NCBI RefSeq assembly: GCF_000590885.1
Contig: NZ_JFHN01000045.1
Coordinates: 186,001-250,000, forward strand
DNA length: 64,000 nucleotides
Origin: Erwinia mallotivora
GTDB taxonomy: Bacteria > Pseudomonadota > Gammaproteobacteria > Enterobacterales > Enterobacteriaceae
Direction: 5' to 3'
The number at the start of each line of letters is the position of its first letter. Position 1 is the stretch's first letter. Both the position numbers and the translations under genes were made by a program. This document shows, piece after piece, positions 1-64,000 of the stretch. The notes beneath the pieces are model-generated. The model was not told where the DNA came from. It saw nothing but the letters and a program-made list of their open reading frames with translations, and made no database searches.

Positions 1-1118
<1,118 letters not shown>

Positions 1119-1265
1119 CAGCCGGGGGGAAACCCCGGTACAGAAGCTGGTGACTGAACAAAGGCAGGGAAGCACCGATAAAGCGGTAAAAGCCCGGGTA
1201 AAAGATAAATGTCGCTGTGTGATCAACGCCACCATGGCTGATGCATTGCACAGGACATTTATTTT

Positions 1266-1913
1266 TCAGTCATGCAGCCAACCCATTCCCCTGAGCGCGA
1301 TTCGGATGCGTTGTTTTATATGCTCCGTAATCTCTTTTCTTTGTCCGGCCGTATTCACGCGGCGGTGGGGCACCAGCGCACCAAAAACGATGTCCATCAA
1401 CATTCCGGCATAGACTTCCAGACAGCCCGGCTGCAAATTTTTCTCCCCGCCTGCACTCTGTAACCACGCCATTAACATTTCGCGGGAACGTACGGCCTTG
1501 TTTTCATAGAGATAGTCAGACAGTTCAGGAAAGAGAACAGATTCGCGCGTCATCAGTCGCAGAATCGCTTCACGTTCCTGATATTCCTCATCGCTGATAT
1601 CAAGACGGAAAATACGAAACAGGCAGGTGTCCACTGAACACTGCTCCTGTTCAGGTCTGGGTAGATCCAACAGCAGATGACGATGCTCGCTGACAACTGC
1701 GGCAAACAGCGCCTGCTTATCACTGAATACTTCATACAGCGTTCTTTTCGACACTTTTGCCCGGCGGGCCACTTCCGCCGTACTGGTACTGGCAAAACCG
1801 AGTTCAATAAAAGCACGATATGCGTGGGCAATGATGCTTTTGCGCCGACTGGCCGCGTCTTCGGTTCGTGGCCGCCCCCGACGCGAGGAAGGCTGATTAT
1901 GCTGATTGTTCAT
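1266..1913 (-). CDS. TetR/AcrR-family transcriptional repressor
   Basis: A 215-residue TetR-type repressor. The N-terminal helix-turn-helix (about residues 25-70) carries the typical STAEVARRAKVSKRTLYEVF signature, followed by a helical ligand-binding domain. It is divergent from an O-methyltransferase, and a perfect palindrome lies in the shared intergenic region between the two starts. This is the classical layout of an autoregulated repressor controlling its neighbour. The ligand is unknown. The ATG start is the first in-frame methionine after the palindrome, so the operator would sit in its promoter or leader. Confidence 0.85.
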   Translation of the reverse strand: MNNQHNQPSSRRGRPRTEDAASRRKSIIAHAYRAFIELGFASTSTAEVARRAKVSKRTLYEVFSDKQALFAAVVSEHRHLLLDLPRPEQEQCSVDTCLFRIFRLDISDEEYQEREAILRLMTRESVLFPELSDYLYENKAVRSREMLMAWLQSAGGEKNLQPGCLEVYAGMLMDIVFGALVPHRRVNTAGQRKEITEHIKQRIRIALRGMGWLHD

Positions 1914-1947
1914 ATTTACTTACACGTTGCGAAGTGCTGCATCCTTA

Positions 1948-1970
1948 TATGGTACTTGATAAGTACCATA
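1948..1970. promoter_or_regulatory. Palindromic operator between tetR and methyltransferase
   Basis: A perfect inverted repeat with 10-bp arms (TATGGTACTT / AAGTACCATA) around a 3-bp centre (GAT). It lies in the divergent intergenic region about 35 bp from the TetR start and 63 bp from the methyltransferase start. Size, symmetry and position match TetR-family operators. That the neighbouring repressor binds it is inference. Confidence 0.75.
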
Positions 1971-2032
1971 AATTGATACACCCTGTTAATCGACATCTGG
2001 TGAATATTAACGCGACTTCTGGAGAAAACATC

Positions 2033-2686
2033 ATGATATCGGAACGATTCGATCAGACTTCTCACGCCCTGCGTGATCCGAAGATATTAAAGGTGATCCA
2101 AAGCATGAATGAACGCCGCAAGCGTCCGGATGCCGCGGCATTTGCCACACCCGGCGCGCCCGACCCTGAACATTTTGCTGACTATGGCTTCTCCATTCAT
2201 CCTGAACAGGGCGATCTTATCTATCTGTTATGCCGTGCGATGAACGCCACCCGCGTGGTGGATTTTGCGACCTCCGTGGGGATGTCAGCTATCTATTTTG
2301 CTGCCGCGATGCGCGATAACGGCGGTGGCGAGGTGATTGGTGCGGAACTGGTCGCGGAAAAAGTGAAAACGGCATACCGGAATCTTGCACAAGCCGGGCT
2401 GGATGAATTTGTCACTATCCGCCAGGGAGATGCGCGTGAAACGCTTAAAGATGTTGGTGGCCCGGTTGATTTTGTCCTTATCGATGGCTGGCCACTTGCA
2501 GAAGGACCGACGCTGGCAAGGCAGGTTATTGAAATTATGGCCCCTCAACTGCGTGTGGGCGGGTATGTGCTAAATGACAACGCTGAACCTGACTTCCTGG
2601 AATTTATCCGCAACCCGGCAAACGGTTTCATCTCCGTTACCCTGCCGATCAAACGCGGTACCGAGCTGGCGCTTAAAATCAGCTGA
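2033..2686 (+). CDS. O-methyltransferase (class I, SAM-dependent)
   Basis: A 217-residue Rossmann-fold methyltransferase of the caffeoyl-CoA/catechol O-methyltransferase type (Methyltransf_24-like). The SAM-binding motif I is VVDFATSVGMSAIYFAAAM (about residues 70-90), the acidic end of strand 2 is EVIGAELV, and the strand-4 motif is VDFVLIDGWP. The open frame extends upstream, but the ATG at 2033 is chosen because GGAG lies just before it and the upstream part overlaps the divergent operator. The gene is probably repressed by the divergent TetR protein. The substrate is unknown; detoxification of a small phenolic or hydroxylated compound is a guess from the regulator context. Confidence 0.8.
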   Translation: MISERFDQTSHALRDPKILKVIQSMNERRKRPDAAAFATPGAPDPEHFADYGFSIHPEQGDLIYLLCRAMNATRVVDFATSVGMSAIYFAAAMRDNGGGEVIGAELVAEKVKTAYRNLAQAGLDEFVTIRQGDARETLKDVGGPVDFVLIDGWPLAEGPTLARQVIEIMAPQLRVGGYVLNDNAEPDFLEFIRNPANGFISVTLPIKRGTELALKIS

Positions 2687-2922
2687 AACCGCAGAGCAGC
2701 AAAACATCTCTGTCAGGGCACAAAAATTCTCCCCTGCTGTCCGCTAACAGGACCGGTTAAAAGCTTTGATTATCAGCCGGATGGGTTCAGTGACCTGCCT
2801 GTGGTGCTGATGCAGTGGGGCAGGATGGCGCTGCTGAAGTCGCAGCCGGAGCCATCATCAGTCAGCTGAAAGTGATGTGGGCAACACCTGCATAAAACCC
2901 CAATCTGTTAAGGAAGATAACC

Positions 2923-4392
2923 ATGCCTGATATGTCACGAAGATCATTTATGGTGGCCGGAACCGTGCTGGCCAGTGCCATTTCCACCACCGGGCTAAGC
3001 CGTGAAGCCCGCGCCGCAAACAAAAACGGATTTATGGCGGCGTCTGAAGCGGGAAACGGGCAAGGCGCTGAGGCGGCGAAAGGGCCAGGCATACAGCGAA
3101 TTGTTGCCCTGTGTGAAGTCACTGGCGGTGGTGAAAAGGTTTACGGCATCGCGGTTGAATATGATGTGGATATTGATCCAGCGAGCCTGACGCTTACCAG
3201 CTATCAAACCGCAGTCGTTCCGGCTGCGGAAGGGTTCTTTGCCGGTATGCCTGATGAACCCGACAAAAATGCGGGCAACGCCGCCCCGCAGCCGCGAGCG
3301 GTGAGTGTTATCTACACCAATTCGGCACCCGCACTGTTATCGGGGCAGAGGAGCGTTACCGGAAGATATGTGATTGCGGAGTTCAGCCACGATCCCGACC
3401 TCAGTTTACCCACTCAGGACAGCGACATCGTCTGGTTGACCCAGGTAAAAAATGTTAACACGCTGAAAGGTCAGGTTTATGCGGCGACCAGCACCCGCTG
3501 GAGCAATGCCGGAGCGCATGGCAATAACGTCGCGATCCGGGGTGTTGATCGCTGGGAACAAAATCACTGGTGGTGGGATGACCAGCGCTCAGCCTGGCTG
3601 GAATACAGTATTTATTTGCCGCAGTCATTCCTCCAACCGGGGGGCGAAAACAAAGCTTATCCTCTGCTACTGGCGATTACCCATTCCGGCACCAGTTATG
3701 ATGGCACCTGTGCGCAGACGCTGACCGAGCAGTGTATCGCGGCTATCTGGAGTATGCCGGAAGAGCAGGAACAGCATGAATGCGTGGTGATCACCCCACG
3801 TTACGAACGCACCACCATGAATGATTACTGGGAACACACCAGCGATGTGGAGAACACCTGGCGACTGGTGCAGTCACTGTTAAGCAACAGCTGGGACTAC
3901 GGTAATCCCAATCTGGCGGATCGCCGCGACAAAGTGCTGAAAATTGATGCTTCACGGGTTTACTGCACGGGATGGTCAATGGGGGCGATGACCTCGCTCT
4001 GGCTGATGGCGAAACACCCGGAAACCTTTGCTGCCGGACTGATTATTGCCGGTCAGCAGCGGCCAAAAGATGTGGTGACCCTGGCAAAGCAGAAGTTGTT
4101 AATTATCACCGGGTCAGAGGATAACAAAGCCACGCCGTGGAATGAGAAATGTATCCCTGTCTGGCAGCAGGCGGGCGGTAAGATAACCCGGCCTGACGAG
4201 CAACTCGATCCCGCATTGATTTTCCCGGTCGATAATCAGCACAGACTCTCCGAACGCATTGAAGGCTACCTGGCAGAAGGCGGCAATATTACGTTTCTCA
4301 CCTTTAAAGGTGTCGATCACATGGCCTCTGCCCGCAAGTTTTTTTATATTCACGCGGCACGCAACTGGTTGTTCAAACAGAAGAAAAACTAA
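2923..4392 (+). CDS. Tat-exported alpha/beta-hydrolase (esterase/PHB-depolymerase-like)
   Basis: A 489-residue secreted hydrolase. The N-terminus has a twin-arginine signal (SRRSFMVAG, then a hydrophobic stretch and a cut near AREARA, residues 5-33). An Ig-like N-terminal region (about 45-180) precedes an alpha/beta-hydrolase domain. The nucleophile motif is G-W-S-M-G at residues 350-354 (Ser352) and the likely catalytic histidine is His466 in GVDHMAS. This matches the 'esterase Ig-like N-terminal domain' plus predicted-peptidase architecture. The substrate is unknown. It is transcribed alone; the downstream regulator is convergent. ATG 2923 has AAGGAAG eight bases upstream. Confidence 0.8.
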   Translation: MPDMSRRSFMVAGTVLASAISTTGLSREARAANKNGFMAASEAGNGQGAEAAKGPGIQRIVALCEVTGGGEKVYGIAVEYDVDIDPASLTLTSYQTAVVPAAEGFFAGMPDEPDKNAGNAAPQPRAVSVIYTNSAPALLSGQRSVTGRYVIAEFSHDPDLSLPTQDSDIVWLTQVKNVNTLKGQVYAATSTRWSNAGAHGNNVAIRGVDRWEQNHWWWDDQRSAWLEYSIYLPQSFLQPGGENKAYPLLLAITHSGTSYDGTCAQTLTEQCIAAIWSMPEEQEQHECVVITPRYERTTMNDYWEHTSDVENTWRLVQSLLSNSWDYGNPNLADRRDKVLKIDASRVYCTGWSMGAMTSLWLMAKHPETFAAGLIIAGQQRPKDVVTLAKQKLLIITGSEDNKATPWNEKCIPVWQQAGGKITRPDEQLDPALIFPVDNQHRLSERIEGYLAEGGNITFLTFKGVDHMASARKFFYIHAARNWLFKQKKN

Positions 4393-4422
4393 GCCGGATG
4401 CATTTTCCTGCCGACGTGGTCT

Positions 4423-5001
4423 TCAGGACGACTTCAGCACCACCACCGCATAGTGACAGGGCTGGGCGGTGGCATTCTGAAAAATGCAGTCGGTAGGGTC
4501 GCCCAGCTCCAGACAATCGCCTTTGTTCATCTCCAGCACCGTATTTCCTTCCTGAAAAGTGAGTGTGCCATCCAGCACCCAGATTAACTGGCGGCGGCCA
4601 AGATAGGAAATAGCGGGCATTGGCACCGTGACGCCGGCCGGTAGCGCCACACTGACCAGGTCAAGCGGGATTTTTCCCGGTGAGACGTGGCGTCGGATAT
4701 AGCCGGTTTCAGGATCCTGCCAGACAGCCTGCTGCTGATGACGAATCAGCGTTCCACTCCTGGCTTCACTCAGGGCAATCAGCTGGGACATACTCATGTC
4801 AAAAGATCCGGCAAGTTTCGCCAGCAGTGTTGCCGTCGGGCTGCTTTCTCCCCGTTCAATTTTGTGGATCATGGCTCTGGAAACGCCGGAAAATCCGGCC
4901 AGATCGGTCAGCGACCAGCCCCGGCTTTCTCTCTCAGTTTTCACCTTCTGACCGATACGTTGATTAATGTCGTCTTCTTTACTGGACAATTCGTCTGACA
5001 T
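4423..5001 (-). CDS. XRE-cupin transcriptional regulator
   Basis: A 192-residue regulator with an N-terminal lambda-repressor-like helix-turn-helix (about residues 14-70, GVSRAMIHKIERGESSPTAT) and a C-terminal cupin domain (about 105-188, a small-molecule sensor). Proteins of this layout regulate neighbouring amine, amino-acid or detoxification genes. It is divergent from an N-acetyltransferase, and two copies of a 12-bp site lie between the two genes. It converges with the esterase gene, 30 bp away. Confidence 0.87.
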   Translation of the reverse strand: MSDELSSKEDDINQRIGQKVKTERESRGWSLTDLAGFSGVSRAMIHKIERGESSPTATLLAKLAGSFDMSMSQLIALSEARSGTLIRHQQQAVWQDPETGYIRRHVSPGKIPLDLVSVALPAGVTVPMPAISYLGRRQLIWVLDGTLTFQEGNTVLEMNKGDCLELGDPTDCIFQNATAQPCHYAVVVLKSS

Positions 5002-5010
5002 AATGGATAA

Positions 5011-5042
5011 CTACTATAGTGAATGATTATCTACTTTAGTGA
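5011..5042. promoter_or_regulatory. Two-copy operator for the XRE-cupin regulator
   Basis: CTACTATAGTGA (5011-5022) is repeated as CTACTTTAGTGA (5031-5042), 11 of 12 bases identical and exactly 20 bp apart, i.e. two helical turns on one DNA face. Each copy is itself a near palindrome (ACTATAGT / ACTTTAGT). The sites lie directly upstream of both divergent genes. Binding by the adjacent regulator is inferred. Confidence 0.65.
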
Positions 5043-5063
5043 CAGCACAACGAGGTGTCCAGC

Positions 5064-5576
5064 ATGAAGATACGTCAGGCGACAGAAGGTGATGCGGCAG
5101 CGATTACTGAGATTTACAACGAAGCGGTATTGCAGACAACCGCTGTCTGGAATGACTGCACGGTCGATATCACTAACCGGATAAAATGGCTGAGTGACAG
5201 GCAAAACGCCGGATTTTCGGTACTGGTGGCGGTGGATCAGGCCAACAGCGTGCTGGGCTATGCCACTTACGGTGCCTGGCGTCCCTGGGATGGTTATCGC
5301 CATACCGTTGAAGACTCTATCTATGTTGACAAAAATGCCAGAGGTAAAGGCACTGGCGCTGCGCTGATGAAGGTGCTGATTCAACAGGCTACCCTGCAAG
5401 GGAAACACATTATGGTCGCCGGGATTGAATCCTCAAACGAAGCCTCGCTGGCCTTGCACCGAAAGTTTGGCTTCACCGACGCCGGGCGGCTCAGTGAGGT
5501 GGGCTGTAAGTTTGGTCACTGGCTGGATCTGAACTTCCTTCATTTGCGTCTGGACAGCAGAGCAAATCCCGACTGA
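5064..5576 (+). CDS. GNAT N-acetyltransferase (phosphinothricin/methionine-sulfone type)
   Basis: A 170-residue GNAT enzyme resembling the Pat/MnaT (YncA) group, which acetylates amino-acid-like compounds such as phosphinothricin, methionine sulfone or sulfoximine. The acetyl-CoA loop is YVDKNARGKGTGAALM (about residues 85-100), followed by GIESSNEASLALHRKFGF typical of the family. ATG 5064 is preferred over the upstream in-frame GTG at 5055 because GAGG (5052-5055) is correctly spaced before it. It is divergent from the XRE-cupin regulator, which probably controls it. Confidence 0.83.
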   Translation: MKIRQATEGDAAAITEIYNEAVLQTTAVWNDCTVDITNRIKWLSDRQNAGFSVLVAVDQANSVLGYATYGAWRPWDGYRHTVEDSIYVDKNARGKGTGAALMKVLIQQATLQGKHIMVAGIESSNEASLALHRKFGFTDAGRLSEVGCKFGHWLDLNFLHLRLDSRANPD

Positions 5577-5591
5577 GCCGGGCGGCTTTTA

Positions 5592-5630
5592 CCGCAGGCC
5601 GGCAGACAGCGACCGGCCTGCGGTTTCGTT
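5592..5630 (+). terminator. Rho-independent terminator
   Basis: An 11-bp perfect GC-rich stem (5592-5602 with 5613-5623) and 10-nt loop, followed by TTTCGTT. It lies between the acetyltransferase stop and the convergent nucleoside hydrolase stop and may serve both directions. Confidence 0.7.
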
Positions 5631-5637
5631 GTCTGAG

Positions 5638-6567
5638 CTATCGCCCACCCGCACCGAGAGCAGCAAGAAAGGCATGTTTAACCGCTTCTGCCTGCACCTC
5701 CAGACACAGCCTCTGCGCCGGACATTCAGCGAACGGATTGAAACGTGAGGCCAGCTGCGTCAGTTGCCGCACGGTCTGGCCGAAAGTAATGCCTTCGCAA
5801 ACGACCCTGACCGGCGATTGCACCGTGGTAAACAGCGTCGGATGATTCAGCCAGGAAATAGTCAGGGTGTCGTGAAGCGCCATTCCGGCGAATCCCTCTT
5901 TTTGCAGGCTGTAGCGCAGATAGCCCTGAGAAATGGCCTCCAGCACCGGCAGATTAAGACTGCGGATATCCTCAGCACCGATCAGCACCTGATGGGTGAC
6001 ATCCAGCGGCAGGATCACCACGGGCCAGGCGAAAGAGAAAACCTGGTCTGCGGCATGGGGATCTTTCCAGATATTAAATTCGCTGTGTGGCGTCACATTA
6101 CCCGCATGACCATGGGTGCCGAATGCGCCACCCATGATGACCACCTCTTTCACCAGCGGAATGATGTCCGGTGCCAGATTAGCTGCCACTGCCAGATTGG
6201 TCAGCGGCCCGATAGCCACCAGGGTAATTTCCCCTGGCTGCGCTCTTACTGTGTCGATAATGAATTCCACGGCGCTTTCTGCCCGGTCGTCGAAAGGATT
6301 CTCCAGCACATCGCCCAACCCGTCGCTGCCGTGGACTTTTGCCGCGCCGGTCACCTGAGAGAGCGCCAGCGGGCGCGAACAACCACGAAATACCGGCACA
6401 TCCAGACCGATCTGCTGTGAAAACAGGCGGGCATTTTTCACCGCCTGACCCACTGCAACGTTGCCAAAAACGGTAGTGATCCCCAAAATATTTTGCGTTT
6501 TTGCCGCATAGGCCAGCGCGAAAGCATCATCCACGCCGATATCAGTATCAAAAATTATCTTTCTCAT
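5638..6567 (-). CDS. Inosine-uridine-preferring nucleoside hydrolase family protein
   Basis: A 309-residue ribonucleoside hydrolase (Rih/IU-NH family) that cleaves the N-glycosidic bond of nucleosides. The calcium-binding signature DTDIGVDDA is at residues 7-15. Further family motifs are TTVFGN, HGSDGLGD and VIMGGAFGTHGHAGNVTPHSEFNIWKDPHAA near residues 145-175, with LHDTLTI near 240. Length is normal for the family (about 310). Which of RihA, B or C it matches cannot be decided by eye. It lies 70 bp downstream of the YgiN-like gene on the same strand. Confidence 0.88.
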   Translation of the reverse strand: MRKIIFDTDIGVDDAFALAYAAKTQNILGITTVFGNVAVGQAVKNARLFSQQIGLDVPVFRGCSRPLALSQVTGAAKVHGSDGLGDVLENPFDDRAESAVEFIIDTVRAQPGEITLVAIGPLTNLAVAANLAPDIIPLVKEVVIMGGAFGTHGHAGNVTPHSEFNIWKDPHAADQVFSFAWPVVILPLDVTHQVLIGAEDIRSLNLPVLEAISQGYLRYSLQKEGFAGMALHDTLTISWLNHPTLFTTVQSPVRVVCEGITFGQTVRQLTQLASRFNPFAECPAQRLCLEVQAEAVKHAFLAALGAGGR

Positions 6568-6637
6568 TGCGTCCTCAAATCCAGCCAGCAGGCATTTCTC
6601 AGAACTAATCCGAACAAAACAGTTTGCCGCGATAAGG

Positions 6638-6946
6638 TTATTTCACGGGTTCCAGCACAAAAATTTTCACCTCCACCACATCGTCTTTAATCAGACTACG
6701 ATGTTGCTCCATATGCTCGGCCTGCTGGTGTTGCTCCAGATGACGCAGGGAATCCCAGTGTTCCAGCATAAAAATTGAGTCAGGCGAGTGCTGCTTCCAG
6801 GGAACCTGGGCTTTGTGATCGATTAGCGGCAGATACCCTCCGCATCCCTCTTCCTGCAATACCGTGGGGATCAACTTTTCAATCGCCTGTAACACGGCAG
6901 TGCGACGGCCAGCTCTGACACAAATCTCGGCAATAACGGTAAGCAT
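6638..6946 (-). CDS. ygiN: YgiN-like quinol/antibiotic-biosynthesis monooxygenase
   Basis: A 102-residue ABM-domain protein (dimeric alpha/beta barrel). It aligns along its whole length with E. coli YgiN, a quinol monooxygenase: MLTVIAEI start, PTVLQEEGC, PDSIFMLEHWDS, HLEQHQQAEHM and the final ILEP-like end. In E. coli ygiN also lies between parE and parC, so the position supports orthology. The neighbouring quinone reductase gene mdaB of E. coli is absent here. Confidence 0.82.
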   Translation of the reverse strand: MLTVIAEICVRAGRRTAVLQAIEKLIPTVLQEEGCGGYLPLIDHKAQVPWKQHSPDSIFMLEHWDSLRHLEQHQQAEHMEQHRSLIKDDVVEVKIFVLEPVK

Positions 6947-7973
6947 ATTGATCCTTTTTGCGTTGATGAAAGTTCGTTTCAGGGGACGGGTGCCTGCGCG
7001 GCTACGGTCACACCGTCATTTTCAGCGCACAGCATCCTGGTCTGCCTGGCTGGGATTGTCGCAGTCAATATAATATTTTGTGTCGAAGATAACCTTTTTG
7101 GGAAAAGAATTTTTCAGCAGTGTCAAAGACATCACATTATCTGACAGACGGCGTAATGTATCATAATCGCTTTATTTCGATCATTATGTTGACTAAGAAT
7201 TCGTGAGCAATATATATATTTGCCATGTATCACTTTTTGTTATGCTGGCGACGTCCGGTTTGAGAAGATATTCACGCGAGAAACTATATTCACCTGAAAG
7301 GATAAACCAGGACTTATCCTAAAAAAATTGCTGTGAAAAAATGGTGATAACTTATTAAGATGAAATATAACAGGCAGGCCCTGGAAGTTTACACCTTAAA
7401 TTTGAAAAAGTAGCCATATACAGAATGGAGCACTAAACACGTCCCTCAACACTGCCACTGTGCAGGATAAATAAAAACTGGATGAGATATTCAGCCTTTG
7501 GGCATGAAATGATATCAGTCATCGTTATAGCAAAATTCATATTATTACTTTCGCATTCAATTGAGGAAGGGGTAATTTATGGTCAGAAAAAAATATATCC
7601 GGAACGCGTTAAAGTAAATTAATTGTCTGAGTGTCTTATTTTTAACAGAGATAAAATAACTTTGGAGCGGAAAGAATTTTTCAGCTACGCCGTTATCAGT
7701 AATCACAGCCGGTCTGCACATATCATCAGTGATTGCTGGCAGAGAGTGAAGCCAGGCAGGCTCTGATTATCCTGTCAGGAAAATGACATTTCCTGGCCAT
7801 CAAATAACAGCCTGTCCCAGCAGGCGTTATTGTCGCAGCCAGTCTGGACACGGACAGCGTGCAGAAACCGGAGCGTACACGGGGTACGTGAGGATTTCGA
7901 GCACTGCCCAGGTTAAGAATGGCAGGTAAAACAGCCCTGATGGGCCAGGCTTTAAGATTAAGGGAGACTGATT
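6947..7973. other. 1-kb gap, AT-rich, mostly without genes
   Basis: No convincing gene. 7060-7700 is strikingly AT-rich compared with the backbone. It contains only weak candidates: a 46-codon frame (7482-7622) and a 12-codon frame at 7579 behind a good AGGAAGGGG ribosome site. The right third holds a palindromic dispersed repeat. The region probably contains the promoter of the following biosynthetic-like operon, but no clear -35/-10 pair stands out. Confidence 0.6.
7803..7950 (-). repeat. Dispersed palindromic intergenic repeat, copy A
   Basis: A 148-bp element whose reverse complement matches the element at 63015-63168 over nearly its full length. Shared blocks include CCCATCAGGGCTG, GAAATCCTCACGTAC, GTGTACGCTCCGGTTTCTG and CTGTCCGTGTCCAGACTGG. 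The core is an imperfect palindrome. One end forms a hairpin (7803-7831, stem AATAAC.GCCTG with CAGGC.GTTATT, one bulge). Any ORF through it looks like an artefact of the repeat. Confidence 0.85.
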
Positions 7974-8753
7974 TTGGGCACACCACAACTCTTTGATCTG
8001 TCAGAGCGGACGGCATTAATCACCGGCGGTTCGCGTGGATTAGGATTACAAATTGCTGAAGCCCTGGGATCGCAGGGGGCGCATGTCATCCTTTCTGCAC
8101 GAAATGCTGATGAATTACGCACGGCGCAGTCGCATCTCGCTTCATTGGGCATCAGTGCCGACTGGATAGTTGCTGATAATACGCGGGATGTCGATATTGA
8201 ACGCCTCGCGCAAGAAGCCATAGCCAAAAAAGGTCACGTCGATATTCTGGTGAATAATGCCGGTACGGCGTTTGGTACGCCGGCAGAAGATCATGCCATT
8301 GACGACTGGGATCGCGTGATGGATTTGAATATCCGTAGCCTGTTTTTATTAACCCGCAATATCGGCAAACACAGCATGATCCCTCGCCGCTACGGAAAAA
8401 TTATTAATGTCTCCTCGCTGGCGGGGTTGCAGGGCAATCTGCCAGGCTGGTTGGAAGGCATTGCCTACAGCACCAGCAAAGGTGCGGTGGTAAATTTTAC
8501 CCGCGCACTGGCCGGTGAGTGGGGCGAATTTAATATTACCGTTAATGCGCTTGCGCCTGGTTTTTTTCCTTCAACCATGACGCGTAATTTACTGAATAAG
8601 GTGGGAGTTGAAACGCTCGCACAAAAATCACCCTTGCGACGAATAGGTGATAACGAAGATTTAAAAGGCGCGGCGATTTTATTCTCCTCAGATGCCAGCA
8701 AATATATCACGGGCCAGACACTCGCCATTGATGGTGGCATCAGTGCGGTATAA
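7974..8753 (+). CDS. SDR-family oxidoreductase, first gene of a putative biosynthetic operon
   Basis: A 259-residue classical short-chain dehydrogenase/reductase. The NAD(P)-binding motif TGGSRGLG is at residues 17-24, NNAG near 90, and the catalytic residues are Ser in NVSS plus Tyr165 and Lys169 (YSTSK). The overall look is of the gluconate 5-dehydrogenase-like subgroup, but the substrate is unknown. It begins with a TTG codon preceded by AGGGAG (7961-7966); no ATG is available near a ribosome site. It is the first of six same-strand genes containing two dioxygenases, a sulfotransferase and an aminotransferase, suggesting oxidation of an alcohol or reduction of a ketone in that pathway. Confidence 0.85.
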   Translation: MGTPQLFDLSERTALITGGSRGLGLQIAEALGSQGAHVILSARNADELRTAQSHLASLGISADWIVADNTRDVDIERLAQEAIAKKGHVDILVNNAGTAFGTPAEDHAIDDWDRVMDLNIRSLFLLTRNIGKHSMIPRRYGKIINVSSLAGLQGNLPGWLEGIAYSTSKGAVVNFTRALAGEWGEFNITVNALAPGFFPSTMTRNLLNKVGVETLAQKSPLRRIGDNEDLKGAAILFSSDASKYITGQTLAIDGGISAV

Positions 8754-8905
8754 TTTCATTTTTATCACTTCCGCTGGCAGATAAACAGGTTTAACTGTCA
8801 AACAGGGATCGCGCCCGGTGACAGGGAGCGGCGATGATCTGAATGGTGATGAAGACACAATAATATTTTTCCAGACGATCGCGTTACCAGACAGAGGTTT
8901 CAACT

Positions 8906-9721
8906 ATGAAGAGTTGCTTTGATGGATGGCAGCCATGCGTTATTAATATCGAAGATAAAGTTGCGGTAATTAAGCACCTTGAGAAATATCGATTTGCTGT
9001 TATTGAGAACGACTGGCAATATGACGATGCTGATTTTCGCTATATCTCTGACCTTTATTTTTTGGGCGATATTTATCAGTCTGCATTTAACCGGGTGGAG
9101 CATGAAGAAGGGGTATTTTCTTCCGGGGTAAATCAGATTGGTGGACTGTCACGCGGCACGCATGTTGTGTTTAACAGTAGCGCACATCTTCCCCTGCACA
9201 CTGATGGTTCTTATATCCCGATTGGCAGCATAAAAACGTCAATTCTTCTTTGTAAACAACACGCCTCCCAGGGGGGAGAAACGGTTCTGTTTGATAGCGT
9301 ATCTGCATTTCAACAACTGCGGATTGATTATCCCGACCTGGCAAACATCTTACTTGAAGAGAATATATTCAGGCGACGTTCAACCGGAACACAATCGGGA
9401 AAGCAGTATTCTCATATCGGGCCGGTTTTTCGTTCCGATGAGAACGGTGGCTTTATTGGCGGATTTACCCTGGATATTACCGCCGACTGGGAATGGTCTT
9501 ATAAAATAAATCCTCGCGTTGCTGATGCCGTTGACTATCTGTCACAGCTGGCAACAGAAGGAAGCCGTTATTTTCTGACATTTCCTCTCTGTCGTGGACA
9601 GGCCCTGATATTTCGTAATGACAAAATTTCACACGGACGTCGTGCCTTTACAGATGACCCGGCTTGTCCAAGAACATTGCTGCGAGGCATGTTTGTCGAT
9701 GTACCGAAACTTAGCGCTTAA
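8906..9721 (+). CDS. TauD/TfdA-family Fe(II)/2-oxoglutarate dioxygenase
   Basis: A 271-residue non-haem iron dioxygenase. The facial triad is visible as His98 and Asp100 (LHTDGSY) and distal His243 (ISHGRRAF), with the 2-oxoglutarate-binding arginine in the TLLRG segment near residue 260. Such enzymes hydroxylate, desaturate or halogenate small molecules. The aspartate in HTD argues for hydroxylation or desaturation rather than halogenation, since halogenases replace it with Ala or Gly. It follows the SDR after 152 bp and precedes the sulfotransferase by 9 bp, so it is probably cotranscribed with it. Ribosome site AGAGG. Confidence 0.85.
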   Translation: MKSCFDGWQPCVINIEDKVAVIKHLEKYRFAVIENDWQYDDADFRYISDLYFLGDIYQSAFNRVEHEEGVFSSGVNQIGGLSRGTHVVFNSSAHLPLHTDGSYIPIGSIKTSILLCKQHASQGGETVLFDSVSAFQQLRIDYPDLANILLEENIFRRRSTGTQSGKQYSHIGPVFRSDENGGFIGGFTLDITADWEWSYKINPRVADAVDYLSQLATEGSRYFLTFPLCRGQALIFRNDKISHGRRAFTDDPACPRTLLRGMFVDVPKLSA

Positions 9722-9730
9722 TAAGGAAAG

Positions 9731-10768
9731 ATGATGCACGAACCCACTTTGGCTGAACAGTGGAACAGCTGGCTTACCTGTCCCCCGGAACGACTTCAGG
9801 CGCAAATGCGTTCAGATTTAGAAAATATAACGGTGGCAGAAAAAACACGCGCGGCGATGCTGGCATTTGTTGATGAATATCGTCGTAAAGGCGAAAACTG
9901 GAGTTCGCAGGGGATCAGAGGAGACGAACTTAAAGCTCCGTTGCTGGAGCTGCAACAGGCCGCCCCGCACTATTTTTCGTTGTTCTGTGAAAAAATTGCC
10001 TTAGCGGAAAAATTCAAATGGGTTGGCGGCAGCGTGGGGGCAGAGGTGCTGGCTGCGCAAACCAGTTACAAGAAATTTGCTGTTGTATCGACGCCCAGAG
10101 CGGGTACGCATTTGATCCGCACGCTGCTGGGTTCTCATCCCAATATTGAAATGCACGGCGAAGCCTTCAATCGCTTTGGCCAGCACTTACTTCCTTACTC
10201 GGTAAGTGATACTCCTGTTGACACCATTATTCAGCGCCATCTTTTCCGGCCCTGGTTTGAATATGTTGAAGCGGTGGGATTTGTGCTTTTTCGCGATCTC
10301 GACACGCAGTGGGGAAAACATTCTGTCTGGCCTGATTTACAGGCGATCCCCGACCTGAAATTGATCCTGCTGGAAAGAAAAAGTCTGTTGCAACAGTTCG
10401 TGTCGTTAAAGAAAAGCCTGCGCGATCAGATATGGTATTTCGCCAGGAACGACAGCCGGGCTGTTTCTGATGAAAAGATTGCAGTTTCTCTTGATGAGTT
10501 GCTGCCATTCATTGATGAAAATACAGAAAACCGCCTTAAATTCACCGAAGCTTTTCAGCATCATCAGATGCTGACCCTTTATTATGAAGATGTGGTTGCC
10601 GCCCCCGAAACCGCTGCCGGTGAAATATTGTCTTTCCTCGGTGTTTCTGAACTCAGACTTTGTGCCGGAACCGGCAGAAAAGAGAGCCGTCCCCTCAGTT
10701 CTGTCATCAGTAATTACCCTCAACTCATCACTACCCTGAAAGGGACAAAATATGAGCCATATTTATAG
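9731..10768 (+). CDS. Sulfotransferase-domain protein
   Basis: 345 residues. A helical N-terminal region (about 1-110) precedes a PAPS-dependent sulfotransferase domain. The 5'-phosphosulfate-binding loop is STPRAGTHLIRTLL (about residues 117-132), followed by HPNIEMHGEAFNRF, typical of the family. LILLERKSLLQQFVSLK is the likely 3'-phosphate-binding segment. The C-terminal segment LTLYYEDVVAAPE then LSFLG is also typical. It would transfer sulfate from PAPS to a hydroxyl or amine of the pathway intermediate, either as a final decoration or to make a leaving group. The gene overlaps the aminotransferase by 17 bp, implying coupled translation. The substrate is unknown. Confidence 0.78.
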   Translation: MMHEPTLAEQWNSWLTCPPERLQAQMRSDLENITVAEKTRAAMLAFVDEYRRKGENWSSQGIRGDELKAPLLELQQAAPHYFSLFCEKIALAEKFKWVGGSVGAEVLAAQTSYKKFAVVSTPRAGTHLIRTLLGSHPNIEMHGEAFNRFGQHLLPYSVSDTPVDTIIQRHLFRPWFEYVEAVGFVLFRDLDTQWGKHSVWPDLQAIPDLKLILLERKSLLQQFVSLKKSLRDQIWYFARNDSRAVSDEKIAVSLDELLPFIDENTENRLKFTEAFQHHQMLTLYYEDVVAAPETAAGEILSFLGVSELRLCAGTGRKESRPLSSVISNYPQLITTLKGTKYEPYL

Positions 10769-11999
10769 TCCACACTGGCCGCCTTATACGGTGCTTACCG
10801 GGAAAGATGAACGACCGCTTATCAGCCACGGACAGGGTATTTATTTATTTGCTGAGAATGGCGAGCGTTATCTTGACGGCATATCGGGATGTTATAACCA
10901 CTGCCTTGGGCACTCTCATCCTGAACTGATTGCCGTGCTGCAACAACAGATCGCCACGCTGATGCATGCCTGCAATATCTATTCAAATACCCAACTGCCC
11001 GGACAGCTTGCTGAGAAAATAGCGTCAAAGCTGACTGATACCGGTCTGCGCAACAGCTTCTTCGTGGGTAGCGGCAGCGAAGGGGTTGAGAGCGCATTAA
11101 AAATGGCCTGGCAATATCAGGTCAACTGCGGGCGTATGCAACGAACCAAAATCATGGCTATCGATGGCGCTTATCATGGCTGCACGCTGGGTGCGATGAT
11201 GGCGACAAGGCGGGCATTTATTAATGAGGGCATTTTACCCTCTTTGCTGGCTGACAATACGATAACCATGCCGCCACCGACGCAGCTGAAGGATCTTGAC
11301 GCCTGGCAAAATGTTTTTGAACAGCAGCAGGACACCATCGCTGCGGTGATTATCGAGCCAATTATGGCGATGGAAGGTACACGCCTGCTGCCCGAAGGTT
11401 TTTTGCAACAACTCTCTGCACTGGCCAACAAATATGATATTCCGCTGATCTGCGATGAAGTCTATTGTGGTATTGGTCGCGCGGGCGCGTTTTGTGAATC
11501 AATTTCGCAGGGCGCCCATCCTGACATTGTTATTTTCAGTAAATGCCTTGGCGGTGGCGTACCTGTTACTGCCGTGATTGCCACAGAAAAAATCGCTGAC
11601 AGCTTTAAAGGACAGGCGCTGCCGTTTTTCCGTCATGGACATACGCAATCCGGTAATTTACTCGGCTGTCGCGCAGGACTGTTTATCCTCGACTATCTGG
11701 ATAAACACCATCTTTATGATGCCGTGGTGGAAAAAGGAAACAGACTTTTACGGTTAATCCGCGATGCTCTGCCGCAAACAGATGGGCTGCTCAGCCTGCA
11801 AGGAAAAGGGCTGATGTTATCAATGACATTTGCATCGCCGATGCTTTGTGGACGTGCACAGGCGGTAATACGGCAGCACGGAGTTATTGTAGGTGCTGCC
11901 GGCTGTTATTTAAAACTGGCACCGGCTTTTACCCTTTCGGATAAAGAGGCAGAGGAATTAGCCCAGCGTATTACCACGGCGCTTGCTTCACTGCCATAA
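10752..11999 (+). CDS. Class-III PLP-dependent aminotransferase
   Basis: A 415-residue aminotransferase of the acetylornithine / 4-aminobutyrate / diaminobutyrate group. Family motifs are the GSGSEGVESALKMAW cofactor-phosphate segment, DGAYHGCTLGAM, the ICDEVYCGIGRAG aspartate motif and SKCLGGG with the PLP lysine at Lys264. HGHTQSGNLLGCRAG follows. It likely moves an amino group onto or off a terminal aldehyde or ketone of the pathway intermediate. The start lies inside the 3' end of the sulfotransferase gene. Exact amino donor and acceptor cannot be read from sequence. Confidence 0.87.
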   Translation: MSHIYSPHWPPYTVLTGKDERPLISHGQGIYLFAENGERYLDGISGCYNHCLGHSHPELIAVLQQQIATLMHACNIYSNTQLPGQLAEKIASKLTDTGLRNSFFVGSGSEGVESALKMAWQYQVNCGRMQRTKIMAIDGAYHGCTLGAMMATRRAFINEGILPSLLADNTITMPPPTQLKDLDAWQNVFEQQQDTIAAVIIEPIMAMEGTRLLPEGFLQQLSALANKYDIPLICDEVYCGIGRAGAFCESISQGAHPDIVIFSKCLGGGVPVTAVIATEKIADSFKGQALPFFRHGHTQSGNLLGCRAGLFILDYLDKHHLYDAVVEKGNRLLRLIRDALPQTDGLLSLQGKGLMLSMTFASPMLCGRAQAVIRQHGVIVGAAGCYLKLAPAFTLSDKEAEELAQRITTALASLP

Positions 12000-12048
12000 G
12001 TTATTTACCGCTGTCATTGTTATTTAAAAATGTTTATGGGAATAAGCT

Positions 12049-12702
12049 ATGTCTGAATACTTCAATCTTGAAAATATTATTCATGGACGCAGGCATGAAT
12101 CGCCTTTCCCCTGGGGGGAATTAACGCAAATCTGGCATAACAGCACCACAGCGTTAACCCTGGCAGAGGAATTTCCGACCGAAGGATTTAATTATCGTGA
12201 ACGTAATGGTGGCTATTTTTATCGCCGTACCCTTATTCCACTTGGACAAGGTCATTTAACCGATCCGGCCACGCTGAGCCATGCCTGGCAGGGAATGTGT
12301 AATGAACTGCTGTCTGACAAATTTATTACCGCGTTATCCACATTTTGCCAGGCACCCCTGGCTGAATTCAAAATGGAAGCGGTCGCGTTTCGTGGTGGAC
12401 GGGATACTCACTATCTGCCACACGTTGATGCCTCTCTGACCCGGGGATTTCGCATGATTATCTATTTCAATGACCAGTGGCAGGAGAGCTGGGGCGGGGC
12501 ATTTCAGATCCTCAACCCCGATAATCACGCGGAAGTCTGTTGTTCAGTCCTTCCTCTTGTTGGCAACGCCAGCGTCATTATTCGCGACGGATATTATGAA
12601 ACCTGGCATCAGGTTGTGCCGTTAACGGGAGAATCGGTCAAAACACGCAATGCACTCAATGTCACCTGGTATGAACCCGGCACCATGAGCACCAGGCAGT
12701 GA
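12049..12702 (+). CDS. Prolyl-hydroxylase-like 2OG-Fe(II) oxygenase
   Basis: 217 residues, second dioxygenase of the operon and from a different superfamily branch than the TauD-type enzyme. The double-stranded beta-helix core shows His125 and Asp127 (HYLPHVDAS), distal His187 (TWHQVVPL) and Arg200 (KTRNALNVTWY) for 2-oxoglutarate. This is the prolyl-4-hydroxylase / SM-20-like pattern, whose members hydroxylate free or carrier-bound amino acids. It lies 49 bp after the aminotransferase. Its stop overlaps the start of the following kinase (TGATG), so the two are translationally coupled. Confidence 0.82.
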   Translation: MSEYFNLENIIHGRRHESPFPWGELTQIWHNSTTALTLAEEFPTEGFNYRERNGGYFYRRTLIPLGQGHLTDPATLSHAWQGMCNELLSDKFITALSTFCQAPLAEFKMEAVAFRGGRDTHYLPHVDASLTRGFRMIIYFNDQWQESWGGAFQILNPDNHAEVCCSVLPLVGNASVIIRDGYYETWHQVVPLTGESVKTRNALNVTWYEPGTMSTRQ

Positions 12703-13244
12703 TGAAGAAGCTCATTTTTCTTTACGGTCCTCCGGCGGTGGGGAAACTCACCGTGGGTGGTTTGCTGGCAGCTCAAACGGCGGCAACGCTGTTCCATAAT
12801 CATCTGACTTACGATCTGGCGGTGGCGCTACTGCCCCCGGACAGTGGCTTTGACTTCACAAAGCAATTTGCCTGTAAAATTCGGCTGTATACTTTGTCGC
12901 TGCTTTTTGCTCAGCGTGATAACGATGTGATCACCACCTTCTGTTATGAAGGAAGTAAAGACGATGAATATATCGCCGCAATAAAGACGATTTGTGAGAA
13001 GCACCGCGTCACGCCCTGTTTCGTGCAGCTTTGCAGCGACGAAGCTCAGCTTCTGAACCGGGTGAAAAACAGCGATCGTGCCCGGTTTGGCAAGGTGAAT
13101 ACCCAGGATGCGCTGCAAAAGATTTTAAGCCAGTATCACTACCGCGACCGTATTGAAGCCGCCTTTCACCTGCGCCTTTCCACTACCGACCTGACCGCTG
13201 AAGAAGTGGTCAGAATCATAAACGACTGGCTTGACGCCCTGTAA
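12702..13244 (+). CDS. P-loop kinase-like ATPase (AAA/shikimate-kinase fold)
   Basis: A 180-residue P-loop protein with a Walker A motif GPPAVGKLT at about residues 7-15 and a small-kinase layout related to shikimate/gluconate kinases and chloramphenicol-phosphotransferase-like proteins. ATG 12702 overlaps the preceding stop as TGATG; a GTG one codon earlier is also possible. Coupling to the dioxygenase suggests it phosphorylates a pathway intermediate or product, perhaps as self-protection. That role is inference, because such stand-alone P-loop kinases also occur outside clusters. Confidence 0.7.
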   Translation: MKKLIFLYGPPAVGKLTVGGLLAAQTAATLFHNHLTYDLAVALLPPDSGFDFTKQFACKIRLYTLSLLFAQRDNDVITTFCYEGSKDDEYIAAIKTICEKHRVTPCFVQLCSDEAQLLNRVKNSDRARFGKVNTQDALQKILSQYHYRDRIEAAFHLRLSTTDLTAEEVVRIINDWLDAL

Positions 13245-13291
13245 TTCTGTCAGCATACCTGTGTCTGGTGCGTGTTTAAGCGGAGCAGGGC

Positions 13292-13311
13292 GCAGAAAGC
13301 TATCTTTCTGC
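13292..13311 (+). other. Perfect 8-bp stem-loop between kinase and pheC
   Basis: GCAGAAAG / CTTTCTGC with a 4-nt loop, 48 bp after the kinase stop. It has no T-run, so it is a weak terminator at best; it may protect the 3' end of the six-gene transcript. Confidence 0.35.
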
Positions 13312-13390
13312 TGACAACATCTTTGCTATCTGTGCAGTAACAGGCGATAAACTCTGTTGCGTGATTTTCTTGAAACAAGAGAGCAACAAC

Positions 13391-14161
13391 ATGATGAAAA
13401 GAGGGTTTATTCTACTGCTGCTGTTGGCAGCGGGGAGCGTCAGTGCGCAATCACATCTCGACCGTGTTCTGCAAAGTAAAGTGCTGACGGTTTGTACCAC
13501 CGGGGATTACCGGCCATACAGCCTGCTGCGGCCAGACGGAGACTATGAGGGGCTTGATATCACCATGGCCCGCTCGCTGGCCAAAAGCCTGGATGCACAA
13601 ATCAAATGGGTGCCCACCACCTGGAAGACCCTGATGCAGGATTTTCTGGCGAAGCAGTGTGATATTGCGGTCGGCGGGATCTCTGTCACCCTGAAACGCC
13701 AGCAGAAGGCATGGTTTGCCAGCTCGCTGGGCAGCGACGGCAAAATTCCGCTGGTGCGCTGTGCCGATAAAGCGAAATACCAGACGGTCAGGCAGCTGAA
13801 CCAGCCTGCTGTACGGCTGATTGAACCGGCGGGCGGCACTAACGAAGCTTTCGCCCATCAGGTACTGCCACAGGCAAATCTGACCCTGTACCACGATAAC
13901 GTCACCATCTTTCAGCAACTGGTGGATAAAAAAGCCGACGTGATGATAACCGATGCTTCGGAAGCGCTTTACCAGCAGAAGCACTACCCGCAGCTTTGTG
14001 CCATTAACCCTCAGCAGCCGATGCAGTATGGCGAAAAAGCCTGGATGTTGCCGCGCGATGACATGAGCTGGAAGCTGTATGTCGATCAGTGGCTGCATCT
14101 CAGTATCGCCACCGGCGAATACCAGCAGACTGCGGGTGAATGGTTGGCTGACGCAAAATAG
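13391..14161 (+). CDS. pheC: Periplasmic cyclohexadienyl (arogenate/prephenate) dehydratase
   Basis: A 256-residue protein that aligns along its length with Pseudomonas aeruginosa PheC: LDRVLQSKVLTVCTTGDYRPYS, LMQDFLAKQCDIAVGGIS, EPAGGTNEAFA, LYHDNVTIFQQLVDKKADVMITDASEA and CAINPQQP. It is a periplasmic-binding-protein-fold enzyme that converts prephenate to phenylpyruvate, or arogenate to phenylalanine, outside the cytoplasm. A signal peptide (residues 1-19, MMKRG then a leucine-rich core, cut at SVSA) supports export. The ATG at 13391 is preferred over an in-frame GTG at 13361 because it starts this signal. It stands alone just upstream of parC. Confidence 0.85.
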   Translation: MMKRGFILLLLLAAGSVSAQSHLDRVLQSKVLTVCTTGDYRPYSLLRPDGDYEGLDITMARSLAKSLDAQIKWVPTTWKTLMQDFLAKQCDIAVGGISVTLKRQQKAWFASSLGSDGKIPLVRCADKAKYQTVRQLNQPAVRLIEPAGGTNEAFAHQVLPQANLTLYHDNVTIFQQLVDKKADVMITDASEALYQQKHYPQLCAINPQQPMQYGEKAWMLPRDDMSWKLYVDQWLHLSIATGEYQQTAGEWLADAK

Positions 14162-14218
14162 GCTTTTACGGCGGGAAACCTGGCTCCCGCCCTCATCCAA
14201 CTTCCTCCACGGTTACCT

Positions 14219-14248
14219 GTGACAGAACCTGTCCGGATAAGGTACTAT
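14219..14248 (+). promoter_or_regulatory. Candidate sigma-70 promoter of parC
   Basis: -35 GTGACA (14219-14224) and -10 TACTAT (14243-14248) with an 18-bp spacer, 60 bp before the parC start. Confidence 0.45.
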
Positions 14249-14309
14249 CCTCGCCAAATCACCCCGATGTGGCATACCGATTGCGCCACGATGTGAGGAA
14301 TCAACAGTA

Positions 14310-16583
14310 ATGAGTGATCTGACGCAGGATGGTGCAGAGCGTCGTGCCCTGCATAAGTTTACCGAAGAGGCCTACCTCAACTATTCCATGTACGTCATCA
14401 TGGATCGTGCGCTGCCCTATATTGGGGATGGTCTGAAACCTGTTCAGCGCCGTATCGTCTATGCGATGTCCGAACTGGGACTGAATAACAGCGCCAAATT
14501 TAAAAAATCGGCGCGTACCGTGGGTGACGTGCTGGGTAAATACCATCCGCACGGCGACAGCGCCTGCTATGAAGCGATGGTGCTGATGGCTCAGCCCTTC
14601 TCCTACCGTTATCCGCTGGTGGACGGGCAGGGCAACTGGGGCGCGCCGGACGATCCGAAATCCTTCGCGGCGATGCGCTATACCGAATCGCGGCTGTCAA
14701 AGTATGCCGAACTGCTGCTCAGCGAGCTAACGCAGGGCACCGTTGATTTTATTCCAAATTTTGACGGGACGATGCAGGAGCCTTCGATCCTCCCTGCACG
14801 TCTGCCAAATATTCTGCTCAACGGCACCACCGGCATTGCGGTGGGAATGGCAACCGATATCCCACCGCATAACCTGCGTGAAGTGGCGCAGGCGGCGATT
14901 AAACTGATCGACTCGCCCAAAGCATCGCTGGATGAGCTGCTGGACATTGTGCAGGGGCCGGATTATCCCACCGAGGCGGAGATTATCACCCCTCGCAATG
15001 AGATCCGTAAAATCTATCAGAGCGGGCGTGGCTCGGTGCGAATGCGTGCCGTATGGAAAAAAGAAGACGGCGACGTGGTGATCACTGCGCTGCCGCATCA
15101 GGTTTCCGGTGCCCGGGTGCTGGAACAGATTGCCACACAGATGCGCAACAAAAAGCTGCCGATGGTGGAAGATCTGCGTGATGAGTCCAACCACGAAAAC
15201 CCGACGCGGCTGGTCATTGTCCCGCGCTCTAACCGCGTGGATGTAGAACAGGTGATGAATCACCTGTTTGCCACGACCGATCTGGAAAAAAGCTACCGCA
15301 TTAACCTCAATATGATCGGCCTGGATAACCGTCCGGCGGTGAAAAATCTGCTGGAAATTATCAGCGAATGGCTGGTTTTCCGCCGTGAAACTGTCCGTCG
15401 TCGCCTGAACTTCCGTCTGGAAAAGGTGCTGAAACGCCTGCACATTCTGGAAGGTTTGCTGATTGCGTTTCTTAACATTGATGAAGTTATTCATATCATC
15501 CGCACTGAGGATGAGCCGAAGCCGCAACTGATGGCGCGTTTCGGTATCAGCGAAACCCAGGCCGAAGCGATCCTTGAACTGAAATTACGTCATCTTGCCA
15601 GACTGGAAGAGATGAAAATTCGCGGTGAGCAGGATGAACTGGCGAAAGAGCGCGATAAATTGCAGGAGATCCTCGCCTCTGAACGCAAGATGAACACCCT
15701 GCTGAAGAAAGAAATTCAGGCTGACAGCGATACTTATGGGGATGCCCGCCGCTCGCCACTGCGCGAGCGTGAAGAAGCGAAAGCGATCAGCGAAAGCGAA
15801 CTGGTGCCGTCCGAACCGGTGACCATTGTGCTGTCTCAAATGGGCTGGGTGCGCAGTGCCAGGGGCCATGATATTGATCCGGTCGGGCTGAGTTATAAGG
15901 CCGGAGACAATTACCGGGCTGCGGCGCGCGGTAAGAGTAACCAGCCGGTGGTCTTTATTGACTCTACCGGACGCAGCTATGCGTTAGACCCGGTCACTCT
16001 GCCGTCGGCGCGTGGTCAGGGTGAACCCCTGACCGGCAAACTCACGCCGCCACCGGGCGCGATAATGGAACAGGTGTTGATGGAGGCTGACGATCAACGG
16101 CTGCTGATGGCCTCGGATGCGGGTTATGGCTTTGTCTGTACCTTTAACGATCTGGTTTCCCGTAACCGCGCCGGAAAAGCCCTGTTAAATCTGCCTGAAA
16201 ATGCCAGAGTGATGACGCCACTGGCGATTCATCACGATGACGATCTGCTGCTGGCGATTACCGCTGCCGGAAGAATGCTGCTGTTCCCGGTGGCGGATTT
16301 GCCACAGCTGAGCAAGGGCAAAGGCAACAAGATCGTCTCCATTCCTTCGGCGCAGGCGGCGTCTGGTGAAGATAAGCTGAGCTGGCTGTTGCTGCTCTCG
16401 CCGCAAACGGCGATTACTCTGCATGTTGGTAAACGCAAACTCACTCTGCGCCCGGAAGATCTTCAGAAGTTCCGTGCTGAGCGGGGGCGGCGGGGAACGC
16501 TACTGCCACGAGGACTGCAACGGATAGACCGTGTTGAGGTGGATATGCCGGCGCGTGAACAGACGGGCGACGGTGACGCATAA
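14310..16583 (+). CDS. parC: DNA topoisomerase IV subunit A (ParC)
   Basis: A 757-residue breakage-reunion subunit (E. coli 752; four extra residues near the N-terminus). The winged-helix core holds the active-site tyrosine, Tyr124 (MRYTESR; Tyr120 in E. coli). The quinolone-resistance region reads [10 protein letters not shown], with Ser84 and Glu88 (E. coli Ser80/Glu84) in the wild-type state. The C-terminal half contains the beta-pinwheel that binds DNA. parC-plsC-ftsP order is as in E. coli. Confidence 0.98.
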
Positions 16584-16684
16584 CAGCCATCTGCTAACCC
16601 GGTGAAATGCGGTGGATTTCGCCAATTAAGGATATACTCTGGTCGGTGCCTGCTGACCAGGTATGACAGCAATAATGAGGATGT

Positions 16685-17422
16685 ATGCTCTCCATTTTAC
16701 GCTTCATCGTAGTAATTACTTATTCGGTACTGGTCTGTGTATTCGGCAGTATTTATTGTCTGCTCAGCCCGCGCAACCCACGCCATGTGGCGACCTTTGG
16801 GCATATGTTCGGCCGTCTTTCCAGGGTATTTGGCGTGAAAGTGGAGCTGCGCAAACCTGCCGGTGCGGAAAATTATCCAAACGCTATCTATATCGCCAAT
16901 CATCAGAACAACTACGACATGATCACTGCCGCCAATATTGTGCAGCCGACCACCGTCACCGTGGGTAAGAAAAGCCTGTTGTGGATCCCGTTTTTCGGGC
17001 AGCTCTACTGGCTGACGGGTAATCTGTTGATTGACCGTGATAACCGTGCCAGTGCGCATGGCACCATTGCTGAGCTGGTCAATCAGTTCAAAAAGAAAAA
17101 AATCTCATTCTGGATGTTCCCGGAAGGCACCCGCAGTCGGGGACGCGGCCTGTTGCCATTCAAGACCGGCGCGTTCCATGCGGCCGTCGCGGCGGGCGTA
17201 CCGGTGATCCCGGTGGTGGTCAGTAACACCCACGATAAAATCAAACTCAACCGGCTGAAAAACGGTCTGGTAATTGTTGAGATGCTGCCACCGGTAGATA
17301 CCTCAGCCTTTGCCGATCAGTCGGTACGTAAGCTGGCAACCCATTGCCGCGAGCTGATGGCGCTCAAACTGGAAGAACTGAACGCAGAAGTGGCCAGGCG
17401 CGAAGCCGACGGGAAAATCTGA
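16685..17422 (+). CDS. plsC: 1-acyl-sn-glycerol-3-phosphate acyltransferase (PlsC)
   Basis: A 245-residue inner-membrane enzyme that acylates lysophosphatidate to phosphatidate, the same length as E. coli PlsC. An N-terminal hydrophobic segment is followed by the HX4D catalytic motif NHQNNYD (about residues 72-78), the glycerophosphate-binding FPEGTRSRGRG (about 145-155) and GVPVIPVV. It lies about 100 bp after parC, conserved order. Confidence 0.97.
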   Translation: MLSILRFIVVITYSVLVCVFGSIYCLLSPRNPRHVATFGHMFGRLSRVFGVKVELRKPAGAENYPNAIYIANHQNNYDMITAANIVQPTTVTVGKKSLLWIPFFGQLYWLTGNLLIDRDNRASAHGTIAELVNQFKKKKISFWMFPEGTRSRGRGLLPFKTGAFHAAVAAGVPVIPVVVSNTHDKIKLNRLKNGLVIVEMLPPVDTSAFADQSVRKLATHCRELMALKLEELNAEVARREADGKI

Positions 17423-17514
17423 TACTTTCCTGACCAGATACACAGCATTGATTAAAATCATAAAAATGGATAGCAGCCTGCCAGCAGCGCTGCTTTTTGG
17501 AATTCGGAGTTTTT

Positions 17515-18930
17515 ATGTCCCTCAGTCGTCGTCAGTTTATTAAGACATCCGGCGTTGCACTCTGTGCCAGCGCATTGCCTGTCCAGGTGCGCGCCGCCGG
17601 ACCGGGCACTGCGCTGCCGGTTCCGCCGCTGGTGGAGTCTCGTCGCGGGCAACCGGTCTTTCTTACCCTGCAACGCAGCCACTGGTCTTTTACCGGAGGC
17701 AGTAAAGCTCAGGTGTGGGGGATTAATGGCCTCTATCTTGGCCCGACGGTACGCGTGTGGAAGGGGGATGACGTCAAACTTATTTACAGTAACCGGTTGA
17801 ACGAGCCGGTTGCCATGACCATCAGCGGGCTACAGGTTCCGGGCGCGCTGGCGGGAGGCGCACCGCGACTGATGTCGCCCGGCGTCGACTGGGCACCGGT
17901 AATGCCGGTGCGCCAGCCAGCGGCAACCTGCTGGTATCATGCTATGACGCCAAACCATATGGCAGAGCATATCTACAATGGGCTTGCTGGCATGTGGCTG
18001 GTGGAAGACGAGGTCAGCAAAGCGCTGCCGTTGCCTGCGCACTATGGCGTGGATGATTTTCCGCTGATTATTCAGGACAAGCGTATCGATAACTTCGGTT
18101 CGCCGGAATACGATCCCCCCTCAAGCGGTGGCTTTGTGGGCGATACCCTGCTGGTCAACGGCGTACAAAATCCTTATGTTGACGTTTCGCGTGGCTGGGT
18201 CCGCCTGCGGTTGCTTAACGCCTCAAACTCCCGCCGTTACCTGTTGCAGATGAGTGACAGTCGGGCATTTAACGTGATTGCCAGCGATCAGGGTTTCCTG
18301 CCTGCTCCGGTATCGGTCCAGCAGCTGTCGCTGGCGCCCGGTGAGCGTCGTGAAATTCTGGTGGATATGAGCCAGGGCAATGAAGTATCGATTACTGCGG
18401 GCAGGGCTGCTGGCGTGGTTGAACGGCTGCGTGGACTGTTCCAGCCCTCTTCAATCCTCACCTCCACGCTGGTTCTGACGCTGCGTCCCACCGGCCTGCT
18501 GCCGCTGGTGACCGATAATTTGCCGATGCGGCTGCTGCCCGATCAGCTGATTGAAGGAGGAAGCGGTCGTACGCGGGAGTTTCGCCTGGGCGATTCAACA
18601 CCGGGAATTAATGGGGCGCTGTGGGATATGGCTCGTATTGATACCCAGGCGCAGCAGGGGACCTTTGAACGCTGGATAATCTATGCCGACCTGCCGCAGT
18701 CCTTTCACGTTCAGGGAGTGATGTTCCTGATTAAGAACGTCAACGGTGCGCAGCCAATGCTGGAAGATCGCGGCTGGAAGGACACGGTCTGGGTGGATGG
18801 TAGCGTGGAGCTGTTAGTCTCCTTTACACAACCCTCGTCCGATCATTTCCCGTTTGTCTACTACAGTCAGACGCTGGAGATGGCCGATCGTGGCAGCGCC
18901 GGGCAACTTCAGGTACAACCCGTCCAGTAA
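17515..18930 (+). CDS. ftsP: Cell division protein FtsP (SufI)
   Basis: A 471-residue multicopper-oxidase-like protein that lacks the copper ligands and stabilises the divisome under stress in E. coli. A Tat signal is present (SRRQFIKTSG, residues 4-13, cleavage after QVRAA). The open frame starts six codons earlier, but ATG 17515 is chosen because CGGAG lies five bases upstream and the E. coli protein begins MSLSRRQF. Cupredoxin-type segments such as RVWKGDDVKLIYSNRL and WYHAMTPNHMAEHIYNGLAGMW are conserved. Confidence 0.96.
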   Translation: MSLSRRQFIKTSGVALCASALPVQVRAAGPGTALPVPPLVESRRGQPVFLTLQRSHWSFTGGSKAQVWGINGLYLGPTVRVWKGDDVKLIYSNRLNEPVAMTISGLQVPGALAGGAPRLMSPGVDWAPVMPVRQPAATCWYHAMTPNHMAEHIYNGLAGMWLVEDEVSKALPLPAHYGVDDFPLIIQDKRIDNFGSPEYDPPSSGGFVGDTLLVNGVQNPYVDVSRGWVRLRLLNASNSRRYLLQMSDSRAFNVIASDQGFLPAPVSVQQLSLAPGERREILVDMSQGNEVSITAGRAAGVVERLRGLFQPSSILTSTLVLTLRPTGLLPLVTDNLPMRLLPDQLIEGGSGRTREFRLGDSTPGINGALWDMARIDTQAQQGTFERWIIYADLPQSFHVQGVMFLIKNVNGAQPMLEDRGWKDTVWVDGSVELLVSFTQPSSDHFPFVYYSQTLEMADRGSAGQLQVQPVQ

Positions 18931-19291
18931 TTCACGGTCTGTTCTCTGTTGATATTGTCATGATTGTGCGACCGGCAAAGGTTACACCGCGCTTATAAAG
19001 ATGAGTCTGATTTTTACAGAGCGGTCAAACCTGGGATATGAATATTTTTAATAAAATTCAGCGTGGTTTTAATTAGTCATCAGCGATGATGAAACTGCCT
19101 GAGGTTATTATTAACAGGCTGTAAAGAATATCTGCTGATTTTAATGTGATATTAATTTCCCTGAATAACCATTTGCGTTGTTGTTAAGTGAAAAAACCAG
19201 ATGAATAACGGCCATATCATCAGTGGTATGGCCGGGAATGGTCACGCCTGGTGTCATATCATCGCCAGCTGGCTGATGATAAGTCGGGTAA
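18931..19291. other. Intergenic, no gene seen
   Basis: 361 bp, AT-rich, between ftsP and a leftward small secreted protein. A hairpin GGCCATA ... TATGGCC (19210-19231) sits near the right end and could terminate the leftward gene. Nothing else recognised. Confidence 0.5.
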
Positions 19292-19570
19292 TTATTGTGC
19301 CGTTTTCTTTTCCAGAATAACCGCCGTTCCGCGCCAGTGGCTTGAATCACCCGGACGACCAAGCGAAGAGATATACATATACTCACCGCCTTTTTTATCC
19401 ACCTCAGCTTTCAGCGCATCTACCGCTTTTGACTTGCCACCTCTGACGTTGGCGATGGAAACACGTTCTTTTTTTGTATAATTTTTGAGTTCATTTTTCG
19501 GTACAATTTGCGCTGCCAGAGCTGAACCACTCAACATAGTAAGAACAATAAAAGAAATGATTTTTTTCAT
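19292..19570 (-). CDS. Small secreted DUF1471 (YdgH/BhsA/McbA-family) protein
   Basis: 92 residues: signal peptide (MKKIISFIVLTMLSGSALA, cut before AQ) and one DUF1471 domain. Signature elements are the GGKSKAVDALKAEVDKKGGEYMYI helix-strand block and the final HWRGTAVILEKK strand. Family members are periplasmic or surface stress-response proteins affecting biofilm and copper or acid response. It stands alone in an AT-rich stretch. ATG 19570. Confidence 0.82.
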   Translation of the reverse strand: MKKIISFIVLTMLSGSALAAQIVPKNELKNYTKKERVSIANVRGGKSKAVDALKAEVDKKGGEYMYISSLGRPGDSSHWRGTAVILEKKTAQ

Positions 19571-20003
19571 TGTAAGACCATCCGTAATTAAAGTTGATTA
19601 GTGGATATCTGCATTTTTATAACAGTATGCAAGTTTATCTGAAAATATCCATGTTTTCATTTATAAAATTATTCTGTAGTACCATTATTATTTTAATAAA
19701 TTCACATTATCTGATGTTATTTTTTTATTAATTTACAGCTATGTTGATGAGAATTATCCCTTTTCAGGAAATATTCTCTGAACAGGCGGGCGTGCCACTG
19801 ATTAGTGGAATTTATCTCATTAATGTCGGGCATATTTCAGAGATGGCGACTTGTTTAATCAGGGTTTAGAATAGATTGCGACAAATATTAATAACAGCAT
19901 TATTGTTAACCAGCCGGGCTGCTGAAATTATTCCGGACCACTATTTTTTTAACAGACTGGTCCGGAATATCAGATTATTGCAAAGTGATTAAAATAACAG
20001 GCA
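19571..20003. other. AT-rich intergenic region
   Basis: 433 bp between the divergently placed DUF1471 gene (its promoter side) and the 3' end of dkgA. It is very AT-rich. Only a hairpin at 19930-19968 stands out. Confidence 0.5.
19930..19968 (-). terminator. Candidate terminator of dkgA
   Basis: A perfect 11-bp inverted repeat (ATTCCGGACCA / TGGTCCGGAAT) with a 17-nt loop, 36 bp beyond the dkgA stop in the direction of its transcription. The following T content is low, hence moderate confidence. Confidence 0.5.
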
Positions 20004-20828
20004 TCAGTTCAGCTCGTCAGGATTTGGTCCCAGACGATGGCCTTTGTCCAGCGAAGCGATTTCGCTGACCTCGGGCTTTTCCAGGCGGAAGTCAAAGACC
20101 TGAAAGTTTTCCGCAATACGTGAGGGAGTGACCGATTTGGGGATCACCACCAGCCCGCTGTCCAGATGCCAGCGGATAACAATCTGGGCCGGGGTTTTTC
20201 CATATTTCCTCGCCAGCTTTTTGATGATTTCCTGATCAAACACGCCTTTGCCACCTTGCGCCAGCGGGCTCCAGGATTCAGTCTGAATTTGATGCAGCGC
20301 ATTCCAGGCATGCAGAGAGCGCTGTTGTAGCATGGGATGCAGCTCGACCTGGTTGATTACCGGACTGACGCCGGTTTCCTCCATCAGACGCTTCAGGTGT
20401 GCCTCATGGAAATTACAGACGCCAATGCTTTTTGCCAGACCCTGTTTTTGTAACTCAATCATCGCCTGCCATGCGCTGACGAAATGATCTTTCTGCGGGC
20501 AGGGCCAGTGCATCAGATAGAGATCCACGCTCTCCAGTTGCAGTTTCTTCAGGCTGGTTTCCAGCGCCTCAGGCACATTCTGCTGGTCGTCGTTCCACAG
20601 TTTGGTGGTAATAAAAATATCGTCACGCGCCACCGTCGTTTCCTGTAGCGCCTGACCGATTCCTTCTTCGTTTTTGTAGATTGCCGCGGTATCAATCGAA
20701 CGATAGCCCACCTCCAGCGCTTTCAGCGCCGCCTGCCGGGCTTCATCAATACTGGCCTGCCACACGCCAAGACCGATTTGCGGCATCACAGTGCCATCGC
20801 GGAGTTTAATTACAGGTTGCTCTGTCAT
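20004..20828 (-). CDS. dkgA: 2,5-diketo-D-gluconate reductase A / methylglyoxal reductase
   Basis: A 274-residue aldo-keto reductase (E. coli DkgA 275), NADPH-dependent. Family motifs are LGLGVWQAS, the catalytic tetrad segment GYRSIDTAAIYKNEEGIG with Asp and Tyr, TKLWNDD with Lys, and LMHWPCP with His. The NADPH-binding C-terminus is VVIPKSVTPSRIAENF. In E. coli it is cotranscribed with yqhD under YqhC. Here yqhD is missing and dkgA is directly divergent from yqhC. Confidence 0.95.
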   Translation of the reverse strand: MTEQPVIKLRDGTVMPQIGLGVWQASIDEARQAALKALEVGYRSIDTAAIYKNEEGIGQALQETTVARDDIFITTKLWNDDQQNVPEALETSLKKLQLESVDLYLMHWPCPQKDHFVSAWQAMIELQKQGLAKSIGVCNFHEAHLKRLMEETGVSPVINQVELHPMLQQRSLHAWNALHQIQTESWSPLAQGGKGVFDQEIIKKLARKYGKTPAQIVIRWHLDSGLVVIPKSVTPSRIAENFQVFDFRLEKPEVSEIASLDKGHRLGPNPDELN

Positions 20829-21059
20829 GATCTCTCCTTATGCAGCGAATAAAGCCGCCGGCGGGTGCCGACTTAACGATCCTAAGTTTAGTTGAGTTTA
20901 GCCGGTGACCTGCGAAATCTTCTGGTCCCCCATCCTGTGGGTGCGCCACGGGCAGCACAATGCCCATTCCTGCCCTGATCTTGCCTGTTTCTCCACGCTG
21001 CTGGAGTTATGTCTGAATATTCGCCATCATGAACCGGCAAAAATTCTGACTGAGAATAA

Positions 21060-21971
21060 ATGATGGACAGGCATACCCTTTGTACCCGGCTGGCCCGGCA
21101 GGTTGTTAATCTGGTCACGGCGGGCACCCCTGCCACGGCATCCGTACCGGATATCCGGCTGATATACGCTAATCAGCCGGGGGGACGCACGCCGGTATTG
21201 TACAGCTCAGGGATAGTTATTTTGTTTCAGGGGCGAAAAACGGGCTATCTGGGCAGTCATATTTTCCATTATGACGCCACGGAATATCTGATGCTGACCG
21301 TGCCGCTGTCGGTGGAGTGCGAAACCTTTGCCACGCCGGAAGAGCCGCTGGCCGGTATTTTGCTGAATGTCGACCCGGTTAAACTTCAGGATTTGCTGGT
21401 GGACATTGGCGACGACGACAGTTTTCAGCCACAGCCACAAACCCGTGGGATCCACTCATCGCCGCTGACTGAAGAGATGCTGTGCGCGGCCGAGCGCCTG
21501 TTAGATGTGCTCAGCAACCCGCGCGATGCCCGTGTTCTTGGACCGCAGATTGTCAGGGAGATCCTTTATCACGTTCTGTCAGGGCCTTGCGGTGGCGCAC
21601 TGATGGCAATGGTCAGCCGCCAGACGCAGTTCAGTCAGATTGCCCGCGCCGTGCGGCGTATCGAGCGTCATTACACGGATAATCTCAGTGTGGATCTGTT
21701 AGCCGCAGAGGTGAACATGAGCGTTTCGGCTTTTCATCATAATTTTAAGGCCGTCACCAGCACCTCGCCGTTGCAATACCTGAAAAGCTATCGACTGCAT
21801 CAGGCGCGAATGCTGATGTTGCAGCAGGGATTGAAAGCCAGCGCGGCGGCTATGCGGGTGGGCTATGAAAGTGCTTCGCAGTTCTCGCGTGAGTTTAAAC
21901 GCTACTTTGGCGTGACGCCGGGCGAAGAGATTGCCCGTGCACGCCTGGGAGTATCGACACCGACAGGATAA
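21060..21971 (+). CDS. yqhC: AraC-family activator YqhC
   Basis: 303 residues. An AraC-type N-terminal (AraC_N) sensing domain (about 25-180) is followed by two C-terminal helix-turn-helix motifs, [20 protein letters not shown] and [18 protein letters not shown]. In E. coli YqhC activates yqhD-dkgA in response to glyoxal and other aldehydes. The divergent position next to dkgA supports the same role. Start is ATG 21060 or 21063. Confidence 0.88.
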
Positions 21972-21991
21972 CGGCAATGGATGCCGCGCTA

Positions 21992-22648
21992 TCAGAGCGA
22001 TTTACGCCGTCTCAGCATCAGCATAATGCTACCGAATACGCCAGCGAACAGCAGCACCAGCGGCAGGATCATCAGGATAGCCATCACCTGATCTTCATGG
22101 CGTTTAATAAAGGGCACATGGCTGATGGTATAGCCCAGCGTCACCAGAATACCGACCCACAGTAATCCGCTCAGCCAGTTAAAAAACTGAAAACGTGAGT
22201 TTTTCAGACCGGAAATTCCGGCCATGGTTGGCAGAAGCGTACGTACGAATGCCAGAAAACGCCCAATCAGCAACGCCATCAGGCCGTGGCGGTGAAACAA
22301 ATTCCAGGCCCGCTGGTGATAATGGACCGGCAGGTGCAGCATCCAGCCTTTCACTATCGGCGTATTACCCAACCAGCGGCCCTGCAAATAGCTCAACCAG
22401 TAGCCGAGGCTGGCGGCGAGCGTCAGGATCGCAATGGTCGGGACAAAGCCCATCGCACCCCTGGCAATCATCGCGCCAGCCAGCAGTAACAGACTGTCTC
22501 CCGGCAGGAAAGCGGCAGGCAGAAGGCCATTTTCCAGCAGCAGCGTGACAAACATAATTCCATACACTATCCAGATGACTTCCGGACTGGCCAGAGCGGC
22601 AAAATCCTGTCGCCAGAGCGCCTGAACAATCTCGTGTAAAACAGCCAT
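21992..22648 (-). CDS. yghB: DedA-family inner-membrane protein YghB
   Basis: A 218-residue polytopic membrane protein (E. coli YghB 219). DedA signatures are visible: the [20 protein letters not shown] segment (about 40-60), [15 protein letters not shown], and [18 protein letters not shown] with the essential Arg. DedA proteins are undecaprenyl-phosphate/lipid flippases needed for division and membrane potential. It is downstream of metC on the same strand, and converges with yqhC. Confidence 0.93.
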
Positions 22649-22749
22649 TTCGTATCCTGTTTACTGCGTTGAGCGGCTAATTGTACTCATATTCTGACCG
22701 TTGCGCGTTGACGCGATTAACGTTTTATTACGTATTTATCTGGCGTTTT

Positions 22750-23949
22750 TCAGGCCGGGCAGTCTGCGAGACGATCGAAACCCGCCGCCAGATCGGCAAT
22801 CAGGTCGTCAACATTTTCCAGTCCGATATGCACCCGGACCAGCGTACCATGAAAATCAACCCCGCCTGCCGGGCGGATAGCCGCCAGTTCCTCTGGTTGA
22901 TTGGCAAGAATCAACGACTCAAACCCTCCCCAGGAATAGGCCATGCTGAAGTGCTCAAAATGATCCAGATAAGCGGCCAGCTGCTGGTCACTGAGGCGGG
23001 ACTTCAGAACGAAAGAGAACAGTCCACTGCTGCCAGTGAAGTCCCGTTTCCAGAACCTGTGACCTTTACACTGCGCTAACGCCGGATGGTTGACCACCGC
23101 TACCTCGGGCCTTGTCGCCAGCCAGTTTGCCACCTGCAAACCACTCTCCTGATGCTGGCGAAGTCGTACCGCCAGGGTTCTCAGCCCCCGGCTGGCCATA
23201 TAGGCGGTATCGGCATCTACCATCTGCCCCATCAGATAAGAATTCTCCCGCAGCTGCGCCCAGCAGCGGGAGTTGGCGACGGCAGTACCGATCATCGCGT
23301 CAGAGTGGCCGATAAGATATTTTGTTCCCGCCTGAATCGAAATATCAATCCCCAGCGCCAGCGCCGGAAAAAGAATACCGGCCGCCCAGGTATTGTCGAT
23401 AATCATCACCGCCTCAGGCGCTTTGCTGCGCACTGCGCTAACGATGGCGGGGATATCCTGAACTTCCATGGTGATGGAGGCGGGCGATTCGAGAAATACT
23501 ACACGGGTGTTGGGTTGCACCAGCTCAGCAATTTCTGCGCCGCTACAGTGATCAAACCAGGTGGTGGAAACATTCATTTTGCTGAGGATCTTACTGCAAA
23601 AATCCTGCGTGGGCTCATACACTGAACCGGCCATCAGCACATTATCACCGGCGGAAACGAAGGCGAGAATGGCGTTTGCCACCGCCGCCGCACCACAGGG
23701 ATAAAGTACACAGCCCGCGCCGCCTTCCAGCTCTGTCATCGCTTCCTTTAAGGAGAAATGGGTGAGCGTACCGCGACGGCCATAGAACAGTTCACCCTCA
23801 GCGCGCCCTGCGGTGGCACGTTTCTTATCGGCCACGCTGTCAAATACCAGAGAGGAGGCGCGTTGTATAACGCTATTCACCGCTCCCTGGGTGTAGCGTT
23901 TGCGCCGTCCGGCGGAAATCAATGCCGTTTCAATCTTTCTGCTGTTCAT
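22750..23949 (-). CDS. metC: Cystathionine beta-lyase
   Basis: A 399-residue PLP enzyme (E. coli MetC 395) that cleaves cystathionine to homocysteine, pyruvate and ammonia in methionine synthesis. Motifs: [37 protein letters not shown] and [13 protein letters not shown] with the PLP lysine. It is divergent from exbB; the shared intergenic region has a Fur box. No clear MetJ box was seen. Confidence 0.96.
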
Positions 23950-24111
23950 GCTGATACTCAGTTAATAAATGGTGATATGTCGCTAACGTTAACACGCCAG
24001 CGGAAGAGGGGAAATTGGCAGCCTGCTCAGTGACAAAGATTCAGCAAAAAATGACCCGGCGCTGCCCTGTCGGACGGTGAAAATGTAAAAAATGGCAACC
24101 TCTGGTCAAAT

Positions 24112-24130
24112 AGTAATGATAACCACTATC
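24112..24130. promoter_or_regulatory. Fur box upstream of exbB
   Basis: 19-mer AGTAATGATAACCACTATC, matching the Fur consensus GATAATGATAATCATTATC at 15 of 19 positions, 67 bp before the exbB start. Iron repression of exbBD is established in E. coli. Confidence 0.75.
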
Positions 24131-24196
24131 AATTCGTTTTTGATTTGGTATGATCTGCGCTGGCTTTTTTTTCCCGTTTTTCCCTGGAGAGACAGC

Positions 24197-24931
24197 GTGA
24201 CGAATGATTTGATGCAGACGGATCTTTCCGTCTGGGGCATGTATCAGCATGCAGACATCGTGGTGAAAGTGGTAATGATTGGTCTGCTGCTGGCGTCGGT
24301 TGTGACCTGGGCCATCTTCTTTCGCAAAAGTGCCGAACTGACTTCAGCTAAACGCCGTCTGAAGCGTGAGCAGCAGGCGCTGAACAACGTCCGTTCGCTG
24401 GAAGAAGCCGCCGACACAGCTGCCAGTTTCAGTGCCAACAGCCAGAGCAGCCAGTTGTTGAAAGAGGCGGAAAATGAGCTACTGCTGTCGCAGGGCTCGG
24501 ACGATAACGACGGTATCAAAGAGCGCACGGCTTTCCGCATGGAGCGTCGCGTGGCCTTTTTCAGCCGTCATGCCGGTCGTGGTAACGGTTTTCTGGCAAC
24601 TATTGGTGCCATCGCCCCCTTTGTCGGACTCTTTGGCACCGTATGGGGCATCATGAACAGCTTTATCGGTATTGCCCAGACCCAGACCACCAATCTGGCG
24701 GTGGTTGCGCCGGGCATTGCAGAAGCGCTGCTGGCAACGGCCATCGGTCTGGTCGCCGCCATTCCTGCGGTGGTTATCTATAACGTCTTTGCCCGCATGA
24801 TTGGCAGTTACAAAGCCATGCTGGGTGATGTGGCGGCCCAAATCATGCTGCTGCAAAGTCGCGATCTTGATCTCGCCGCCAGCAACGAAAGTCAGCGCCC
24901 ACATCCCGCGCAGAAACTGCGGGTGGGGTAA
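24197..24931 (+). CDS. exbB: TonB-system energizer ExbB
   Basis: A 244-residue inner-membrane proton-channel subunit that powers TonB-dependent transport (E. coli 244). Three membrane segments: about 16-38 and two in the C-terminal half, including GAIAPFVGLFGTVWGIMNSF and ATAIGLVAAIPAVVIYNVFA. The frame runs 35 codons further upstream, but GTG 24197 is chosen because it is preceded by CTGGAGAGAC, gives the E. coli length and leaves the Fur box in the promoter. It is followed by exbD after 5 bp. Confidence 0.96.
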   Translation: MTNDLMQTDLSVWGMYQHADIVVKVVMIGLLLASVVTWAIFFRKSAELTSAKRRLKREQQALNNVRSLEEAADTAASFSANSQSSQLLKEAENELLLSQGSDDNDGIKERTAFRMERRVAFFSRHAGRGNGFLATIGAIAPFVGLFGTVWGIMNSFIGIAQTQTTNLAVVAPGIAEALLATAIGLVAAIPAVVIYNVFARMIGSYKAMLGDVAAQIMLLQSRDLDLAASNESQRPHPAQKLRVG

Positions 24932-24936
24932 GCATC

Positions 24937-25359
24937 ATGGCTATGCGATTGAATGAAGATGTTGACAGCAACGGCGAAATGCACGAAATCAACGTGACGC
25001 CGTTTATCGATGTCATGCTGGTGCTGCTGATTATCTTTATGGTTGCGGCCCCGCTGGCTACGGTGGATGTCCGCGTTAATCTGCCTGCCTCAACCAGCGC
25101 CCCACAGCCGCGTCCGGAAAAGCCGGTTTATCTGTCGATCAAAGCCGATAAGCAGCTGTTCATTGGTAATGATGCTGTCACCGCCGCATCACTGGTGGAG
25201 AAGCTGAGTGCTGAAACCCAGGGTGATAAAAGCACCACCATTTTTTTCCAGGCTGATAAATCAGTTGATTATGAAACGCTGATGGGGGTTATGGATAAAC
25301 TGCGTCAGGCGGGCTATCTGAAAATTGGTCTGGTGGGCATGGAAACCAGCGGCAAATAA
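24937..25359 (+). CDS. exbD: TonB-system energizer ExbD
   Basis: A 140-residue partner of ExbB (E. coli 141). One membrane segment (about 23-43) carries the essential proton-path aspartate in NVTPFIDVMLVLLIIFMVA, followed by a periplasmic domain. It is cotranscribed with exbB. Confidence 0.96.
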   Translation: MAMRLNEDVDSNGEMHEINVTPFIDVMLVLLIIFMVAAPLATVDVRVNLPASTSAPQPRPEKPVYLSIKADKQLFIGNDAVTAASLVEKLSAETQGDKSTTIFFQADKSVDYETLMGVMDKLRQAGYLKIGLVGMETSGK

Positions 25360-25758
25360 TTTGCTGAAAAACATGGCGGCCGACGCGCCTCTGTCGGCTG
25401 AATCACCGGCTCCATCCACCGTAAAGTCACAAAATCTCATCACACCCGCCTCTTCAGCCAGGCGGGTGTATCCGCTTAAGTCCCACACGCTCTTCCCCCT
25501 GAAAACCCTGGCTGGTATCGCCCGTAAACCCTCTCCTGTGCAGAGGCCTGTCAGACGATGATTCAGGCACGTATTGCAGTGCTGAAGGCAGTAAACTCGT
25601 TGCGATACTTTACTTTTCTCCTGGCATCAACAACGCTTTTCCTTTGCAACGGCTGCTGTCGGTAATCACTGGCGGGCGCGTGCCGTCATAATTAAAGATG
25701 GTTTCAGTCACTTTTCTGGCCTGATGAAGGTCGGGATGTTAATCAAAAGGAGGCAGAA
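25360..25758. other. Intergenic with hairpins
   Basis: 399 bp between exbD and a MscS-type gene; no convincing gene. Two stem-loops follow exbD: 25379-25398 (GCCGAC / GTCGGC) and 25443-25468 (CACCCGCCT / AGGCGGGTG, 9-bp perfect). The latter probably ends the exbBD transcript although no T-run follows. Confidence 0.5.
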
Positions 25759-26853
25759 ATGCCCTGGCAGTTAAATGATTTTATCAATGCCACGCCATGG
25801 TTGCCTGCTCTGGTACTGGTTGTTTTTGCACTTGTTTTTGGATTCACCGCCCGCTTTATCATCCTCAAAATTATCCGCTACTGGCAAAAGCGGGACAGAA
25901 AGCTGTTTAAATCGCTGGAAAATAACCTGCATGGTTCGCTGTTTCTTTTTATTCCCCTGCTGATAATCAATACAGGAATTAATTATATTGCTATCAGCGC
26001 AGATACAATGACATTCCTCTCCAGATTGCTGACGATATTTATTATTTTATCCTTTTGTTCAATTGCAGTTCGGCTGACCAATGTTGCTCAGGATATGTTA
26101 TTTCTGCGCTACGATATTACCCACGCCAATAATCTCCGGGCCAGAAAGATCCGCACGCAGATTATTTATGTAAAAAAAGTGGTCATCGTCATCCTGATTG
26201 TGCTGTGTGTATCACTGATTTTGCTGAATTTTGCCAGCGTGCGTAAATACGGCACCACCATTCTGACCGGAGCCGGCGTTGCCGGGATCATCATCGGTTT
26301 TGCCCTGCAAAAATCGCTGGTCAATCTGTTTGCCGGCATCCAGATAGCCTTTACCCAGCCAATCAAGATTGACGACGCGGTAGTGGTGGAAAACGAATGG
26401 GGCTGGATTGAGGAAATCAATCTCACTTATGTCGTGGTGCGCATCTGGGACCTGCGTCGTCTGGTGCTGCCCATTACTTATTTTACCGAAAACCCTTTTC
26501 AGAACTGGACGCGCAACAGCGCCCAGATTTTAGGTTCGGTTTTTCTCTATGTTGATTACTCCATGCCGCTGCAACCCTTACGTGAGCATTTCGAAAAAAT
26601 ACTCAACGAGACAGCGCTGTGGGACAGGCAGACTCAGGTATTGCAGGTCAGTGATACCACCGATAAAACCATGACGGTCCGCCTGTTGATGACCGCGCAA
26701 AACTCACCCACCGCCTGGGATTTACGCTGCTATGTGCGCGAGAAGATGATTGAGTTTATTCAGCAAAATTATCCTCAAAGCCTGCCTAAATTCCGTGCCG
26801 CCCTGGAGGATAAAGCGCAAAACCCGACAGAGGGGAATACCGGAGATGCGTAG
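25759..26853 (+). CDS. MscS-family mechanosensitive ion channel protein
   Basis: A 364-residue membrane protein with about five hydrophobic segments (near 13-37, 60-80, 85-107, 133-157 and 165-190). The last includes the MscS pore/hinge pattern GTTILTGAGVAGIIIGFALQKSL, followed by NLFAGIQIAFTQPIKIDD and VVRIWDLRRLVLPITYF of the cytosolic beta-domain. It acts as an osmotic safety valve or in related signalling. Ribosome site AAGGAGG. Not MscS or MscK by length; closer to the small YbdG/YnaI-like group. Confidence 0.85.
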   Translation: MPWQLNDFINATPWLPALVLVVFALVFGFTARFIILKIIRYWQKRDRKLFKSLENNLHGSLFLFIPLLIINTGINYIAISADTMTFLSRLLTIFIILSFCSIAVRLTNVAQDMLFLRYDITHANNLRARKIRTQIIYVKKVVIVILIVLCVSLILLNFASVRKYGTTILTGAGVAGIIIGFALQKSLVNLFAGIQIAFTQPIKIDDAVVVENEWGWIEEINLTYVVVRIWDLRRLVLPITYFTENPFQNWTRNSAQILGSVFLYVDYSMPLQPLREHFEKILNETALWDRQTQVLQVSDTTDKTMTVRLLMTAQNSPTAWDLRCYVREKMIEFIQQNYPQSLPKFRAALEDKAQNPTEGNTGDA

Positions 26854-26875
26854 CGGCGTTGGGCTGAGGTGAAAA

Positions 26876-26900
26876 GGGGAAGTCCATAACGGACTTCCCC
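26876..26900. terminator. Bidirectional terminator
   Basis: A perfect 10-bp stem (GGGGAAGTCC / GGACTTCCCC, 5-nt loop) with AAAA on its left side, giving a TTTT tract on the minus strand. It lies between the convergent mscS-like and MFS genes. Confidence 0.8.
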
Positions 26901-26971
26901 TGTGCCTGGATCAGAGGGTGTCACCACCCTCAAGCCGTCGGCTTATCTGCCGGTTGCTATCCCTTAGCGCA

Positions 26972-28291
26972 TTACATCTGCACCGCTGGTGCACTGGAAT
27001 GCTTCGCCTGATACTGACGAACCAGGCGTTTAATAATCATGGTGCCTGCCAGACCGCACACTGCGGCAAAGGTCAGCCACACGCCCGGCATCGCTTTATC
27101 GCCGGTGGCGTGGATCAGGTAACTGGAAATGGCCGGCGTGAAGCCGCCAAACAGCGCCGTCGCCAGGCTGTAGGCCAGCGAGAACCCGGTCGCCCGCACC
27201 TCTGCTGGCATCACTTCTGCCAGATACACTACCATTGCGCCGTTATAGCTGGCGTAGAGGAAAGAGAGCCACAGCTCGGCTGCCAGCAGGTGAGCAAAGG
27301 TCGGCGAGCCGACCAGCCAGTGCAGTACCGGCCATGCAGTGGCAATCATCAATACTGTAAACAGAATCAGCAGGGGACGACGTCCATAGCGGTCAGAGAC
27401 CGAACCCATAATTGGCAGCCAGAAAAGGTTCGACAGGCCCACGCACAGGGTGACGAAAAAGCTCTGTTTATCGCTCATCATCAGCACCGTTTTGCCAAAA
27501 GTCGGCGTGAAGGCGGTGATCATATAAAACATCACCGTCGTGGTGACCACCATCAGCATTCCTGCCAGCACCAGCGCCCAGTTGCTGGCAACGGAACGCA
27601 GGATCTGTCCCATATTGGGATGCGACTTACGCTGGCTGAAGGCTTCGGTTTCCTCCAGCATGGTCCGGATCCAGAACAGGAACGGCACGATCATACAGCC
27701 GACAAAGAACGGAATACGCCAGCCCCAGTCGGTCACCTGATCCTTCGCCAGCAGATGGTTCAGACCCAGCCCCAGCAGGGCGGCAAAGATAACCGCAATC
27801 TGCTGGCTGCCGGATTGCCAGCTGACGAAAAAGCCTTTGCGATTTTTCGGAGCGATTTCCGCCAGATAGACCGAAACGCCACCCAGCTCCACACCGGCAG
27901 AAAAGCCCTGAAGCAGACGTCCAAGCAGGATAAGGATTGGCGCGGCGGCCCCCAGCGTCTGATAACCAGGCACCAGCGCAATGGTCAGCGTGCCCAGCGC
28001 CATCAGACTCAGCGTCAGCAACAAGCCTTTACGACGACCATGATGGTCGATATAGGAGCCAAGGATAATGGCCCCCAGCGGGCGCATCAGAAACCCTGCA
28101 CCGAAGGTCATCAGCGTCAGCATCAGCGAGGCAAAAGGGTCATCACCCGGGAAAAACGTTTTAGAAATGGCGGTCGCATAGTAACCAAACACCATAAAAT
28201 CATACATTTCCAGAAAGTTGCCGCTGGTCACGTTGAAGATGGTTCTGGCATTGCCCTGAGGCTTTTTCGGAGGAGAAGTTAACGCAGTCAT
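26972..28291 (-). CDS. MHS-family citrate/tricarballylate:proton symporter
   Basis: A 439-residue, 12-helix major-facilitator of the metabolite:H+ symporter family. It aligns throughout with Salmonella TcuC/CitA-type citrate carriers: VTSGNFLEMYDFMVFGYYAT, FGAGFLMRPLGAIILGSYID, GRRKGL, LLGRLLQGFSAGVELGGVSVYLAEIA and DRYGRRPLL. It probably imports citrate or a related tricarboxylate; no tricarballylate enzymes are adjacent. Single gene with a bidirectional terminator downstream. Confidence 0.85.
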   Translation of the reverse strand: MTALTSPPKKPQGNARTIFNVTSGNFLEMYDFMVFGYYATAISKTFFPGDDPFASLMLTLMTFGAGFLMRPLGAIILGSYIDHHGRRKGLLLTLSLMALGTLTIALVPGYQTLGAAAPILILLGRLLQGFSAGVELGGVSVYLAEIAPKNRKGFFVSWQSGSQQIAVIFAALLGLGLNHLLAKDQVTDWGWRIPFFVGCMIVPFLFWIRTMLEETEAFSQRKSHPNMGQILRSVASNWALVLAGMLMVVTTTVMFYMITAFTPTFGKTVLMMSDKQSFFVTLCVGLSNLFWLPIMGSVSDRYGRRPLLILFTVLMIATAWPVLHWLVGSPTFAHLLAAELWLSFLYASYNGAMVVYLAEVMPAEVRATGFSLAYSLATALFGGFTPAISSYLIHATGDKAMPGVWLTFAAVCGLAGTMIIKRLVRQYQAKHSSAPAVQM

Positions 28292-28616
28292 ACAGCTTCC
28301 TTTATGTTTTTTTCCTTTCTAGCCTGAGCTGGCGGGATTTAATGTGACGAACTTCACCGTTAACAGAGTATGGTTTTTTACATTAGTAACAAAAAATTAA
28401 CAGGATGGAGCGGCTGAGCGTAGCTGAGGCGTCTCGCATATTGTCTGTGTTCTGCGGAGGATTACTTTTGTCTGCCGGTTTTTTCTTCTGTTTTCAGCCA
28501 CCTGAACTTCATCACCGACGTCATCTTTATATCCATATGTTTCCGGACTGGACGGGCTGTCACCGTCTGCCAGGCTTAATGACAGGTGGCATTGATTCTT
28601 AAACTCAGGAGTACCT
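28292..28616. other. Divergent intergenic region
   Basis: 325 bp holding the promoters of the MFS gene (left) and yghA (right). No gene or clear operator recognised. An open frame at 28405-28602 lacks homology and a ribosome site and is not called. Confidence 0.5.
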
Positions 28617-29510
28617 ATGACTGACCAGTACAAAATGCAGAATCCTCTCAACCAGTACTACACCGACGATTATCCAAAGCAGCGCCAGAGCGCACCAGGG
28701 GTTCAGGCCGAAATGCAGCCCGTACCGGATTGCGGTGAAAAAACCTGGCGAGGCAGCCAGCGACTGGAAGGACGAAAGGCACTGGTCACCGGAGCGGACT
28801 CCGGTATTGGCCGGGCGGTGGCGATTGCCTACGCCAGAGAAGGGGCCGATGTGGCACTCTCTTACCTGGCTGACGAGCAGAAGGATGCGGAGGAGGTCGC
28901 CAGCCTGATCCGCGAGGCAGGGCGTAAGGCAATACTGCTACCGGGCGATATCAGCGATGAAAGGTTCAGCATCAGCCTGGTGGAGGATGCCCGTCAACAG
29001 CTGGGTGGCCTGGATATTCTGGCGCTGGTCGCCGGTAAGCAGGTTGCGGTGGAGGACATCGCTGAGCTGACCACCGAGCAGTTTCGCCAGACGTACGATA
29101 CCAACGTCATGTCGCTGTTCTGGATAACCAAAGCGGCGATCCCTCATTTACCGGCAGGCAGCAGCATCATCACCACCTCATCCATTCAGGCTTATCAGCC
29201 CAGCCCGCACCTGTTGGATTATGCCTCGACCAAAGCCGCCATCCTTAACTACACCCGTGGACTGGCAAAACAGGTCGCGGAGAAAGGTATCCGGGTGAAC
29301 TGTGTTGCACCCGGTCCCATCTGGACGCCACTTCAGATCGCCGGTGGGCAGACCCAGGATAAAATTCCGGAGTTTGGACAGCAAACGCCACTGAAACGTG
29401 CCGGGCAGCCAGCCGAGCTGGCCGGGGTTTACGTTTATCTGGCCTCGCAGGAATCCAGCTATGTCACCGCCGAGGTACACGGCGTCACCGGGGGTAACCA
29501 TCTGGGCTGA
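28617..29510 (+). CDS. yghA: SDR-family oxidoreductase YghA
   Basis: A 297-residue NADP-type SDR (E. coli YghA 294). The NAD(P) motif VTGADSGIG lies at about residues 57-65, preceded by the typical N-terminal extension found in YghA and stress-related bacterial homologues. The catalytic segment is SSIQ...YASTK. The substrate is unsettled; NAD-dependent aldehyde activity is reported for the family. In E. coli it also lies next to exbD. Ribosome site CAGGAG. Confidence 0.9.
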
Positions 29511-30009
29511 TTAACATCACCGCTGGCGCTCAGGCAGGCATCGCTGTGTGTCTGCCTGAGCAACTCAGGCCCCGTAGCTAAGCCACATCTCTCCTTCAGT
29601 TACTCCTTCCCCATCATAATTTTTCTGTCGCTGCCACCCCGACTGCGGGCTGCCATTAGCTGCAACAGATCGGCGTAACCCGCTTCCGGAGATCAGCCGA
29701 AACACACCGTTTAGTGCTGCGACCTGTGCGGGCAAAAATATCTAAGAATTATCCTGGCTGAGGCTGGGCAAAAAAAAGTGTGGATGGTAAGGTTTCCGGC
29801 AGAAAAAAACAGCCGGATAAGCCTGGTAAATCGTAAGGTAATAAACAGCTTACCGAAGCCTGTCGAGATAATTTGCCGCGACTGCTGACGATGTCGGTAA
29901 AGTTGACCGCATGTTGTCCGATACCGTGATGATTACCGATCGGTTTACGATGCTTTTTATTTAACTATCAGGGTGCCAGCCAGCAGGCTTCAGTCCCAGA
30001 GATCGACAT
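29511..30009. other. Intergenic region between yghA and the MHYT gene
   Basis: 499 bp without a convincing gene. A hairpin at the left end probably ends yghA. A second, weaker stem (CCGGC / GCCGG) lies near 29799-29815. No riboswitch recognised. Confidence 0.5.
29528..29561 (+). terminator. Stem-loop after yghA
   Basis: A perfect 10-bp stem GCTCAGGCAG / CTGCCTGAGC with a 14-nt loop, 18 bp beyond the yghA stop. No T-run, so rho-independent termination is uncertain. Confidence 0.45.
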
Positions 30010-32079
30010 ATGCTGATGAGTTCTTACGACCACTTGCTGGTTATTGTCTCTGTTTTTGTTGCCTGCCTGACCGCTTACACCGCGTTGGATATGGCCAGCA
30101 GGGTGACAACCTCGACCGGCAATGCCGCACGGGTGTGGCTGCTGGGCGGCGGTTTTGCTATGGGAATTGGCATCTGGTCGATGCATTTTATTGGGATGCT
30201 GGCGCTCAATATGGCGAGGGTAATCAGCTATGATCCGCGCCTGACCATAATCTCCGTGCTGGTTGCCATCGCGGCCTCGATCTATGCACTGTGGATTGTC
30301 TGCCATCCCAGCCTGCCGCCGTATCGCCTGCTGTTAGGCGCCCTGATTATGGGCGGCGGCGTGGTTGCCATGCACTACACCGGCATGGCGGCGCTGATGT
30401 TTGCCTCTGACATTACCTGGCGCTGGGGCTGGGTGCTGGTTTCTGTCGCCATCGCATTGGTCGCTTCCGCCATGGCGCTCTGGCTGACGTTTACCCTGCG
30501 CCAGGGAAAGCGTTCCGGGGGAGTGCGCGCCGGGGCGTCTGCCATCATGGGAATCGCCATTGCCGGGATGCATTACAGCGGCATGGCGGCTGCCTGCTTC
30601 CCGCTGGATTCTCATGCCATGCAGATGAGTATCAACAGTCACTGGCTGGCTTTACTGGTGGTGGTGGTGACGCTCTCGGTTTTGGGTATCACGCTGGTGG
30701 TATCAACGCTGGATGCCCGCCTGCAAACGCGAACCTCGGTGCTGGCCTCTTCACTGGCTGAAGCTAACCGTGAGCTGGCTCAGTTTGCGTTGCATGACAG
30801 TCTGACCCGTCTGCCAAACCGTATCTTACTGGAAGATCGCCTCAGTCAGGCGCTGCGCAAAGCGCAACATGACGGCAGCTCTTTTGCCCTGATGTATATG
30901 GATCTTGATGGCTTCAAGGCGATCAACGATGTCTTTGGTCATCAGGTTGGCGACAGCCTGCTGTTAGCCTTCACCGACAGAATACAGACGTTGCTTTCCG
31001 GGCAGTACACGCTGTCCCGCCTCGGTGGTGATGAGTTTGTACTGCTGGTAGAGAGGGACCAGCCTGAGGACGCGGCTGAGCTTGCCGCAACACTGGTGAA
31101 GGCGATGGAACGGCCATTTGTCGTCTGTCGTTTTGAGCTGTCGGTAACGCTGAGCATCGGCATTGTCCTCTTTCCGGGGGATGGAGAGGATGGGCGGGAA
31201 CTGATGTTTAATGCCGATGTGGCGATGTACCACACCAAAAATCATGGCCGCAACGGTTATCATTTTTTCCAGCCATCAATGAACAGCATTGCGCAAAGCC
31301 AGATACAGCTGATTAACGACCTGTGGCTGGCGCAGCAGCGCGGTGAGCTGCGCCTGCACTATCAGCCAAAATTCTGCGCACCACAGGGACCGATAGTGGG
31401 TTTTGAAGCGCTCATCCGCTGGCAGCATCCACAGCGTGGCCTGCTCTCCCCGGATATTTTTCTGCCGCTGGCGGAAAGAACCGGACTGATAGTCAGCATC
31501 GGTAACTGGGTGATCCACGAAGCCTGTCGCCAGTTACGTATCTGGCACCAACTGGGTAATCCGCAGTGGTCGGTGGCGGTTAACCTCTCGGCACTGCAAT
31601 TTGAGCAGGCAGGTCTGGTGGAGACGGTGATTAATGCCCTGCGGGAAAACCAGATCGCGCCGGAGCTGCTGACGCTGGAAGTCACGGAAACCACGGCAAT
31701 GCGCGATCCGGATCAGAGTGTCAGGATCCTGACGCAACTCACCGATCTTGGGGTGAAGGCCTCAATCGACGACTTTGGCACCGGGTATTCCAGCCTGTTA
31801 TATCTGAAGCGTCTGCCTGCCAGTGAACTGAAAATTGACCGCGCTTTTGTCCGCGAACTGCAATCCCGTAATGAAGATGCCACCATTGTCAGCGCCATTG
31901 TGGCTCTGGCGCGCATGCTGAATCTGAAGGTGGTGGCTGAAGGCGTGGAAACCAGCGAGCAACAATCATTTCTGACCGGGCTGGGATGTCACTCATTGCA
32001 GGGCTATCTGCTGGGACGGCCGGTGTCGCCAGAGAAAGTACCGGAACTGGCACACTACAGTGGCCTCCAGCCGCTGTAA
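30010..32079 (+). CDS. MHYT-GGDEF-EAL cyclic-di-GMP protein
   Basis: A 689-residue inner-membrane signalling protein. The N-terminal 7-helix MHYT sensor (about 1-240) has three motif copies (MHFIGM, MHYTGM, MHYSGM) proposed to bind copper or sense oxygen, CO or NO. The diguanylate cyclase domain has an intact active site, GGDEF at residues 339-343, and the phosphodiesterase domain an intact E466-A-L plus DFGTGYSSLLYLKRLP. Both activities may therefore be possible, and net output cannot be told. Start is ATG 30010 or, two codons later, 30016. Confidence 0.92.
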   Translation: MLMSSYDHLLVIVSVFVACLTAYTALDMASRVTTSTGNAARVWLLGGGFAMGIGIWSMHFIGMLALNMARVISYDPRLTIISVLVAIAASIYALWIVCHPSLPPYRLLLGALIMGGGVVAMHYTGMAALMFASDITWRWGWVLVSVAIALVASAMALWLTFTLRQGKRSGGVRAGASAIMGIAIAGMHYSGMAAACFPLDSHAMQMSINSHWLALLVVVVTLSVLGITLVVSTLDARLQTRTSVLASSLAEANRELAQFALHDSLTRLPNRILLEDRLSQALRKAQHDGSSFALMYMDLDGFKAINDVFGHQVGDSLLLAFTDRIQTLLSGQYTLSRLGGDEFVLLVERDQPEDAAELAATLVKAMERPFVVCRFELSVTLSIGIVLFPGDGEDGRELMFNADVAMYHTKNHGRNGYHFFQPSMNSIAQSQIQLINDLWLAQQRGELRLHYQPKFCAPQGPIVGFEALIRWQHPQRGLLSPDIFLPLAERTGLIVSIGNWVIHEACRQLRIWHQLGNPQWSVAVNLSALQFEQAGLVETVINALRENQIAPELLTLEVTETTAMRDPDQSVRILTQLTDLGVKASIDDFGTGYSSLLYLKRLPASELKIDRAFVRELQSRNEDATIVSAIVALARMLNLKVVAEGVETSEQQSFLTGLGCHSLQGYLLGRPVSPEKVPELAHYSGLQPL

Positions 32080-32169
32080 GTCACGCCGCAGTGAACCTCA
32101 GATGTTGGGTGATTTGTTATGGCATAGTTATAATAGTTGCCAGAACTTATCCACGAGCTGCTCACTGTT

Positions 32170-33588
32170 ATGGCTAAATACCAACAATTAATCGATCGCC
32201 TCCGGCAACAGATTGCGGACGAAATCTGGCAGCCAGGGGAAAAACTCCCCTCGCTGCGTGAGCAGGTAGCGCAAAGCGGGTTGAGCCTGATGACGGTGTT
32301 ACATGCCTATCAGGTACTGGAAAGCCAGGGGTTTATTCAGTCCCGGCCTCAGTCCGGCTATTTTGTGGCTCCCCACGCCGAGTTCATCAGCCAGCCTGAC
32401 AGCCATCAGAAAGTGCAGCTGGCGGAATCCGTGGACATTAATGGGTTTATCTTTGAGGTATTGCAGGCCTGTCGTGCGCCGGATATCCAGCCTTTCGGCT
32501 CTGCCTTTCCCGATCCCGAGCTTTTTCCGCAACGCCAGCTGATGCGATCGCTGACGGCGGTGTCGCATTCGCTGAAACCGGCGGATGCGCTGAACAATCT
32601 GCCGCCGGGCAACGAAGCGCTGCGCAAGACGCTGGCACAGCGCTATGCCCTACAGGGTATCGCGGTTTCTCCGGATGAAATTGTGATCACTAATGGCGCG
32701 ATGGAGGCGCTGAACCTGAGTATGCAGGCGGTCACCGAACCGGGTGACTGGGTGGCGATTGAAAACCCGTGTTTTTACGGCGCATTACAGGTGATCGAAC
32801 GGCTGAAGCTGAAAGCCGTGGCCATCGCCACCCATCCGCAGCATGGCATCGACCTTGAGGAACTTGACGCCGCCCTGAGCCGCTGGCCGGTTAAAGCCTG
32901 CTGGCTGATGAGCAATCAGCAGAATCCGGTGGGCTGTACCCTGAGCAAAGAGAAAAAGCAGCAACTGGTGTCGCTGCTGGCGCAACATCAGGTGATGCTG
33001 ATTGAAGACGATGTCTACAGCGAGCTCTGGTTTGGTCATGAAAAGCCGCTGCCGGCAAAGGCGTTTGACCGTCACGACGGTGTGCTGCACTGCTCCTCTT
33101 TTTCCAAAAATCTGGTGGCGGGTTTCCGGGTTGGCTGGGTGGCCGCAGGCCGACATGCGCAGCGTATTCAGCGTCTGCAACTGATGAGTACGCTGGCAAC
33201 CAGCGCGCCTATGCAGCTGGCGCTGGCAAACTATCTCTCCACACGGAGTTATGACAGCCATCTGCGCCGCTTGCGACAGCAACTGGAACAGCGCAAAAAC
33301 CAGGCGCGTCATGCCCTGAAGCGGCACCTGCCAGCCAGCGCACGTATCAACGATTCGCAGGGCGGCTATTTCCTGTGGGTTGAACTGCCGACAGAGATCA
33401 ATACCACCGAGCTCTATTACCGCGCGCTCCGACACAATATCAGCATTGCGCCCGGAAAAATGTTTTCTTCCGGGGAGCAGTATGCCAACTATTTTCGCTT
33501 TAATACGGCGTGGGAATGGGGTGAGCAACAGGACGCTGCGGTGGCAACGCTGGGCAGGCTGATCAGGGAAATGATGGCGGGTAACTGA
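32170..33588 (+). CDS. ydcR: MocR-type GntR/aminotransferase regulator YdcR
   Basis: 472 residues. The N-terminal GntR winged helix (about 1-75, EIWQPGEKLPSLREQVAQSG) is fused to a fold-type-I aminotransferase domain. The PLP lysine is in SSFSKNLVAGFRVGW. It matches E. coli YdcR (468) along its length. The open frame starts at a TTG 11 codons earlier; ATG 32170 is chosen to match YdcR (M-KYQQL). Target genes are unknown. It converges with ylaC. Confidence 0.88.
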   Translation: MAKYQQLIDRLRQQIADEIWQPGEKLPSLREQVAQSGLSLMTVLHAYQVLESQGFIQSRPQSGYFVAPHAEFISQPDSHQKVQLAESVDINGFIFEVLQACRAPDIQPFGSAFPDPELFPQRQLMRSLTAVSHSLKPADALNNLPPGNEALRKTLAQRYALQGIAVSPDEIVITNGAMEALNLSMQAVTEPGDWVAIENPCFYGALQVIERLKLKAVAIATHPQHGIDLEELDAALSRWPVKACWLMSNQQNPVGCTLSKEKKQQLVSLLAQHQVMLIEDDVYSELWFGHEKPLPAKAFDRHDGVLHCSSFSKNLVAGFRVGWVAAGRHAQRIQRLQLMSTLATSAPMQLALANYLSTRSYDSHLRRLRQQLEQRKNQARHALKRHLPASARINDSQGGYFLWVELPTEINTTELYYRALRHNISIAPGKMFSSGEQYANYFRFNTAWEWGEQQDAAVATLGRLIREMMAGN

Positions 33589-33609
33589 CATCCCGCCAGG
33601 GAGATTCGG

Positions 33610-34092
33610 TCACAGGCTGGAGGCGCGCTGCTGGCCCCATGTCAGGTGGTAAACATCGTAGAAATCCACCTCACCCTTCTGACGCAACAGTTTTTCGATG
33701 CCCTGTTTAACCTCAGCAGGCACCTCGCTGCTGGTGAGAATATCCTCAATGGCCTGCGGCGACAGCGTGCGCACGTAATACCATTCGCCGTTATAACAGA
33801 CGCGTAAATCGAGCGTGTCGATATCTTCAAAGCGGTAGCGGGGATTGACATCCAACAGCATCAGGCCGCTCATCAGCAGGACAAACAAGGTTGCCCCCCA
33901 GAAGGCTGGCCAGCCGAGGAATTCAGTGGTGAAAATCAGTGCTACGGTCAGCGCATAGCAGATATACATCGATGCCCACAGGCCAGGGTGATTTTTCAGA
34001 AAGGAAAGGCTGAAGCGTGGTCGGTTATCACGCTGTTCCTGCCGATTCAGCATGTCAATTTCGCGTAACAGAATTTCTTTAACGTTTCCCAC
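33610..34092 (-). CDS. ylaC: YlaC-family inner-membrane protein
   Basis: 160 residues, homologous to E. coli YlaC (156): RDNRPRFSLSFLKNHPGLWASMY, two membrane helices (about 42-62 and 66-82), then NPRYRFEDIDTLDLRVCYNGEWY and a cytosolic C-terminus. Function unknown. It converges with ydcR, 21 bp away. Confidence 0.85.
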   Translation of the reverse strand: MGNVKEILLREIDMLNRQEQRDNRPRFSLSFLKNHPGLWASMYICYALTVALIFTTEFLGWPAFWGATLFVLLMSGLMLLDVNPRYRFEDIDTLDLRVCYNGEWYYVRTLSPQAIEDILTSSEVPAEVKQGIEKLLRQKGEVDFYDVYHLTWGQQRASSL

Positions 34093-34257
34093 GGTGACTC
34101 TCCTGAATAAACCGCGCCCAGTTAAACATAAAGTCGCTCTGTGCAGCAGTCACAGTCAGGGTAAATAAAACTATAACAGTCGTGCCGCAGGGGGGATTTT
34201 ATGCCGCAAACAGACCATAATTGGCAACTTCCGGAAATTGACTTTATGGCGGAATGA

Positions 34258-35238
34258 ATGAAATCGCTTATCAATGCGCTACTGCTGATCGCCGCTTTTT
34301 GCTCTGTTTCACCCGCGACAGCCATTGAGTGTGCCAGAGCCTCGACCGTCGTTGAAAGCACCATTTGCCAGTCGCCATCACTGGTATGGCTGGATTCGCT
34401 GTTAAATAACACCTGGCGCAACGTTATGCAGAGTAGCGATCCGCAAGGGGTCAATGCGGCGATGCGGCAATGGCGGATTTCACGGGATGCCTGCACCAGC
34501 AGCAGCTGTCTGCGCTGGGCTTATCTTCAGGGGATCGGGCAGTTGTATCACGTGCCGCAGACCTTTGACTGGAGCGGAGAGTGGTGGAACACCACGGCGA
34601 GCAACGGTAACGGTGGGCGGCTGATCCTGAATAATGTTAATCAGTGGGCATTTGATTTTGACGCCAGAGTCTGGGGGGGCGCGTATACATCAACGCTGCG
34701 CGGTAATGTGAAGATGTTTTACGGCGTGGGCTTCGTCGATAACATCAGGTGGGGTGCCAGCTGTACGGTGGTCTTTATTCCGCAGCCAGACGGCAAAATC
34801 ACCGTCAGCAGCGATAATGACAACAGCTGTAAACTGATTATGCCAAAGGGCGTGGCGATTGATGGGGTCTGGCAGCGAGCCACTCAGGATCCCCGCCCGC
34901 CCGCCACCCTGTTTTCTGTCGGCATACTGCCGTCCAAAACGCTCGATGACCGCTTTCGTCAGCTGGCCGGTAAGGATTATCAGCAATATATCAGGGTGGC
35001 GAATAAGGTTACTTATGCCGTCGACCAGGACAATCTTCACGCCACGGTGCTCACCCTGGCGGTAAACGGTGACGCCAGCCGTCGGGCGGCGATCATTATG
35101 TACACGGCTGAGGGTAAAATCTGGGCTGCCCTGTTAACGCCGGAAAACGGCGGACAGATGCACTATCTCACCAGCGAACAGGATCAGAAGAACCCGCCTG
35201 AAACCATCAATCGCTGGCGTGCACTGTTTCAGAGTTAG
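34258..35238 (+). CDS. Secreted protein with LprI-like (DUF1311) N-terminal region
   Basis: 326 residues: signal peptide (about 1-22, cut after ATA) and a Cys-rich DUF1311/LprI-like segment (about 24-85, ECARASTVVESTICQ ... RDACTSSSCLRWAY). A longer C-terminal domain of beta-rich composition (about 95-326) is not recognised. LprI-type domains can inhibit lysozyme, but the assignment for this protein is only by segment similarity. It sits next to the decayed flagellar locus. Confidence 0.65.
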   Translation: MKSLINALLLIAAFCSVSPATAIECARASTVVESTICQSPSLVWLDSLLNNTWRNVMQSSDPQGVNAAMRQWRISRDACTSSSCLRWAYLQGIGQLYHVPQTFDWSGEWWNTTASNGNGGRLILNNVNQWAFDFDARVWGGAYTSTLRGNVKMFYGVGFVDNIRWGASCTVVFIPQPDGKITVSSDNDNSCKLIMPKGVAIDGVWQRATQDPRPPATLFSVGILPSKTLDDRFRQLAGKDYQQYIRVANKVTYAVDQDNLHATVLTLAVNGDASRRAAIIMYTAEGKIWAALLTPENGGQMHYLTSEQDQKNPPETINRWRALFQS

Positions 35239-35266
35239 CCATTGGGGAGCGATTTATCCCGGGGTC

Positions 35267-36005
35267 TCAGCATGTCGGCCTGAGGAGTAATTCAACCACG
35301 TCATTCTGATGCTGCCCGGCCACGCGGCGGATATCCTGCGCCACATCATCAATCCCTTTTGCTGAAACGCATCTGCCTGAGAAAAAGAAACTGGCGAAAC
35401 GAAACATCAGACAGGGCAAACAGCGCAATGACGATAATAAAACGCTGCATTATCTCTGCAAACTGTGCGAGGGCGACGGTAAGGGTCCCGCCGTGAAAAG
35501 AGTCTTTCAGATCCAGCAGCGGCAGTTGTTGTTGCAGGGTAAGACCGACCACCACCAACAGCACGCTGCACCTGAACACCATTTTCAGCACCTGAAAACG
35601 GTGTTCACGGTATCCGACACCCGCCAGCGGGCTGAGTTTCCTGCAACCGGGCGGGATATGTCTGGCGACAAAAATCCAGCAGGCGGCGATCAGGTCTGGC
35701 AGCCTGGCTGCCACCGGGACAGGCAGTAGCGACAGAGTTATTTTCAGCACGATCAGGATGTTAAGTCGCATAAACTGATGCAGTGTTCCCTTCTCATTGA
35801 TGTGCCCGGCCAGCTGTCGCATGGCCAGCAGTGAGCTGTGGATCAGATTGCGGTACCAGGGGAATAGAGTCGTCAGCACCAGCAGCCCCGCAATCAGTCC
35901 GGCAGCCAGGCCTGTTTCGCGCGCGCGTGGGGTTTCGCCTTGCTCATGGTTTTTTTTCAGTTTACTGACTGTGGTTTTTTCACTCGACTCACCTTTCACG
36001 GACAT
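35267..36005 (-). pseudogene. lfhB: Lateral-flagella export gate protein FlhB (LfhB), broken
   Basis: The first 218 codons (ATG 36005, AAGGTG before it) match the FlhB membrane domain: EKTTVSKLKKNHEQGETPRARE, four hydrophobic segments, KLSPLAGVGY, then QMRFSKRD where a stop follows. In the next frame the sequence continues KGIDDVAQDIRRVAGQHQ and stops at 35267, matching the late FlhB C-domain (AKGADEVAxRIRExAxEHN). The stretch between, which includes the autocleaved NPTH loop, is deleted, and the end is truncated. The product cannot work as an export switch. Parallel Flag-2 order (lfiMNPQR-lfhBA opposite lafK) fits its strand. Confidence 0.8.
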
Positions 36006-36574
36006 CGGATTCACCTTAATGTTTTGCCGTTCCGACACTCTGTTTCGTCTGTCACTGATACTTTTTCTCACATTCAGATTACTGGCTATAAGCCGTCGGG
36101 TATCTGTACGCCACTATTATCAGAGCAGGCAATATGCGGTATCATTTAATATTCCATACATCACGCCAGCAGTTATTTTTTTACTTCTGTCTGACATGGG
36201 TTGATATTTTTCTTTTTCTGAACGGAACCGGATTTTACTGCGGAAGTCATGTTGTCAATTAGACCGCTGTTTCAGCTGGTAAGCAATCCGTACAGGATTA
36301 TTAATTTGTTATTAATGAATGCTGTAAATCGCGCTGCATATTTCTACTGATATGAAAAGTAAGGGTTTATTTTTTAATATTCCATTAAAGCTCATAAGAT
36401 TAATCCAGTAAGGGTATACTGATTTTCATCGTAAAAGAGAGTGGGGTTTATTTTTCCTCTTCACTTTTCCCTTGGGTTAAATTAGTGATTTTTTATCTTA
36501 TTCATGCTTTTTATTCTGGGTTCACCCTTATAGGGTTGGATCAGTTAAAGCATTAATCTGTGAGATAAGTCAGA
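36006..36574. other. AT-rich scar between lfhB remnant and lafK
   Basis: 569 bp, very AT-rich. In intact Flag-2 loci this position holds lfiR, lfiQ, lfiP, lfiN and lfiM; no trace of them is recognisable. No clear promoter was picked out, although a weak GG-N10-GC pair lies about 35 bp upstream of lafK. Confidence 0.5.
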
Positions 36575-37570
36575 ATGGAAATAAATCAAAACGCATCTGC
36601 CTGTGACAGATTTGAACTTATTGCGGCATCCATAGCTACCCAGAGTTTATTATCTCTGGCCCGCCGCCTGGCGAAAATTAATGTGCCGGTATTGATAACC
36701 GGCGAAACCGGGACGGGAAAAGAGTGTGTGGCAAAATATATTCATCGTCATGCTTTTCACCATGACTCACCCTATATTGGCGTCAACTGCGCGGCCATAC
36801 CTGAGCATATGTTGGAAGCAATGCTATTTGGTCATGAAAAAGGCGCATTTACCGGCGCGGTCACCAGTCAGCCTGGTAAATTTGAACAGGCGAACGGAGG
36901 CACGCTGCTGCTGGATGAAGTAGGCGACATGCCGATGGCGCTTCAGGCGAAATTATTGCGGGTATTGCAGGAAAAAAAAGTGGAGCGGTTAGGCAGCCAT
37001 CAGCCGGTTTCGCTGGATATCCGTCTGATTGCCGCCACCAATAAAGATCTGTCCACAGAAATTGCTGAAGGGCGCTTTCGTCAGGATCTGTTTTACCGTC
37101 TGGCGGTGGTTCCGCTACAGCTCACGCCACTGCGGGAGAGGAAGCAGGAAATTATGCCACTGACCGAGTTATTTATTGAAAAATATCGCAGTTTTTCCGG
37201 CAGAACTCCCCGTCTGACCCCCTCAGCACGCCAGACATTGCTCTCTTACGACTGGCCGGGAAACATCCGCGAACTGGAAAATGCCGTGCAGCGCGGTCTG
37301 ATCATGTGCGAAGGCGACGTGTTGGACAGCGATTGCTTCGGGTTGCCGCTGCCACCGGCTGTTCGCCCTGAACAGCCCGCGTACGCTGACGAAAATCTGA
37401 TTAAGCGGCGCGGAAAAATGGCGGAGTTTCAGTACATCAACGATCTGTTAAAGCGTTATCACGGTAATAAATCCCGGACTGCGGCCTGCCTGGGGATAAC
37501 GCCGCGCGCGCTGCGTTATCGACTTGCCAGTATGCGTGAGCAGGGTTTTGACCTGAATTTCAGCGCCTGA
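36575..37570 (+). CDS. lafK: Sigma-54-dependent activator LafK
   Basis: A 331-residue bacterial enhancer-binding protein of the lateral-flagella type. It starts almost directly with the AAA+ domain (no receiver domain): Walker A GETGTGKE (about 44-51), the sigma-54 contact loop GAFTGA in GHEKGAFTGAVT (about 86-97), Walker B GGTLLLDEVGDMP and the arginine-finger segment FRQDLFYRL. A C-terminal Fis-type helix-turn-helix ends it (NKSRTAACLGITPRALRYRL). All functional motifs look intact, so it may be active. The likely target is the sigma-54 promoter 3.5 kb downstream before lafF-lafS. Confidence 0.85.
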   Translation: MEINQNASACDRFELIAASIATQSLLSLARRLAKINVPVLITGETGTGKECVAKYIHRHAFHHDSPYIGVNCAAIPEHMLEAMLFGHEKGAFTGAVTSQPGKFEQANGGTLLLDEVGDMPMALQAKLLRVLQEKKVERLGSHQPVSLDIRLIAATNKDLSTEIAEGRFRQDLFYRLAVVPLQLTPLRERKQEIMPLTELFIEKYRSFSGRTPRLTPSARQTLLSYDWPGNIRELENAVQRGLIMCEGDVLDSDCFGLPLPPAVRPEQPAYADENLIKRRGKMAEFQYINDLLKRYHGNKSRTAACLGITPRALRYRLASMREQGFDLNFSA

Positions 37571-37699
37571 ATCCCCTCGGCTTTTACAGCTTGACGGTGA
37601 ACGAAAAACTGCAAGCGCTACTGGCCTTTTCATCTGTTGTTGGCTGATTTCTGGCGTTTACGCCGTCGCTTCTGTCCCGCTCGGTACCGATGAGCTGAG

Positions 37700-37963
37700 C
37701 TAGCGGCGATAATACGCCATCATTGCCCTTGCCAGCAGAAGACTGTCCAGCGACAGCTCATGGTTATTGAGCGCGGCCTGCATGGCGTGAACCCTCTCGC
37801 TGTCCACCTCCGGTATGGCATCTGAGATCTGCCGGACCAGGCTGAGCTCTCTCCCTGATGTTGTGGCGAGGGAGGGAGAGGTGATGGTGCTTTCCACCGC
37901 ACGCGCGGCGACAGCACTGACCGGACGGCTGCGGTGAATTAAATTGCTGGTAGACATTTTCAT
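37700..37963 (-). CDS. lfgM: Anti-sigma-28 factor FlgM (lateral type)
   Basis: 87 residues with the FlgM layout: a disordered Ser/Ala-rich N-terminus and a C-terminal sigma-28-binding region (VRQISDAIPEVDSERVHAMQAALNNHELSLDSLLLARAMM). The ATG at 37963 is preferred over one 15 codons upstream because the product then begins MKMSTSN and has normal family length. FlgM holds the flagellar sigma factor inactive until exported; with the export apparatus lost it could only be degraded, not secreted. Confidence 0.7.
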   Translation of the reverse strand: MKMSTSNLIHRSRPVSAVAARAVESTITSPSLATTSGRELSLVRQISDAIPEVDSERVHAMQAALNNHELSLDSLLLARAMMAYYRR

Positions 37964-38144
37964 CAATAAACTGCCTGTTACTGGGTTTAAACGGCTCTTA
38001 AATATCATGGCGGCCGCACCCGTCGAAACTTAACACGCGGAAGAAAAATTTTTACCGTCTCAGATTGCCGATGCCTGAGAGGGGAGATGCTGCGAGGCCG
38101 GTACGGCGGCAACGTGCCCAGCGCTGTCTCCACCTTGCAGACGG

Positions 38145-38609
38145 TTAGTTATGCGTGATAATCAGCCCTGACGAGGTCACCGTTACTTTTCCTTCGGGAT
38201 AGCGAAGCGTGTTGAACCGGATGTTCTGATGCTCAAGGTAGCCCAGCGTATTGGCGATCAACAGATCGCTGTTTTTGTCCGGAGACGACACCGATTTGTA
38301 GCTGTAGACCACTCCCTGAGGCGTTGTTTTTATCAGGTTCATCAGCAGGGTAATCTGTAGCTGGTTGTCATCGGGACTGGTCAGTTTCATCACCACCGCA
38401 TCATTGCTGACAGCAAAACGGGGATTATACAATTCGCTGTTTTTAGACAATAAATCGTAATAGCCCAGTTGCAGATGGTAGCGATTTACATTTTCACTGA
38501 ACAGGCCTGCCTTTTGCAGACCCGGCGTGAACAGATTGATCATCAGCGCCGCGCCGGTGATCGTTAACGTCAGGGCCATCAGACTGACTGAGACAGTTTG
38601 CCATTTCAT
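38145..38609 (-). CDS. ToxS-like membrane-anchored partner of LafZ
   Basis: 154 residues: one N-terminal membrane segment (about 5-26) and a periplasmic domain without cysteines. No firm homology recognised by eye. The position directly after a ToxR-type membrane regulator, the size and the topology are those of ToxS-type effector proteins that stabilise ToxR. The start lies 116 bp inside the regulator gene in another frame, an unusually long overlap implying translational coupling. Confidence 0.6.
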   Translation of the reverse strand: MKWQTVSVSLMALTLTITGAALMINLFTPGLQKAGLFSENVNRYHLQLGYYDLLSKNSELYNPRFAVSNDAVVMKLTSPDDNQLQITLLMNLIKTTPQGVVYSYKSVSSPDKNSDLLIANTLGYLEHQNIRFNTLRYPEGKVTVTSSGLIITHN

Positions 38610-39519
38610 TGATTTTTCGCTCTGTTTCCCGATAGATAAGAGTATTCAGCAAGGCAGTATTACTGCGAAACTGGCCGATATTCATCGCCAGCTGACGCCG
38701 ATCGCAGGTGTTGCTTATCAGCAGCGTGTATTTAAGTGTGGTGCTGGTGGTGGAATAAAATACCTGCATCTTCATGTGCTGGTTGCTTAACACCTCGTTA
38801 AGGGCGGTAAGGGTGGGGCTGATAGCGCCGGAAATATCTTCGCCAGTCATTTGCATATCATTGGCGCGGGTGAGGGTATAAATTCTTATCTGACTGTAAA
38901 GGCCCGTGTCCTGCTCGTTCAGCCGTTCACCGATTTTTTCGGAGCCAGTCAGTGACAGAAAAATCATTACCAGTAGCAGCAGCACCGCCTGCGCCAGGCA
39001 CATCCCGCGCCAGAAACGCTGACGTTTTTCCTCTCGCTGTTGCGTAAGCCGCAAATTCTCCTTTTGCGATTCTTTCTGCCATTCCTCTCTGGCGTGCGGT
39101 ATTGCGCTCAGCGCGTACGGGGTGGTCAGAGATGCGTTAACGCCGTCTGGTTCTGCTGCGTGGCCCCTCTCCTCAGGGCTTTGCTGCTCATCCAGGCCGA
39201 ACTCACAGAACTCTGCTTCAAGAATGTATCCTTTCCTGGGAATGGTTTTAATGATGCGCTGTTGTTTACCATCATCTTCCAGCGCCACACGCAGGGCGTG
39301 AATGGCATTGGGCAGACTGTTATTGCCTATCACCCGGCGTTCCCATACCAGGGTGTTCAGTTCTTCACGGGTGAGGATCTGACCGGCGTTTTGTGCCAGC
39401 ACCAACAGCAGCCTGAACTGGTATTCACCCAGCCGACGTTGTTCACCCGTTTGCTGATGAATTAACGAGCTGGAGGCAATATCAATCAGCCAGTGATGGA
39501 TAACGCAGTGTGAACTCAT
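38494..39519 (-). CDS. lafZ: ToxR-like transmembrane regulator (LafZ type)
   Basis: 341 residues. An N-terminal OmpR/ToxR winged helix (about 5-105: LGEYQFRLLLVLAQNAGQILTREEL, IHALRVALEDDGKQQRIIKTIPRKGYIL) is followed by a linker, one membrane segment (about 175-198) and a periplasmic domain with two cysteines. Enteric Flag-2 loci carry such a transmembrane regulator, LafZ. The identification rests on architecture plus the flagellar neighbours. Its last 38 codons overlap the ToxS-like gene. Confidence 0.72.
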   Translation of the reverse strand: MSSHCVIHHWLIDIASSSLIHQQTGEQRRLGEYQFRLLLVLAQNAGQILTREELNTLVWERRVIGNNSLPNAIHALRVALEDDGKQQRIIKTIPRKGYILEAEFCEFGLDEQQSPEERGHAAEPDGVNASLTTPYALSAIPHAREEWQKESQKENLRLTQQREEKRQRFWRGMCLAQAVLLLLVMIFLSLTGSEKIGERLNEQDTGLYSQIRIYTLTRANDMQMTGEDISGAISPTLTALNEVLSNQHMKMQVFYSTTSTTLKYTLLISNTCDRRQLAMNIGQFRSNTALLNTLIYRETERKINEMANCLSQSDGPDVNDHRRGADDQSVHAGSAKGRPVQ

Positions 39520-40021
39520 GGGATTAAAGACCGCCTTTCAGCAGGAAAATAACAGTGTGGTAATTTCTTCATCAGGCTTGTACGACTCTTTAATATTTGA
39601 GCGGTGTAAGTTACCACGGTTATCTTTAATATTCTTTTTTTTAATGGCTACTGACTTTTATGTTGATAAACCGGCCTGATATTTCAGCCATCATTTTAGC
39701 AGTAATATTTTATTGCTCTGAAGTCCCGGCTTATTCAGCTTTATGCTGTTTTCCATTTTTTACAGCCATCAATAATCAGAGGGATGTTCATTTTTTATCT
39801 GTTTAAAAAATGGCGGATGACTTTTGCTCCACAGAGTAAAAATAATCATTGCTATCATAATTCTTGTATCCATGCAGGCATGAACACACAGACTCAACCC
39901 GCCATTGTTATCGTTCCGTCCGGATAAACCTGTGTACGGCACCCTGCGACAGTCAATGTGGTCCTTATCTCTGTTAAGCATAAATATCCCGACGCTTTTC
40001 TTCCTCTTTATGATCTTATAT

Positions 40022-40047
40022 TTCCGCCTGGCGGAAGTGTTACTTCC
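40022..40047. promoter_or_regulatory. Double palindrome, candidate LafK enhancer
   Basis: Two overlapping perfect inverted repeats: TTCCGCC-T-GGCGGAA (40022-40036) and GGAAGT-GTT-ACTTCC (40033-40047). They are centred about 80-90 bp upstream of the predicted sigma-54 start site, the usual distance for an enhancer-binding-protein site. Binding by LafK is inferred. Confidence 0.5.
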
Positions 40048-40091
40048 TCCTCGGTAATTCCAATTATCTGAATATTAAGATTTTTTAATAC

Positions 40092-40107
40092 TGGCACGGC
40101 TGTTGCA
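40092..40107 (+). promoter_or_regulatory. Consensus sigma-54 promoter of lafF-lafS
   Basis: TGGCACG-N4-TTGCA, an exact fit to the -24/-12 consensus with the required GG-N10-GC spacing (GG 40093-40094, GC 40105-40106). It lies 168 bp upstream of the FliL-like gene. Confidence 0.85.
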
Positions 40108-40274
40108 ATATTAATTGCGGTTCGTTTCGTCATCCAGCATATAAGGTCAATCCCCCTGATTATCTATACGAAACAACTTCAGGTGGCGTCAGAAAAGAGA
40201 GCGACAGCAGTCGCCAACATTTGAGGCCCTTTGCATCCTGAATACCAGGGCGCTGTAACGGCATAATACTGACA

Positions 40275-40754
40275 ATGGTTTATCTCATGACAATAAAATC
40301 TTTTTTCCTCATTTTGCTTCTGGTTGTGACCGGAGCAGTCGTCAACGCCGGTTTGGTGGTAATGGGTAACCACTATCTCCAGAGGTCCGTCAAATCAGAG
40401 GCAAATCCGCCTGTCGTCTCAACCCGTGAAGAACAGCATGGATGGCAATACGTTGAAGTAAAAAATCTGCGGGTGTCTCTGGACGATAAAGGCACAGGCA
40501 AACACGCTTTGTCACTCGATCTGGCTCTCAGCACCTCAGACGATGTGCGTGCGCAGCAGACTGAAAATCTGCTGCCAGAAATCAAAGCGTTCACCCTCGA
40601 TATATTCAACTCCCTCTCTCCGGATGAGGTGCGCAGCATGAACATGATGGAGCTGCGCCAGCTGATGATGGAGAGATATCAATCAGACTTCGATGCTATC
40701 AACGTGTTGATGCCTTTCACCGATCTTACTCTTTCAAAAATGGTCTTTATGTAA
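40275..40754 (+). CDS. lafF: FliL-like flagellar basal-body protein (LafF)
   Basis: 159 residues with one N-terminal membrane segment (about 6-28) and a FliL-type periplasmic domain (about 60-159), ending FTDLTLSKMVFM like the family's conserved C-terminus. FliL modulates stator function in intact flagella; no stator, rotor or hook gene is left nearby. The stop overlaps the lafS start by one base. Start is ATG 40275 or the in-frame ATG at 40287. Confidence 0.72.
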   Translation: MVYLMTIKSFFLILLLVVTGAVVNAGLVVMGNHYLQRSVKSEANPPVVSTREEQHGWQYVEVKNLRVSLDDKGTGKHALSLDLALSTSDDVRAQQTENLLPEIKAFTLDIFNSLSPDEVRSMNMMELRQLMMERYQSDFDAINVLMPFTDLTLSKMVFM

Positions 40755-41452
40755 TGGCGCATCAGGAAATGTTAAATAAGCTGTCGGCACTGACGCCAGC
40801 TGAAGAGAGCCATTACATGCAGCAATGGCTACCTCTGGTAAGACGCATCGTCCGCCAACTGGCCCCGCAGGCTAACAGCATGATTGATCGGGAAGATATT
40901 GAACAGATCGCGCTAATGGGGTTGCTGGAGGCACTGCGACGCTATGGCGTACCTGACGAGCAATTTGCCAGCTATGCCGCTCAGCGTATTCGCGGTGCGG
41001 TACTGGACCAGTTCCGTCTGCACGACTGGCGACCACGCACTCTGCGGCAAAAAACGCATAAAACCAACGATGCCATTCGCGCTATGTCGCGTAGCCTGGG
41101 GCGTGAACCGACCCCGGAAGAAATTTGTCAGCAGCTGGCGATGAGCAGTGACGATTACCAGCAATATCTGATGCTGGAGAGCGCCGGTACGATGGAGAGT
41201 TTTGATCTGCTGCTGTCAGGAGAAGGTAAAGACATAGCCCTGGAGGGGCGACGGCTGGAAGAGGAGATAGAAACGCAGCGTACCCTGGCGATGGCCATTG
41301 CATCGCTGGAAGATCGCGAAAAAATTATTCTCAATCTCTACTACAAACAGGATTTAAGTCTGAAAGAGATTGCCCTGGTTCTGGATCTGACCCAGGCCAG
41401 AGTGTGTCAGTTAAATAAGCGGATTGGCGACAAAATTAAGGCATTTTTTTAA
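40754..41452 (+). CDS. lafS: Flagellar sigma-28 factor (LafS/FliA family)
   Basis: A 232-residue group-3 sigma factor. Region 2 includes DIEQIALMGLLEALRRYG and RIRGAVLDQFRLHDWRPRTLRQK, region 3 LGREPTPEEICQQLAM, and region 4 ASLEDREKIILNLYYKQDLSLKEIALVLDLTQARVCQL. It looks intact and full length (E. coli FliA 239). It is encoded with lafF behind the sigma-54 promoter. No flagellin gene or other target is visible in the window, so its regulon must lie elsewhere or be lost. Confidence 0.9.
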   Translation: MAHQEMLNKLSALTPAEESHYMQQWLPLVRRIVRQLAPQANSMIDREDIEQIALMGLLEALRRYGVPDEQFASYAAQRIRGAVLDQFRLHDWRPRTLRQKTHKTNDAIRAMSRSLGREPTPEEICQQLAMSSDDYQQYLMLESAGTMESFDLLLSGEGKDIALEGRRLEEEIETQRTLAMAIASLEDREKIILNLYYKQDLSLKEIALVLDLTQARVCQLNKRIGDKIKAFF

Positions 41453-41889
41453 CGTCTCCCGGCTGAAATCCGGGCGGGCAGGTGCAGCGCAGCCGCCAGT
41501 GAACGGCGACTGCGCGGTGTGCCGAACCTCAACCGGAGAACGGCCATTTTTACGCTCATCATCCGGGTAACCGTGTTTAATCGATTGCTGGCCGTTTATC
41601 TGAAACCTGTCAGGGCCCTTAAGCCAGGCATTGTTTGGCTCTCCCGGTGGGACTCCTTCCCACCGGACTTTTTCAGCGCCTATTTCCGATGAAAATTGAC
41701 GCTTATCCCGCCAACGGCGACGTCATACTTCTGAGCTGTACAGCGCAGCGGTGAATTTGACTTAAGCTTCGTAAAATTAATGCGTTATGTGATCAAAAGC
41801 CGGGCCTGGTGATTGCAAGTTTTTGCGTAAGTGCCACACTTGATTAACAAACTGTTTTCACGTCTGCCACAGTCAACAGGAGACGCCGT
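41453..41889. other. Intergenic region after lafS
   Basis: 437 bp with no gene. It contains a strong rightward terminator 190 bp beyond lafS and the presumed promoter of the cupin gene. Confidence 0.5.
41644..41673 (+). terminator. Rho-independent terminator
   Basis: A perfect 9-bp stem CCGGTGGGA / TCCCACCGG, 5-nt loop, followed by ACTTTTT. It is the nearest terminator to lafS but lies 190 bp after it, so it may end a long 3' leader or a small RNA. Confidence 0.75.
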
Positions 41890-42477
41890 ATGTTGTCCTA
41901 TGCTGGTAGTTTGCTCACCATGATGTCTTTCGCTGCCGGCACATTTTCTGCGGGGGCGTCAAACAATCCACAATATATGACCTTTCAGCCCGCCAATGGC
42001 GTACCGAATAACCCACTGCCGCTGATTATCTATCCGCAGGTGGTGCCGGAAGGCGAAGAGGACATCCCCAGCTATTTTGAAGATCTGTTTGCCCACCATC
42101 AGTGGCTGCCACGCTGGCGTTATCCGGTCTATCCTTATACCCATTACCATCCTAACGCGCACGAGCTGTTGGGGATTGCGGCGGGATGGGCGCAGATTCT
42201 GTTTGGTGGTGAAACCGGCCGGGCTGTCACTCTTCATGTCGGCGATGCGGTATTGATCCCGGCGGGCGTAGGGCATCAGCAGCTGGCTTCCAGCGATGAT
42301 TTCTTTGCGGTGGGAGCTTACCTGCGTGGCGTACAGCCGGAAACCCGTCGCGATGAACAGGAATGGCTGGCGCAGTCGGTTGCGCAGATTGCCCGCGTGC
42401 CAATGCCAAAGCATGACCCGATTACCGGCGGAGAAGGCGCGGTGACGGAGATCTGGCATCAATTGCAACAGCCATAA
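41890..42477 (+). CDS. YjlB-type cupin protein
   Basis: A 195-residue single-domain cupin resembling Bacillus YjlB. The metal-binding motifs are HYHPNAHELLGI (about 85-96) and GDAVLIPAGVGHQ (about 117-129), with SSDDFFAVGAYLRG after them. The catalytic role of the family is unknown. It is 182 bp upstream of the ATP-grasp gene and may be the first gene of the ATP-grasp/alpha-E/transglutaminase/Anbu cluster, though co-regulation is unproven. Confidence 0.78.
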   Translation: MLSYAGSLLTMMSFAAGTFSAGASNNPQYMTFQPANGVPNNPLPLIIYPQVVPEGEEDIPSYFEDLFAHHQWLPRWRYPVYPYTHYHPNAHELLGIAAGWAQILFGGETGRAVTLHVGDAVLIPAGVGHQQLASSDDFFAVGAYLRGVQPETRRDEQEWLAQSVAQIARVPMPKHDPITGGEGAVTEIWHQLQQP

Positions 42478-42659
42478 CGCCTTTTGCACCGCGATGGTGC
42501 GGGATGCTTATCACCTCTCCACAGGGCACCCTGTTGCCGCTGATGACGGCGACAGGGCTTGCCGTACCGCGGCTGCGTAACGCCACTTCTGACGCTGAGT
42601 ACGTGCTGGCACGCTTTGTGCAAAATCTATTCGCGTCCATCGACATCAGAAGGGAAATC

Positions 42660-44096
42660 ATGAATTCAGGCTATCAATCAGCGTCACAATTTTATGATGA
42701 AATGCTGCTGAGCGAAGGCCAGCATCGTCCACACTATCGCGATTACTGGCACTGGCTGAAACAGGCGGACCAGCAGGCTATCGCCCGCAAACGTGAAGAG
42801 GCTGAACTGCTCTTTCACCGTGTCGGCATCACTTTTAACGTCTATGGGCAGGACGGCGGGGCGGAACGTTTGATCCCATTCGACAGCGTGCCGCGCATTA
42901 TCCCGGCCAGTGAATGGTCACGACTGGACAAAGGTATCCGCCAGCGGGTACAGGCGCTGAATGCATTCCTCTACGACATCTATCACCAGCAGCATATTCT
43001 GAAGGCAAATATCATCCCGGCGGAGCAGGTGCTGGTCAACGATCAGTATCAGCCCTGTATGCAGGGACTGAATCTGCATCGTGATATCTATGCCCATATC
43101 TGTGGGGTGGACATGGTGCGCAACAGCGACGGTGAGTATTACGTGCTGGAGGACAATCTGCGCACGCCATCCGGCGTTTCTTATATGCTGGAAAACCGCA
43201 AAATGATGATGCGGCTTTATCCGGAGCTGTTCGTGCAGCAGCGCATCGCGCCGGTGGAGCGTTATCCTTCGCACCTGTTGCAGACCCTGCGTGAGAGTTC
43301 GCCGGTGAACGATCCGGTGGTGGTGGTACTGACGCCGGGGCGTTTTAACAGTGCTTACTTTGAGCACAGCTTCCTGGCACAGCAGATGGGCGTGGAGCTG
43401 GTAGAGAGTGCCGATCTGTTTGTGAAGGGCGGGGCAGTAATGATGCGTACCACTGCCGGGCCTTGCAAAGTGGATGTGATTTACCGGCGGGTGGATGATG
43501 CATTCCTCGACCCGCTCGCATTCCGTGCGGATTCGATGCTGGGCGTGCCGGGGCTGCTGTCGGTTTATCGCGCCGGAAATGTGGTGCTGGCTAACGCTAT
43601 CGGCACCGGGGTGGCGGACGATAAATCGATTTATCCTTATGTGCCCGACATGATTAAGTTTTATCTCGATGAAGACCCCATCCTGAATAATGTTCCCACC
43701 TGGCAATGTCGTCGCCCTGACGAACTTTCCTGGGTACTGGCTAACCTGCCAAAGCTGGTGGTGAAAGAGGTACACGGCGCTGGCGGATATGGCATGTTAA
43801 TCGGGCCGGTTGCCAGCCAGAAAGAGCTGGAAACCTTCCGTAATCTGCTGCTTGCCAGACCACAAAATTATATTGCGCAGAATACGCTGGCGCTCTCCAC
43901 CTGTCCGACGTTTGTTGACCAGGGGCTGGCTCCCCGCCATATCGATCTGCGTCCTTTTGCACTGAGCGGCGCGGAAATTCGCCTGGTGCCAGGGGGGCTG
44001 ACCCGCGTGGCACTGACCGAAGGTTCACTGGTGGTGAACTCGTCGCAGGGCGGTGGCACCAAGGATACCTGGGTACTGGAGGATGACGCATGTTAA
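42660..44096 (+). CDS. Circularly permuted ATP-grasp type 2 protein
   Basis: 478 residues of the family (DUF404/407) found with alpha-E and transglutaminase proteins. Typical segments: RIIPASEWSRLDKGIRQRVQALN, QGLNLHRDIYAHICGVDMVRN, YYVLEDNLRTPSGVSYMLENR and KEVHGAGGYGML. The family is predicted to ligate amino acids or peptides using ATP. The open frame begins 52 codons upstream; ATG 42660 is chosen for AAGGGAA before it and normal family length. It overlaps the next gene by 7 bp. Confidence 0.9.
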   Translation: MNSGYQSASQFYDEMLLSEGQHRPHYRDYWHWLKQADQQAIARKREEAELLFHRVGITFNVYGQDGGAERLIPFDSVPRIIPASEWSRLDKGIRQRVQALNAFLYDIYHQQHILKANIIPAEQVLVNDQYQPCMQGLNLHRDIYAHICGVDMVRNSDGEYYVLEDNLRTPSGVSYMLENRKMMMRLYPELFVQQRIAPVERYPSHLLQTLRESSPVNDPVVVVLTPGRFNSAYFEHSFLAQQMGVELVESADLFVKGGAVMMRTTAGPCKVDVIYRRVDDAFLDPLAFRADSMLGVPGLLSVYRAGNVVLANAIGTGVADDKSIYPYVPDMIKFYLDEDPILNNVPTWQCRRPDELSWVLANLPKLVVKEVHGAGGYGMLIGPVASQKELETFRNLLLARPQNYIAQNTLALSTCPTFVDQGLAPRHIDLRPFALSGAEIRLVPGGLTRVALTEGSLVVNSSQGGGTKDTWVLEDDAC

Positions 44097-45019
44097 GTCG
44101 CACGGCCAGTGGCCTGTACTGGATGGCGCGCTATCTGGAGCGCGCTGAGAATATCGCCAGGGTGCTTGATGTCACCAACCGGCTGTCGCTGATGCAGGTG
44201 CGCAGCCGTTCAGATGAAGAACTGCGGGTGCCGCTCAATCTGACCTCGACGACCGAGCTGTTCTGGAAGCTGAATGACCGGCTGGCGATGCCTCAGCTGT
44301 TCTCTTTTTTTGTGCTCGATGACCGTAATCCCGGCAGTATTTTTTGCTGTTGGGAATCGGCCTGGAACAATGCCCATGCGGTGCGGGGCAGCCTCTCTTC
44401 GGAGGTGTGGGAAAGCATTAATTCCAGCTGGATCGAACTGCGTAAACTACGGCGAAAAGGCGTTAACAGCAGCGGCGCTGATGCTTTTTTTGACTGGGTG
44501 AAGGAGCGTTCGCACCTGTTTCGTGGCGCGATGTTCGGCACATTAATGCCTGGTGACGCCATGAGTTTTATTCGTCTTGGCACGCTGCTGGAGAGAGCGG
44601 ACTGTACCGCAAGATTACTGGATGTGACGCGCTATCTCAGCGAGCAGGATGACGATTCCGTGCGGGAGTATTACCGCCTCGACACCCTGCTGCGCTCGGT
44701 GTCTGCCCGCGAAGCCTACCACACCATTTACCGACAGGAGCTGGCCAGCGACAGCGTCAACGAAATGCTTATCCTGCGTGAAGAAAGCCCGCGATCGCTG
44801 CGATCCTGCCTTGAAGAGATCGACAATCAACTTGATCTGATTGGCGGAAGTGGTGAAAACCAGCCTCGTTTACTGGTCACTGTTCTGCATGCGGAACTAC
44901 GGTTTAACAGTTACGACAGGCTGGTCAGCGAAGGCCTGCATCACTGGCTACAGAATTTCCTTGCCAGTCTGAATCAGATTGCCGGCAGTATTCAACAGAC
45001 TTATCTGGAGGCCAAATGA
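44090..45019 (+). CDS. Alpha-E domain protein (DUF403)
   Basis: A 309-residue all-helical alpha-E protein (LSRTASGLYWMARYLERAENIARVLDVTNRL at the start is the family signature; Glu and Arg repeats follow). The function is unknown, but it is always linked with the permuted ATP-grasp. It is translationally coupled to both neighbours (start overlaps the ATP-grasp stop; end overlaps the transglutaminase start by 4 bp). Confidence 0.9.
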   Translation: MLSRTASGLYWMARYLERAENIARVLDVTNRLSLMQVRSRSDEELRVPLNLTSTTELFWKLNDRLAMPQLFSFFVLDDRNPGSIFCCWESAWNNAHAVRGSLSSEVWESINSSWIELRKLRRKGVNSSGADAFFDWVKERSHLFRGAMFGTLMPGDAMSFIRLGTLLERADCTARLLDVTRYLSEQDDDSVREYYRLDTLLRSVSAREAYHTIYRQELASDSVNEMLILREESPRSLRSCLEEIDNQLDLIGGSGENQPRLLVTVLHAELRFNSYDRLVSEGLHHWLQNFLASLNQIAGSIQQTYLEAK

Positions 45020-45816
45020 AACTGGATATTGCTCATAAGACCTGCTTCAGCTATCAGAATCTGGTGAAACAAAGTACCCAGTATCTGCGCCTGACGCCGC
45101 AAAACTCCGTTCATCAGCAGATTCTGTCGTGGGATTTGCTGCTGCCCGCTCAGGCCGTCTGCACCACCGATACCTGGGGTAACGTCCTGCACGTCCTGAC
45201 GCTGGATACGCCGCACCAGTCTATCGAAATTGAGGCGCGTGGCGTGGTGGAGATCCTCGATGAGGGCGATAGCGCACCGGACCCGGACAACGCGATATCG
45301 CCGCTGGTATTTTTGCGTGTCACCCGGTTGACTCAGCCCGACCAGGCGATTCGTGAGTTTGCTCAGCGTTACTATCGTGCAGAAGCGCCGCTGGCCAGTC
45401 TTGAGCGCTTAATGGGGGAACTGTTGCTCAAAATGCCCTGGCAGCCGGGCAGTACGATGGTCACGGATACGGCGGCAAAAGTGTTTGCCGCTGGCACCGG
45501 GGTTTGTCAGGATCACAGCCACGTGTTTCTCGCCTGTTGCCGCAGCCTGAATATCCCGGCTCGCTATGTCAGTGGATATCTTTATACTGATGCCGTTGAA
45601 CATGTGGCAACCCATGCCTGGGTTGAAGCCTGGGTGGATGGCAGCTGGCACAGTTTTGATATTACCAATAATACGCGCAGCACCCGACAGCATCTGAAAC
45701 TGGCCGTCGGCGTCGATTACATGGATGCCTGCCCGGTCAGAGGGGTACGTCTGGGGGGCGGAAGTGAAGATATGCTGGCCGTGGCGGCGGTACAACTGAT
45801 TAATTCGCAACAGTAA
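45016..45816 (+). CDS. Transglutaminase-like cysteine peptidase
   Basis: 266 residues. An N-terminal beta domain (about 1-85; bacterial transglutaminase-like N-region) is followed by the transglutaminase core with the triad Cys in GTGVCQDHSHVFLACCRSLNIPARYVSGY (Cys about 162), His in ATHAWVEAW and Asp in HSFDITNN. It is predicted to hydrolyse or cross-link an amide bond, possibly one made by the ATP-grasp partner. Confidence 0.9.
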   Translation: MKLDIAHKTCFSYQNLVKQSTQYLRLTPQNSVHQQILSWDLLLPAQAVCTTDTWGNVLHVLTLDTPHQSIEIEARGVVEILDEGDSAPDPDNAISPLVFLRVTRLTQPDQAIREFAQRYYRAEAPLASLERLMGELLLKMPWQPGSTMVTDTAAKVFAAGTGVCQDHSHVFLACCRSLNIPARYVSGYLYTDAVEHVATHAWVEAWVDGSWHSFDITNNTRSTRQHLKLAVGVDYMDACPVRGVRLGGGSEDMLAVAAVQLINSQQ

Positions 45817-45977
45817 GAGCTTTCAGCCAGGCGTGTGTTGTTGCCGCCTGTCTGAATACCGACAGCGCATCACCACCGGCTCTGCGGGCAGTATCCCGGA
45901 TGGGCAGCGTTGCCGCTCAGCAGAATGGCAGATAACACCGCCTGGCAGAACAGGCACTTAATTTAACCGGGCTAACT

Positions 45978-46688
45978 ATGACTTACTGTGTGGCAATGCG
46001 TTTATCGTCAGGGATGATTTTTGTTTCTGACTCCCGTACCAACGCGGGGGTTGACCATATCTCGTCATTCCGCAAACTGCATGTTTTTCAGCAGGATGAT
46101 GAGCGCACACTGGTGCTACAAAGCGCAGGCAACCTGGCGACCACCCAAAGCGCCCTCAGTCTGCTGCGACGAAGCTGCGAAGATGCTGAAAAACCCAATC
46201 TGATGAGCTGTACCAGCATGTATGATGTCGCGCTGTTGGTGGGGGAAACGCTGCGGGAAGTGATCAAACGAGACGGTGAGGAATTTGGCGGCACATTGAT
46301 GCTTGGCGGGCAGATCAAAGGTGAGGAGCCGCGGCTGTTTCAGATCTATCCGCAGGGTAATTTCATTGAGGCCAGCACCGACACGCCCTATTTTCAGATT
46401 GGTGAGAGCAAGTACGGTAAGCCGATCATTGACCGGGTGCTACGCTTCGATACGCCATTGGATCAGGCCATGCAATGTGCACTGATCTCAATGGACTCCA
46501 CGCTGGCCAGTAATATCTCCGTCGGGCTGCCGCTGGACGTGATGATGTATCACAGCAACAGTTTTAGTGCAGCCCAGCAGTATCATCTGACCGATAAGCA
46601 TCCCTATTTCTCACAAATCCGTCAGCTGTGGAGCGCTGGTCTGCTCAGCGTTTTTGCCCGGTTGCCGCCACTTGAACTTGATGAATAA
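45978..46688 (+). CDS. Anbu proteasome-type peptidase (BPH)
   Basis: A 236-residue proteasome beta-subunit-fold protein of the Anbu family. The N-terminus MTYCVA places Thr2 as the nucleophile without a propeptide. SSGMIFVSDSRTNAGVDHISSFRKLH contains the catalytic Asp and Lys equivalents, and GGQIKGEEPRLFQIYPQGNF is typical. Anbu forms helical or ring assemblies, and activity is disputed. Its place 160 bp after the transglutaminase completes the known four-gene association. Confidence 0.9.
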   Translation: MTYCVAMRLSSGMIFVSDSRTNAGVDHISSFRKLHVFQQDDERTLVLQSAGNLATTQSALSLLRRSCEDAEKPNLMSCTSMYDVALLVGETLREVIKRDGEEFGGTLMLGGQIKGEEPRLFQIYPQGNFIEASTDTPYFQIGESKYGKPIIDRVLRFDTPLDQAMQCALISMDSTLASNISVGLPLDVMMYHSNSFSAAQQYHLTDKHPYFSQIRQLWSAGLLSVFARLPPLELDE

Positions 46689-46802
46689 CCTTCTCCAGGC
46701 AGGCAGCAGGCACGGTATCCCTTTCGTGCCGGCGACGTTTAATGGCGGTGATGGCAGAAGAGGGATCGTTTTCTGCTGATCGGGCCGGGCCACCGACAAA
46801 AA

Positions 46803-46825
46803 GATACCGGCAGGTCGCCGGTATC
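46803..46825 (-). terminator. Leftward intrinsic terminator without an assigned gene
   Basis: A perfect 9-bp stem GATACCGGC / GCCGGTATC with a 5-nt loop. On the minus strand it is followed by TTTTTGTC. No leftward gene precedes it for at least 5 kb, since btsT points right; it could end a small RNA or an antisense transcript. Confidence 0.6.
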
Positions 46826-47131
46826 AAAAACAAATCCAATAATGAAAACACTACAGGTCCACTTAAGATACTAATTAAGAATAATTTTTCTTCCATGCGT
46901 TTAATCTTAAATATTTCTAATAGAAAATTGTCAGCAACGTTTTTCATCCGCCACGCGCAATCTGAGTTAATACTGACCGCAATAAAGCTGCCACTAAAGG
47001 TATTCCTCTCTCGTGAAAAAGAATTCGATCATCGTCTTACTGAAGTAACAGGGGGGATACGCGTTTTTTCTTAAGCTTTTGCCGTTAATTACAACCAGGG
47101 ATAATTAAAGAAATCTGCTTTAATTCCGCTG

Positions 47132-47153
47132 CAATTTGCGCTCGATCACAATC
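47132..47153. promoter_or_regulatory. CRP-like site upstream of btsT
   Basis: A 22-mer with the right half exact (GATCACA) and a weak left half (TTTGC for TGTGA), 15 of 22 to consensus, about 205 bp before the btsT start. E. coli btsT is under cAMP-CRP control. Confidence 0.45.
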
Positions 47154-47165
47154 TCTCACACCTGA

Positions 47166-47213
47166 ACCGCTGGCAGCGGCTCACTACCGCTTAATACGCA
47201 GATTTACCGCTCA
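47166..47213 (+). promoter_or_regulatory. Triple BtsR half-site upstream of btsT
   Basis: Three direct repeats at 20-bp steps: ACCGCTGG (47166), ACCGCTTA (47186) and ACCGCTCA (47206). The latter two fit the known E. coli BtsR (YehT) motif ACC(G/A)CT(C/T)A in tandem. Adjacent BtsR is encoded in the same region, which supports the call. Confidence 0.78.
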
Positions 47214-47357
47214 GCGATTTATTTCCCCGACAATATTAAAAATTGGTCAACATGGCTGCTGCTCCGGATGGCCAGTTCTTCCCTGAACCATTCATTTAGC
47301 TGCCGACCGGACAGGATTGCAGTTTGTCTTTCACTCTGACATCAGGCATGACGCATC

Positions 47358-49508
47358 ATGATCAAAAAAAGACTCAAACATCTTCCGTGGGCCATTCTCG
47401 GCATTATCGGCGCCTTTTGTCTGGCGACAGTTGCGTTGCGCCGGGGCGAGCACGTCAGCGCATTGTGGATTGTCGTGGCCTCGGTTTCGGTCTATCTGGT
47501 GGCTTATCGCTATTACAGCCTCTATATCGCACAAAAAGTGATGCGGCTGGATGCCACGCGCGCGACCCCGGCTGTGCTCAATAACGACGGGCTGAATTAC
47601 GTCCCAACCAACAAATTTGTCCTGTTTGGACATCATTTTGCTGCCATTGCGGGGGCGGGGCCATTAGTGGGGCCGGTGCTGGCTGCGCAAATGGGCTATC
47701 TGCCCGGGGTGCTCTGGCTGCTGGCCGGGGTGGTGGTGGCCGGAGCGGTACAGGATTTTATGGTGCTGTTTATCTCTTCGCGTCGTAACGGTGCCTCGCT
47801 TGGCGAGATGGTAAAAGAAGAAATGGGGCCGGTGCCGGGCACTATCGCACTGTTCGGCTGCTTTATTATTATGATTATCATCCTCGCCGTACTGGCACTG
47901 ATCGTGGTGAAAGCGCTGGCTGAAAGTCCCTGGGGCGTGTTTACCGTCTGTTCTACCGTTCCCATTGCGCTGTTTATGGGCATTTATATGCGCTTTATCC
48001 GGCCCGGTCGGGTGGGGGAAGTCTCGGTTATTGGCATCATTCTGCTGGTGGCATCCATCTGGTTTGGCGGCGTGATTGCGCACGATCCTTACTGGGGGCC
48101 GGCTCTCACCTTCAAAGATACCACCATCACCTTTACGCTGATTGGTTATGCATTTGTCTCCGCCCTGCTGCCGGTCTGGTTGATCCTGGCACCACGCGAT
48201 TATCTGGCGACCTTCCTGAAAATTGGTGTGATTGTCGGACTGGCGCTGGGGATTGTTCTGCTTAACCCCGATCTGAAAATGCCAGCGCTAACGCAGTATA
48301 TCGATGGCAGCGGTCCGTTATGGAAAGGCGCGCTCTTTCCGTTCCTGTTTATTACCATTGCCTGTGGCGCGGTTTCTGGTTTTCATGCGCTGATTGCCTC
48401 CGGTACGACACCCAAACTACTGGCTTTTGAAACTGAAGCGCGCTTCATCGGCTACGGAGCGATGCTGATGGAGTCTTTTGTGGCGGTGATGGCGCTGGTG
48501 GCGGCCGCCATTATTGAACCGGGGCTCTATTTTGCGATGAACACGCCGCCAGCCGCTCTGGGGATAACCATGCCGAATCTGCATGAACTGGGGGGAAGCA
48601 ACGCACCGGCAATCATGGCACAGTTGCATGACGTGACGGCGCATGCGGCGGCAACGGTCAGTGCCTGGGGGTTTGTTATTTCACCCGATCAAATTCTGCA
48701 AACCGCCAGAGACATTGGTGAGCCATCGGTTCTGAACCGTGCGGGCGGTGCGCCGACGCTGGCGGTGGGGATTGCGATGGTGTTTAACAAAATTCTGCCG
48801 GTAGCGGATATGGGGTTCTGGTATCACTTCGGGATTCTGTTTGAAGCGTTGTTTATCCTGACCGCGCTGGATGCCGGTACGCGGTCCGGTCGCTTTATGT
48901 TGCAGGATCTGCTGGGCAACTTTGTCCCTTTCCTGAAGAAAACCGATTCGCTGATCGCGGGGATCGTTGGCACCGCAGGATGCGTGGGATTGTGGGGATA
49001 TTTGCTGTATCAGGGTGTGGTTGATCCACTGGGCGGAGTAAAAAGCCTGTGGCCGCTGTTTGGTATTTCCAATCAGATGCTGGCGGCGGTTGCGCTGGTG
49101 CTGGTGACGGTTATCCTGATCAAAATGAAGCGTACCCGCTATATCTGGGTCACGGTAATCCCGGCATGCTGGTTACTGATTTGTACCACCTGGGCGCTGG
49201 CCGTTAAGCTGTTCAGCCACAGGCCAGAGATGGAAGGTTTTTTCTATATGGCGTCGGAATATAAGACGCGGCTGCTGGCGGGTGGAGACGGGCTGAGCGC
49301 TCAGCAGATTGCTAATATGAATCACATTGTGATTAACAATTACACCAATGCAGCGCTGAGTATTCTGTTCCTGGTGGTGGTTTACAGCATTATTTTCTAC
49401 GGCATTCGTGCTGCTATCCGTGCGGGCCGATCGCCAGAGCGCACCGACAAAGAAACGCCCTATGTCGCCGTCCCGAAAGAAGGTGTGAAAGTTTCTTCCG
49501 GCCACTGA
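47358..49508 (+). CDS. btsT: Pyruvate:proton symporter BtsT
   Basis: A 716-residue CstA-family carrier, identical in length to E. coli BtsT (YjiY) and nearly identical in long stretches, e.g. VASVSVYLVAYRYYSLYIAQ and FGHHFAAIAGAGPLVGP. It has about 18 membrane helices. It imports pyruvate under control of the BtsS/BtsR two-component system, encoded just downstream. It is followed by yjiX in the same operon. Confidence 0.96.
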   Translation: MIKKRLKHLPWAILGIIGAFCLATVALRRGEHVSALWIVVASVSVYLVAYRYYSLYIAQKVMRLDATRATPAVLNNDGLNYVPTNKFVLFGHHFAAIAGAGPLVGPVLAAQMGYLPGVLWLLAGVVVAGAVQDFMVLFISSRRNGASLGEMVKEEMGPVPGTIALFGCFIIMIIILAVLALIVVKALAESPWGVFTVCSTVPIALFMGIYMRFIRPGRVGEVSVIGIILLVASIWFGGVIAHDPYWGPALTFKDTTITFTLIGYAFVSALLPVWLILAPRDYLATFLKIGVIVGLALGIVLLNPDLKMPALTQYIDGSGPLWKGALFPFLFITIACGAVSGFHALIASGTTPKLLAFETEARFIGYGAMLMESFVAVMALVAAAIIEPGLYFAMNTPPAALGITMPNLHELGGSNAPAIMAQLHDVTAHAAATVSAWGFVISPDQILQTARDIGEPSVLNRAGGAPTLAVGIAMVFNKILPVADMGFWYHFGILFEALFILTALDAGTRSGRFMLQDLLGNFVPFLKKTDSLIAGIVGTAGCVGLWGYLLYQGVVDPLGGVKSLWPLFGISNQMLAAVALVLVTVILIKMKRTRYIWVTVIPACWLLICTTWALAVKLFSHRPEMEGFFYMASEYKTRLLAGGDGLSAQQIANMNHIVINNYTNAALSILFLVVVYSIIFYGIRAAIRAGRSPERTDKETPYVAVPKEGVKVSSGH

Positions 49509-49519
49509 GCCCTCTTTCT

Positions 49520-49537
49520 GCCCCACAACGGTGGGGC
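49520..49537 (+). other. Intercistronic hairpin btsT-yjiX
   Basis: A perfect 7-bp stem GCCCCAC / GTGGGGC with a 4-nt loop between btsT and yjiX. It probably stabilises the btsT mRNA or reduces read-through. Confidence 0.5.
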
Positions 49538-49556
49538 CGATCACTCAGGAAAAATT

Positions 49557-49760
49557 ATGTTATTTCATCCAGGTAACATGCGTAAATATGCTGTGCAGGC
49601 GGCCAGAATGCTGGTCGGCATCCCTGATTACGACACCTATGTTCAGCATATGCAGACCCACCATCCGGACCAGCCGGTGATGAGTTACAAAGCGTTTTTT
49701 CGTGAACGACAGCAGGCTCGCTATGGCGGCAACGGCAAGGGCGGGATGCGGTGTTGCTGA
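49557..49760 (+). CDS. yjiX: YbdD/YjiX-family small protein
   Basis: 67 residues, the family always found after CstA/BtsT carriers: [48 protein letters not shown]. Function unknown but tied to peptide/pyruvate carriers. Ribosome site AGGAAAA. Confidence 0.93.
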
Positions 49761-49773
49761 ATGCTGCGCATAG

Positions 49774-49804
49774 CTGCGACCGCCCCTGGAGAGGGCTGTC
49801 GCAG
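49774..49804. terminator. Hairpin between convergent yjiX and btsR
   Basis: Stem CTGCGAC-GCCC with GGGC-GTCGCAG (one mismatch), 7-nt loop. It lies between the two convergent stops. No T-run, so only moderate support. Confidence 0.4.
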
Positions 49805-49817
49805 GGCATCCTGATAT

Positions 49818-50537
49818 TCACAAGCCAATACTTTTCTTCAACGGTTTAAGATAGCGGCGACTTACCGGCACTGTCTGGCCGCTGCGTAACTGCAATTCGG
49901 CCTGGCCATTATCCTGTAAATGAATCTCCTTCAGCTGCGCCATATTGACCAGAAACTGCCGGTGGCAGCGGAGCAGCGGCGTACGGCTTTCCAGCGTGCG
50001 TAATGTCAGCTCGGTCAATCCCTCCTTGCCTTCATTGCTGGTGACCCAGACACCACTGAGGCGACTGCTGACAAAAGCCACATCCTGCATCTGCAACAGA
50101 TAAATACGACTCTGTCCGCTACAGGGGATAAATTGTAAAGGCTGCGGGTTTTCTGGCACCGGGGCAGAAGGGTAACGGTGCTGCTGTTGACGCAGACGGA
50201 CCAGGGTTTTGCTCAGCCGTTCTGCGGCAACCGGTTTTAACAGGTAATCGAAAGCATGTTCTTCAAATGCCTTTATCGCGTACTCTTCAAATGCGGTGAG
50301 AAACACAATCGAGGGTCGATGGCCGTCATCTAACATGCTGACCATCTCCAGACCATTAATACGTGGCATCTGAATATCCAGAAACAGCACGTCGGGTTTC
50401 AGCCGGTTAACCGCGCCAATTGCCTCTATCGCATTTGCACATTCGCTGACGATGCTAATATCCTGCTCGGCCTGCAACATCAGGCGCAGGTTTTCTCTTG
50501 CCAGCGGTTCGTCATCAACAATCACGGCTCTCAGCAT
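49818..50537 (-). CDS. btsR: Response regulator BtsR (YehT)
   Basis: A 239-residue LytTR response regulator, same length as E. coli BtsR. The receiver domain has acidic residues DDEP near the N-terminus, phospho-Asp in [11 protein letters not shown] and Lys in LLKPV. The C-terminal LytTR DNA-binding domain contains [24 protein letters not shown] 50537 overlaps the btsS stop by 7 bp, as expected for a coupled operon. It activates btsT in response to pyruvate. Confidence 0.95.
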
Positions 50538-52216
50538 GTTTCCTCCAGCGGCAGTTGCAGGCTGATGCGGGTGAACTGGTCCTGCTGGCAATGGACACTG
50601 ATGCCACAGGCGTCTCCGAACTGTGCCCGTAAACGTTTATCCACCAGGCTCATGCCCAGTCCGGATACCTCTTTTGCTGGCTGATAAAGTCCCGCATTAT
50701 CTTCAATAGTCAGAATCAGACGATCCTTTTCCTGGTGCGCTTCGATCAAAATTTCTCCTTTGTCCGGCAGCTGCGATGTGCCGTGTTTTATGGCATTTTC
50801 AACAATCGGTTGCAGGCTGAAAGCAGGAAGCCGGTAGTGTGAAAGTGCGCACGGGATCTGCATCCTGACGGTAAGAAGTGACTGAAAGCGGGCTTTTTCA
50901 ATTTGCAGATAGGCATTTACATGCTCAATTTCATCGGCCAGGGTAACAATTTGCGAGGGACGCTTAAGATTTTTACGAAAGAAGGTCGACAGATCCTGCA
51001 CCAGCTGCCCGGCCTGCTGCCGATCGCGGCGGATCACTGCCAGTAACGTATTCAACGCGTTAAATAAAAAATGGGGATTCACCTGGGCATGCAGCAGCTG
51101 AATTTCGGCCTGTGCCAGCAGGGCTTTCTGTTGCTCATATTTACCTGCAAGAATTTGTGCGGAAAGTAACTGAGCTATCCCTTCTCCCAACGTACGATTG
51201 ATGGAGCTGAACAGACAGTTTCTGGCTTCATACAGTTTAATGGTGCCGATGACCCGCTGATTTTCACCACGCAACGGGATAACCAACGTTGAACCCAGTT
51301 CGCAACCGGGATGAATCGAACAGCGGTAGGGGATCTCATGACCATCGGCATAGACAACCTGCCCACTCTCAATGGCGCGCAGGGTACAGGCTGATGAGAT
51401 CTCTTTTCCGGGCAGGTGATGATCATCACCTGTTCCGGTAAAAGCCAGTAACTTTTCCCGATCGGTGATGGCAACGGCGCCTGTTTTCAGCTCTGAATAG
51501 AGAACCTGCGCCACTTTCAGGCTGTTTTCTTCATTGAACCCCTGGCGAAGAATACCTTCAGTGGAAGCCGCAACCTTAAGCGCAACGGCAGAGAAAGCGG
51601 AAGTGTATTTTTCGAACATAGCCCGCTTATCCAGCAGGATACGCATAAACATGGCAGCCCCCAGAGAGTTGGTCACGGTCATCGGCACAATAATGCTTTG
51701 TACCAGATGCAGTGCATCCTGAAATGGTCTGGCAATCATCAGGATGATCACCATTTGAACCAGTTCGGCCAACAGCGTCACTACCCCGGCGATCAGCGGA
51801 CTTAATATTTTGTCGCTGCGCCCGGCTTTGATAAGCCAGCTGTGCATCAGGCCACCCAGCAGTCCCTCGGCAATAGTGGAAATCATGCAGCTGACCGCTG
51901 TCATGCCACCGAGAGAAAAGCGGTGCAGTCCGCCTGTTAATCCCACCAGAGCGCCCACGACCGGCCCGCCCAGCAGTCCACCGATGACGGCACCAATAGC
52001 ACGTGTATTCGCAAGTGAACCCTCGATATGCAGGCTCAGATAAGTACCCAGAATGCAAAAAACAGAGAAGGTGATATAGCAAAGCAGCTTATGCGGCAGG
52101 CGAACGGTAACCTGCATCAGAGGCGTGAACAGCCGGGTTTTACTCATCAACCAGGCAATAACCAGAAAAACACACATCTGTTGTAGCAGCAGTAATACCA
52201 GATCAACGTTATACAT
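50531..52216 (-). CDS. btsS: Sensor kinase BtsS (YehU)
   Basis: A 561-residue LytS-type histidine kinase, same length as E. coli BtsS. The N-terminal 5TM-5TMR_LYT membrane sensor (about 1-200) is followed by a GAF domain (about 225-345), the His_kinase phospho-acceptor [18 protein letters not shown], and the ATPase motifs VENAIKHG and [11 protein letters not shown]. It is a high-affinity pyruvate sensor in E. coli. It is encoded upstream of btsR and opposite btsT-yjiX. Confidence 0.95.
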
Positions 52217-52557
52217 TTCCGTCGTCCCACTTTCCCGAAAGACGAAACATACGCTGAAACCGACGGAAATTGTGCAGACAGCGGCATTAAAATGTTAAAT
52301 CGTGATCTCCCTCCCTTATCGCCTCCCTGATTATTGTCGGGGGTACAATTTTTCTGAAGACGCTACTCAAAAAATGACTAACCTTTTGCCTTGCAACGAT
52401 TTTTTGTCTGGCAACCCCGTCAATTCTGCTAACGTAATTTCCTGCTGGAAAGGGAATCTGATGTTGCCGTTGGCAATTGTTCAGAAACAAAGGGCGATAA
52501 ATTTGACTTGTTGACACCCGTCAACAGATTGAGTAATGTACAGGAAAAGTAGAGATT
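52217..52557. other. Divergent region between btsS and the TA-like pair
   Basis: 341 bp. It holds the btsSR promoter side and, at its right end, a strong promoter/operator for the following pair. No gene seen. Confidence 0.5.
52509..52539 (+). promoter_or_regulatory. Promoter with overlapping palindromic operator
   Basis: -35 TTGACA (52511-52516, perfect) and -10 TAATGT (52534-52539) with a 17-bp spacer. A perfect inverted repeat TGTTGAC-ACCC-GTCAACA (52509-52526) covers the -35. This is the layout of an autoregulated toxin-antitoxin or repressor operon. Confidence 0.75.
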
Positions 52558-52794
52558 ATGAGCAGGAAGCATAAGAACAGGCAGATACAACAGGCCATTG
52601 AATTCGCAACAGATAATGGCTGGATACTGATCGCAGCCGGAAAATCGGCACACTGTTTTGCCAAACTCCGCTGTGGGGTTCCCGGTCATCAGGAGCACAT
52701 GATGAGCATCTGGTCAACGCCGGGTAATCCGCTAAATCATGCAAAGCAGATTGTCAGGAAGGTCTGCCAGTGTACGCCGGTAAGGACAAACTGA
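52558..52794 (+). CDS. HicA-like small protein (putative toxin)
   Basis: 78 residues: a short basic N-terminus, an AIEFATDNGW helix-strand start, a histidine in GKSAHCFAKLRC, and a conserved-looking SIWSTPGNPLNHAKQIVRKVCQC end. The single dsRBD-like fold with a Gly-x-x-His segment resembles HicA-type mRNA interferases, with two extra cysteines. It is expressed from the operator-controlled promoter 19 bp upstream. A partner with a HicB-like N-terminal part and DNA-binding domain follows after 75 bp. Confidence 0.6.
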   Translation: MSRKHKNRQIQQAIEFATDNGWILIAAGKSAHCFAKLRCGVPGHQEHMMSIWSTPGNPLNHAKQIVRKVCQCTPVRTN

Positions 52795-52869
52795 ATTGCC
52801 GGAAAAAATGACGAAACGACAGAAACCAACTGTCGTTGATAACAGGTGAGCCAGGGCTGGAGGATAAAT

Positions 52870-53448
52870 ATGATGCTATGGAATTTCACATTGGTACTGT
52901 CGGGAGTGACGTCATCGACACCAAAACTGGAAGATGCTTTGTTTGCGGCGGGTTGTGATGATGCATTGATCTGTTTTTATGGCACGGCGGTTTATCTGGA
53001 GTTCGACCGTGAAGCCGTCACACTGAACGCGGCAATCTCCAGTGCAATCCGCAATATCGAAGAAGCCGGAATCGGGGCGATGGTCGGGTCTGTAGACTCC
53101 ACCCTCGTCGGGCTGAGTGATATTGCGGAACTGACAAAACTTTCCCGCCAGGCTGTTGCGCTACTTAAAGATGGGGCGCGGGGTAAAGGCGACTTCCCCA
53201 ATCCAATCCATCGGATTAAAGGGCAATCGCCGCTGTGGAGTTGGGCCGAAGTGGCGGAGTGGCTGGTGATGAGTGGCCGTATGGCAGCAGATAATCCGTT
53301 GGTGACTAATGCTCGTGAGCTGGAACAATGGAATCTGGCTTTACGTCTTCGGGCTTCAAAAGCCTCTTTGCAAGTTGATGAAAGAGTACAGTTTCTGGCT
53401 GGTTCACCCGCTCTTGCTGCCAACTTATGCCATCAGCAGCAGATGTAA
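52870..53448 (+). CDS. HicB-like / helix-turn-helix protein (putative antitoxin and repressor)
   Basis: 192 residues. An N-terminal alpha/beta half (about 1-68, FDREAVTLNAAISSAIRNIEEAGI) is compatible with a HicB-type fold. A winged helix-turn-helix follows (about 72-130, LVGLSDIAELTKLSRQAVALLKDG ... WSWAEVAEWL), MerR/AlpA-like, and then a helical tail. It probably binds the palindrome at 52509-52526. ATG 52870 is chosen over a GTG eight codons upstream because GGAGG lies six bases before it. Confidence 0.6.
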   Translation: MMLWNFTLVLSGVTSSTPKLEDALFAAGCDDALICFYGTAVYLEFDREAVTLNAAISSAIRNIEEAGIGAMVGSVDSTLVGLSDIAELTKLSRQAVALLKDGARGKGDFPNPIHRIKGQSPLWSWAEVAEWLVMSGRMAADNPLVTNARELEQWNLALRLRASKASLQVDERVQFLAGSPALAANLCHQQQM

Positions 53449-53525
53449 TCATCTTTATCCCGTAACCTGTCTGCCATGAAATCTTCATCCGGGCTGTTTA
53501 GTGTCGCGACAAAACGCCCGGAGAA

Positions 53526-55283
53526 ATGCCTGTGTTTACAATCGAAGCTGTTTTAGATGATCTCTGCCCGCAGCGTCAGACACCGCAATGGCAAAAAAGA
53601 CTTCTCAGAGTTTTGTTACGTGAAAAGGAATTTCAGCAATTTAATCAGCGTTACCGCCATCTTAAAGGGCTGGATATGGTGGAGCAGGTGCTGGAATACC
53701 TCGATATCCGCTGTGAACTGAGTGAACGCGATCTGGAACAGATTCCGCTACACGGGCCGGTTGTTATTGTTGCTAACCATCCGTTAGGAACCCTGGATGG
53801 TCTGGCATTGTTACATGCCGTTTCACAAGTGCGGCGTGATGTGAAAATTGTCACCAACCGGCTGCTCAACTGTCTGCAATCACTCACCAGCCTGATGGTG
53901 CCGGTAGATAATATGGGCAACCGTACTAACCGCCAGCAGCTTGCAGCCATGCAGGATCAGCTTGAACACCACGGCGTACTGATTTTTTTCCCGGCGGGAG
54001 AGGTTTCCCGCCTGGGCGGCAAAGGGGTGAAGGACAGCAAATGGAGTCATGGCTTCGTTCGCCTGGCTGCCCGCTACCGCGCATCTGTGGTTCCCATCCA
54101 CGTGAGTGGCAGCAACAGCATGTTGTTCTATCTGACTTCATTTATCTACCGGCCTTTGTCGATGCTGCTGCTGGTGCGGGAGATGTTCGGCAATCGTGGG
54201 GCACGGTTGAAGCTGAAAATTGGTGCGCGCATCCCTTATGCCAGCTGGCATGATGGTCATACGTCGGCTAAAGAGCTGGCCGCACGTTTTCGCCGTCATA
54301 TCTATCGCATGGCTCAAGGGAAATCGGCGTTGTTTCAGACTGAGCCAGCGATTGCCAGGGCGGAAGACCGGGCGGTGCTGAAAAAAGCGCTGGCGGGTTG
54401 TGAGGTGTTAGGAAAAACCAGTGACAATAAAATGATTTATCTCTGGCGGCGTAATGGCGAAGATGCTGTGCCGCTGTTGCGTGAACTGGGGCGACTGCGG
54501 GAAATCGCTTTTCGTGCGGTGGGCGAGGGCAGTGGGCGACGTCGTGATCTGGATGACTACGATGACGATTATTACCACCTGATTCTTTGGGATGAAGAGA
54601 CGCTGGATATTGTTGGCGCGTATCGTTTTATGCCAACGGCTGAGCAACTGAAACTCAAAGGGCTGGAGGGGATCTACAGCCACAGCCTGTTTCATTATGG
54701 CGACCAGATGGAGCCTGTGCTGCAACAGGGTATCGAACTGGGCCGCAGTTTTATCCAGCCAGCATACTGGGGAAAACGGGGGCTGGATTATCTGTGGCTG
54801 GGCATCGGTGCCTGGCTGGCAAAGTATCCACAATACCGTTATCTGTTTGGCCCGGTATCCATCTCCGGCGGGATGCCGCTTGCGGCACGTGATCTTCTGA
54901 TAGCGTTTTACCGCCTCTACTTCTCTCCGGCGCTGCCGATGGCCGTCTCCCGTCGCCCTTATCCGGCCTCACTGCCGGATGTACTGGCCCAGTTTACCGG
55001 CCAGGATTACCAGGAAGATTTACGACGCTTAAAGCGCCTGCTGAATAATCTGGGCACCGGAATACCTCCGCTTTGCAAACAGTATTCGGAGTTATGTGAA
55101 GCGGGAGGCGTGCAGTTTATTGATTTTGGTAGCGATCCTGATTTTAACCATTGTATTGATGGTCTGGTGATGGTTGATCTGACCAGACTGAAGGCCAGTC
55201 GTTATCAGCGCTACATTGGTGTACATCAACAGGCTTCAGCGCCAGAGGATGAAAAAGCGCCAGAAGAGGCGAGGCAGGATTAG
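53526..55283 (+). CDS. olsF: Bifunctional ornithine-lipid synthase OlsF
   Basis: 585 residues. The N-terminal half is an O-acyltransferase (about 40-260) with VANHPLGTLDG (His85...Asp91) and FFPAGEVSRLG. The C-terminal half is a GNAT-type N-acyltransferase of the OlsB type (about 300-560: LGRLREIAFRAVGEGSGRR, YYHLILWDEETLDIVGAYR). This is the OlsF fusion described in Serratia, which makes ornithine lipids from ornithine and acyl-ACP in one protein. Single gene. Membrane-peripheral. Confidence 0.87.
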   Translation: MPVFTIEAVLDDLCPQRQTPQWQKRLLRVLLREKEFQQFNQRYRHLKGLDMVEQVLEYLDIRCELSERDLEQIPLHGPVVIVANHPLGTLDGLALLHAVSQVRRDVKIVTNRLLNCLQSLTSLMVPVDNMGNRTNRQQLAAMQDQLEHHGVLIFFPAGEVSRLGGKGVKDSKWSHGFVRLAARYRASVVPIHVSGSNSMLFYLTSFIYRPLSMLLLVREMFGNRGARLKLKIGARIPYASWHDGHTSAKELAARFRRHIYRMAQGKSALFQTEPAIARAEDRAVLKKALAGCEVLGKTSDNKMIYLWRRNGEDAVPLLRELGRLREIAFRAVGEGSGRRRDLDDYDDDYYHLILWDEETLDIVGAYRFMPTAEQLKLKGLEGIYSHSLFHYGDQMEPVLQQGIELGRSFIQPAYWGKRGLDYLWLGIGAWLAKYPQYRYLFGPVSISGGMPLAARDLLIAFYRLYFSPALPMAVSRRPYPASLPDVLAQFTGQDYQEDLRRLKRLLNNLGTGIPPLCKQYSELCEAGGVQFIDFGSDPDFNHCIDGLVMVDLTRLKASRYQRYIGVHQQASAPEDEKAPEEARQD

Positions 55284-55623
55284 TCACTCAAATGCAGCAC
55301 GCACGCTGCTCAGGGCCTGACACGCCAGGTCTTGAGCAGAGGGGCAGCAATCTTAGCCTGACGGCAGCGGAGCGCTGGCGTAACCGATGCCGGACAGGAC
55401 GCGTCAAACCAGCGGCAGCCGCCAAAACGCCGGAGTAAACAGCGTCGTCATCCCTTGTCATACGGGGGTTTAAAGCCTGTAAAATCAGAATAATATTCAG
55501 AAACTCCTTATTCAGTCACAATTCAGAATTTGCCATATTTTTGTCATCTTTTTTACTCAACATAACGTCAGTGTTTTAACGCCCTCTTATTCGTTATCAC
55601 CTCCCATTTAAAAAGGAAAAGCA
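55284..55623. other. Intergenic region with Pho box
   Basis: 340 bp between olsF and the acid phosphatase. Left half: nothing seen. Right half AT-rich with a Pho-box-like double repeat. Confidence 0.5.
55530..55547 (+). promoter_or_regulatory. Pho box upstream of acid phosphatase
   Basis: TTGCCAT-ATTT-TTGTCAT: two 7-bp repeats at the 11-bp period of the PhoB consensus CTGTCAT-A(A/T)A(A/T)-CTGTCAT, 76 bp before the phosphatase start. Phosphate-starvation control is expected; PhoB binding is inferred. Confidence 0.65.
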
Positions 55624-56901
55624 ATGCGCACCCGATATACTCTGCTGGCAGCGGCTCTGCTGGTCAGCCAGCTGGCCCAGGCGAAAATCTCCCCGGCTTC
55701 AGAAGAGAGCCTTCGCGCCACCATTGACAGCACCACACCTGCCAGCAGTAACGCGCAGTTTCTGGAACTTAACCATGCCATTCAACAATCATTAATTGCT
55801 GCGTTGCAGGGTGACAGCGACAAGCTGACCCGCGAGCGCCTGAAAGATGCGGAGCAGAGCGACAGGCAGGCCGATACTAAATGGCTGAAAGCGAGTGGCT
55901 ATGACTTTGCGAAAAAAGAGAACCAGCAGGCGGGCATCGCATTGCTCAGCGCATTTCCTGCATTGCCAAAAACGACCATTGCCGCCAGCCTGAAAACGGT
56001 GGAACAGGTTAACCTTAATGCCAGCCAGGGGCAGCGTACCCAGGCATTGATTGATGCAGAAGGGCAGGACCACCTCTACTTCCTTGCAGATGCACTGGGG
56101 CCAAAACTGGGCCAGGCATTTATTACCGCCTATAACAAAGGCGAGTTGGGCAAAGCCGCAGCGCTGATTAAAGCCAGTGAAGTCAGTACCAGCGCGGCGA
56201 AAAAACACTTTGATAATCCGCGTCCGTTTCTGATCCCTGGCAACAGCATTCACTTTGTGCCGGACACCGCAGTGGTGAAGGACAACGCGCCTTACAAAGC
56301 GACTGAAGGTTCTTATCCAAGCGGGCATACCAACACCGCTTACACTGACGCACTGCTGCTGGGTGAGATGTTGCCGGAGCGTTTCGTGCCGCTGGTGGAC
56401 CGCGCTGCTCGTTATGCTTATTCCCGCATGGTGCTGGGTGTGCACTATCCTATCGATCTGATGGGATCACGGATGGTGGCTCAGCGTAACGTGGCTCATT
56501 ATCTGAATGATGCGAAATACCGTGCGTTGTTTGATGAAGCGAAGCAACAGCTGCGTGTCGCGCTGGAGAAAGAGTGTGGCACTTCGCTGGCGGAGTGCGC
56601 TAAACCTCAGGGCGCTGCGGATCCTTATAGTGCACCACAGATGAAAACCTTTTATCGCTACAGCATGACCTGGAATCTGCCGCAGGAGAAAGTGAAAGCC
56701 ACGCCGGTAGTGGTGCCGGAAGGTGCAGAAGTTCTGCTGGAAGGACCGCTGCCGCAGTTGAGCGCCGCCCAGCGCCGTCATCTGATGGTTTCAACCGCGC
56801 TGGCCGGGGGTTATCCGCTTTCCGGCAACACCCCGGAACAGAATTTCTGGCAGCGTCTTGATCTCTCCGCCGCCGCCAGTGCCGCGCATCACGGCGGCTG
56901 A
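55624..56901 (+). CDS. Secreted PAP2-type acid phosphatase
   Basis: 425 residues with a signal peptide (about 1-20, cut after AQA). The class-A (PhoN/PAP2) triad of motifs is complete: KKHFDNPRP (KX6RP), YPSGHTNT (PSGH), and SRMVLGVHYPID (SRX5HX3D). It is much longer than PhoN (about 250): about 170 residues lie before and about 130 after the core. It hydrolyses phosphate monoesters in the periplasm. A Pho box precedes it. Confidence 0.9.
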   Translation: MRTRYTLLAAALLVSQLAQAKISPASEESLRATIDSTTPASSNAQFLELNHAIQQSLIAALQGDSDKLTRERLKDAEQSDRQADTKWLKASGYDFAKKENQQAGIALLSAFPALPKTTIAASLKTVEQVNLNASQGQRTQALIDAEGQDHLYFLADALGPKLGQAFITAYNKGELGKAAALIKASEVSTSAAKKHFDNPRPFLIPGNSIHFVPDTAVVKDNAPYKATEGSYPSGHTNTAYTDALLLGEMLPERFVPLVDRAARYAYSRMVLGVHYPIDLMGSRMVAQRNVAHYLNDAKYRALFDEAKQQLRVALEKECGTSLAECAKPQGAADPYSAPQMKTFYRYSMTWNLPQEKVKATPVVVPEGAEVLLEGPLPQLSAAQRRHLMVSTALAGGYPLSGNTPEQNFWQRLDLSAAASAAHHGG

Positions 56902-56910
56902 TCGCCACAG

Positions 56911-56936
56911 GGCGGAGGTCACTCCGCCTTTTTTTT
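56911..56936 (+). terminator. Rho-independent terminator of the phosphatase
   Basis: A perfect 7-bp stem GGCGGAG / CTCCGCC with a 4-nt loop, followed by eight T. It abuts the stop codon of the convergent abgT. Confidence 0.9.
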
Positions 56937-58462
56937 CAGGGCATCTGCGGCCAGACGCCGGGACCAATCGGCAATCCCATCGCGTACCAGGCCAGTAGCA
57001 GTAGTATCCACACGCTGAAAAACACCAGCGGATAGGGAATGATCAGCATGTAATAGGTGCCGAGTTGGGCATCTTTTCGGTAGCGTTGCAGGAAGCCAAG
57101 AAACAGCGGCAGAAAGGGAGACATCGGTGCCAGCGGCAGCACGGCGGAGTCGGCGATGCGAAAGATCATCTGGGCGAAGGCCGGATGGAAGCCCAGCAGC
57201 ATAAACATCGGTACAAAAATCGGTGCCAGAATCGACCAGATAGCGGAACCGCTGGCGATAAACATGCAAAGAAATGCCGAGAGAAACATCAGGCCAAGAA
57301 ACGCCGGTGCGCCAGTCATCCCGGCACTTTCCAACAGATCGGTCAGCCCCACGGCCATAAACTTACCCATGTTGCTCCAGTTGAAAAACGCCACGAATTG
57401 CGACAGTGGAAATACCATCACGATAAATCCGGCCATGCTTTTCATCGGCTCAATCAGCTGCTGCGGAATATCATCGGGTCGTTTGATCTGCCCGGTGACC
57501 ACACCATAGGTAATGCCCATCGCAAAGAAAAACAGAATGATCAGCGGCACAATCCCCTGAATAAATGGCGAGGGAATAATCGCTCCGGTCTGAGGATGGC
57601 GCAGCGGTGCCCCCTCCGGTATCACCAGCAGGGCGACCAGCGCGATAAAAATCAGCGCGGCCACGCCGCTCAGTTTCAGCCCCCGATTCTGCAATGGCGT
57701 CAGTTTTTCCAGCTTCTCATCACTGGCATGGCCCTGCCAGGCGGGCAGACGCGGCTCGATAAATTTGTCGGTCAGCAGGCCACCAGCCAGCGTCAGGACG
57801 ATGACCGAACTGGCCATAAAAAACCAGTTATCCACCACGCTGACGTGAACCGTATCGCTGACGGCTTTGGCGGCTTCGCTACTGATGCCGGAAAGCAGCA
57901 CATCGGTGGTGACAATCAGTAAATTGGCGGTGAAGCCGGATCCGACGCCCGCGATGGCGGCCAGCAGTCCAGCCACCGGATGGCGGCCCACGGCAATAAA
58001 CATCAGCGCACCCAGTGGCGGCATGACCACCAGCGCGGCATCAGAAGAGATATGACTGAAAAAAGCAATAAACAGCACCATATAGCTGGCATAACGGGCG
58101 CTGACGAACGAAGCCATCTTGTGCATCAGCGCCTGAAGCAGTCCCACTTTTTCCGCCAGTCCGGCACCAATCATCAGCGCGAGGATCGCCCCCAGCGGGG
58201 TAAAACTACTGAAATTCTTGATGATGTTGGGCAAAATCCATTGCAGTCCGGCGACACTGAGCAGGTTTTTGACCTGGATAATCTCACCGTTGGCCGGATT
58301 TTTCACCGCAACATTGAGCCACGACAGCAATGCCGTGGCGATCATCAGTACCACTATTAACCAGACAAACAGCAAAAATGGGTTCGGCACCTTGTTGCCG
58401 ATCCGCTCAATCCAGCTAAAAATCCTGCCTGGGTTTTTCCCTGCGGTCGTTGAATCACTCAT
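56936..58462 (-). CDS. abgT: p-Aminobenzoyl-glutamate transporter AbgT
   Basis: 508 residues, AbgT family, about 12 membrane segments (e.g. NPFLLFVWLIVVLMIATALLSW, MIGAGLAEKVGLLQALMHKM, YMVLFIAFFSHISSDAALVVMPPLGALMF). It imports p-aminobenzoyl-glutamate, a folate breakdown product. Last gene of abgABT. Confidence 0.94.
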   Translation of the reverse strand: MSDSTTAGKNPGRIFSWIERIGNKVPNPFLLFVWLIVVLMIATALLSWLNVAVKNPANGEIIQVKNLLSVAGLQWILPNIIKNFSSFTPLGAILALMIGAGLAEKVGLLQALMHKMASFVSARYASYMVLFIAFFSHISSDAALVVMPPLGALMFIAVGRHPVAGLLAAIAGVGSGFTANLLIVTTDVLLSGISSEAAKAVSDTVHVSVVDNWFFMASSVIVLTLAGGLLTDKFIEPRLPAWQGHASDEKLEKLTPLQNRGLKLSGVAALIFIALVALLVIPEGAPLRHPQTGAIIPSPFIQGIVPLIILFFFAMGITYGVVTGQIKRPDDIPQQLIEPMKSMAGFIVMVFPLSQFVAFFNWSNMGKFMAVGLTDLLESAGMTGAPAFLGLMFLSAFLCMFIASGSAIWSILAPIFVPMFMLLGFHPAFAQMIFRIADSAVLPLAPMSPFLPLFLGFLQRYRKDAQLGTYYMLIIPYPLVFFSVWILLLLAWYAMGLPIGPGVWPQMP

Positions 58463-58509
58463 GTTTTACCCTCTGGTCATTGTTATGTTGGCAATTTTTA
58501 TAATTTTCG

Positions 58510-58529
58510 GGCCGGGTTCATGCCCGGCC
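58510..58529. other. Intercistronic hairpin abgB-abgT
   Basis: Stem GGCCGGG / CCCGGCC with a 6-nt loop in the 87-bp gap between abgB and abgT. It may act on mRNA stability; no T-run. Confidence 0.45.
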
Positions 58530-58549
58530 TCGTTGTGTTGCAGATGAAC

Positions 58550-59998
58550 TTATGCCAGCGGTGAGGGACGTACACCGGCCGGGATCGGACACTGCCAGGC
58601 GTGCCCTTTGCGGGTCTGGCGAAATTCTTCACGGGCGCTGGCAAGCAGACTGCTATCACTCAGTAATGCCAGCGCTGAGGCAGCCAGCGTTTTGGCTGCA
58701 AGAAACATGCCTTTGTGGGCGACAGAGGTGCGGCCCTGAGCCACCAGTTGCCAGGTGTGCAGTGGCGTACCCAGCGCAAAACAGGGTGTAAAGCACTGGG
58801 CGACGGGAACCACCCAACTGACATCACCCACGTCGGTGGAACCATACAGCACCTCATCTACCGGCGCATAAGGGGCCACCTCGTCCATCAACACCTTATC
58901 GCCCAGCCCCGCCACCCAGGCTTTCCCGGCCTGGCCTCCGGTGCGGGCGATATTCAGCTTCGCATTACGCAGATCATCTTCGCTCAGCGTCTGGCGAATT
59001 TCCTGCGCAAACTGGCGCTCACTGGCGCTGTAATCCGGCAGGCCATAACCTTGCAGATAGCGATACATCACCTTTTCCAACGCGCGGTTCGGCAGGTAGC
59101 TGGAACAGGCCTTTTCAAAACGGATGCTCAGGGTGGTGTCGGTCATTAGCGCGGCACCGCGAGCGATATTGCATACCCGCTGATAGATATCCTGCGTCTG
59201 TTCGGGCTGCGGAGCGCGAACCAGATACAGTACTTCGGCGTTGGCCTGCACCACATTTGGTGAACTGCCCCCGCTGTTGGTCACTGCATAGTGCAGGCGG
59301 GCCTCCGGCACAATATGCTCCCGCAGAAAGTTGGCTCCGGTGTTCATCAGCGTCACTGCGTCCAGTGCGCTGCGTCCCAGATGGGGTGAGTTGGCAGCGT
59401 GCGCCGCCACCCCTTTGAAATGAAAGGCGGCCTGAATATTGGCAAGCGTGGTGGTACTGAATATCCCGCTGAAGCTTTCCGGATGCCAGGTGAATGCCGC
59501 ATCCACATCGTCGAACAACCCTTCGCGCACCATAAAGGTTTTTCCGGAACCGCCTTCTTCTCCGGGGCAGCCGTAGAAGCGGACCGTGCCGGGCAGGCGC
59601 TGTTGCTCCAGCCAGGCTTTCACCGCAAAAGCGGCCGCCAGCGCAGCGGTGCCCAGCAGATTGTGACCACAGCCGTGGCCGTTGCCATTCTCCACCAGTG
59701 GATCCGCAGTGGCGCAGGCGGCTTTCTGGCTCAGACCGGCCAGCGCGTCAAATTCGCCCAGCAGAGCAATCACCGGCTGGCCCTGACCATAGCTGGCGAT
59801 AAAGGCCGTGGCGATGTCGCCCACGCCGCGCGCCACGCCAAAGCCCTCTTCCTCCAGCGCGTCGGCCAGCAGACCGGCGGAAAAGGTTTCGGCAAAACGG
59901 GTTTCGGGTCGGTCCCAGATGGCATCGCTCAGGGCGCTGAAGCGCGCCTGATGCTGGTCGATATATTCGGCGACAAAGGTGCTGAAATCATCGGCCAT
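58550..59998 (-). CDS. abgB: p-Aminobenzoyl-glutamate hydrolase subunit B
   Basis: A 482-residue M20-family amidohydrolase (E. coli AbgB 481). Metal-site segments: NGHGCGHNLLGTA and CPGEEGGSGKTF. With AbgA it forms the hydrolase that releases p-aminobenzoate and glutamate. Its start overlaps the abgA stop by one base. Confidence 0.94.
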   Translation of the reverse strand: MADDFSTFVAEYIDQHQARFSALSDAIWDRPETRFAETFSAGLLADALEEEGFGVARGVGDIATAFIASYGQGQPVIALLGEFDALAGLSQKAACATADPLVENGNGHGCGHNLLGTAALAAAFAVKAWLEQQRLPGTVRFYGCPGEEGGSGKTFMVREGLFDDVDAAFTWHPESFSGIFSTTTLANIQAAFHFKGVAAHAANSPHLGRSALDAVTLMNTGANFLREHIVPEARLHYAVTNSGGSSPNVVQANAEVLYLVRAPQPEQTQDIYQRVCNIARGAALMTDTTLSIRFEKACSSYLPNRALEKVMYRYLQGYGLPDYSASERQFAQEIRQTLSEDDLRNAKLNIARTGGQAGKAWVAGLGDKVLMDEVAPYAPVDEVLYGSTDVGDVSWVVPVAQCFTPCFALGTPLHTWQLVAQGRTSVAHKGMFLAAKTLAASALALLSDSSLLASAREEFRQTRKGHAWQCPIPAGVRPSPLA

Positions 59999-61311
59999 TA
60001 TGCCTCCTGAAATTGCCGGATATTAAAGGCCAGCACCGCGAGGGTTTTGACCGCCACCGCCATTACCTGTTCATTAAAGTCGAACTTCTCGTTGTGGTGT
60101 CCGGCACTGAGTTCGGTGCCGAAGATGATATAAGACGCCTGGCCGCCACGTTCTTTCACCCGCTCCATCATATAGGTGGCGTCTTCGGAACCGGCTGGCT
60201 GCGCTTTGGTATCAACCAGAGAGGTCAGTTCGGCAACCTGAGCGGCCTGCTGACGGATGTAGTTGACCCAGGGCTGTGTCGGTTTGCTGCTGCGGGCTGC
60301 GCCCATCAGCGTCACTTCATGCTGTACGCCGTACATCGCCGCAGCACCGGCCAGCACCTGTAACGCCTGTTGAAAAATATGGTCGTTGATTTCGTTGGTT
60401 GCGCCACGGGTTTCCACCTTCATCATCGCCCGGTCTGCCACCACGTTGCGGCCGGTCCCCGCCTGAAGTACGCCAACGTTAATACGTGAACTGCCTGCAC
60501 TGTGCTGCGGCAGCGTATGCAGGGCCAGCGTCGCCTGAGCCGCGGCCAGCAGGGCGTTTTTTCCCTCTTCCGGCCGCGCCCCGGCGTGTGAGGCTACCCC
60601 ACGGAAGGTGACATCCAGCTTGGTCGTGGCGAGGAAGCTGTTACTGCCACAAACCAGCTCTCCGGCGGGCACCCCGGTACCGATGTGAATAGCGGTAAAA
60701 AAGTCCACATCATCCAGAACCCCCGCTGCCACCATCGATTTTGCGCCTCTGGTGCCTTCTTCCGCCGGCTGGAAAATCAGTTTGATGGTGCCGCACAGGC
60801 GTGATTCAAATTGCTTCAGCACCTGCGCGACGCCGATGCCAATCGTGGTATGCCCGTCGTGACCGCAGGCATGCATCATGCCTTCATTGCAGGAGGCAAA
60901 TCCTTCGGCAAAAGGCCGGTGTTCCGGTGCCTGCAACTCCACCACATCCAGCGCATCCATATCGACGCGAAACGCCATCACCGGGCCAGGGCGGCCGGTT
61001 TCCAGCGTGGCAACCAGGCCACAAAATCCCCCGGAAAAATGTGGCAGCCATTGCGGCAGTGCGCCCTGTTCCAGCGCACGCTTTTCGTGCAGTGCCAGTA
61101 TCTCCGGCGACGGCAGCCCCATGCGGGCTTCGGCGTTTATTACCTCTTTGCCCAGTTGCAGCTGATAACCGAGCCGGTGCAGCTCTTCGGCCACCAGTGT
61201 GGCGGTACGGAATTCCAGCCAGCCTGATTCAGCATATTTATGCAAATCGCGTCGCCAGCTTTGCAGCCGCGGGGCAATTTCTTTAACAAAGTCAGCAACA
61301 GCCTGATCCAT
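59998..61311 (-). CDS. abgA: p-Aminobenzoyl-glutamate hydrolase subunit A
   Basis: A 437-residue M20 peptidase (E. coli AbgA 436). Metal ligands in MHACGHDGHTTIGIG and FQPAEEGTRGAKSM; SEDATYMMERV near the C-terminus. It partners AbgB. It is divergent from abgR, its LysR regulator. Confidence 0.94.
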   Translation of the reverse strand: MDQAVADFVKEIAPRLQSWRRDLHKYAESGWLEFRTATLVAEELHRLGYQLQLGKEVINAEARMGLPSPEILALHEKRALEQGALPQWLPHFSGGFCGLVATLETGRPGPVMAFRVDMDALDVVELQAPEHRPFAEGFASCNEGMMHACGHDGHTTIGIGVAQVLKQFESRLCGTIKLIFQPAEEGTRGAKSMVAAGVLDDVDFFTAIHIGTGVPAGELVCGSNSFLATTKLDVTFRGVASHAGARPEEGKNALLAAAQATLALHTLPQHSAGSSRINVGVLQAGTGRNVVADRAMMKVETRGATNEINDHIFQQALQVLAGAAAMYGVQHEVTLMGAARSSKPTQPWVNYIRQQAAQVAELTSLVDTKAQPAGSEDATYMMERVKERGGQASYIIFGTELSAGHHNEKFDFNEQVMAVAVKTLAVLAFNIRQFQEA

Positions 61312-61439
61312 CTTTTTTTCCTCACCGTTACGGGATTAAAAATGTTGTTTTTTTCGACTGTACACACTGGCTCCAGGGGGAAGAAGATGACAATATCTTT
61401 GCTTTGATAAACATTGGTTATCACCAGTTTTGGGGATTT

Positions 61440-62384
61440 ATGCCTGCCGCCATTAAGCTTCACCAGCTCAGAGCCTTTGTCGATGTGGCTCGTCATGGCA
61501 GCATTCGTGCCGCCAGTCGCGCCTCACGTCTGTCACAGCCCGCCCTGACTAAAGCCATTCAGGAACTGGAAGAGGTGCTTGGCGTACGGCTGTTTATCCG
61601 CCGTCGGCAGGGGGTGGTGCTGACGGAAATGGGTGATACCTTCTTTCAACATGCCAGCCTGATTCTGGAAGAGTTACGGGTGGCGCAGGAAGATATCCAG
61701 CAGCGGCTGGGGCTGGGGGGCGGCTCGGTAAACATTGGGGTGGGCGGTAGCGTGGCCCGCACGGTGATGCCACAGGTGATAACTCAGTTTCATCGCCAGT
61801 TCCCCAATGTGAAAGTGCGAATCGTTGAAGGGCAACTGGTGTCGATGATCCCTGAACTGCGCCAGGGCGAACTGGATTTCACGATTAATACCTATTATCA
61901 GAGCCATCTGGATAATGAACTGAGCTATGAAAAACTGATGGAGCGCGAATATCGCGTGGTGGTGCGCAAGGGGCATCCGATGGCGCATGTCACCTCGCTT
62001 GCGGCGCTACAGCACTGTGACTGGACGATGCCTACACCGAAAGGCAGCTATTACCGGCTGCTGCACGATCTGTTCACTGATATGGGGATGACCCCGTCAA
62101 TCAGCGTCACCTGTGAAACCTTTATGGCCTGTATCAGCCTGGTCACGCAGAGCGATTTTGTCAGTATTCTGTCGCAGGACGTGATTGCCGATCCCATTCA
62201 CGGTAATCAGCTGGTGGCACTGAATTTGCAGGAAAAAATGCCGAAGGCCACCTTTTATCTGATTCAGCGTAAGGACAGTACGCTGACGCCGATGGGGGCA
62301 CACCTCGCCCGTCTGTTCCGTATGCACTGCCGTGGCGTTAAATTTCCCCTCAGCGAGGCAACGCTGCGCGTGTCAGATGAATAA
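61440..62384 (+). CDS. abgR: LysR-type regulator AbgR
   Basis: 314 residues. An N-terminal LysR helix-turn-helix (GSIRAASRASRLSQPALTKAIQELE) and a substrate-binding domain match E. coli AbgR (302), e.g. FHRQFPNVKVRIVEGQLVSMIPELRQGELDFTINTYYQ. The frame opens 12 codons earlier at a TTG; ATG 61440 is chosen for the match to AbgR and the GGGG before it. It presumably controls the divergent abgABT. Confidence 0.92.
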   Translation: MPAAIKLHQLRAFVDVARHGSIRAASRASRLSQPALTKAIQELEEVLGVRLFIRRRQGVVLTEMGDTFFQHASLILEELRVAQEDIQQRLGLGGGSVNIGVGGSVARTVMPQVITQFHRQFPNVKVRIVEGQLVSMIPELRQGELDFTINTYYQSHLDNELSYEKLMEREYRVVVRKGHPMAHVTSLAALQHCDWTMPTPKGSYYRLLHDLFTDMGMTPSISVTCETFMACISLVTQSDFVSILSQDVIADPIHGNQLVALNLQEKMPKATFYLIQRKDSTLTPMGAHLARLFRMHCRGVKFPLSEATLRVSDE

Positions 62385-62490
62385 ACATGCTGTTAAAGTG
62401 AAATATCTCAGAGCCACACTCATCCATTCGATTATCTATCAGGTGGGCGGCAGCGATGTTTGCCCGCCATCACCCGCAGGAGTCAGCCTT

Positions 62491-62991
62491 ATGACAGCGC
62501 AGTCGGTTTCTCTGGTTCGGTATCAGCCAGTCTGGCAGTCCGGAGTGGTAGCATTAATCCTGCCGATCCAGAATCAGGAGTTTGGTATCACTATCTCTGC
62601 GGCTCAGCAGCCGGATCTCAGCGATATTGACGGTTTTTATCAGTCCGGTAACGGTGATTTCTGGTTGGCGGTGGCGGATGAGCAGGTGGTGGGATGTATT
62701 GGCCTGAAGGACATCGGTAATCAACAGGCTGCGCTACGCAAAATGTTTGTTGCCGAGGCCTGGCGGGGAAGGGAGAAAGGCATTGCCAGCGCCTTGCTGA
62801 GCCGTTTACTGGAACATGCTGCACGCCGGGAACTGCACGATATTTACCTGGGTACGACCAGTAAATTTCTGGCGGCACATCGTTTCTATGAGAAGAACGG
62901 TTTTCAGGAGGTCTCTCAGACTTCGTTACCCGATGCGTTCCCGGTAATGAAAGTGGATAGCAAATTTTACCGTCTTGCTCTGCGGCAGTAA
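62491..62991 (+). CDS. GNAT-family N-acetyltransferase
   Basis: A 166-residue acetyltransferase. The acetyl-CoA-binding segment is LRKMFVAEAWRGREKGIASALLSRLL (about 84-108), followed by HDIYLGTTSKFLAAHRFYEKNGF. The open frame runs 53 codons further upstream, overlapping abgR; ATG 62491 is chosen for CAGGAG before it. Substrate unknown. Separate from abgR by about 105 bp. Confidence 0.82.
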   Translation: MTAQSVSLVRYQPVWQSGVVALILPIQNQEFGITISAAQQPDLSDIDGFYQSGNGDFWLAVADEQVVGCIGLKDIGNQQAALRKMFVAEAWRGREKGIASALLSRLLEHAARRELHDIYLGTTSKFLAAHRFYEKNGFQEVSQTSLPDAFPVMKVDSKFYRLALRQ

Positions 62992-63698
62992 AAATGGCAT
63001 TGCGTGATTAAGATCCTGCCCCATCAGGGCTGGTTTACTCGCCATTTTGAACCCGGGCAGTGCGCGAAATCCTCACGTACTTCGTGTACGCTCCGGTTTC
63101 TGTGCGCTGTCCGTGTCCAGACTGGCTGCGACAATAACACCTGGTGGGCCAGTCTCTGAGGTGTTATTCCGGCCATCGCCAGGCCGGTATGGCACAGGAT
63201 ATCTGCCTTTTCGCACAGACATTTGCCGTCAGCATCGTTCTTCCTGTCGGGATGTGTTATTCCTCGCCTGAGAGCTTTATTTATTTCTGTCTTTTCCATG
63301 CCCTGCATTCCATCCTGAATAATAAATATCAGTGCGTTTTTTGCGGTTATTATCGACAGGAAAAAGCGTCATTTTTTTTCAGTGTTTACCATTTTTAATA
63401 TTATCAGAACAGTAAGAGGCTTCTCTTTTTGCTACTTGTTACCATCGCCAACATCCCGGAGATTAACGTTGAGTGAGGTTGGGGAAACGTTACATTTGAT
63501 TTTAGTGTGTCTTTATTCGCCAGCCACCACGCGATTTTTCCATTATCGTTGATGGGAAATGACGCCTTACAGAGATTATAAGGAAAAGCGTAGTTTTCAT
63601 TCTGTGGCATCGTGATGGCGTGTTCTTTTTTGAAATATTCAGTCTGGAGAAATTGATACGCTTTGAATTCAATAACATTTGCAGGAGTAATTAAAATC
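62992..63698. other. AT-rich tail region with repeat element
   Basis: 707 bp. The first part holds copy B of the dispersed palindromic repeat. 63170-63698 is increasingly AT-rich; an open frame on the minus strand (63404-63700) is a weak gene candidate, listed separately. Confidence 0.5.
63015..63168 (+). repeat. Dispersed palindromic intergenic repeat, copy B
   Basis: A 154-bp element matching 7803-7950 in the opposite orientation. The core is an imperfect palindrome around GTAC...GTAC. The right end forms a perfect 10-bp hairpin AATAACACCT / AGGTGTTATT (63133-63168). Compared with copy A the stem bases differ but pairing is kept. Confidence 0.85.
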
Positions 63699-63700
63699 AT
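63404..63700 (-). CDS. Uncertain ORF, no recognised family
   Basis: 98 codons from ATG 63700, opposite the start of the repeat ORF. The product (MILITPANV... ending KKRSLLLF) has a balanced composition with WW and Asn/Lys-rich parts and could be a real, unknown protein, but the ribosome site is poor and the region is AT-rich. Listed only as a possibility. Confidence 0.25.
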   Translation of the reverse strand: MILITPANVIEFKAYQFLQTEYFKKEHAITMPQNENYAFPYNLCKASFPINDNGKIAWWLANKDTLKSNVTFPQPHSTLISGMLAMVTSSKKRSLLLF

Positions 63701-63965
63701 GAATATCTCAGCTGAAAAAACAAGCCATTCACATGCTGTTGCATCTTTAAATACCGACCATTCATCACAAAGTAAGAAAGCGAATGCTACTAATTTAACT
63801 ACAAAGGTTGATATGGTAGAAAATTTATGTGATGCATTTGCAAAAATGAGCATCAGCAGTAATAAAAAGGTGTCATTTTCAAATTTAACCAAAAAGGTCG
63901 ATATGGTAGAAGATTTATGTGATGCATTTGCAAAAATGAGCATCAGCAGTAATAAAAAGGTGTGA
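63699..63965 (+). CDS. Small repeat protein of unknown function
   Basis: An 88-codon ORF: a Ser/Asn/His-rich start (about 1-31), then two copies of a 30-residue unit NLTxKVDMVExLCDAFAKMS-ISSNKKV. The helix-like unit repeats nearly exactly; the stop occurs where the second unit would continue. ATG 63699 is preceded by AGGAG (63683-63687) at 11 bp, longer than ideal. The AT-rich composition differs from the backbone. It could be the first part of a repeat protein, an effector-like leader or a broken gene; no family recognised. Confidence 0.45.
   Translation: MNISAEKTSHSHAVASLNTDHSSQSKKANATNLTTKVDMVENLCDAFAKMSISSNKKVSFSNLTKKVDMVEDLCDAFAKMSISSNKKV
63792..63965 (+). repeat. Tandem 90-bp repeat
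   Basis: 63792-63881 and 63882-63965: about 4 differences in the first 81 bases. The codon after the shared GTG is TCA in copy 1 and TGA in copy 2, so one base change makes the stop. Confidence 0.9.
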
Positions 63966-64000
63966 TTTAAAAAGGACGAGGACAATAGCTGGATGGAGTA

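What the first reader, a model, noticed from the sequence alone, without database searches (positions are those of the whole stretch)
7974..13244. Undescribed six-gene biosynthetic-like operon: SDR, TauD dioxygenase, sulfotransferase, class-III aminotransferase, prolyl-hydroxylase-like dioxygenase, P-loop kinase
Six co-directional genes, three of the five junctions within 10 bp or overlapping, combine two unrelated 2-oxoglutarate dioxygenases with PAPS-sulfotransfer, transamination, redox and a kinase. All active-site residues are intact. There is no NRPS, PKS or transporter, so the product is probably a modified amino acid or amine. A hydroxylate, sulfate, then eliminate or displace route to an unusual amino acid is one hypothesis. 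It sits in an otherwise conserved parE-parC interval behind an AT-rich gap and a dispersed repeat, as an acquired island would.
Basis: partly seen in the sequence, partly recalled or inferred. Interest (0 to 1): 0.78.

Follow-up and report, generated by a model that had tools for sequence, protein, structure and literature searches.

The report
Mobile six-gene cassette of plant pathogens
An Erwinia-type plant bacterium carries a set of six enzyme genes whose five-gene core travels as a block among unrelated plant pathogens; a version is already known in Pseudomonas syringae, where it aids growth in beans, but nobody yet knows what molecule it makes.

Summary
In detail: six co-directional, intact genes lie at 7974-13244. 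"Undescribed" is wrong for five of them. TauD, sulfotransferase, class-III aminotransferase, 2OG oxygenase and P-loop kinase keep the same order in 19 of 19 related loci (Pectobacterium, Erwinia psidii, Xanthomonas, Paracidovorax, Pseudomonas plasmids). They correspond to PSPPH_A0110-A0106, the avrD-linked HrpL operon of Mucyn et al. 2014, where deleting the oxygenase gene slightly lowers growth in bean (PMC3879358, passages). The window's genus is Erwinia. Its copy has no avrD or linked phosphatase and begins with an SDR seen in 9 of 9 enteric carriers and 0 of 12 others. Four of four Erwinia relatives fetched have an empty site here, three of them with mdaB, which this genome lacks. Low dN/dS marks all six genes. 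Best explanation: a horizontally spread pathway to a soluble, hydroxylated, sulfated or phosphorylated small molecule used in plants. Product unknown, transcription unmeasured, no hrp box found here.

The parts
7974..8753 (+). SDR oxidoreductase, 259 aa, TTG start; first gene of the cassette, seen in enteric carriers only
   Evidence: PF13561 1.4e-51; NF006070 386.5 bits, cut-off 279, 'gluconate 5-dehydrogenase' subfamily; adjacent in 9 of 9 enteric carriers, 0 of 12 others within the stretch held
8906..9721 (+). TauD-type Fe(II)/2OG oxygenase, 271 aa
   Evidence: PF02668 1.1e-25; H98, D100, H243 invariant in 11; nearest solved relatives DfmD 2.4e-7 and gamma-butyrobetaine dioxygenase 3.2e-4
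9731..10768 (+). PAPS-type sulfotransferase, 345 aa, with about 115 residues before the phosphosulfate loop
   Evidence: PF13469 9.7e-12; STPRxGTH loop invariant in 11; NodH-type sulfotransferase 9vki 1.5e-7
10752..11999 (+). class-III PLP aminotransferase, 415 aa; overlaps the sulfotransferase gene by 17 bases
   Evidence: PF00202 1.4e-78; K264 and DEVYCG-x-GR invariant in 11; K388 invariant where the aligned acetylornithine aminotransferases 2eh6 and 2ord have Arg, and 7qzj and 6zhk have Met and Ile
12049..12702 (+). prolyl-hydroxylase-type Fe(II)/2OG oxygenase, 217 aa; by position the counterpart of PSPPH_A0107
   Evidence: PF13640 7.8e-9; H125, D127, H187, R200 invariant in 11; mutant phenotype of PSPPH_A0107 in PMC3879358
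12699..13244 (+). small P-loop kinase, 181 aa, GTG 12699 or ATG 12702 start; overlaps the oxygenase gene by 4 bases
   Evidence: no Pfam/NCBIfam match; GPPAVGKLT invariant in 11; model pLDDT 87.5, gluconate kinase Z 17.0, tied with other P-loop kinases
6953..13315 (.). segment absent from E. psidii at this site (774 bases holding mdaB, name recalled, lie there instead); includes an AT-rich 1-kb leader of unknown origin
   Evidence: blastn end points against L039; ORF in L039; no match in G000
7870..7896 (+). copy of a dispersed repeat; its 24-base pattern (four free positions) occurs 6 times in the genome
6638..6946 (-). left flanking gene, ABM-domain protein (ygiN-like; name recalled)
   Evidence: PF03992 7.6e-12; beside the empty site in the four relatives fetched
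13391..14161 (+). right flanking gene, solute-binding protein, followed by parC
   Evidence: PF00497 5.7e-22; parC TIGR01062 1332.5 bits; conserved in the four relatives fetched

Best explanation
A horizontally acquired biosynthetic cassette. Five core enzymes (two Fe(II)/2OG oxygenases, a PAPS sulfotransferase, a class-III aminotransferase and a small-molecule kinase) convert a free, non-carrier-bound precursor into a hydroxylated, aminated, sulfated or phosphorylated soluble metabolite that helps the bacterium in plant tissue. Enteric versions add an SDR; P. syringae versions add a phosphatase and sit behind avrD. Shown: gene identity and order, low dN/dS, patchy spread, absence from the same site in four relatives, and (by others, in P. 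savastanoi pv. phaseolicola) HrpL-dependent co-expression and slightly reduced growth in bean of the oxygenase mutant. Inferred: that the product is a small molecule, the order of steps, its use by this Erwinia, and that the kinase acts on an intermediate or protects the producer.
For: Same five-gene order in 19 of 19 loci from five genera known for plant pathogens (pathogen status recalled). NG86 dN/dS 0.03-0.15 for all six genes in two Pectobacterium pairs and 0.06-0.12 for the window against P. zantedeschiae, no internal stops. Patchy: 3 of 37 Erwinia, own included, 6 of 35 Xanthomonas, 2 of 295 sampled family members, own included. Empty site in the four Erwinia relatives fetched. Each of the six proteins is closer to the four Pectobacterium copies compared than to that of E. 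psidii (sulfotransferase 69-70 against 64%), whereas ParC is 94% to E. psidii and 82-83% to Pectobacterium. Paracidovorax groups with X. albilineans and strain GPE 39 at 99/97 support. Mutant and expression data for the P. savastanoi copy: PMC3879358 (passages).
Against: No product, substrate or transporter is known. No short ORF was recognised as shared across groups upstream of TauD (by inspection), so nothing there hints at a precursor either way. No hrp box within 2 mismatches on the + strand at window 6950-9000. HrcV is over the cut-off in 14 of 17 carriers, so the link with type III secretion is imperfect. A tree holding the three Erwinia copies together is not rejected (p-AU 0.0546), so separate acquisition within Erwinia rests on identities and sites; and against the copy of Erwinia G342 one of 24 identities goes the other way (aminotransferase, P. 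fontis 72.7, G342 73.2). Broken copies exist. The SDR could be a passenger. One Pseudomonas record with the sulfotransferase is labelled a soil isolate. An earlier study cited by Mucyn et al. saw no growth defect for an avrD replacement.
Confidence: 0.6

Rival explanations
1. The enzymes inactivate or remodel a plant metabolite (defence compound or hormone) by hydroxylation, transamination, sulfation and phosphorylation, rather than building a product of their own.
For: No carrier protein, adenylation enzyme or exporter among the six genes; sulfation and phosphorylation are common inactivating steps (general knowledge); the tunicamycin-resistance protein 2vli is among the kinase's fold neighbours (Z 15.9).
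Against: Five linked steps are more than an inactivation usually needs (general knowledge); the authors of the P. syringae study favour synthesis. The kinase fold match does not discriminate: many rows are tied within 1 Z of the top.
Confidence: 0.2
2. The cassette modifies a macromolecule (lipopolysaccharide, peptide or protein): the sulfotransferase is NodH-like and one oxygenase is prolyl-hydroxylase-like.
For: NodH-type sulfotransferase 9vki is the best solved relative (1.5e-7), and tyrosylprotein sulfotransferases also match (7.5e-4 and weaker); weak hit of the oxygenase to the peptide oxygenase YhhC (5.3e-4, far under its cut-off).
Against: No precursor-peptide ORF was recognised as shared across groups upstream of TauD (14 loci, by inspection); the aminotransferase-oxygenase gap is short (31-81 bases as printed for 12 loci); an aminotransferase and a small-molecule-type kinase are constant members.
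Confidence: 0.1
3. One reading: hydroxylation, sulfation, then elimination or displacement of sulfate to give an unusual free amino acid or amine.
For: The CurM sulfotransferase (its decarboxylating elimination is recalled) is a distant sequence relative (1.2e-4); aminotransferase and two hydroxylases are present.
Against: The CurM match is weaker than the NodH match and covers only profile positions 267-309; no enzyme specific for elimination is seen; no metabolite data.
Confidence: 0.1

Closest known systems
avrD-linked HrpL operon PSPPH_A0112-A0106 of P. savastanoi pv. phaseolicola 1448A (Mucyn et al. 2014, PMC3879358)
   Same: Five counterparts in the same order: TauD, sulfotransferase, aminotransferase, 2OG oxygenase, kinase; 45-62% identity. 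The record bears newer locus tags; A0110-A0106 were matched by order and product.
   Different: Window copy is chromosomal, has no avrD (none in the genome by tblastn), no linked phosphatase, no hrp box within 2 mismatches, and an SDR in front.
Cassette of Pectobacterium (L003-L007) and Erwinia psidii (L016)
   Same: All six genes including the SDR, same order; 53-86% identity for L003, L004, L006, L007 and L016.
   Different: Different surroundings; the window copy lies between the ABM gene and the solute-binding gene, that of E. psidii (and of Erwinia G342) between ppd-like genes and thyA (gene names recalled from ORF starts).
Cassette of Xanthomonas and Paracidovorax (L008-L015, L017)
   Same: Five core genes in the same order; 49-62% identity to the window.
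   Different: No SDR within the stretch held, no avrD in the genomes.

Membership tests
Five-gene TauD-sulfotransferase-aminotransferase-2OG-kinase cassette (PSPPH_A0110-A0106 type) | Five homologous genes, same order and strand | tested here: met
Five-gene TauD-sulfotransferase-aminotransferase-2OG-kinase cassette (PSPPH_A0110-A0106 type) | Metal, phosphosulfate, PLP and P-loop residues intact | tested here: met
   (motifs recalled; invariance computed over 11 rows)
Five-gene TauD-sulfotransferase-aminotransferase-2OG-kinase cassette (PSPPH_A0110-A0106 type) | Contribution to growth in plants | not testable with these tools
   reported for PSPPH_A0107 only among the core genes (passages)
avrD operon (syringolide-linked) | avrD gene in the operon or genome | tested here: not met
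   0 of 17 non-Pseudomonas carrier genomes, the window's included, at E 1e-5; the control plasmid is found
avrD operon (syringolide-linked) | Linked histidine phosphatase gene upstream of TauD | tested here: not met
   an SDR stands there instead; among 20 related loci the phosphatase query hit only the three plasmid loci
avrD operon (syringolide-linked) | HrpL box upstream | tested here: inconclusive
   exact box before avrD in 3 of 3 plasmid loci; none within 2 mismatches at window 6950-9000; consensus recalled, not fitted to Erwinia
RiPP pathway (sulfated or cyclophane peptide) | Conserved short precursor ORF | tested here: inconclusive
   none recognised by inspection of short ORFs upstream of TauD in 14 loci; more distant precursors not sought
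Gluconate kinase family | Family profile match, substrate residues and activity | tested here: inconclusive
   fold match Z 17.0 tied with other P-loop kinases; no family profile hit

The most novel reading that the evidence does not exclude
The cassette encodes a not yet described class of plant-active metabolite made without NRPS or PKS machinery by a 2OG, PAPS, PLP and ATP route, shared by at least five families of plant-associated bacteria and independent of avrD, with the SDR giving the enteric lineages a chemical variant.
Probability: 0.35. Interest if true: 0.7.

Novelty: new member of a known kind. Interest (0 to 1): 0.45.

Why it matters
One small cassette, found at different chromosomal and plasmid sites in Erwinia, Pectobacterium, Xanthomonas, Paracidovorax and Pseudomonas, and reported to matter for virulence in one of them, points to a shared metabolite that, in the papers seen here, still has no structure. 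The avrD-free copies (already noted by Mucyn et al. for other genera, confirmed here in 17 genomes) separate the core from syringolides, and its small size makes the product question testable.

Tried and rejected
Rejected: that the operon makes syringolides (no avrD in the genome; Mucyn et al. also argue against it). Rejected: 'AAA family ATPase', the label of the kinase in plasmid records; the model is a small-molecule-type P-loop kinase. Its fold does not tell gluconate from APS, adenylate or other kinases, so an APS-kinase role supplying PAPS is neither shown nor excluded.

Led nowhere: HrpX-type (PIP) boxes (consensus recalled) were found upstream in 2 of 9 Xanthomonas/Paracidovorax loci only, at one shared place, scanning one strand of up to 3.5 kb. 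hrp boxes in enteric relatives: of seven scanned from 900 bases before to 950 after the SDR start, L006 has a one-mismatch site 604 bases upstream, L004, L005 and L007 have two-mismatch sites, and L003, L016 and L037 have none; L018 has a relaxed-pattern site 614 bases upstream; not pursued. Rfam: no match in 6500-14400. PHROGs: no match for the 3 of 6 proteins submitted. Sulfotransferase model: poor (pLDDT 70.7, pTM 0.54) and not searched. PF05655 in the own genome was uninformative, because its control genomes did not ring; one search replaced it. Wide surveys gave no new strong carrier: phylum sample 3 of 398, two of them already known and one a partial match of 76.5 bits; family of Paracidovorax 2 of 399, both already known. 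Literature: ten searches. Searches returned no paper; two returned one and two papers that by title are unrelated (listing only). PMC4544800 and PMC2745422 were seen in listings only.
Full report
What is there. Six + strand ORFs fill 7974-13244 with the stated functions. Three of five junctions overlap or are within 10 bp; the SDR-TauD gap (152 bp) and the aminotransferase-oxygenase gap (49 bp) hold no promoter-like or terminator-like site, although the region as a whole has more terminator-like sites (16) than shuffles (6.4), most of them inside genes. The sixth protein matches no Pfam or NCBIfam model, but its AlphaFold model (pLDDT 87.5, pTM 0.84) is a small P-loop kinase: gluconate kinase 1ko5 Z 17.0, rmsd 3.1, 166 residues, with many other kinases tied within 1 Z.

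Whose genome. The window lies on a 427-kb contig of a 4.64-Mb, 75-contig assembly. G325, listed as same genus, has a contig of 627,986 bases that agrees with the E. psidii record NZ_RHHM01000001.1 in length and in the place of the sulfotransferase. ParC is 94% identical to E. psidii, 90-91% to three other same-genus genomes and 82-83% to three Pectobacterium genomes. So the genus is Erwinia; no call names the species.

What it is related to. A scan with the sulfotransferase gave 16 loci, from Pectobacterium, Erwinia, Xanthomonas or Paracidovorax; tblastn of plasmids gave 19 records, 14 covering at least 80% of the query, all 14 Pseudomonas. In 19 of 19 loci longer than 7 kb (L003-L021) the five core genes follow in the same order and strand; L018 is broken in several genes. 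Another Erwinia (G342, L037) has all six, with the 2OG gene broken. In the three plasmid records opened the cassette stands behind avrD and a histidine phosphatase gene and before a carbon storage regulator gene. By order and product these are PSPPH_A0110-A0106 of Mucyn et al. 2014 (PMC3879358; passages read), who reported HrpL-dependent co-transcription with avrD, slightly reduced growth in bean of avrD and PSPPH_A0107 deletion mutants (an earlier avrD replacement had shown none), and similar genes in Xanthomonas, Acidovorax, Pectobacterium and Ralstonia, of which only one Ralstonia also has an avrD-like gene. They speculated about a secondary metabolite and judged the operon not required for syringolides. 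Two further papers only list one or more of these genes in tables (PMC2856684, PMC3639832; passages read).

What differs in the window. avrD is not found in this genome nor in the 16 other non-Pseudomonas carrier genomes searched, while the control plasmid rings. The SDR precedes TauD in 9 of 9 enteric carriers (window, L003-L007, L016, L018, L037) and in 0 of 12 others within the stretch held (L008-L015, L017, L019-L021). An exact hrp box stands before avrD in 3 of 3 plasmid loci. None within two mismatches lies on the + strand at window 6950-9000; among seven enteric relatives only L006 has a one-mismatch site, 604 bases upstream, and L004, L005 and L007 have two-mismatch sites. So HrpL control is not shown here. 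HrcV is over its cut-off in 14 of 17 carrier genomes, twice in the window's own; Pectobacterium fontis, X. maliensis and X. sp. GPE 39 show only a match below the cut-off. The cassette is therefore not strictly tied to type III secretion.

How it arrived. In E. psidii and three other Erwinia, the four relatives fetched, the cassette is missing between the same two flanking genes. Window 6953-13315 corresponds to 774 bases in E. psidii that hold an mdaB gene (name recalled). mdaB is present at this site in E. psidii, G119 and G222, and not found in G293 nor in the window's genome. E. psidii and G342 carry the cassette at another, shared site. Each of the six proteins is closer to the four Pectobacterium copies compared than to that of E. 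psidii, opposite to ParC; against G342, 23 of 24 identities go the same way. In a concatenated tree of five proteins the window copy's place among the enteric copies is open, and a clade of the three Erwinia copies is not rejected (p-AU 0.0546). Paracidovorax groups with X. albilineans and GPE 39, apart from the other Xanthomonas, at 99/97, best read as transfer between families. GC3 of the six genes (0.39-0.59) is below that of four neighbours (0.63-0.66). The AT-rich leader matches none of seven other enteric upstream regions (blastn, E 0.01) and remains unexplained, as does its dispersed repeat (6 places).

Is it working. NG86 dN/dS is 0.03-0.15 for each of six genes in two Pectobacterium pairs and 0.06-0.12 for the window against P. 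zantedeschiae, with no internal stops; synonymous sites are near saturation in the latter, and two of six ratios against E. psidii could not be computed. HxD...H residues of both oxygenases, the phosphosulfate loop, the PLP lysine and the P-loop are invariant in 11 homologues (motif names recalled). The aminotransferase has an invariant Lys (K388) where the aligned acetylornithine aminotransferases 2eh6 and 2ord have Arg; the two other chains printed, 7qzj and 6zhk, have Met and Ile. That this Arg binds the substrate carboxylate is recalled, and a different substrate is inference.

Mechanism. I commit to a soluble pathway acting on a free precursor: hydroxylation by two 2OG enzymes, transamination, sulfation from PAPS and phosphorylation, with SDR redox chemistry in enterics. 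The order, substrate and product are unknown. No short ORF was recognised as shared across groups upstream of TauD (14 loci, by inspection), which weakens but does not exclude a peptide substrate. The nearest solved sulfotransferase is NodH-type (1.5e-7), with CurM's behind it (1.2e-4), so a sulfate-leaving-group step is possible but unsupported.

Verdict. Real, intact, mobile and selected; its core was described in 2014; product unknown in the papers seen. Not in the passages I read, and so perhaps new: the Erwinia copies and their two sites, the enteric-only SDR as a sixth gene, and the replacement of mdaB. That the core lives without avrD outside Pseudomonas was already noted by Mucyn et al.; here it is confirmed in 17 of 17 genomes searched.

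Noticed in passing
L037 10383-10769 (Erwinia G342): The cassette of this Erwinia sits at the same site as that of E. psidii, and its 2OG oxygenase gene is broken (128-aa ORF, two tblastn pieces).
   Followed up: partly
G1140:C1:3746301-3747337 (Xanthomonas): The sulfotransferase gene is in two pieces.
   Followed up: no
L018: Pectobacterium sp. PL152 cassette is broken in several genes, but HrcV/FlhA-type genes in the same genome are also in many pieces, so a poor assembly is likely.
   Followed up: partly
L017 5310-6083 and 11931-12704: In X. arboricola pv. juglandis the cassette lies between two same-strand ORFs of 257 aa with identical first 60 residues that look like an IS transposase (by eye), as in a composite transposon.
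   Followed up: no
L044 8001-9712: A P. avellanae plasmid has only the 2OG oxygenase, kinase and carbon-storage-regulator tail of the cassette annotated, near a recombinase gene.
   Followed up: no
window 6953-7973: AT-rich 1-kb leader without a recognised gene, unlike seven other enteric upstream regions of the cassette.
   Followed up: partly
window genome G000: mdaB (name recalled), present beside the ABM gene in three Erwinia relatives, is not found in this genome; G293 lacks it too.
   Followed up: yes
G000:C44:30869-32905 and G000:C26:15446-17452: Two HrcV genes over the family cut-off, so the genome probably has two type III secretion systems.
   Followed up: no
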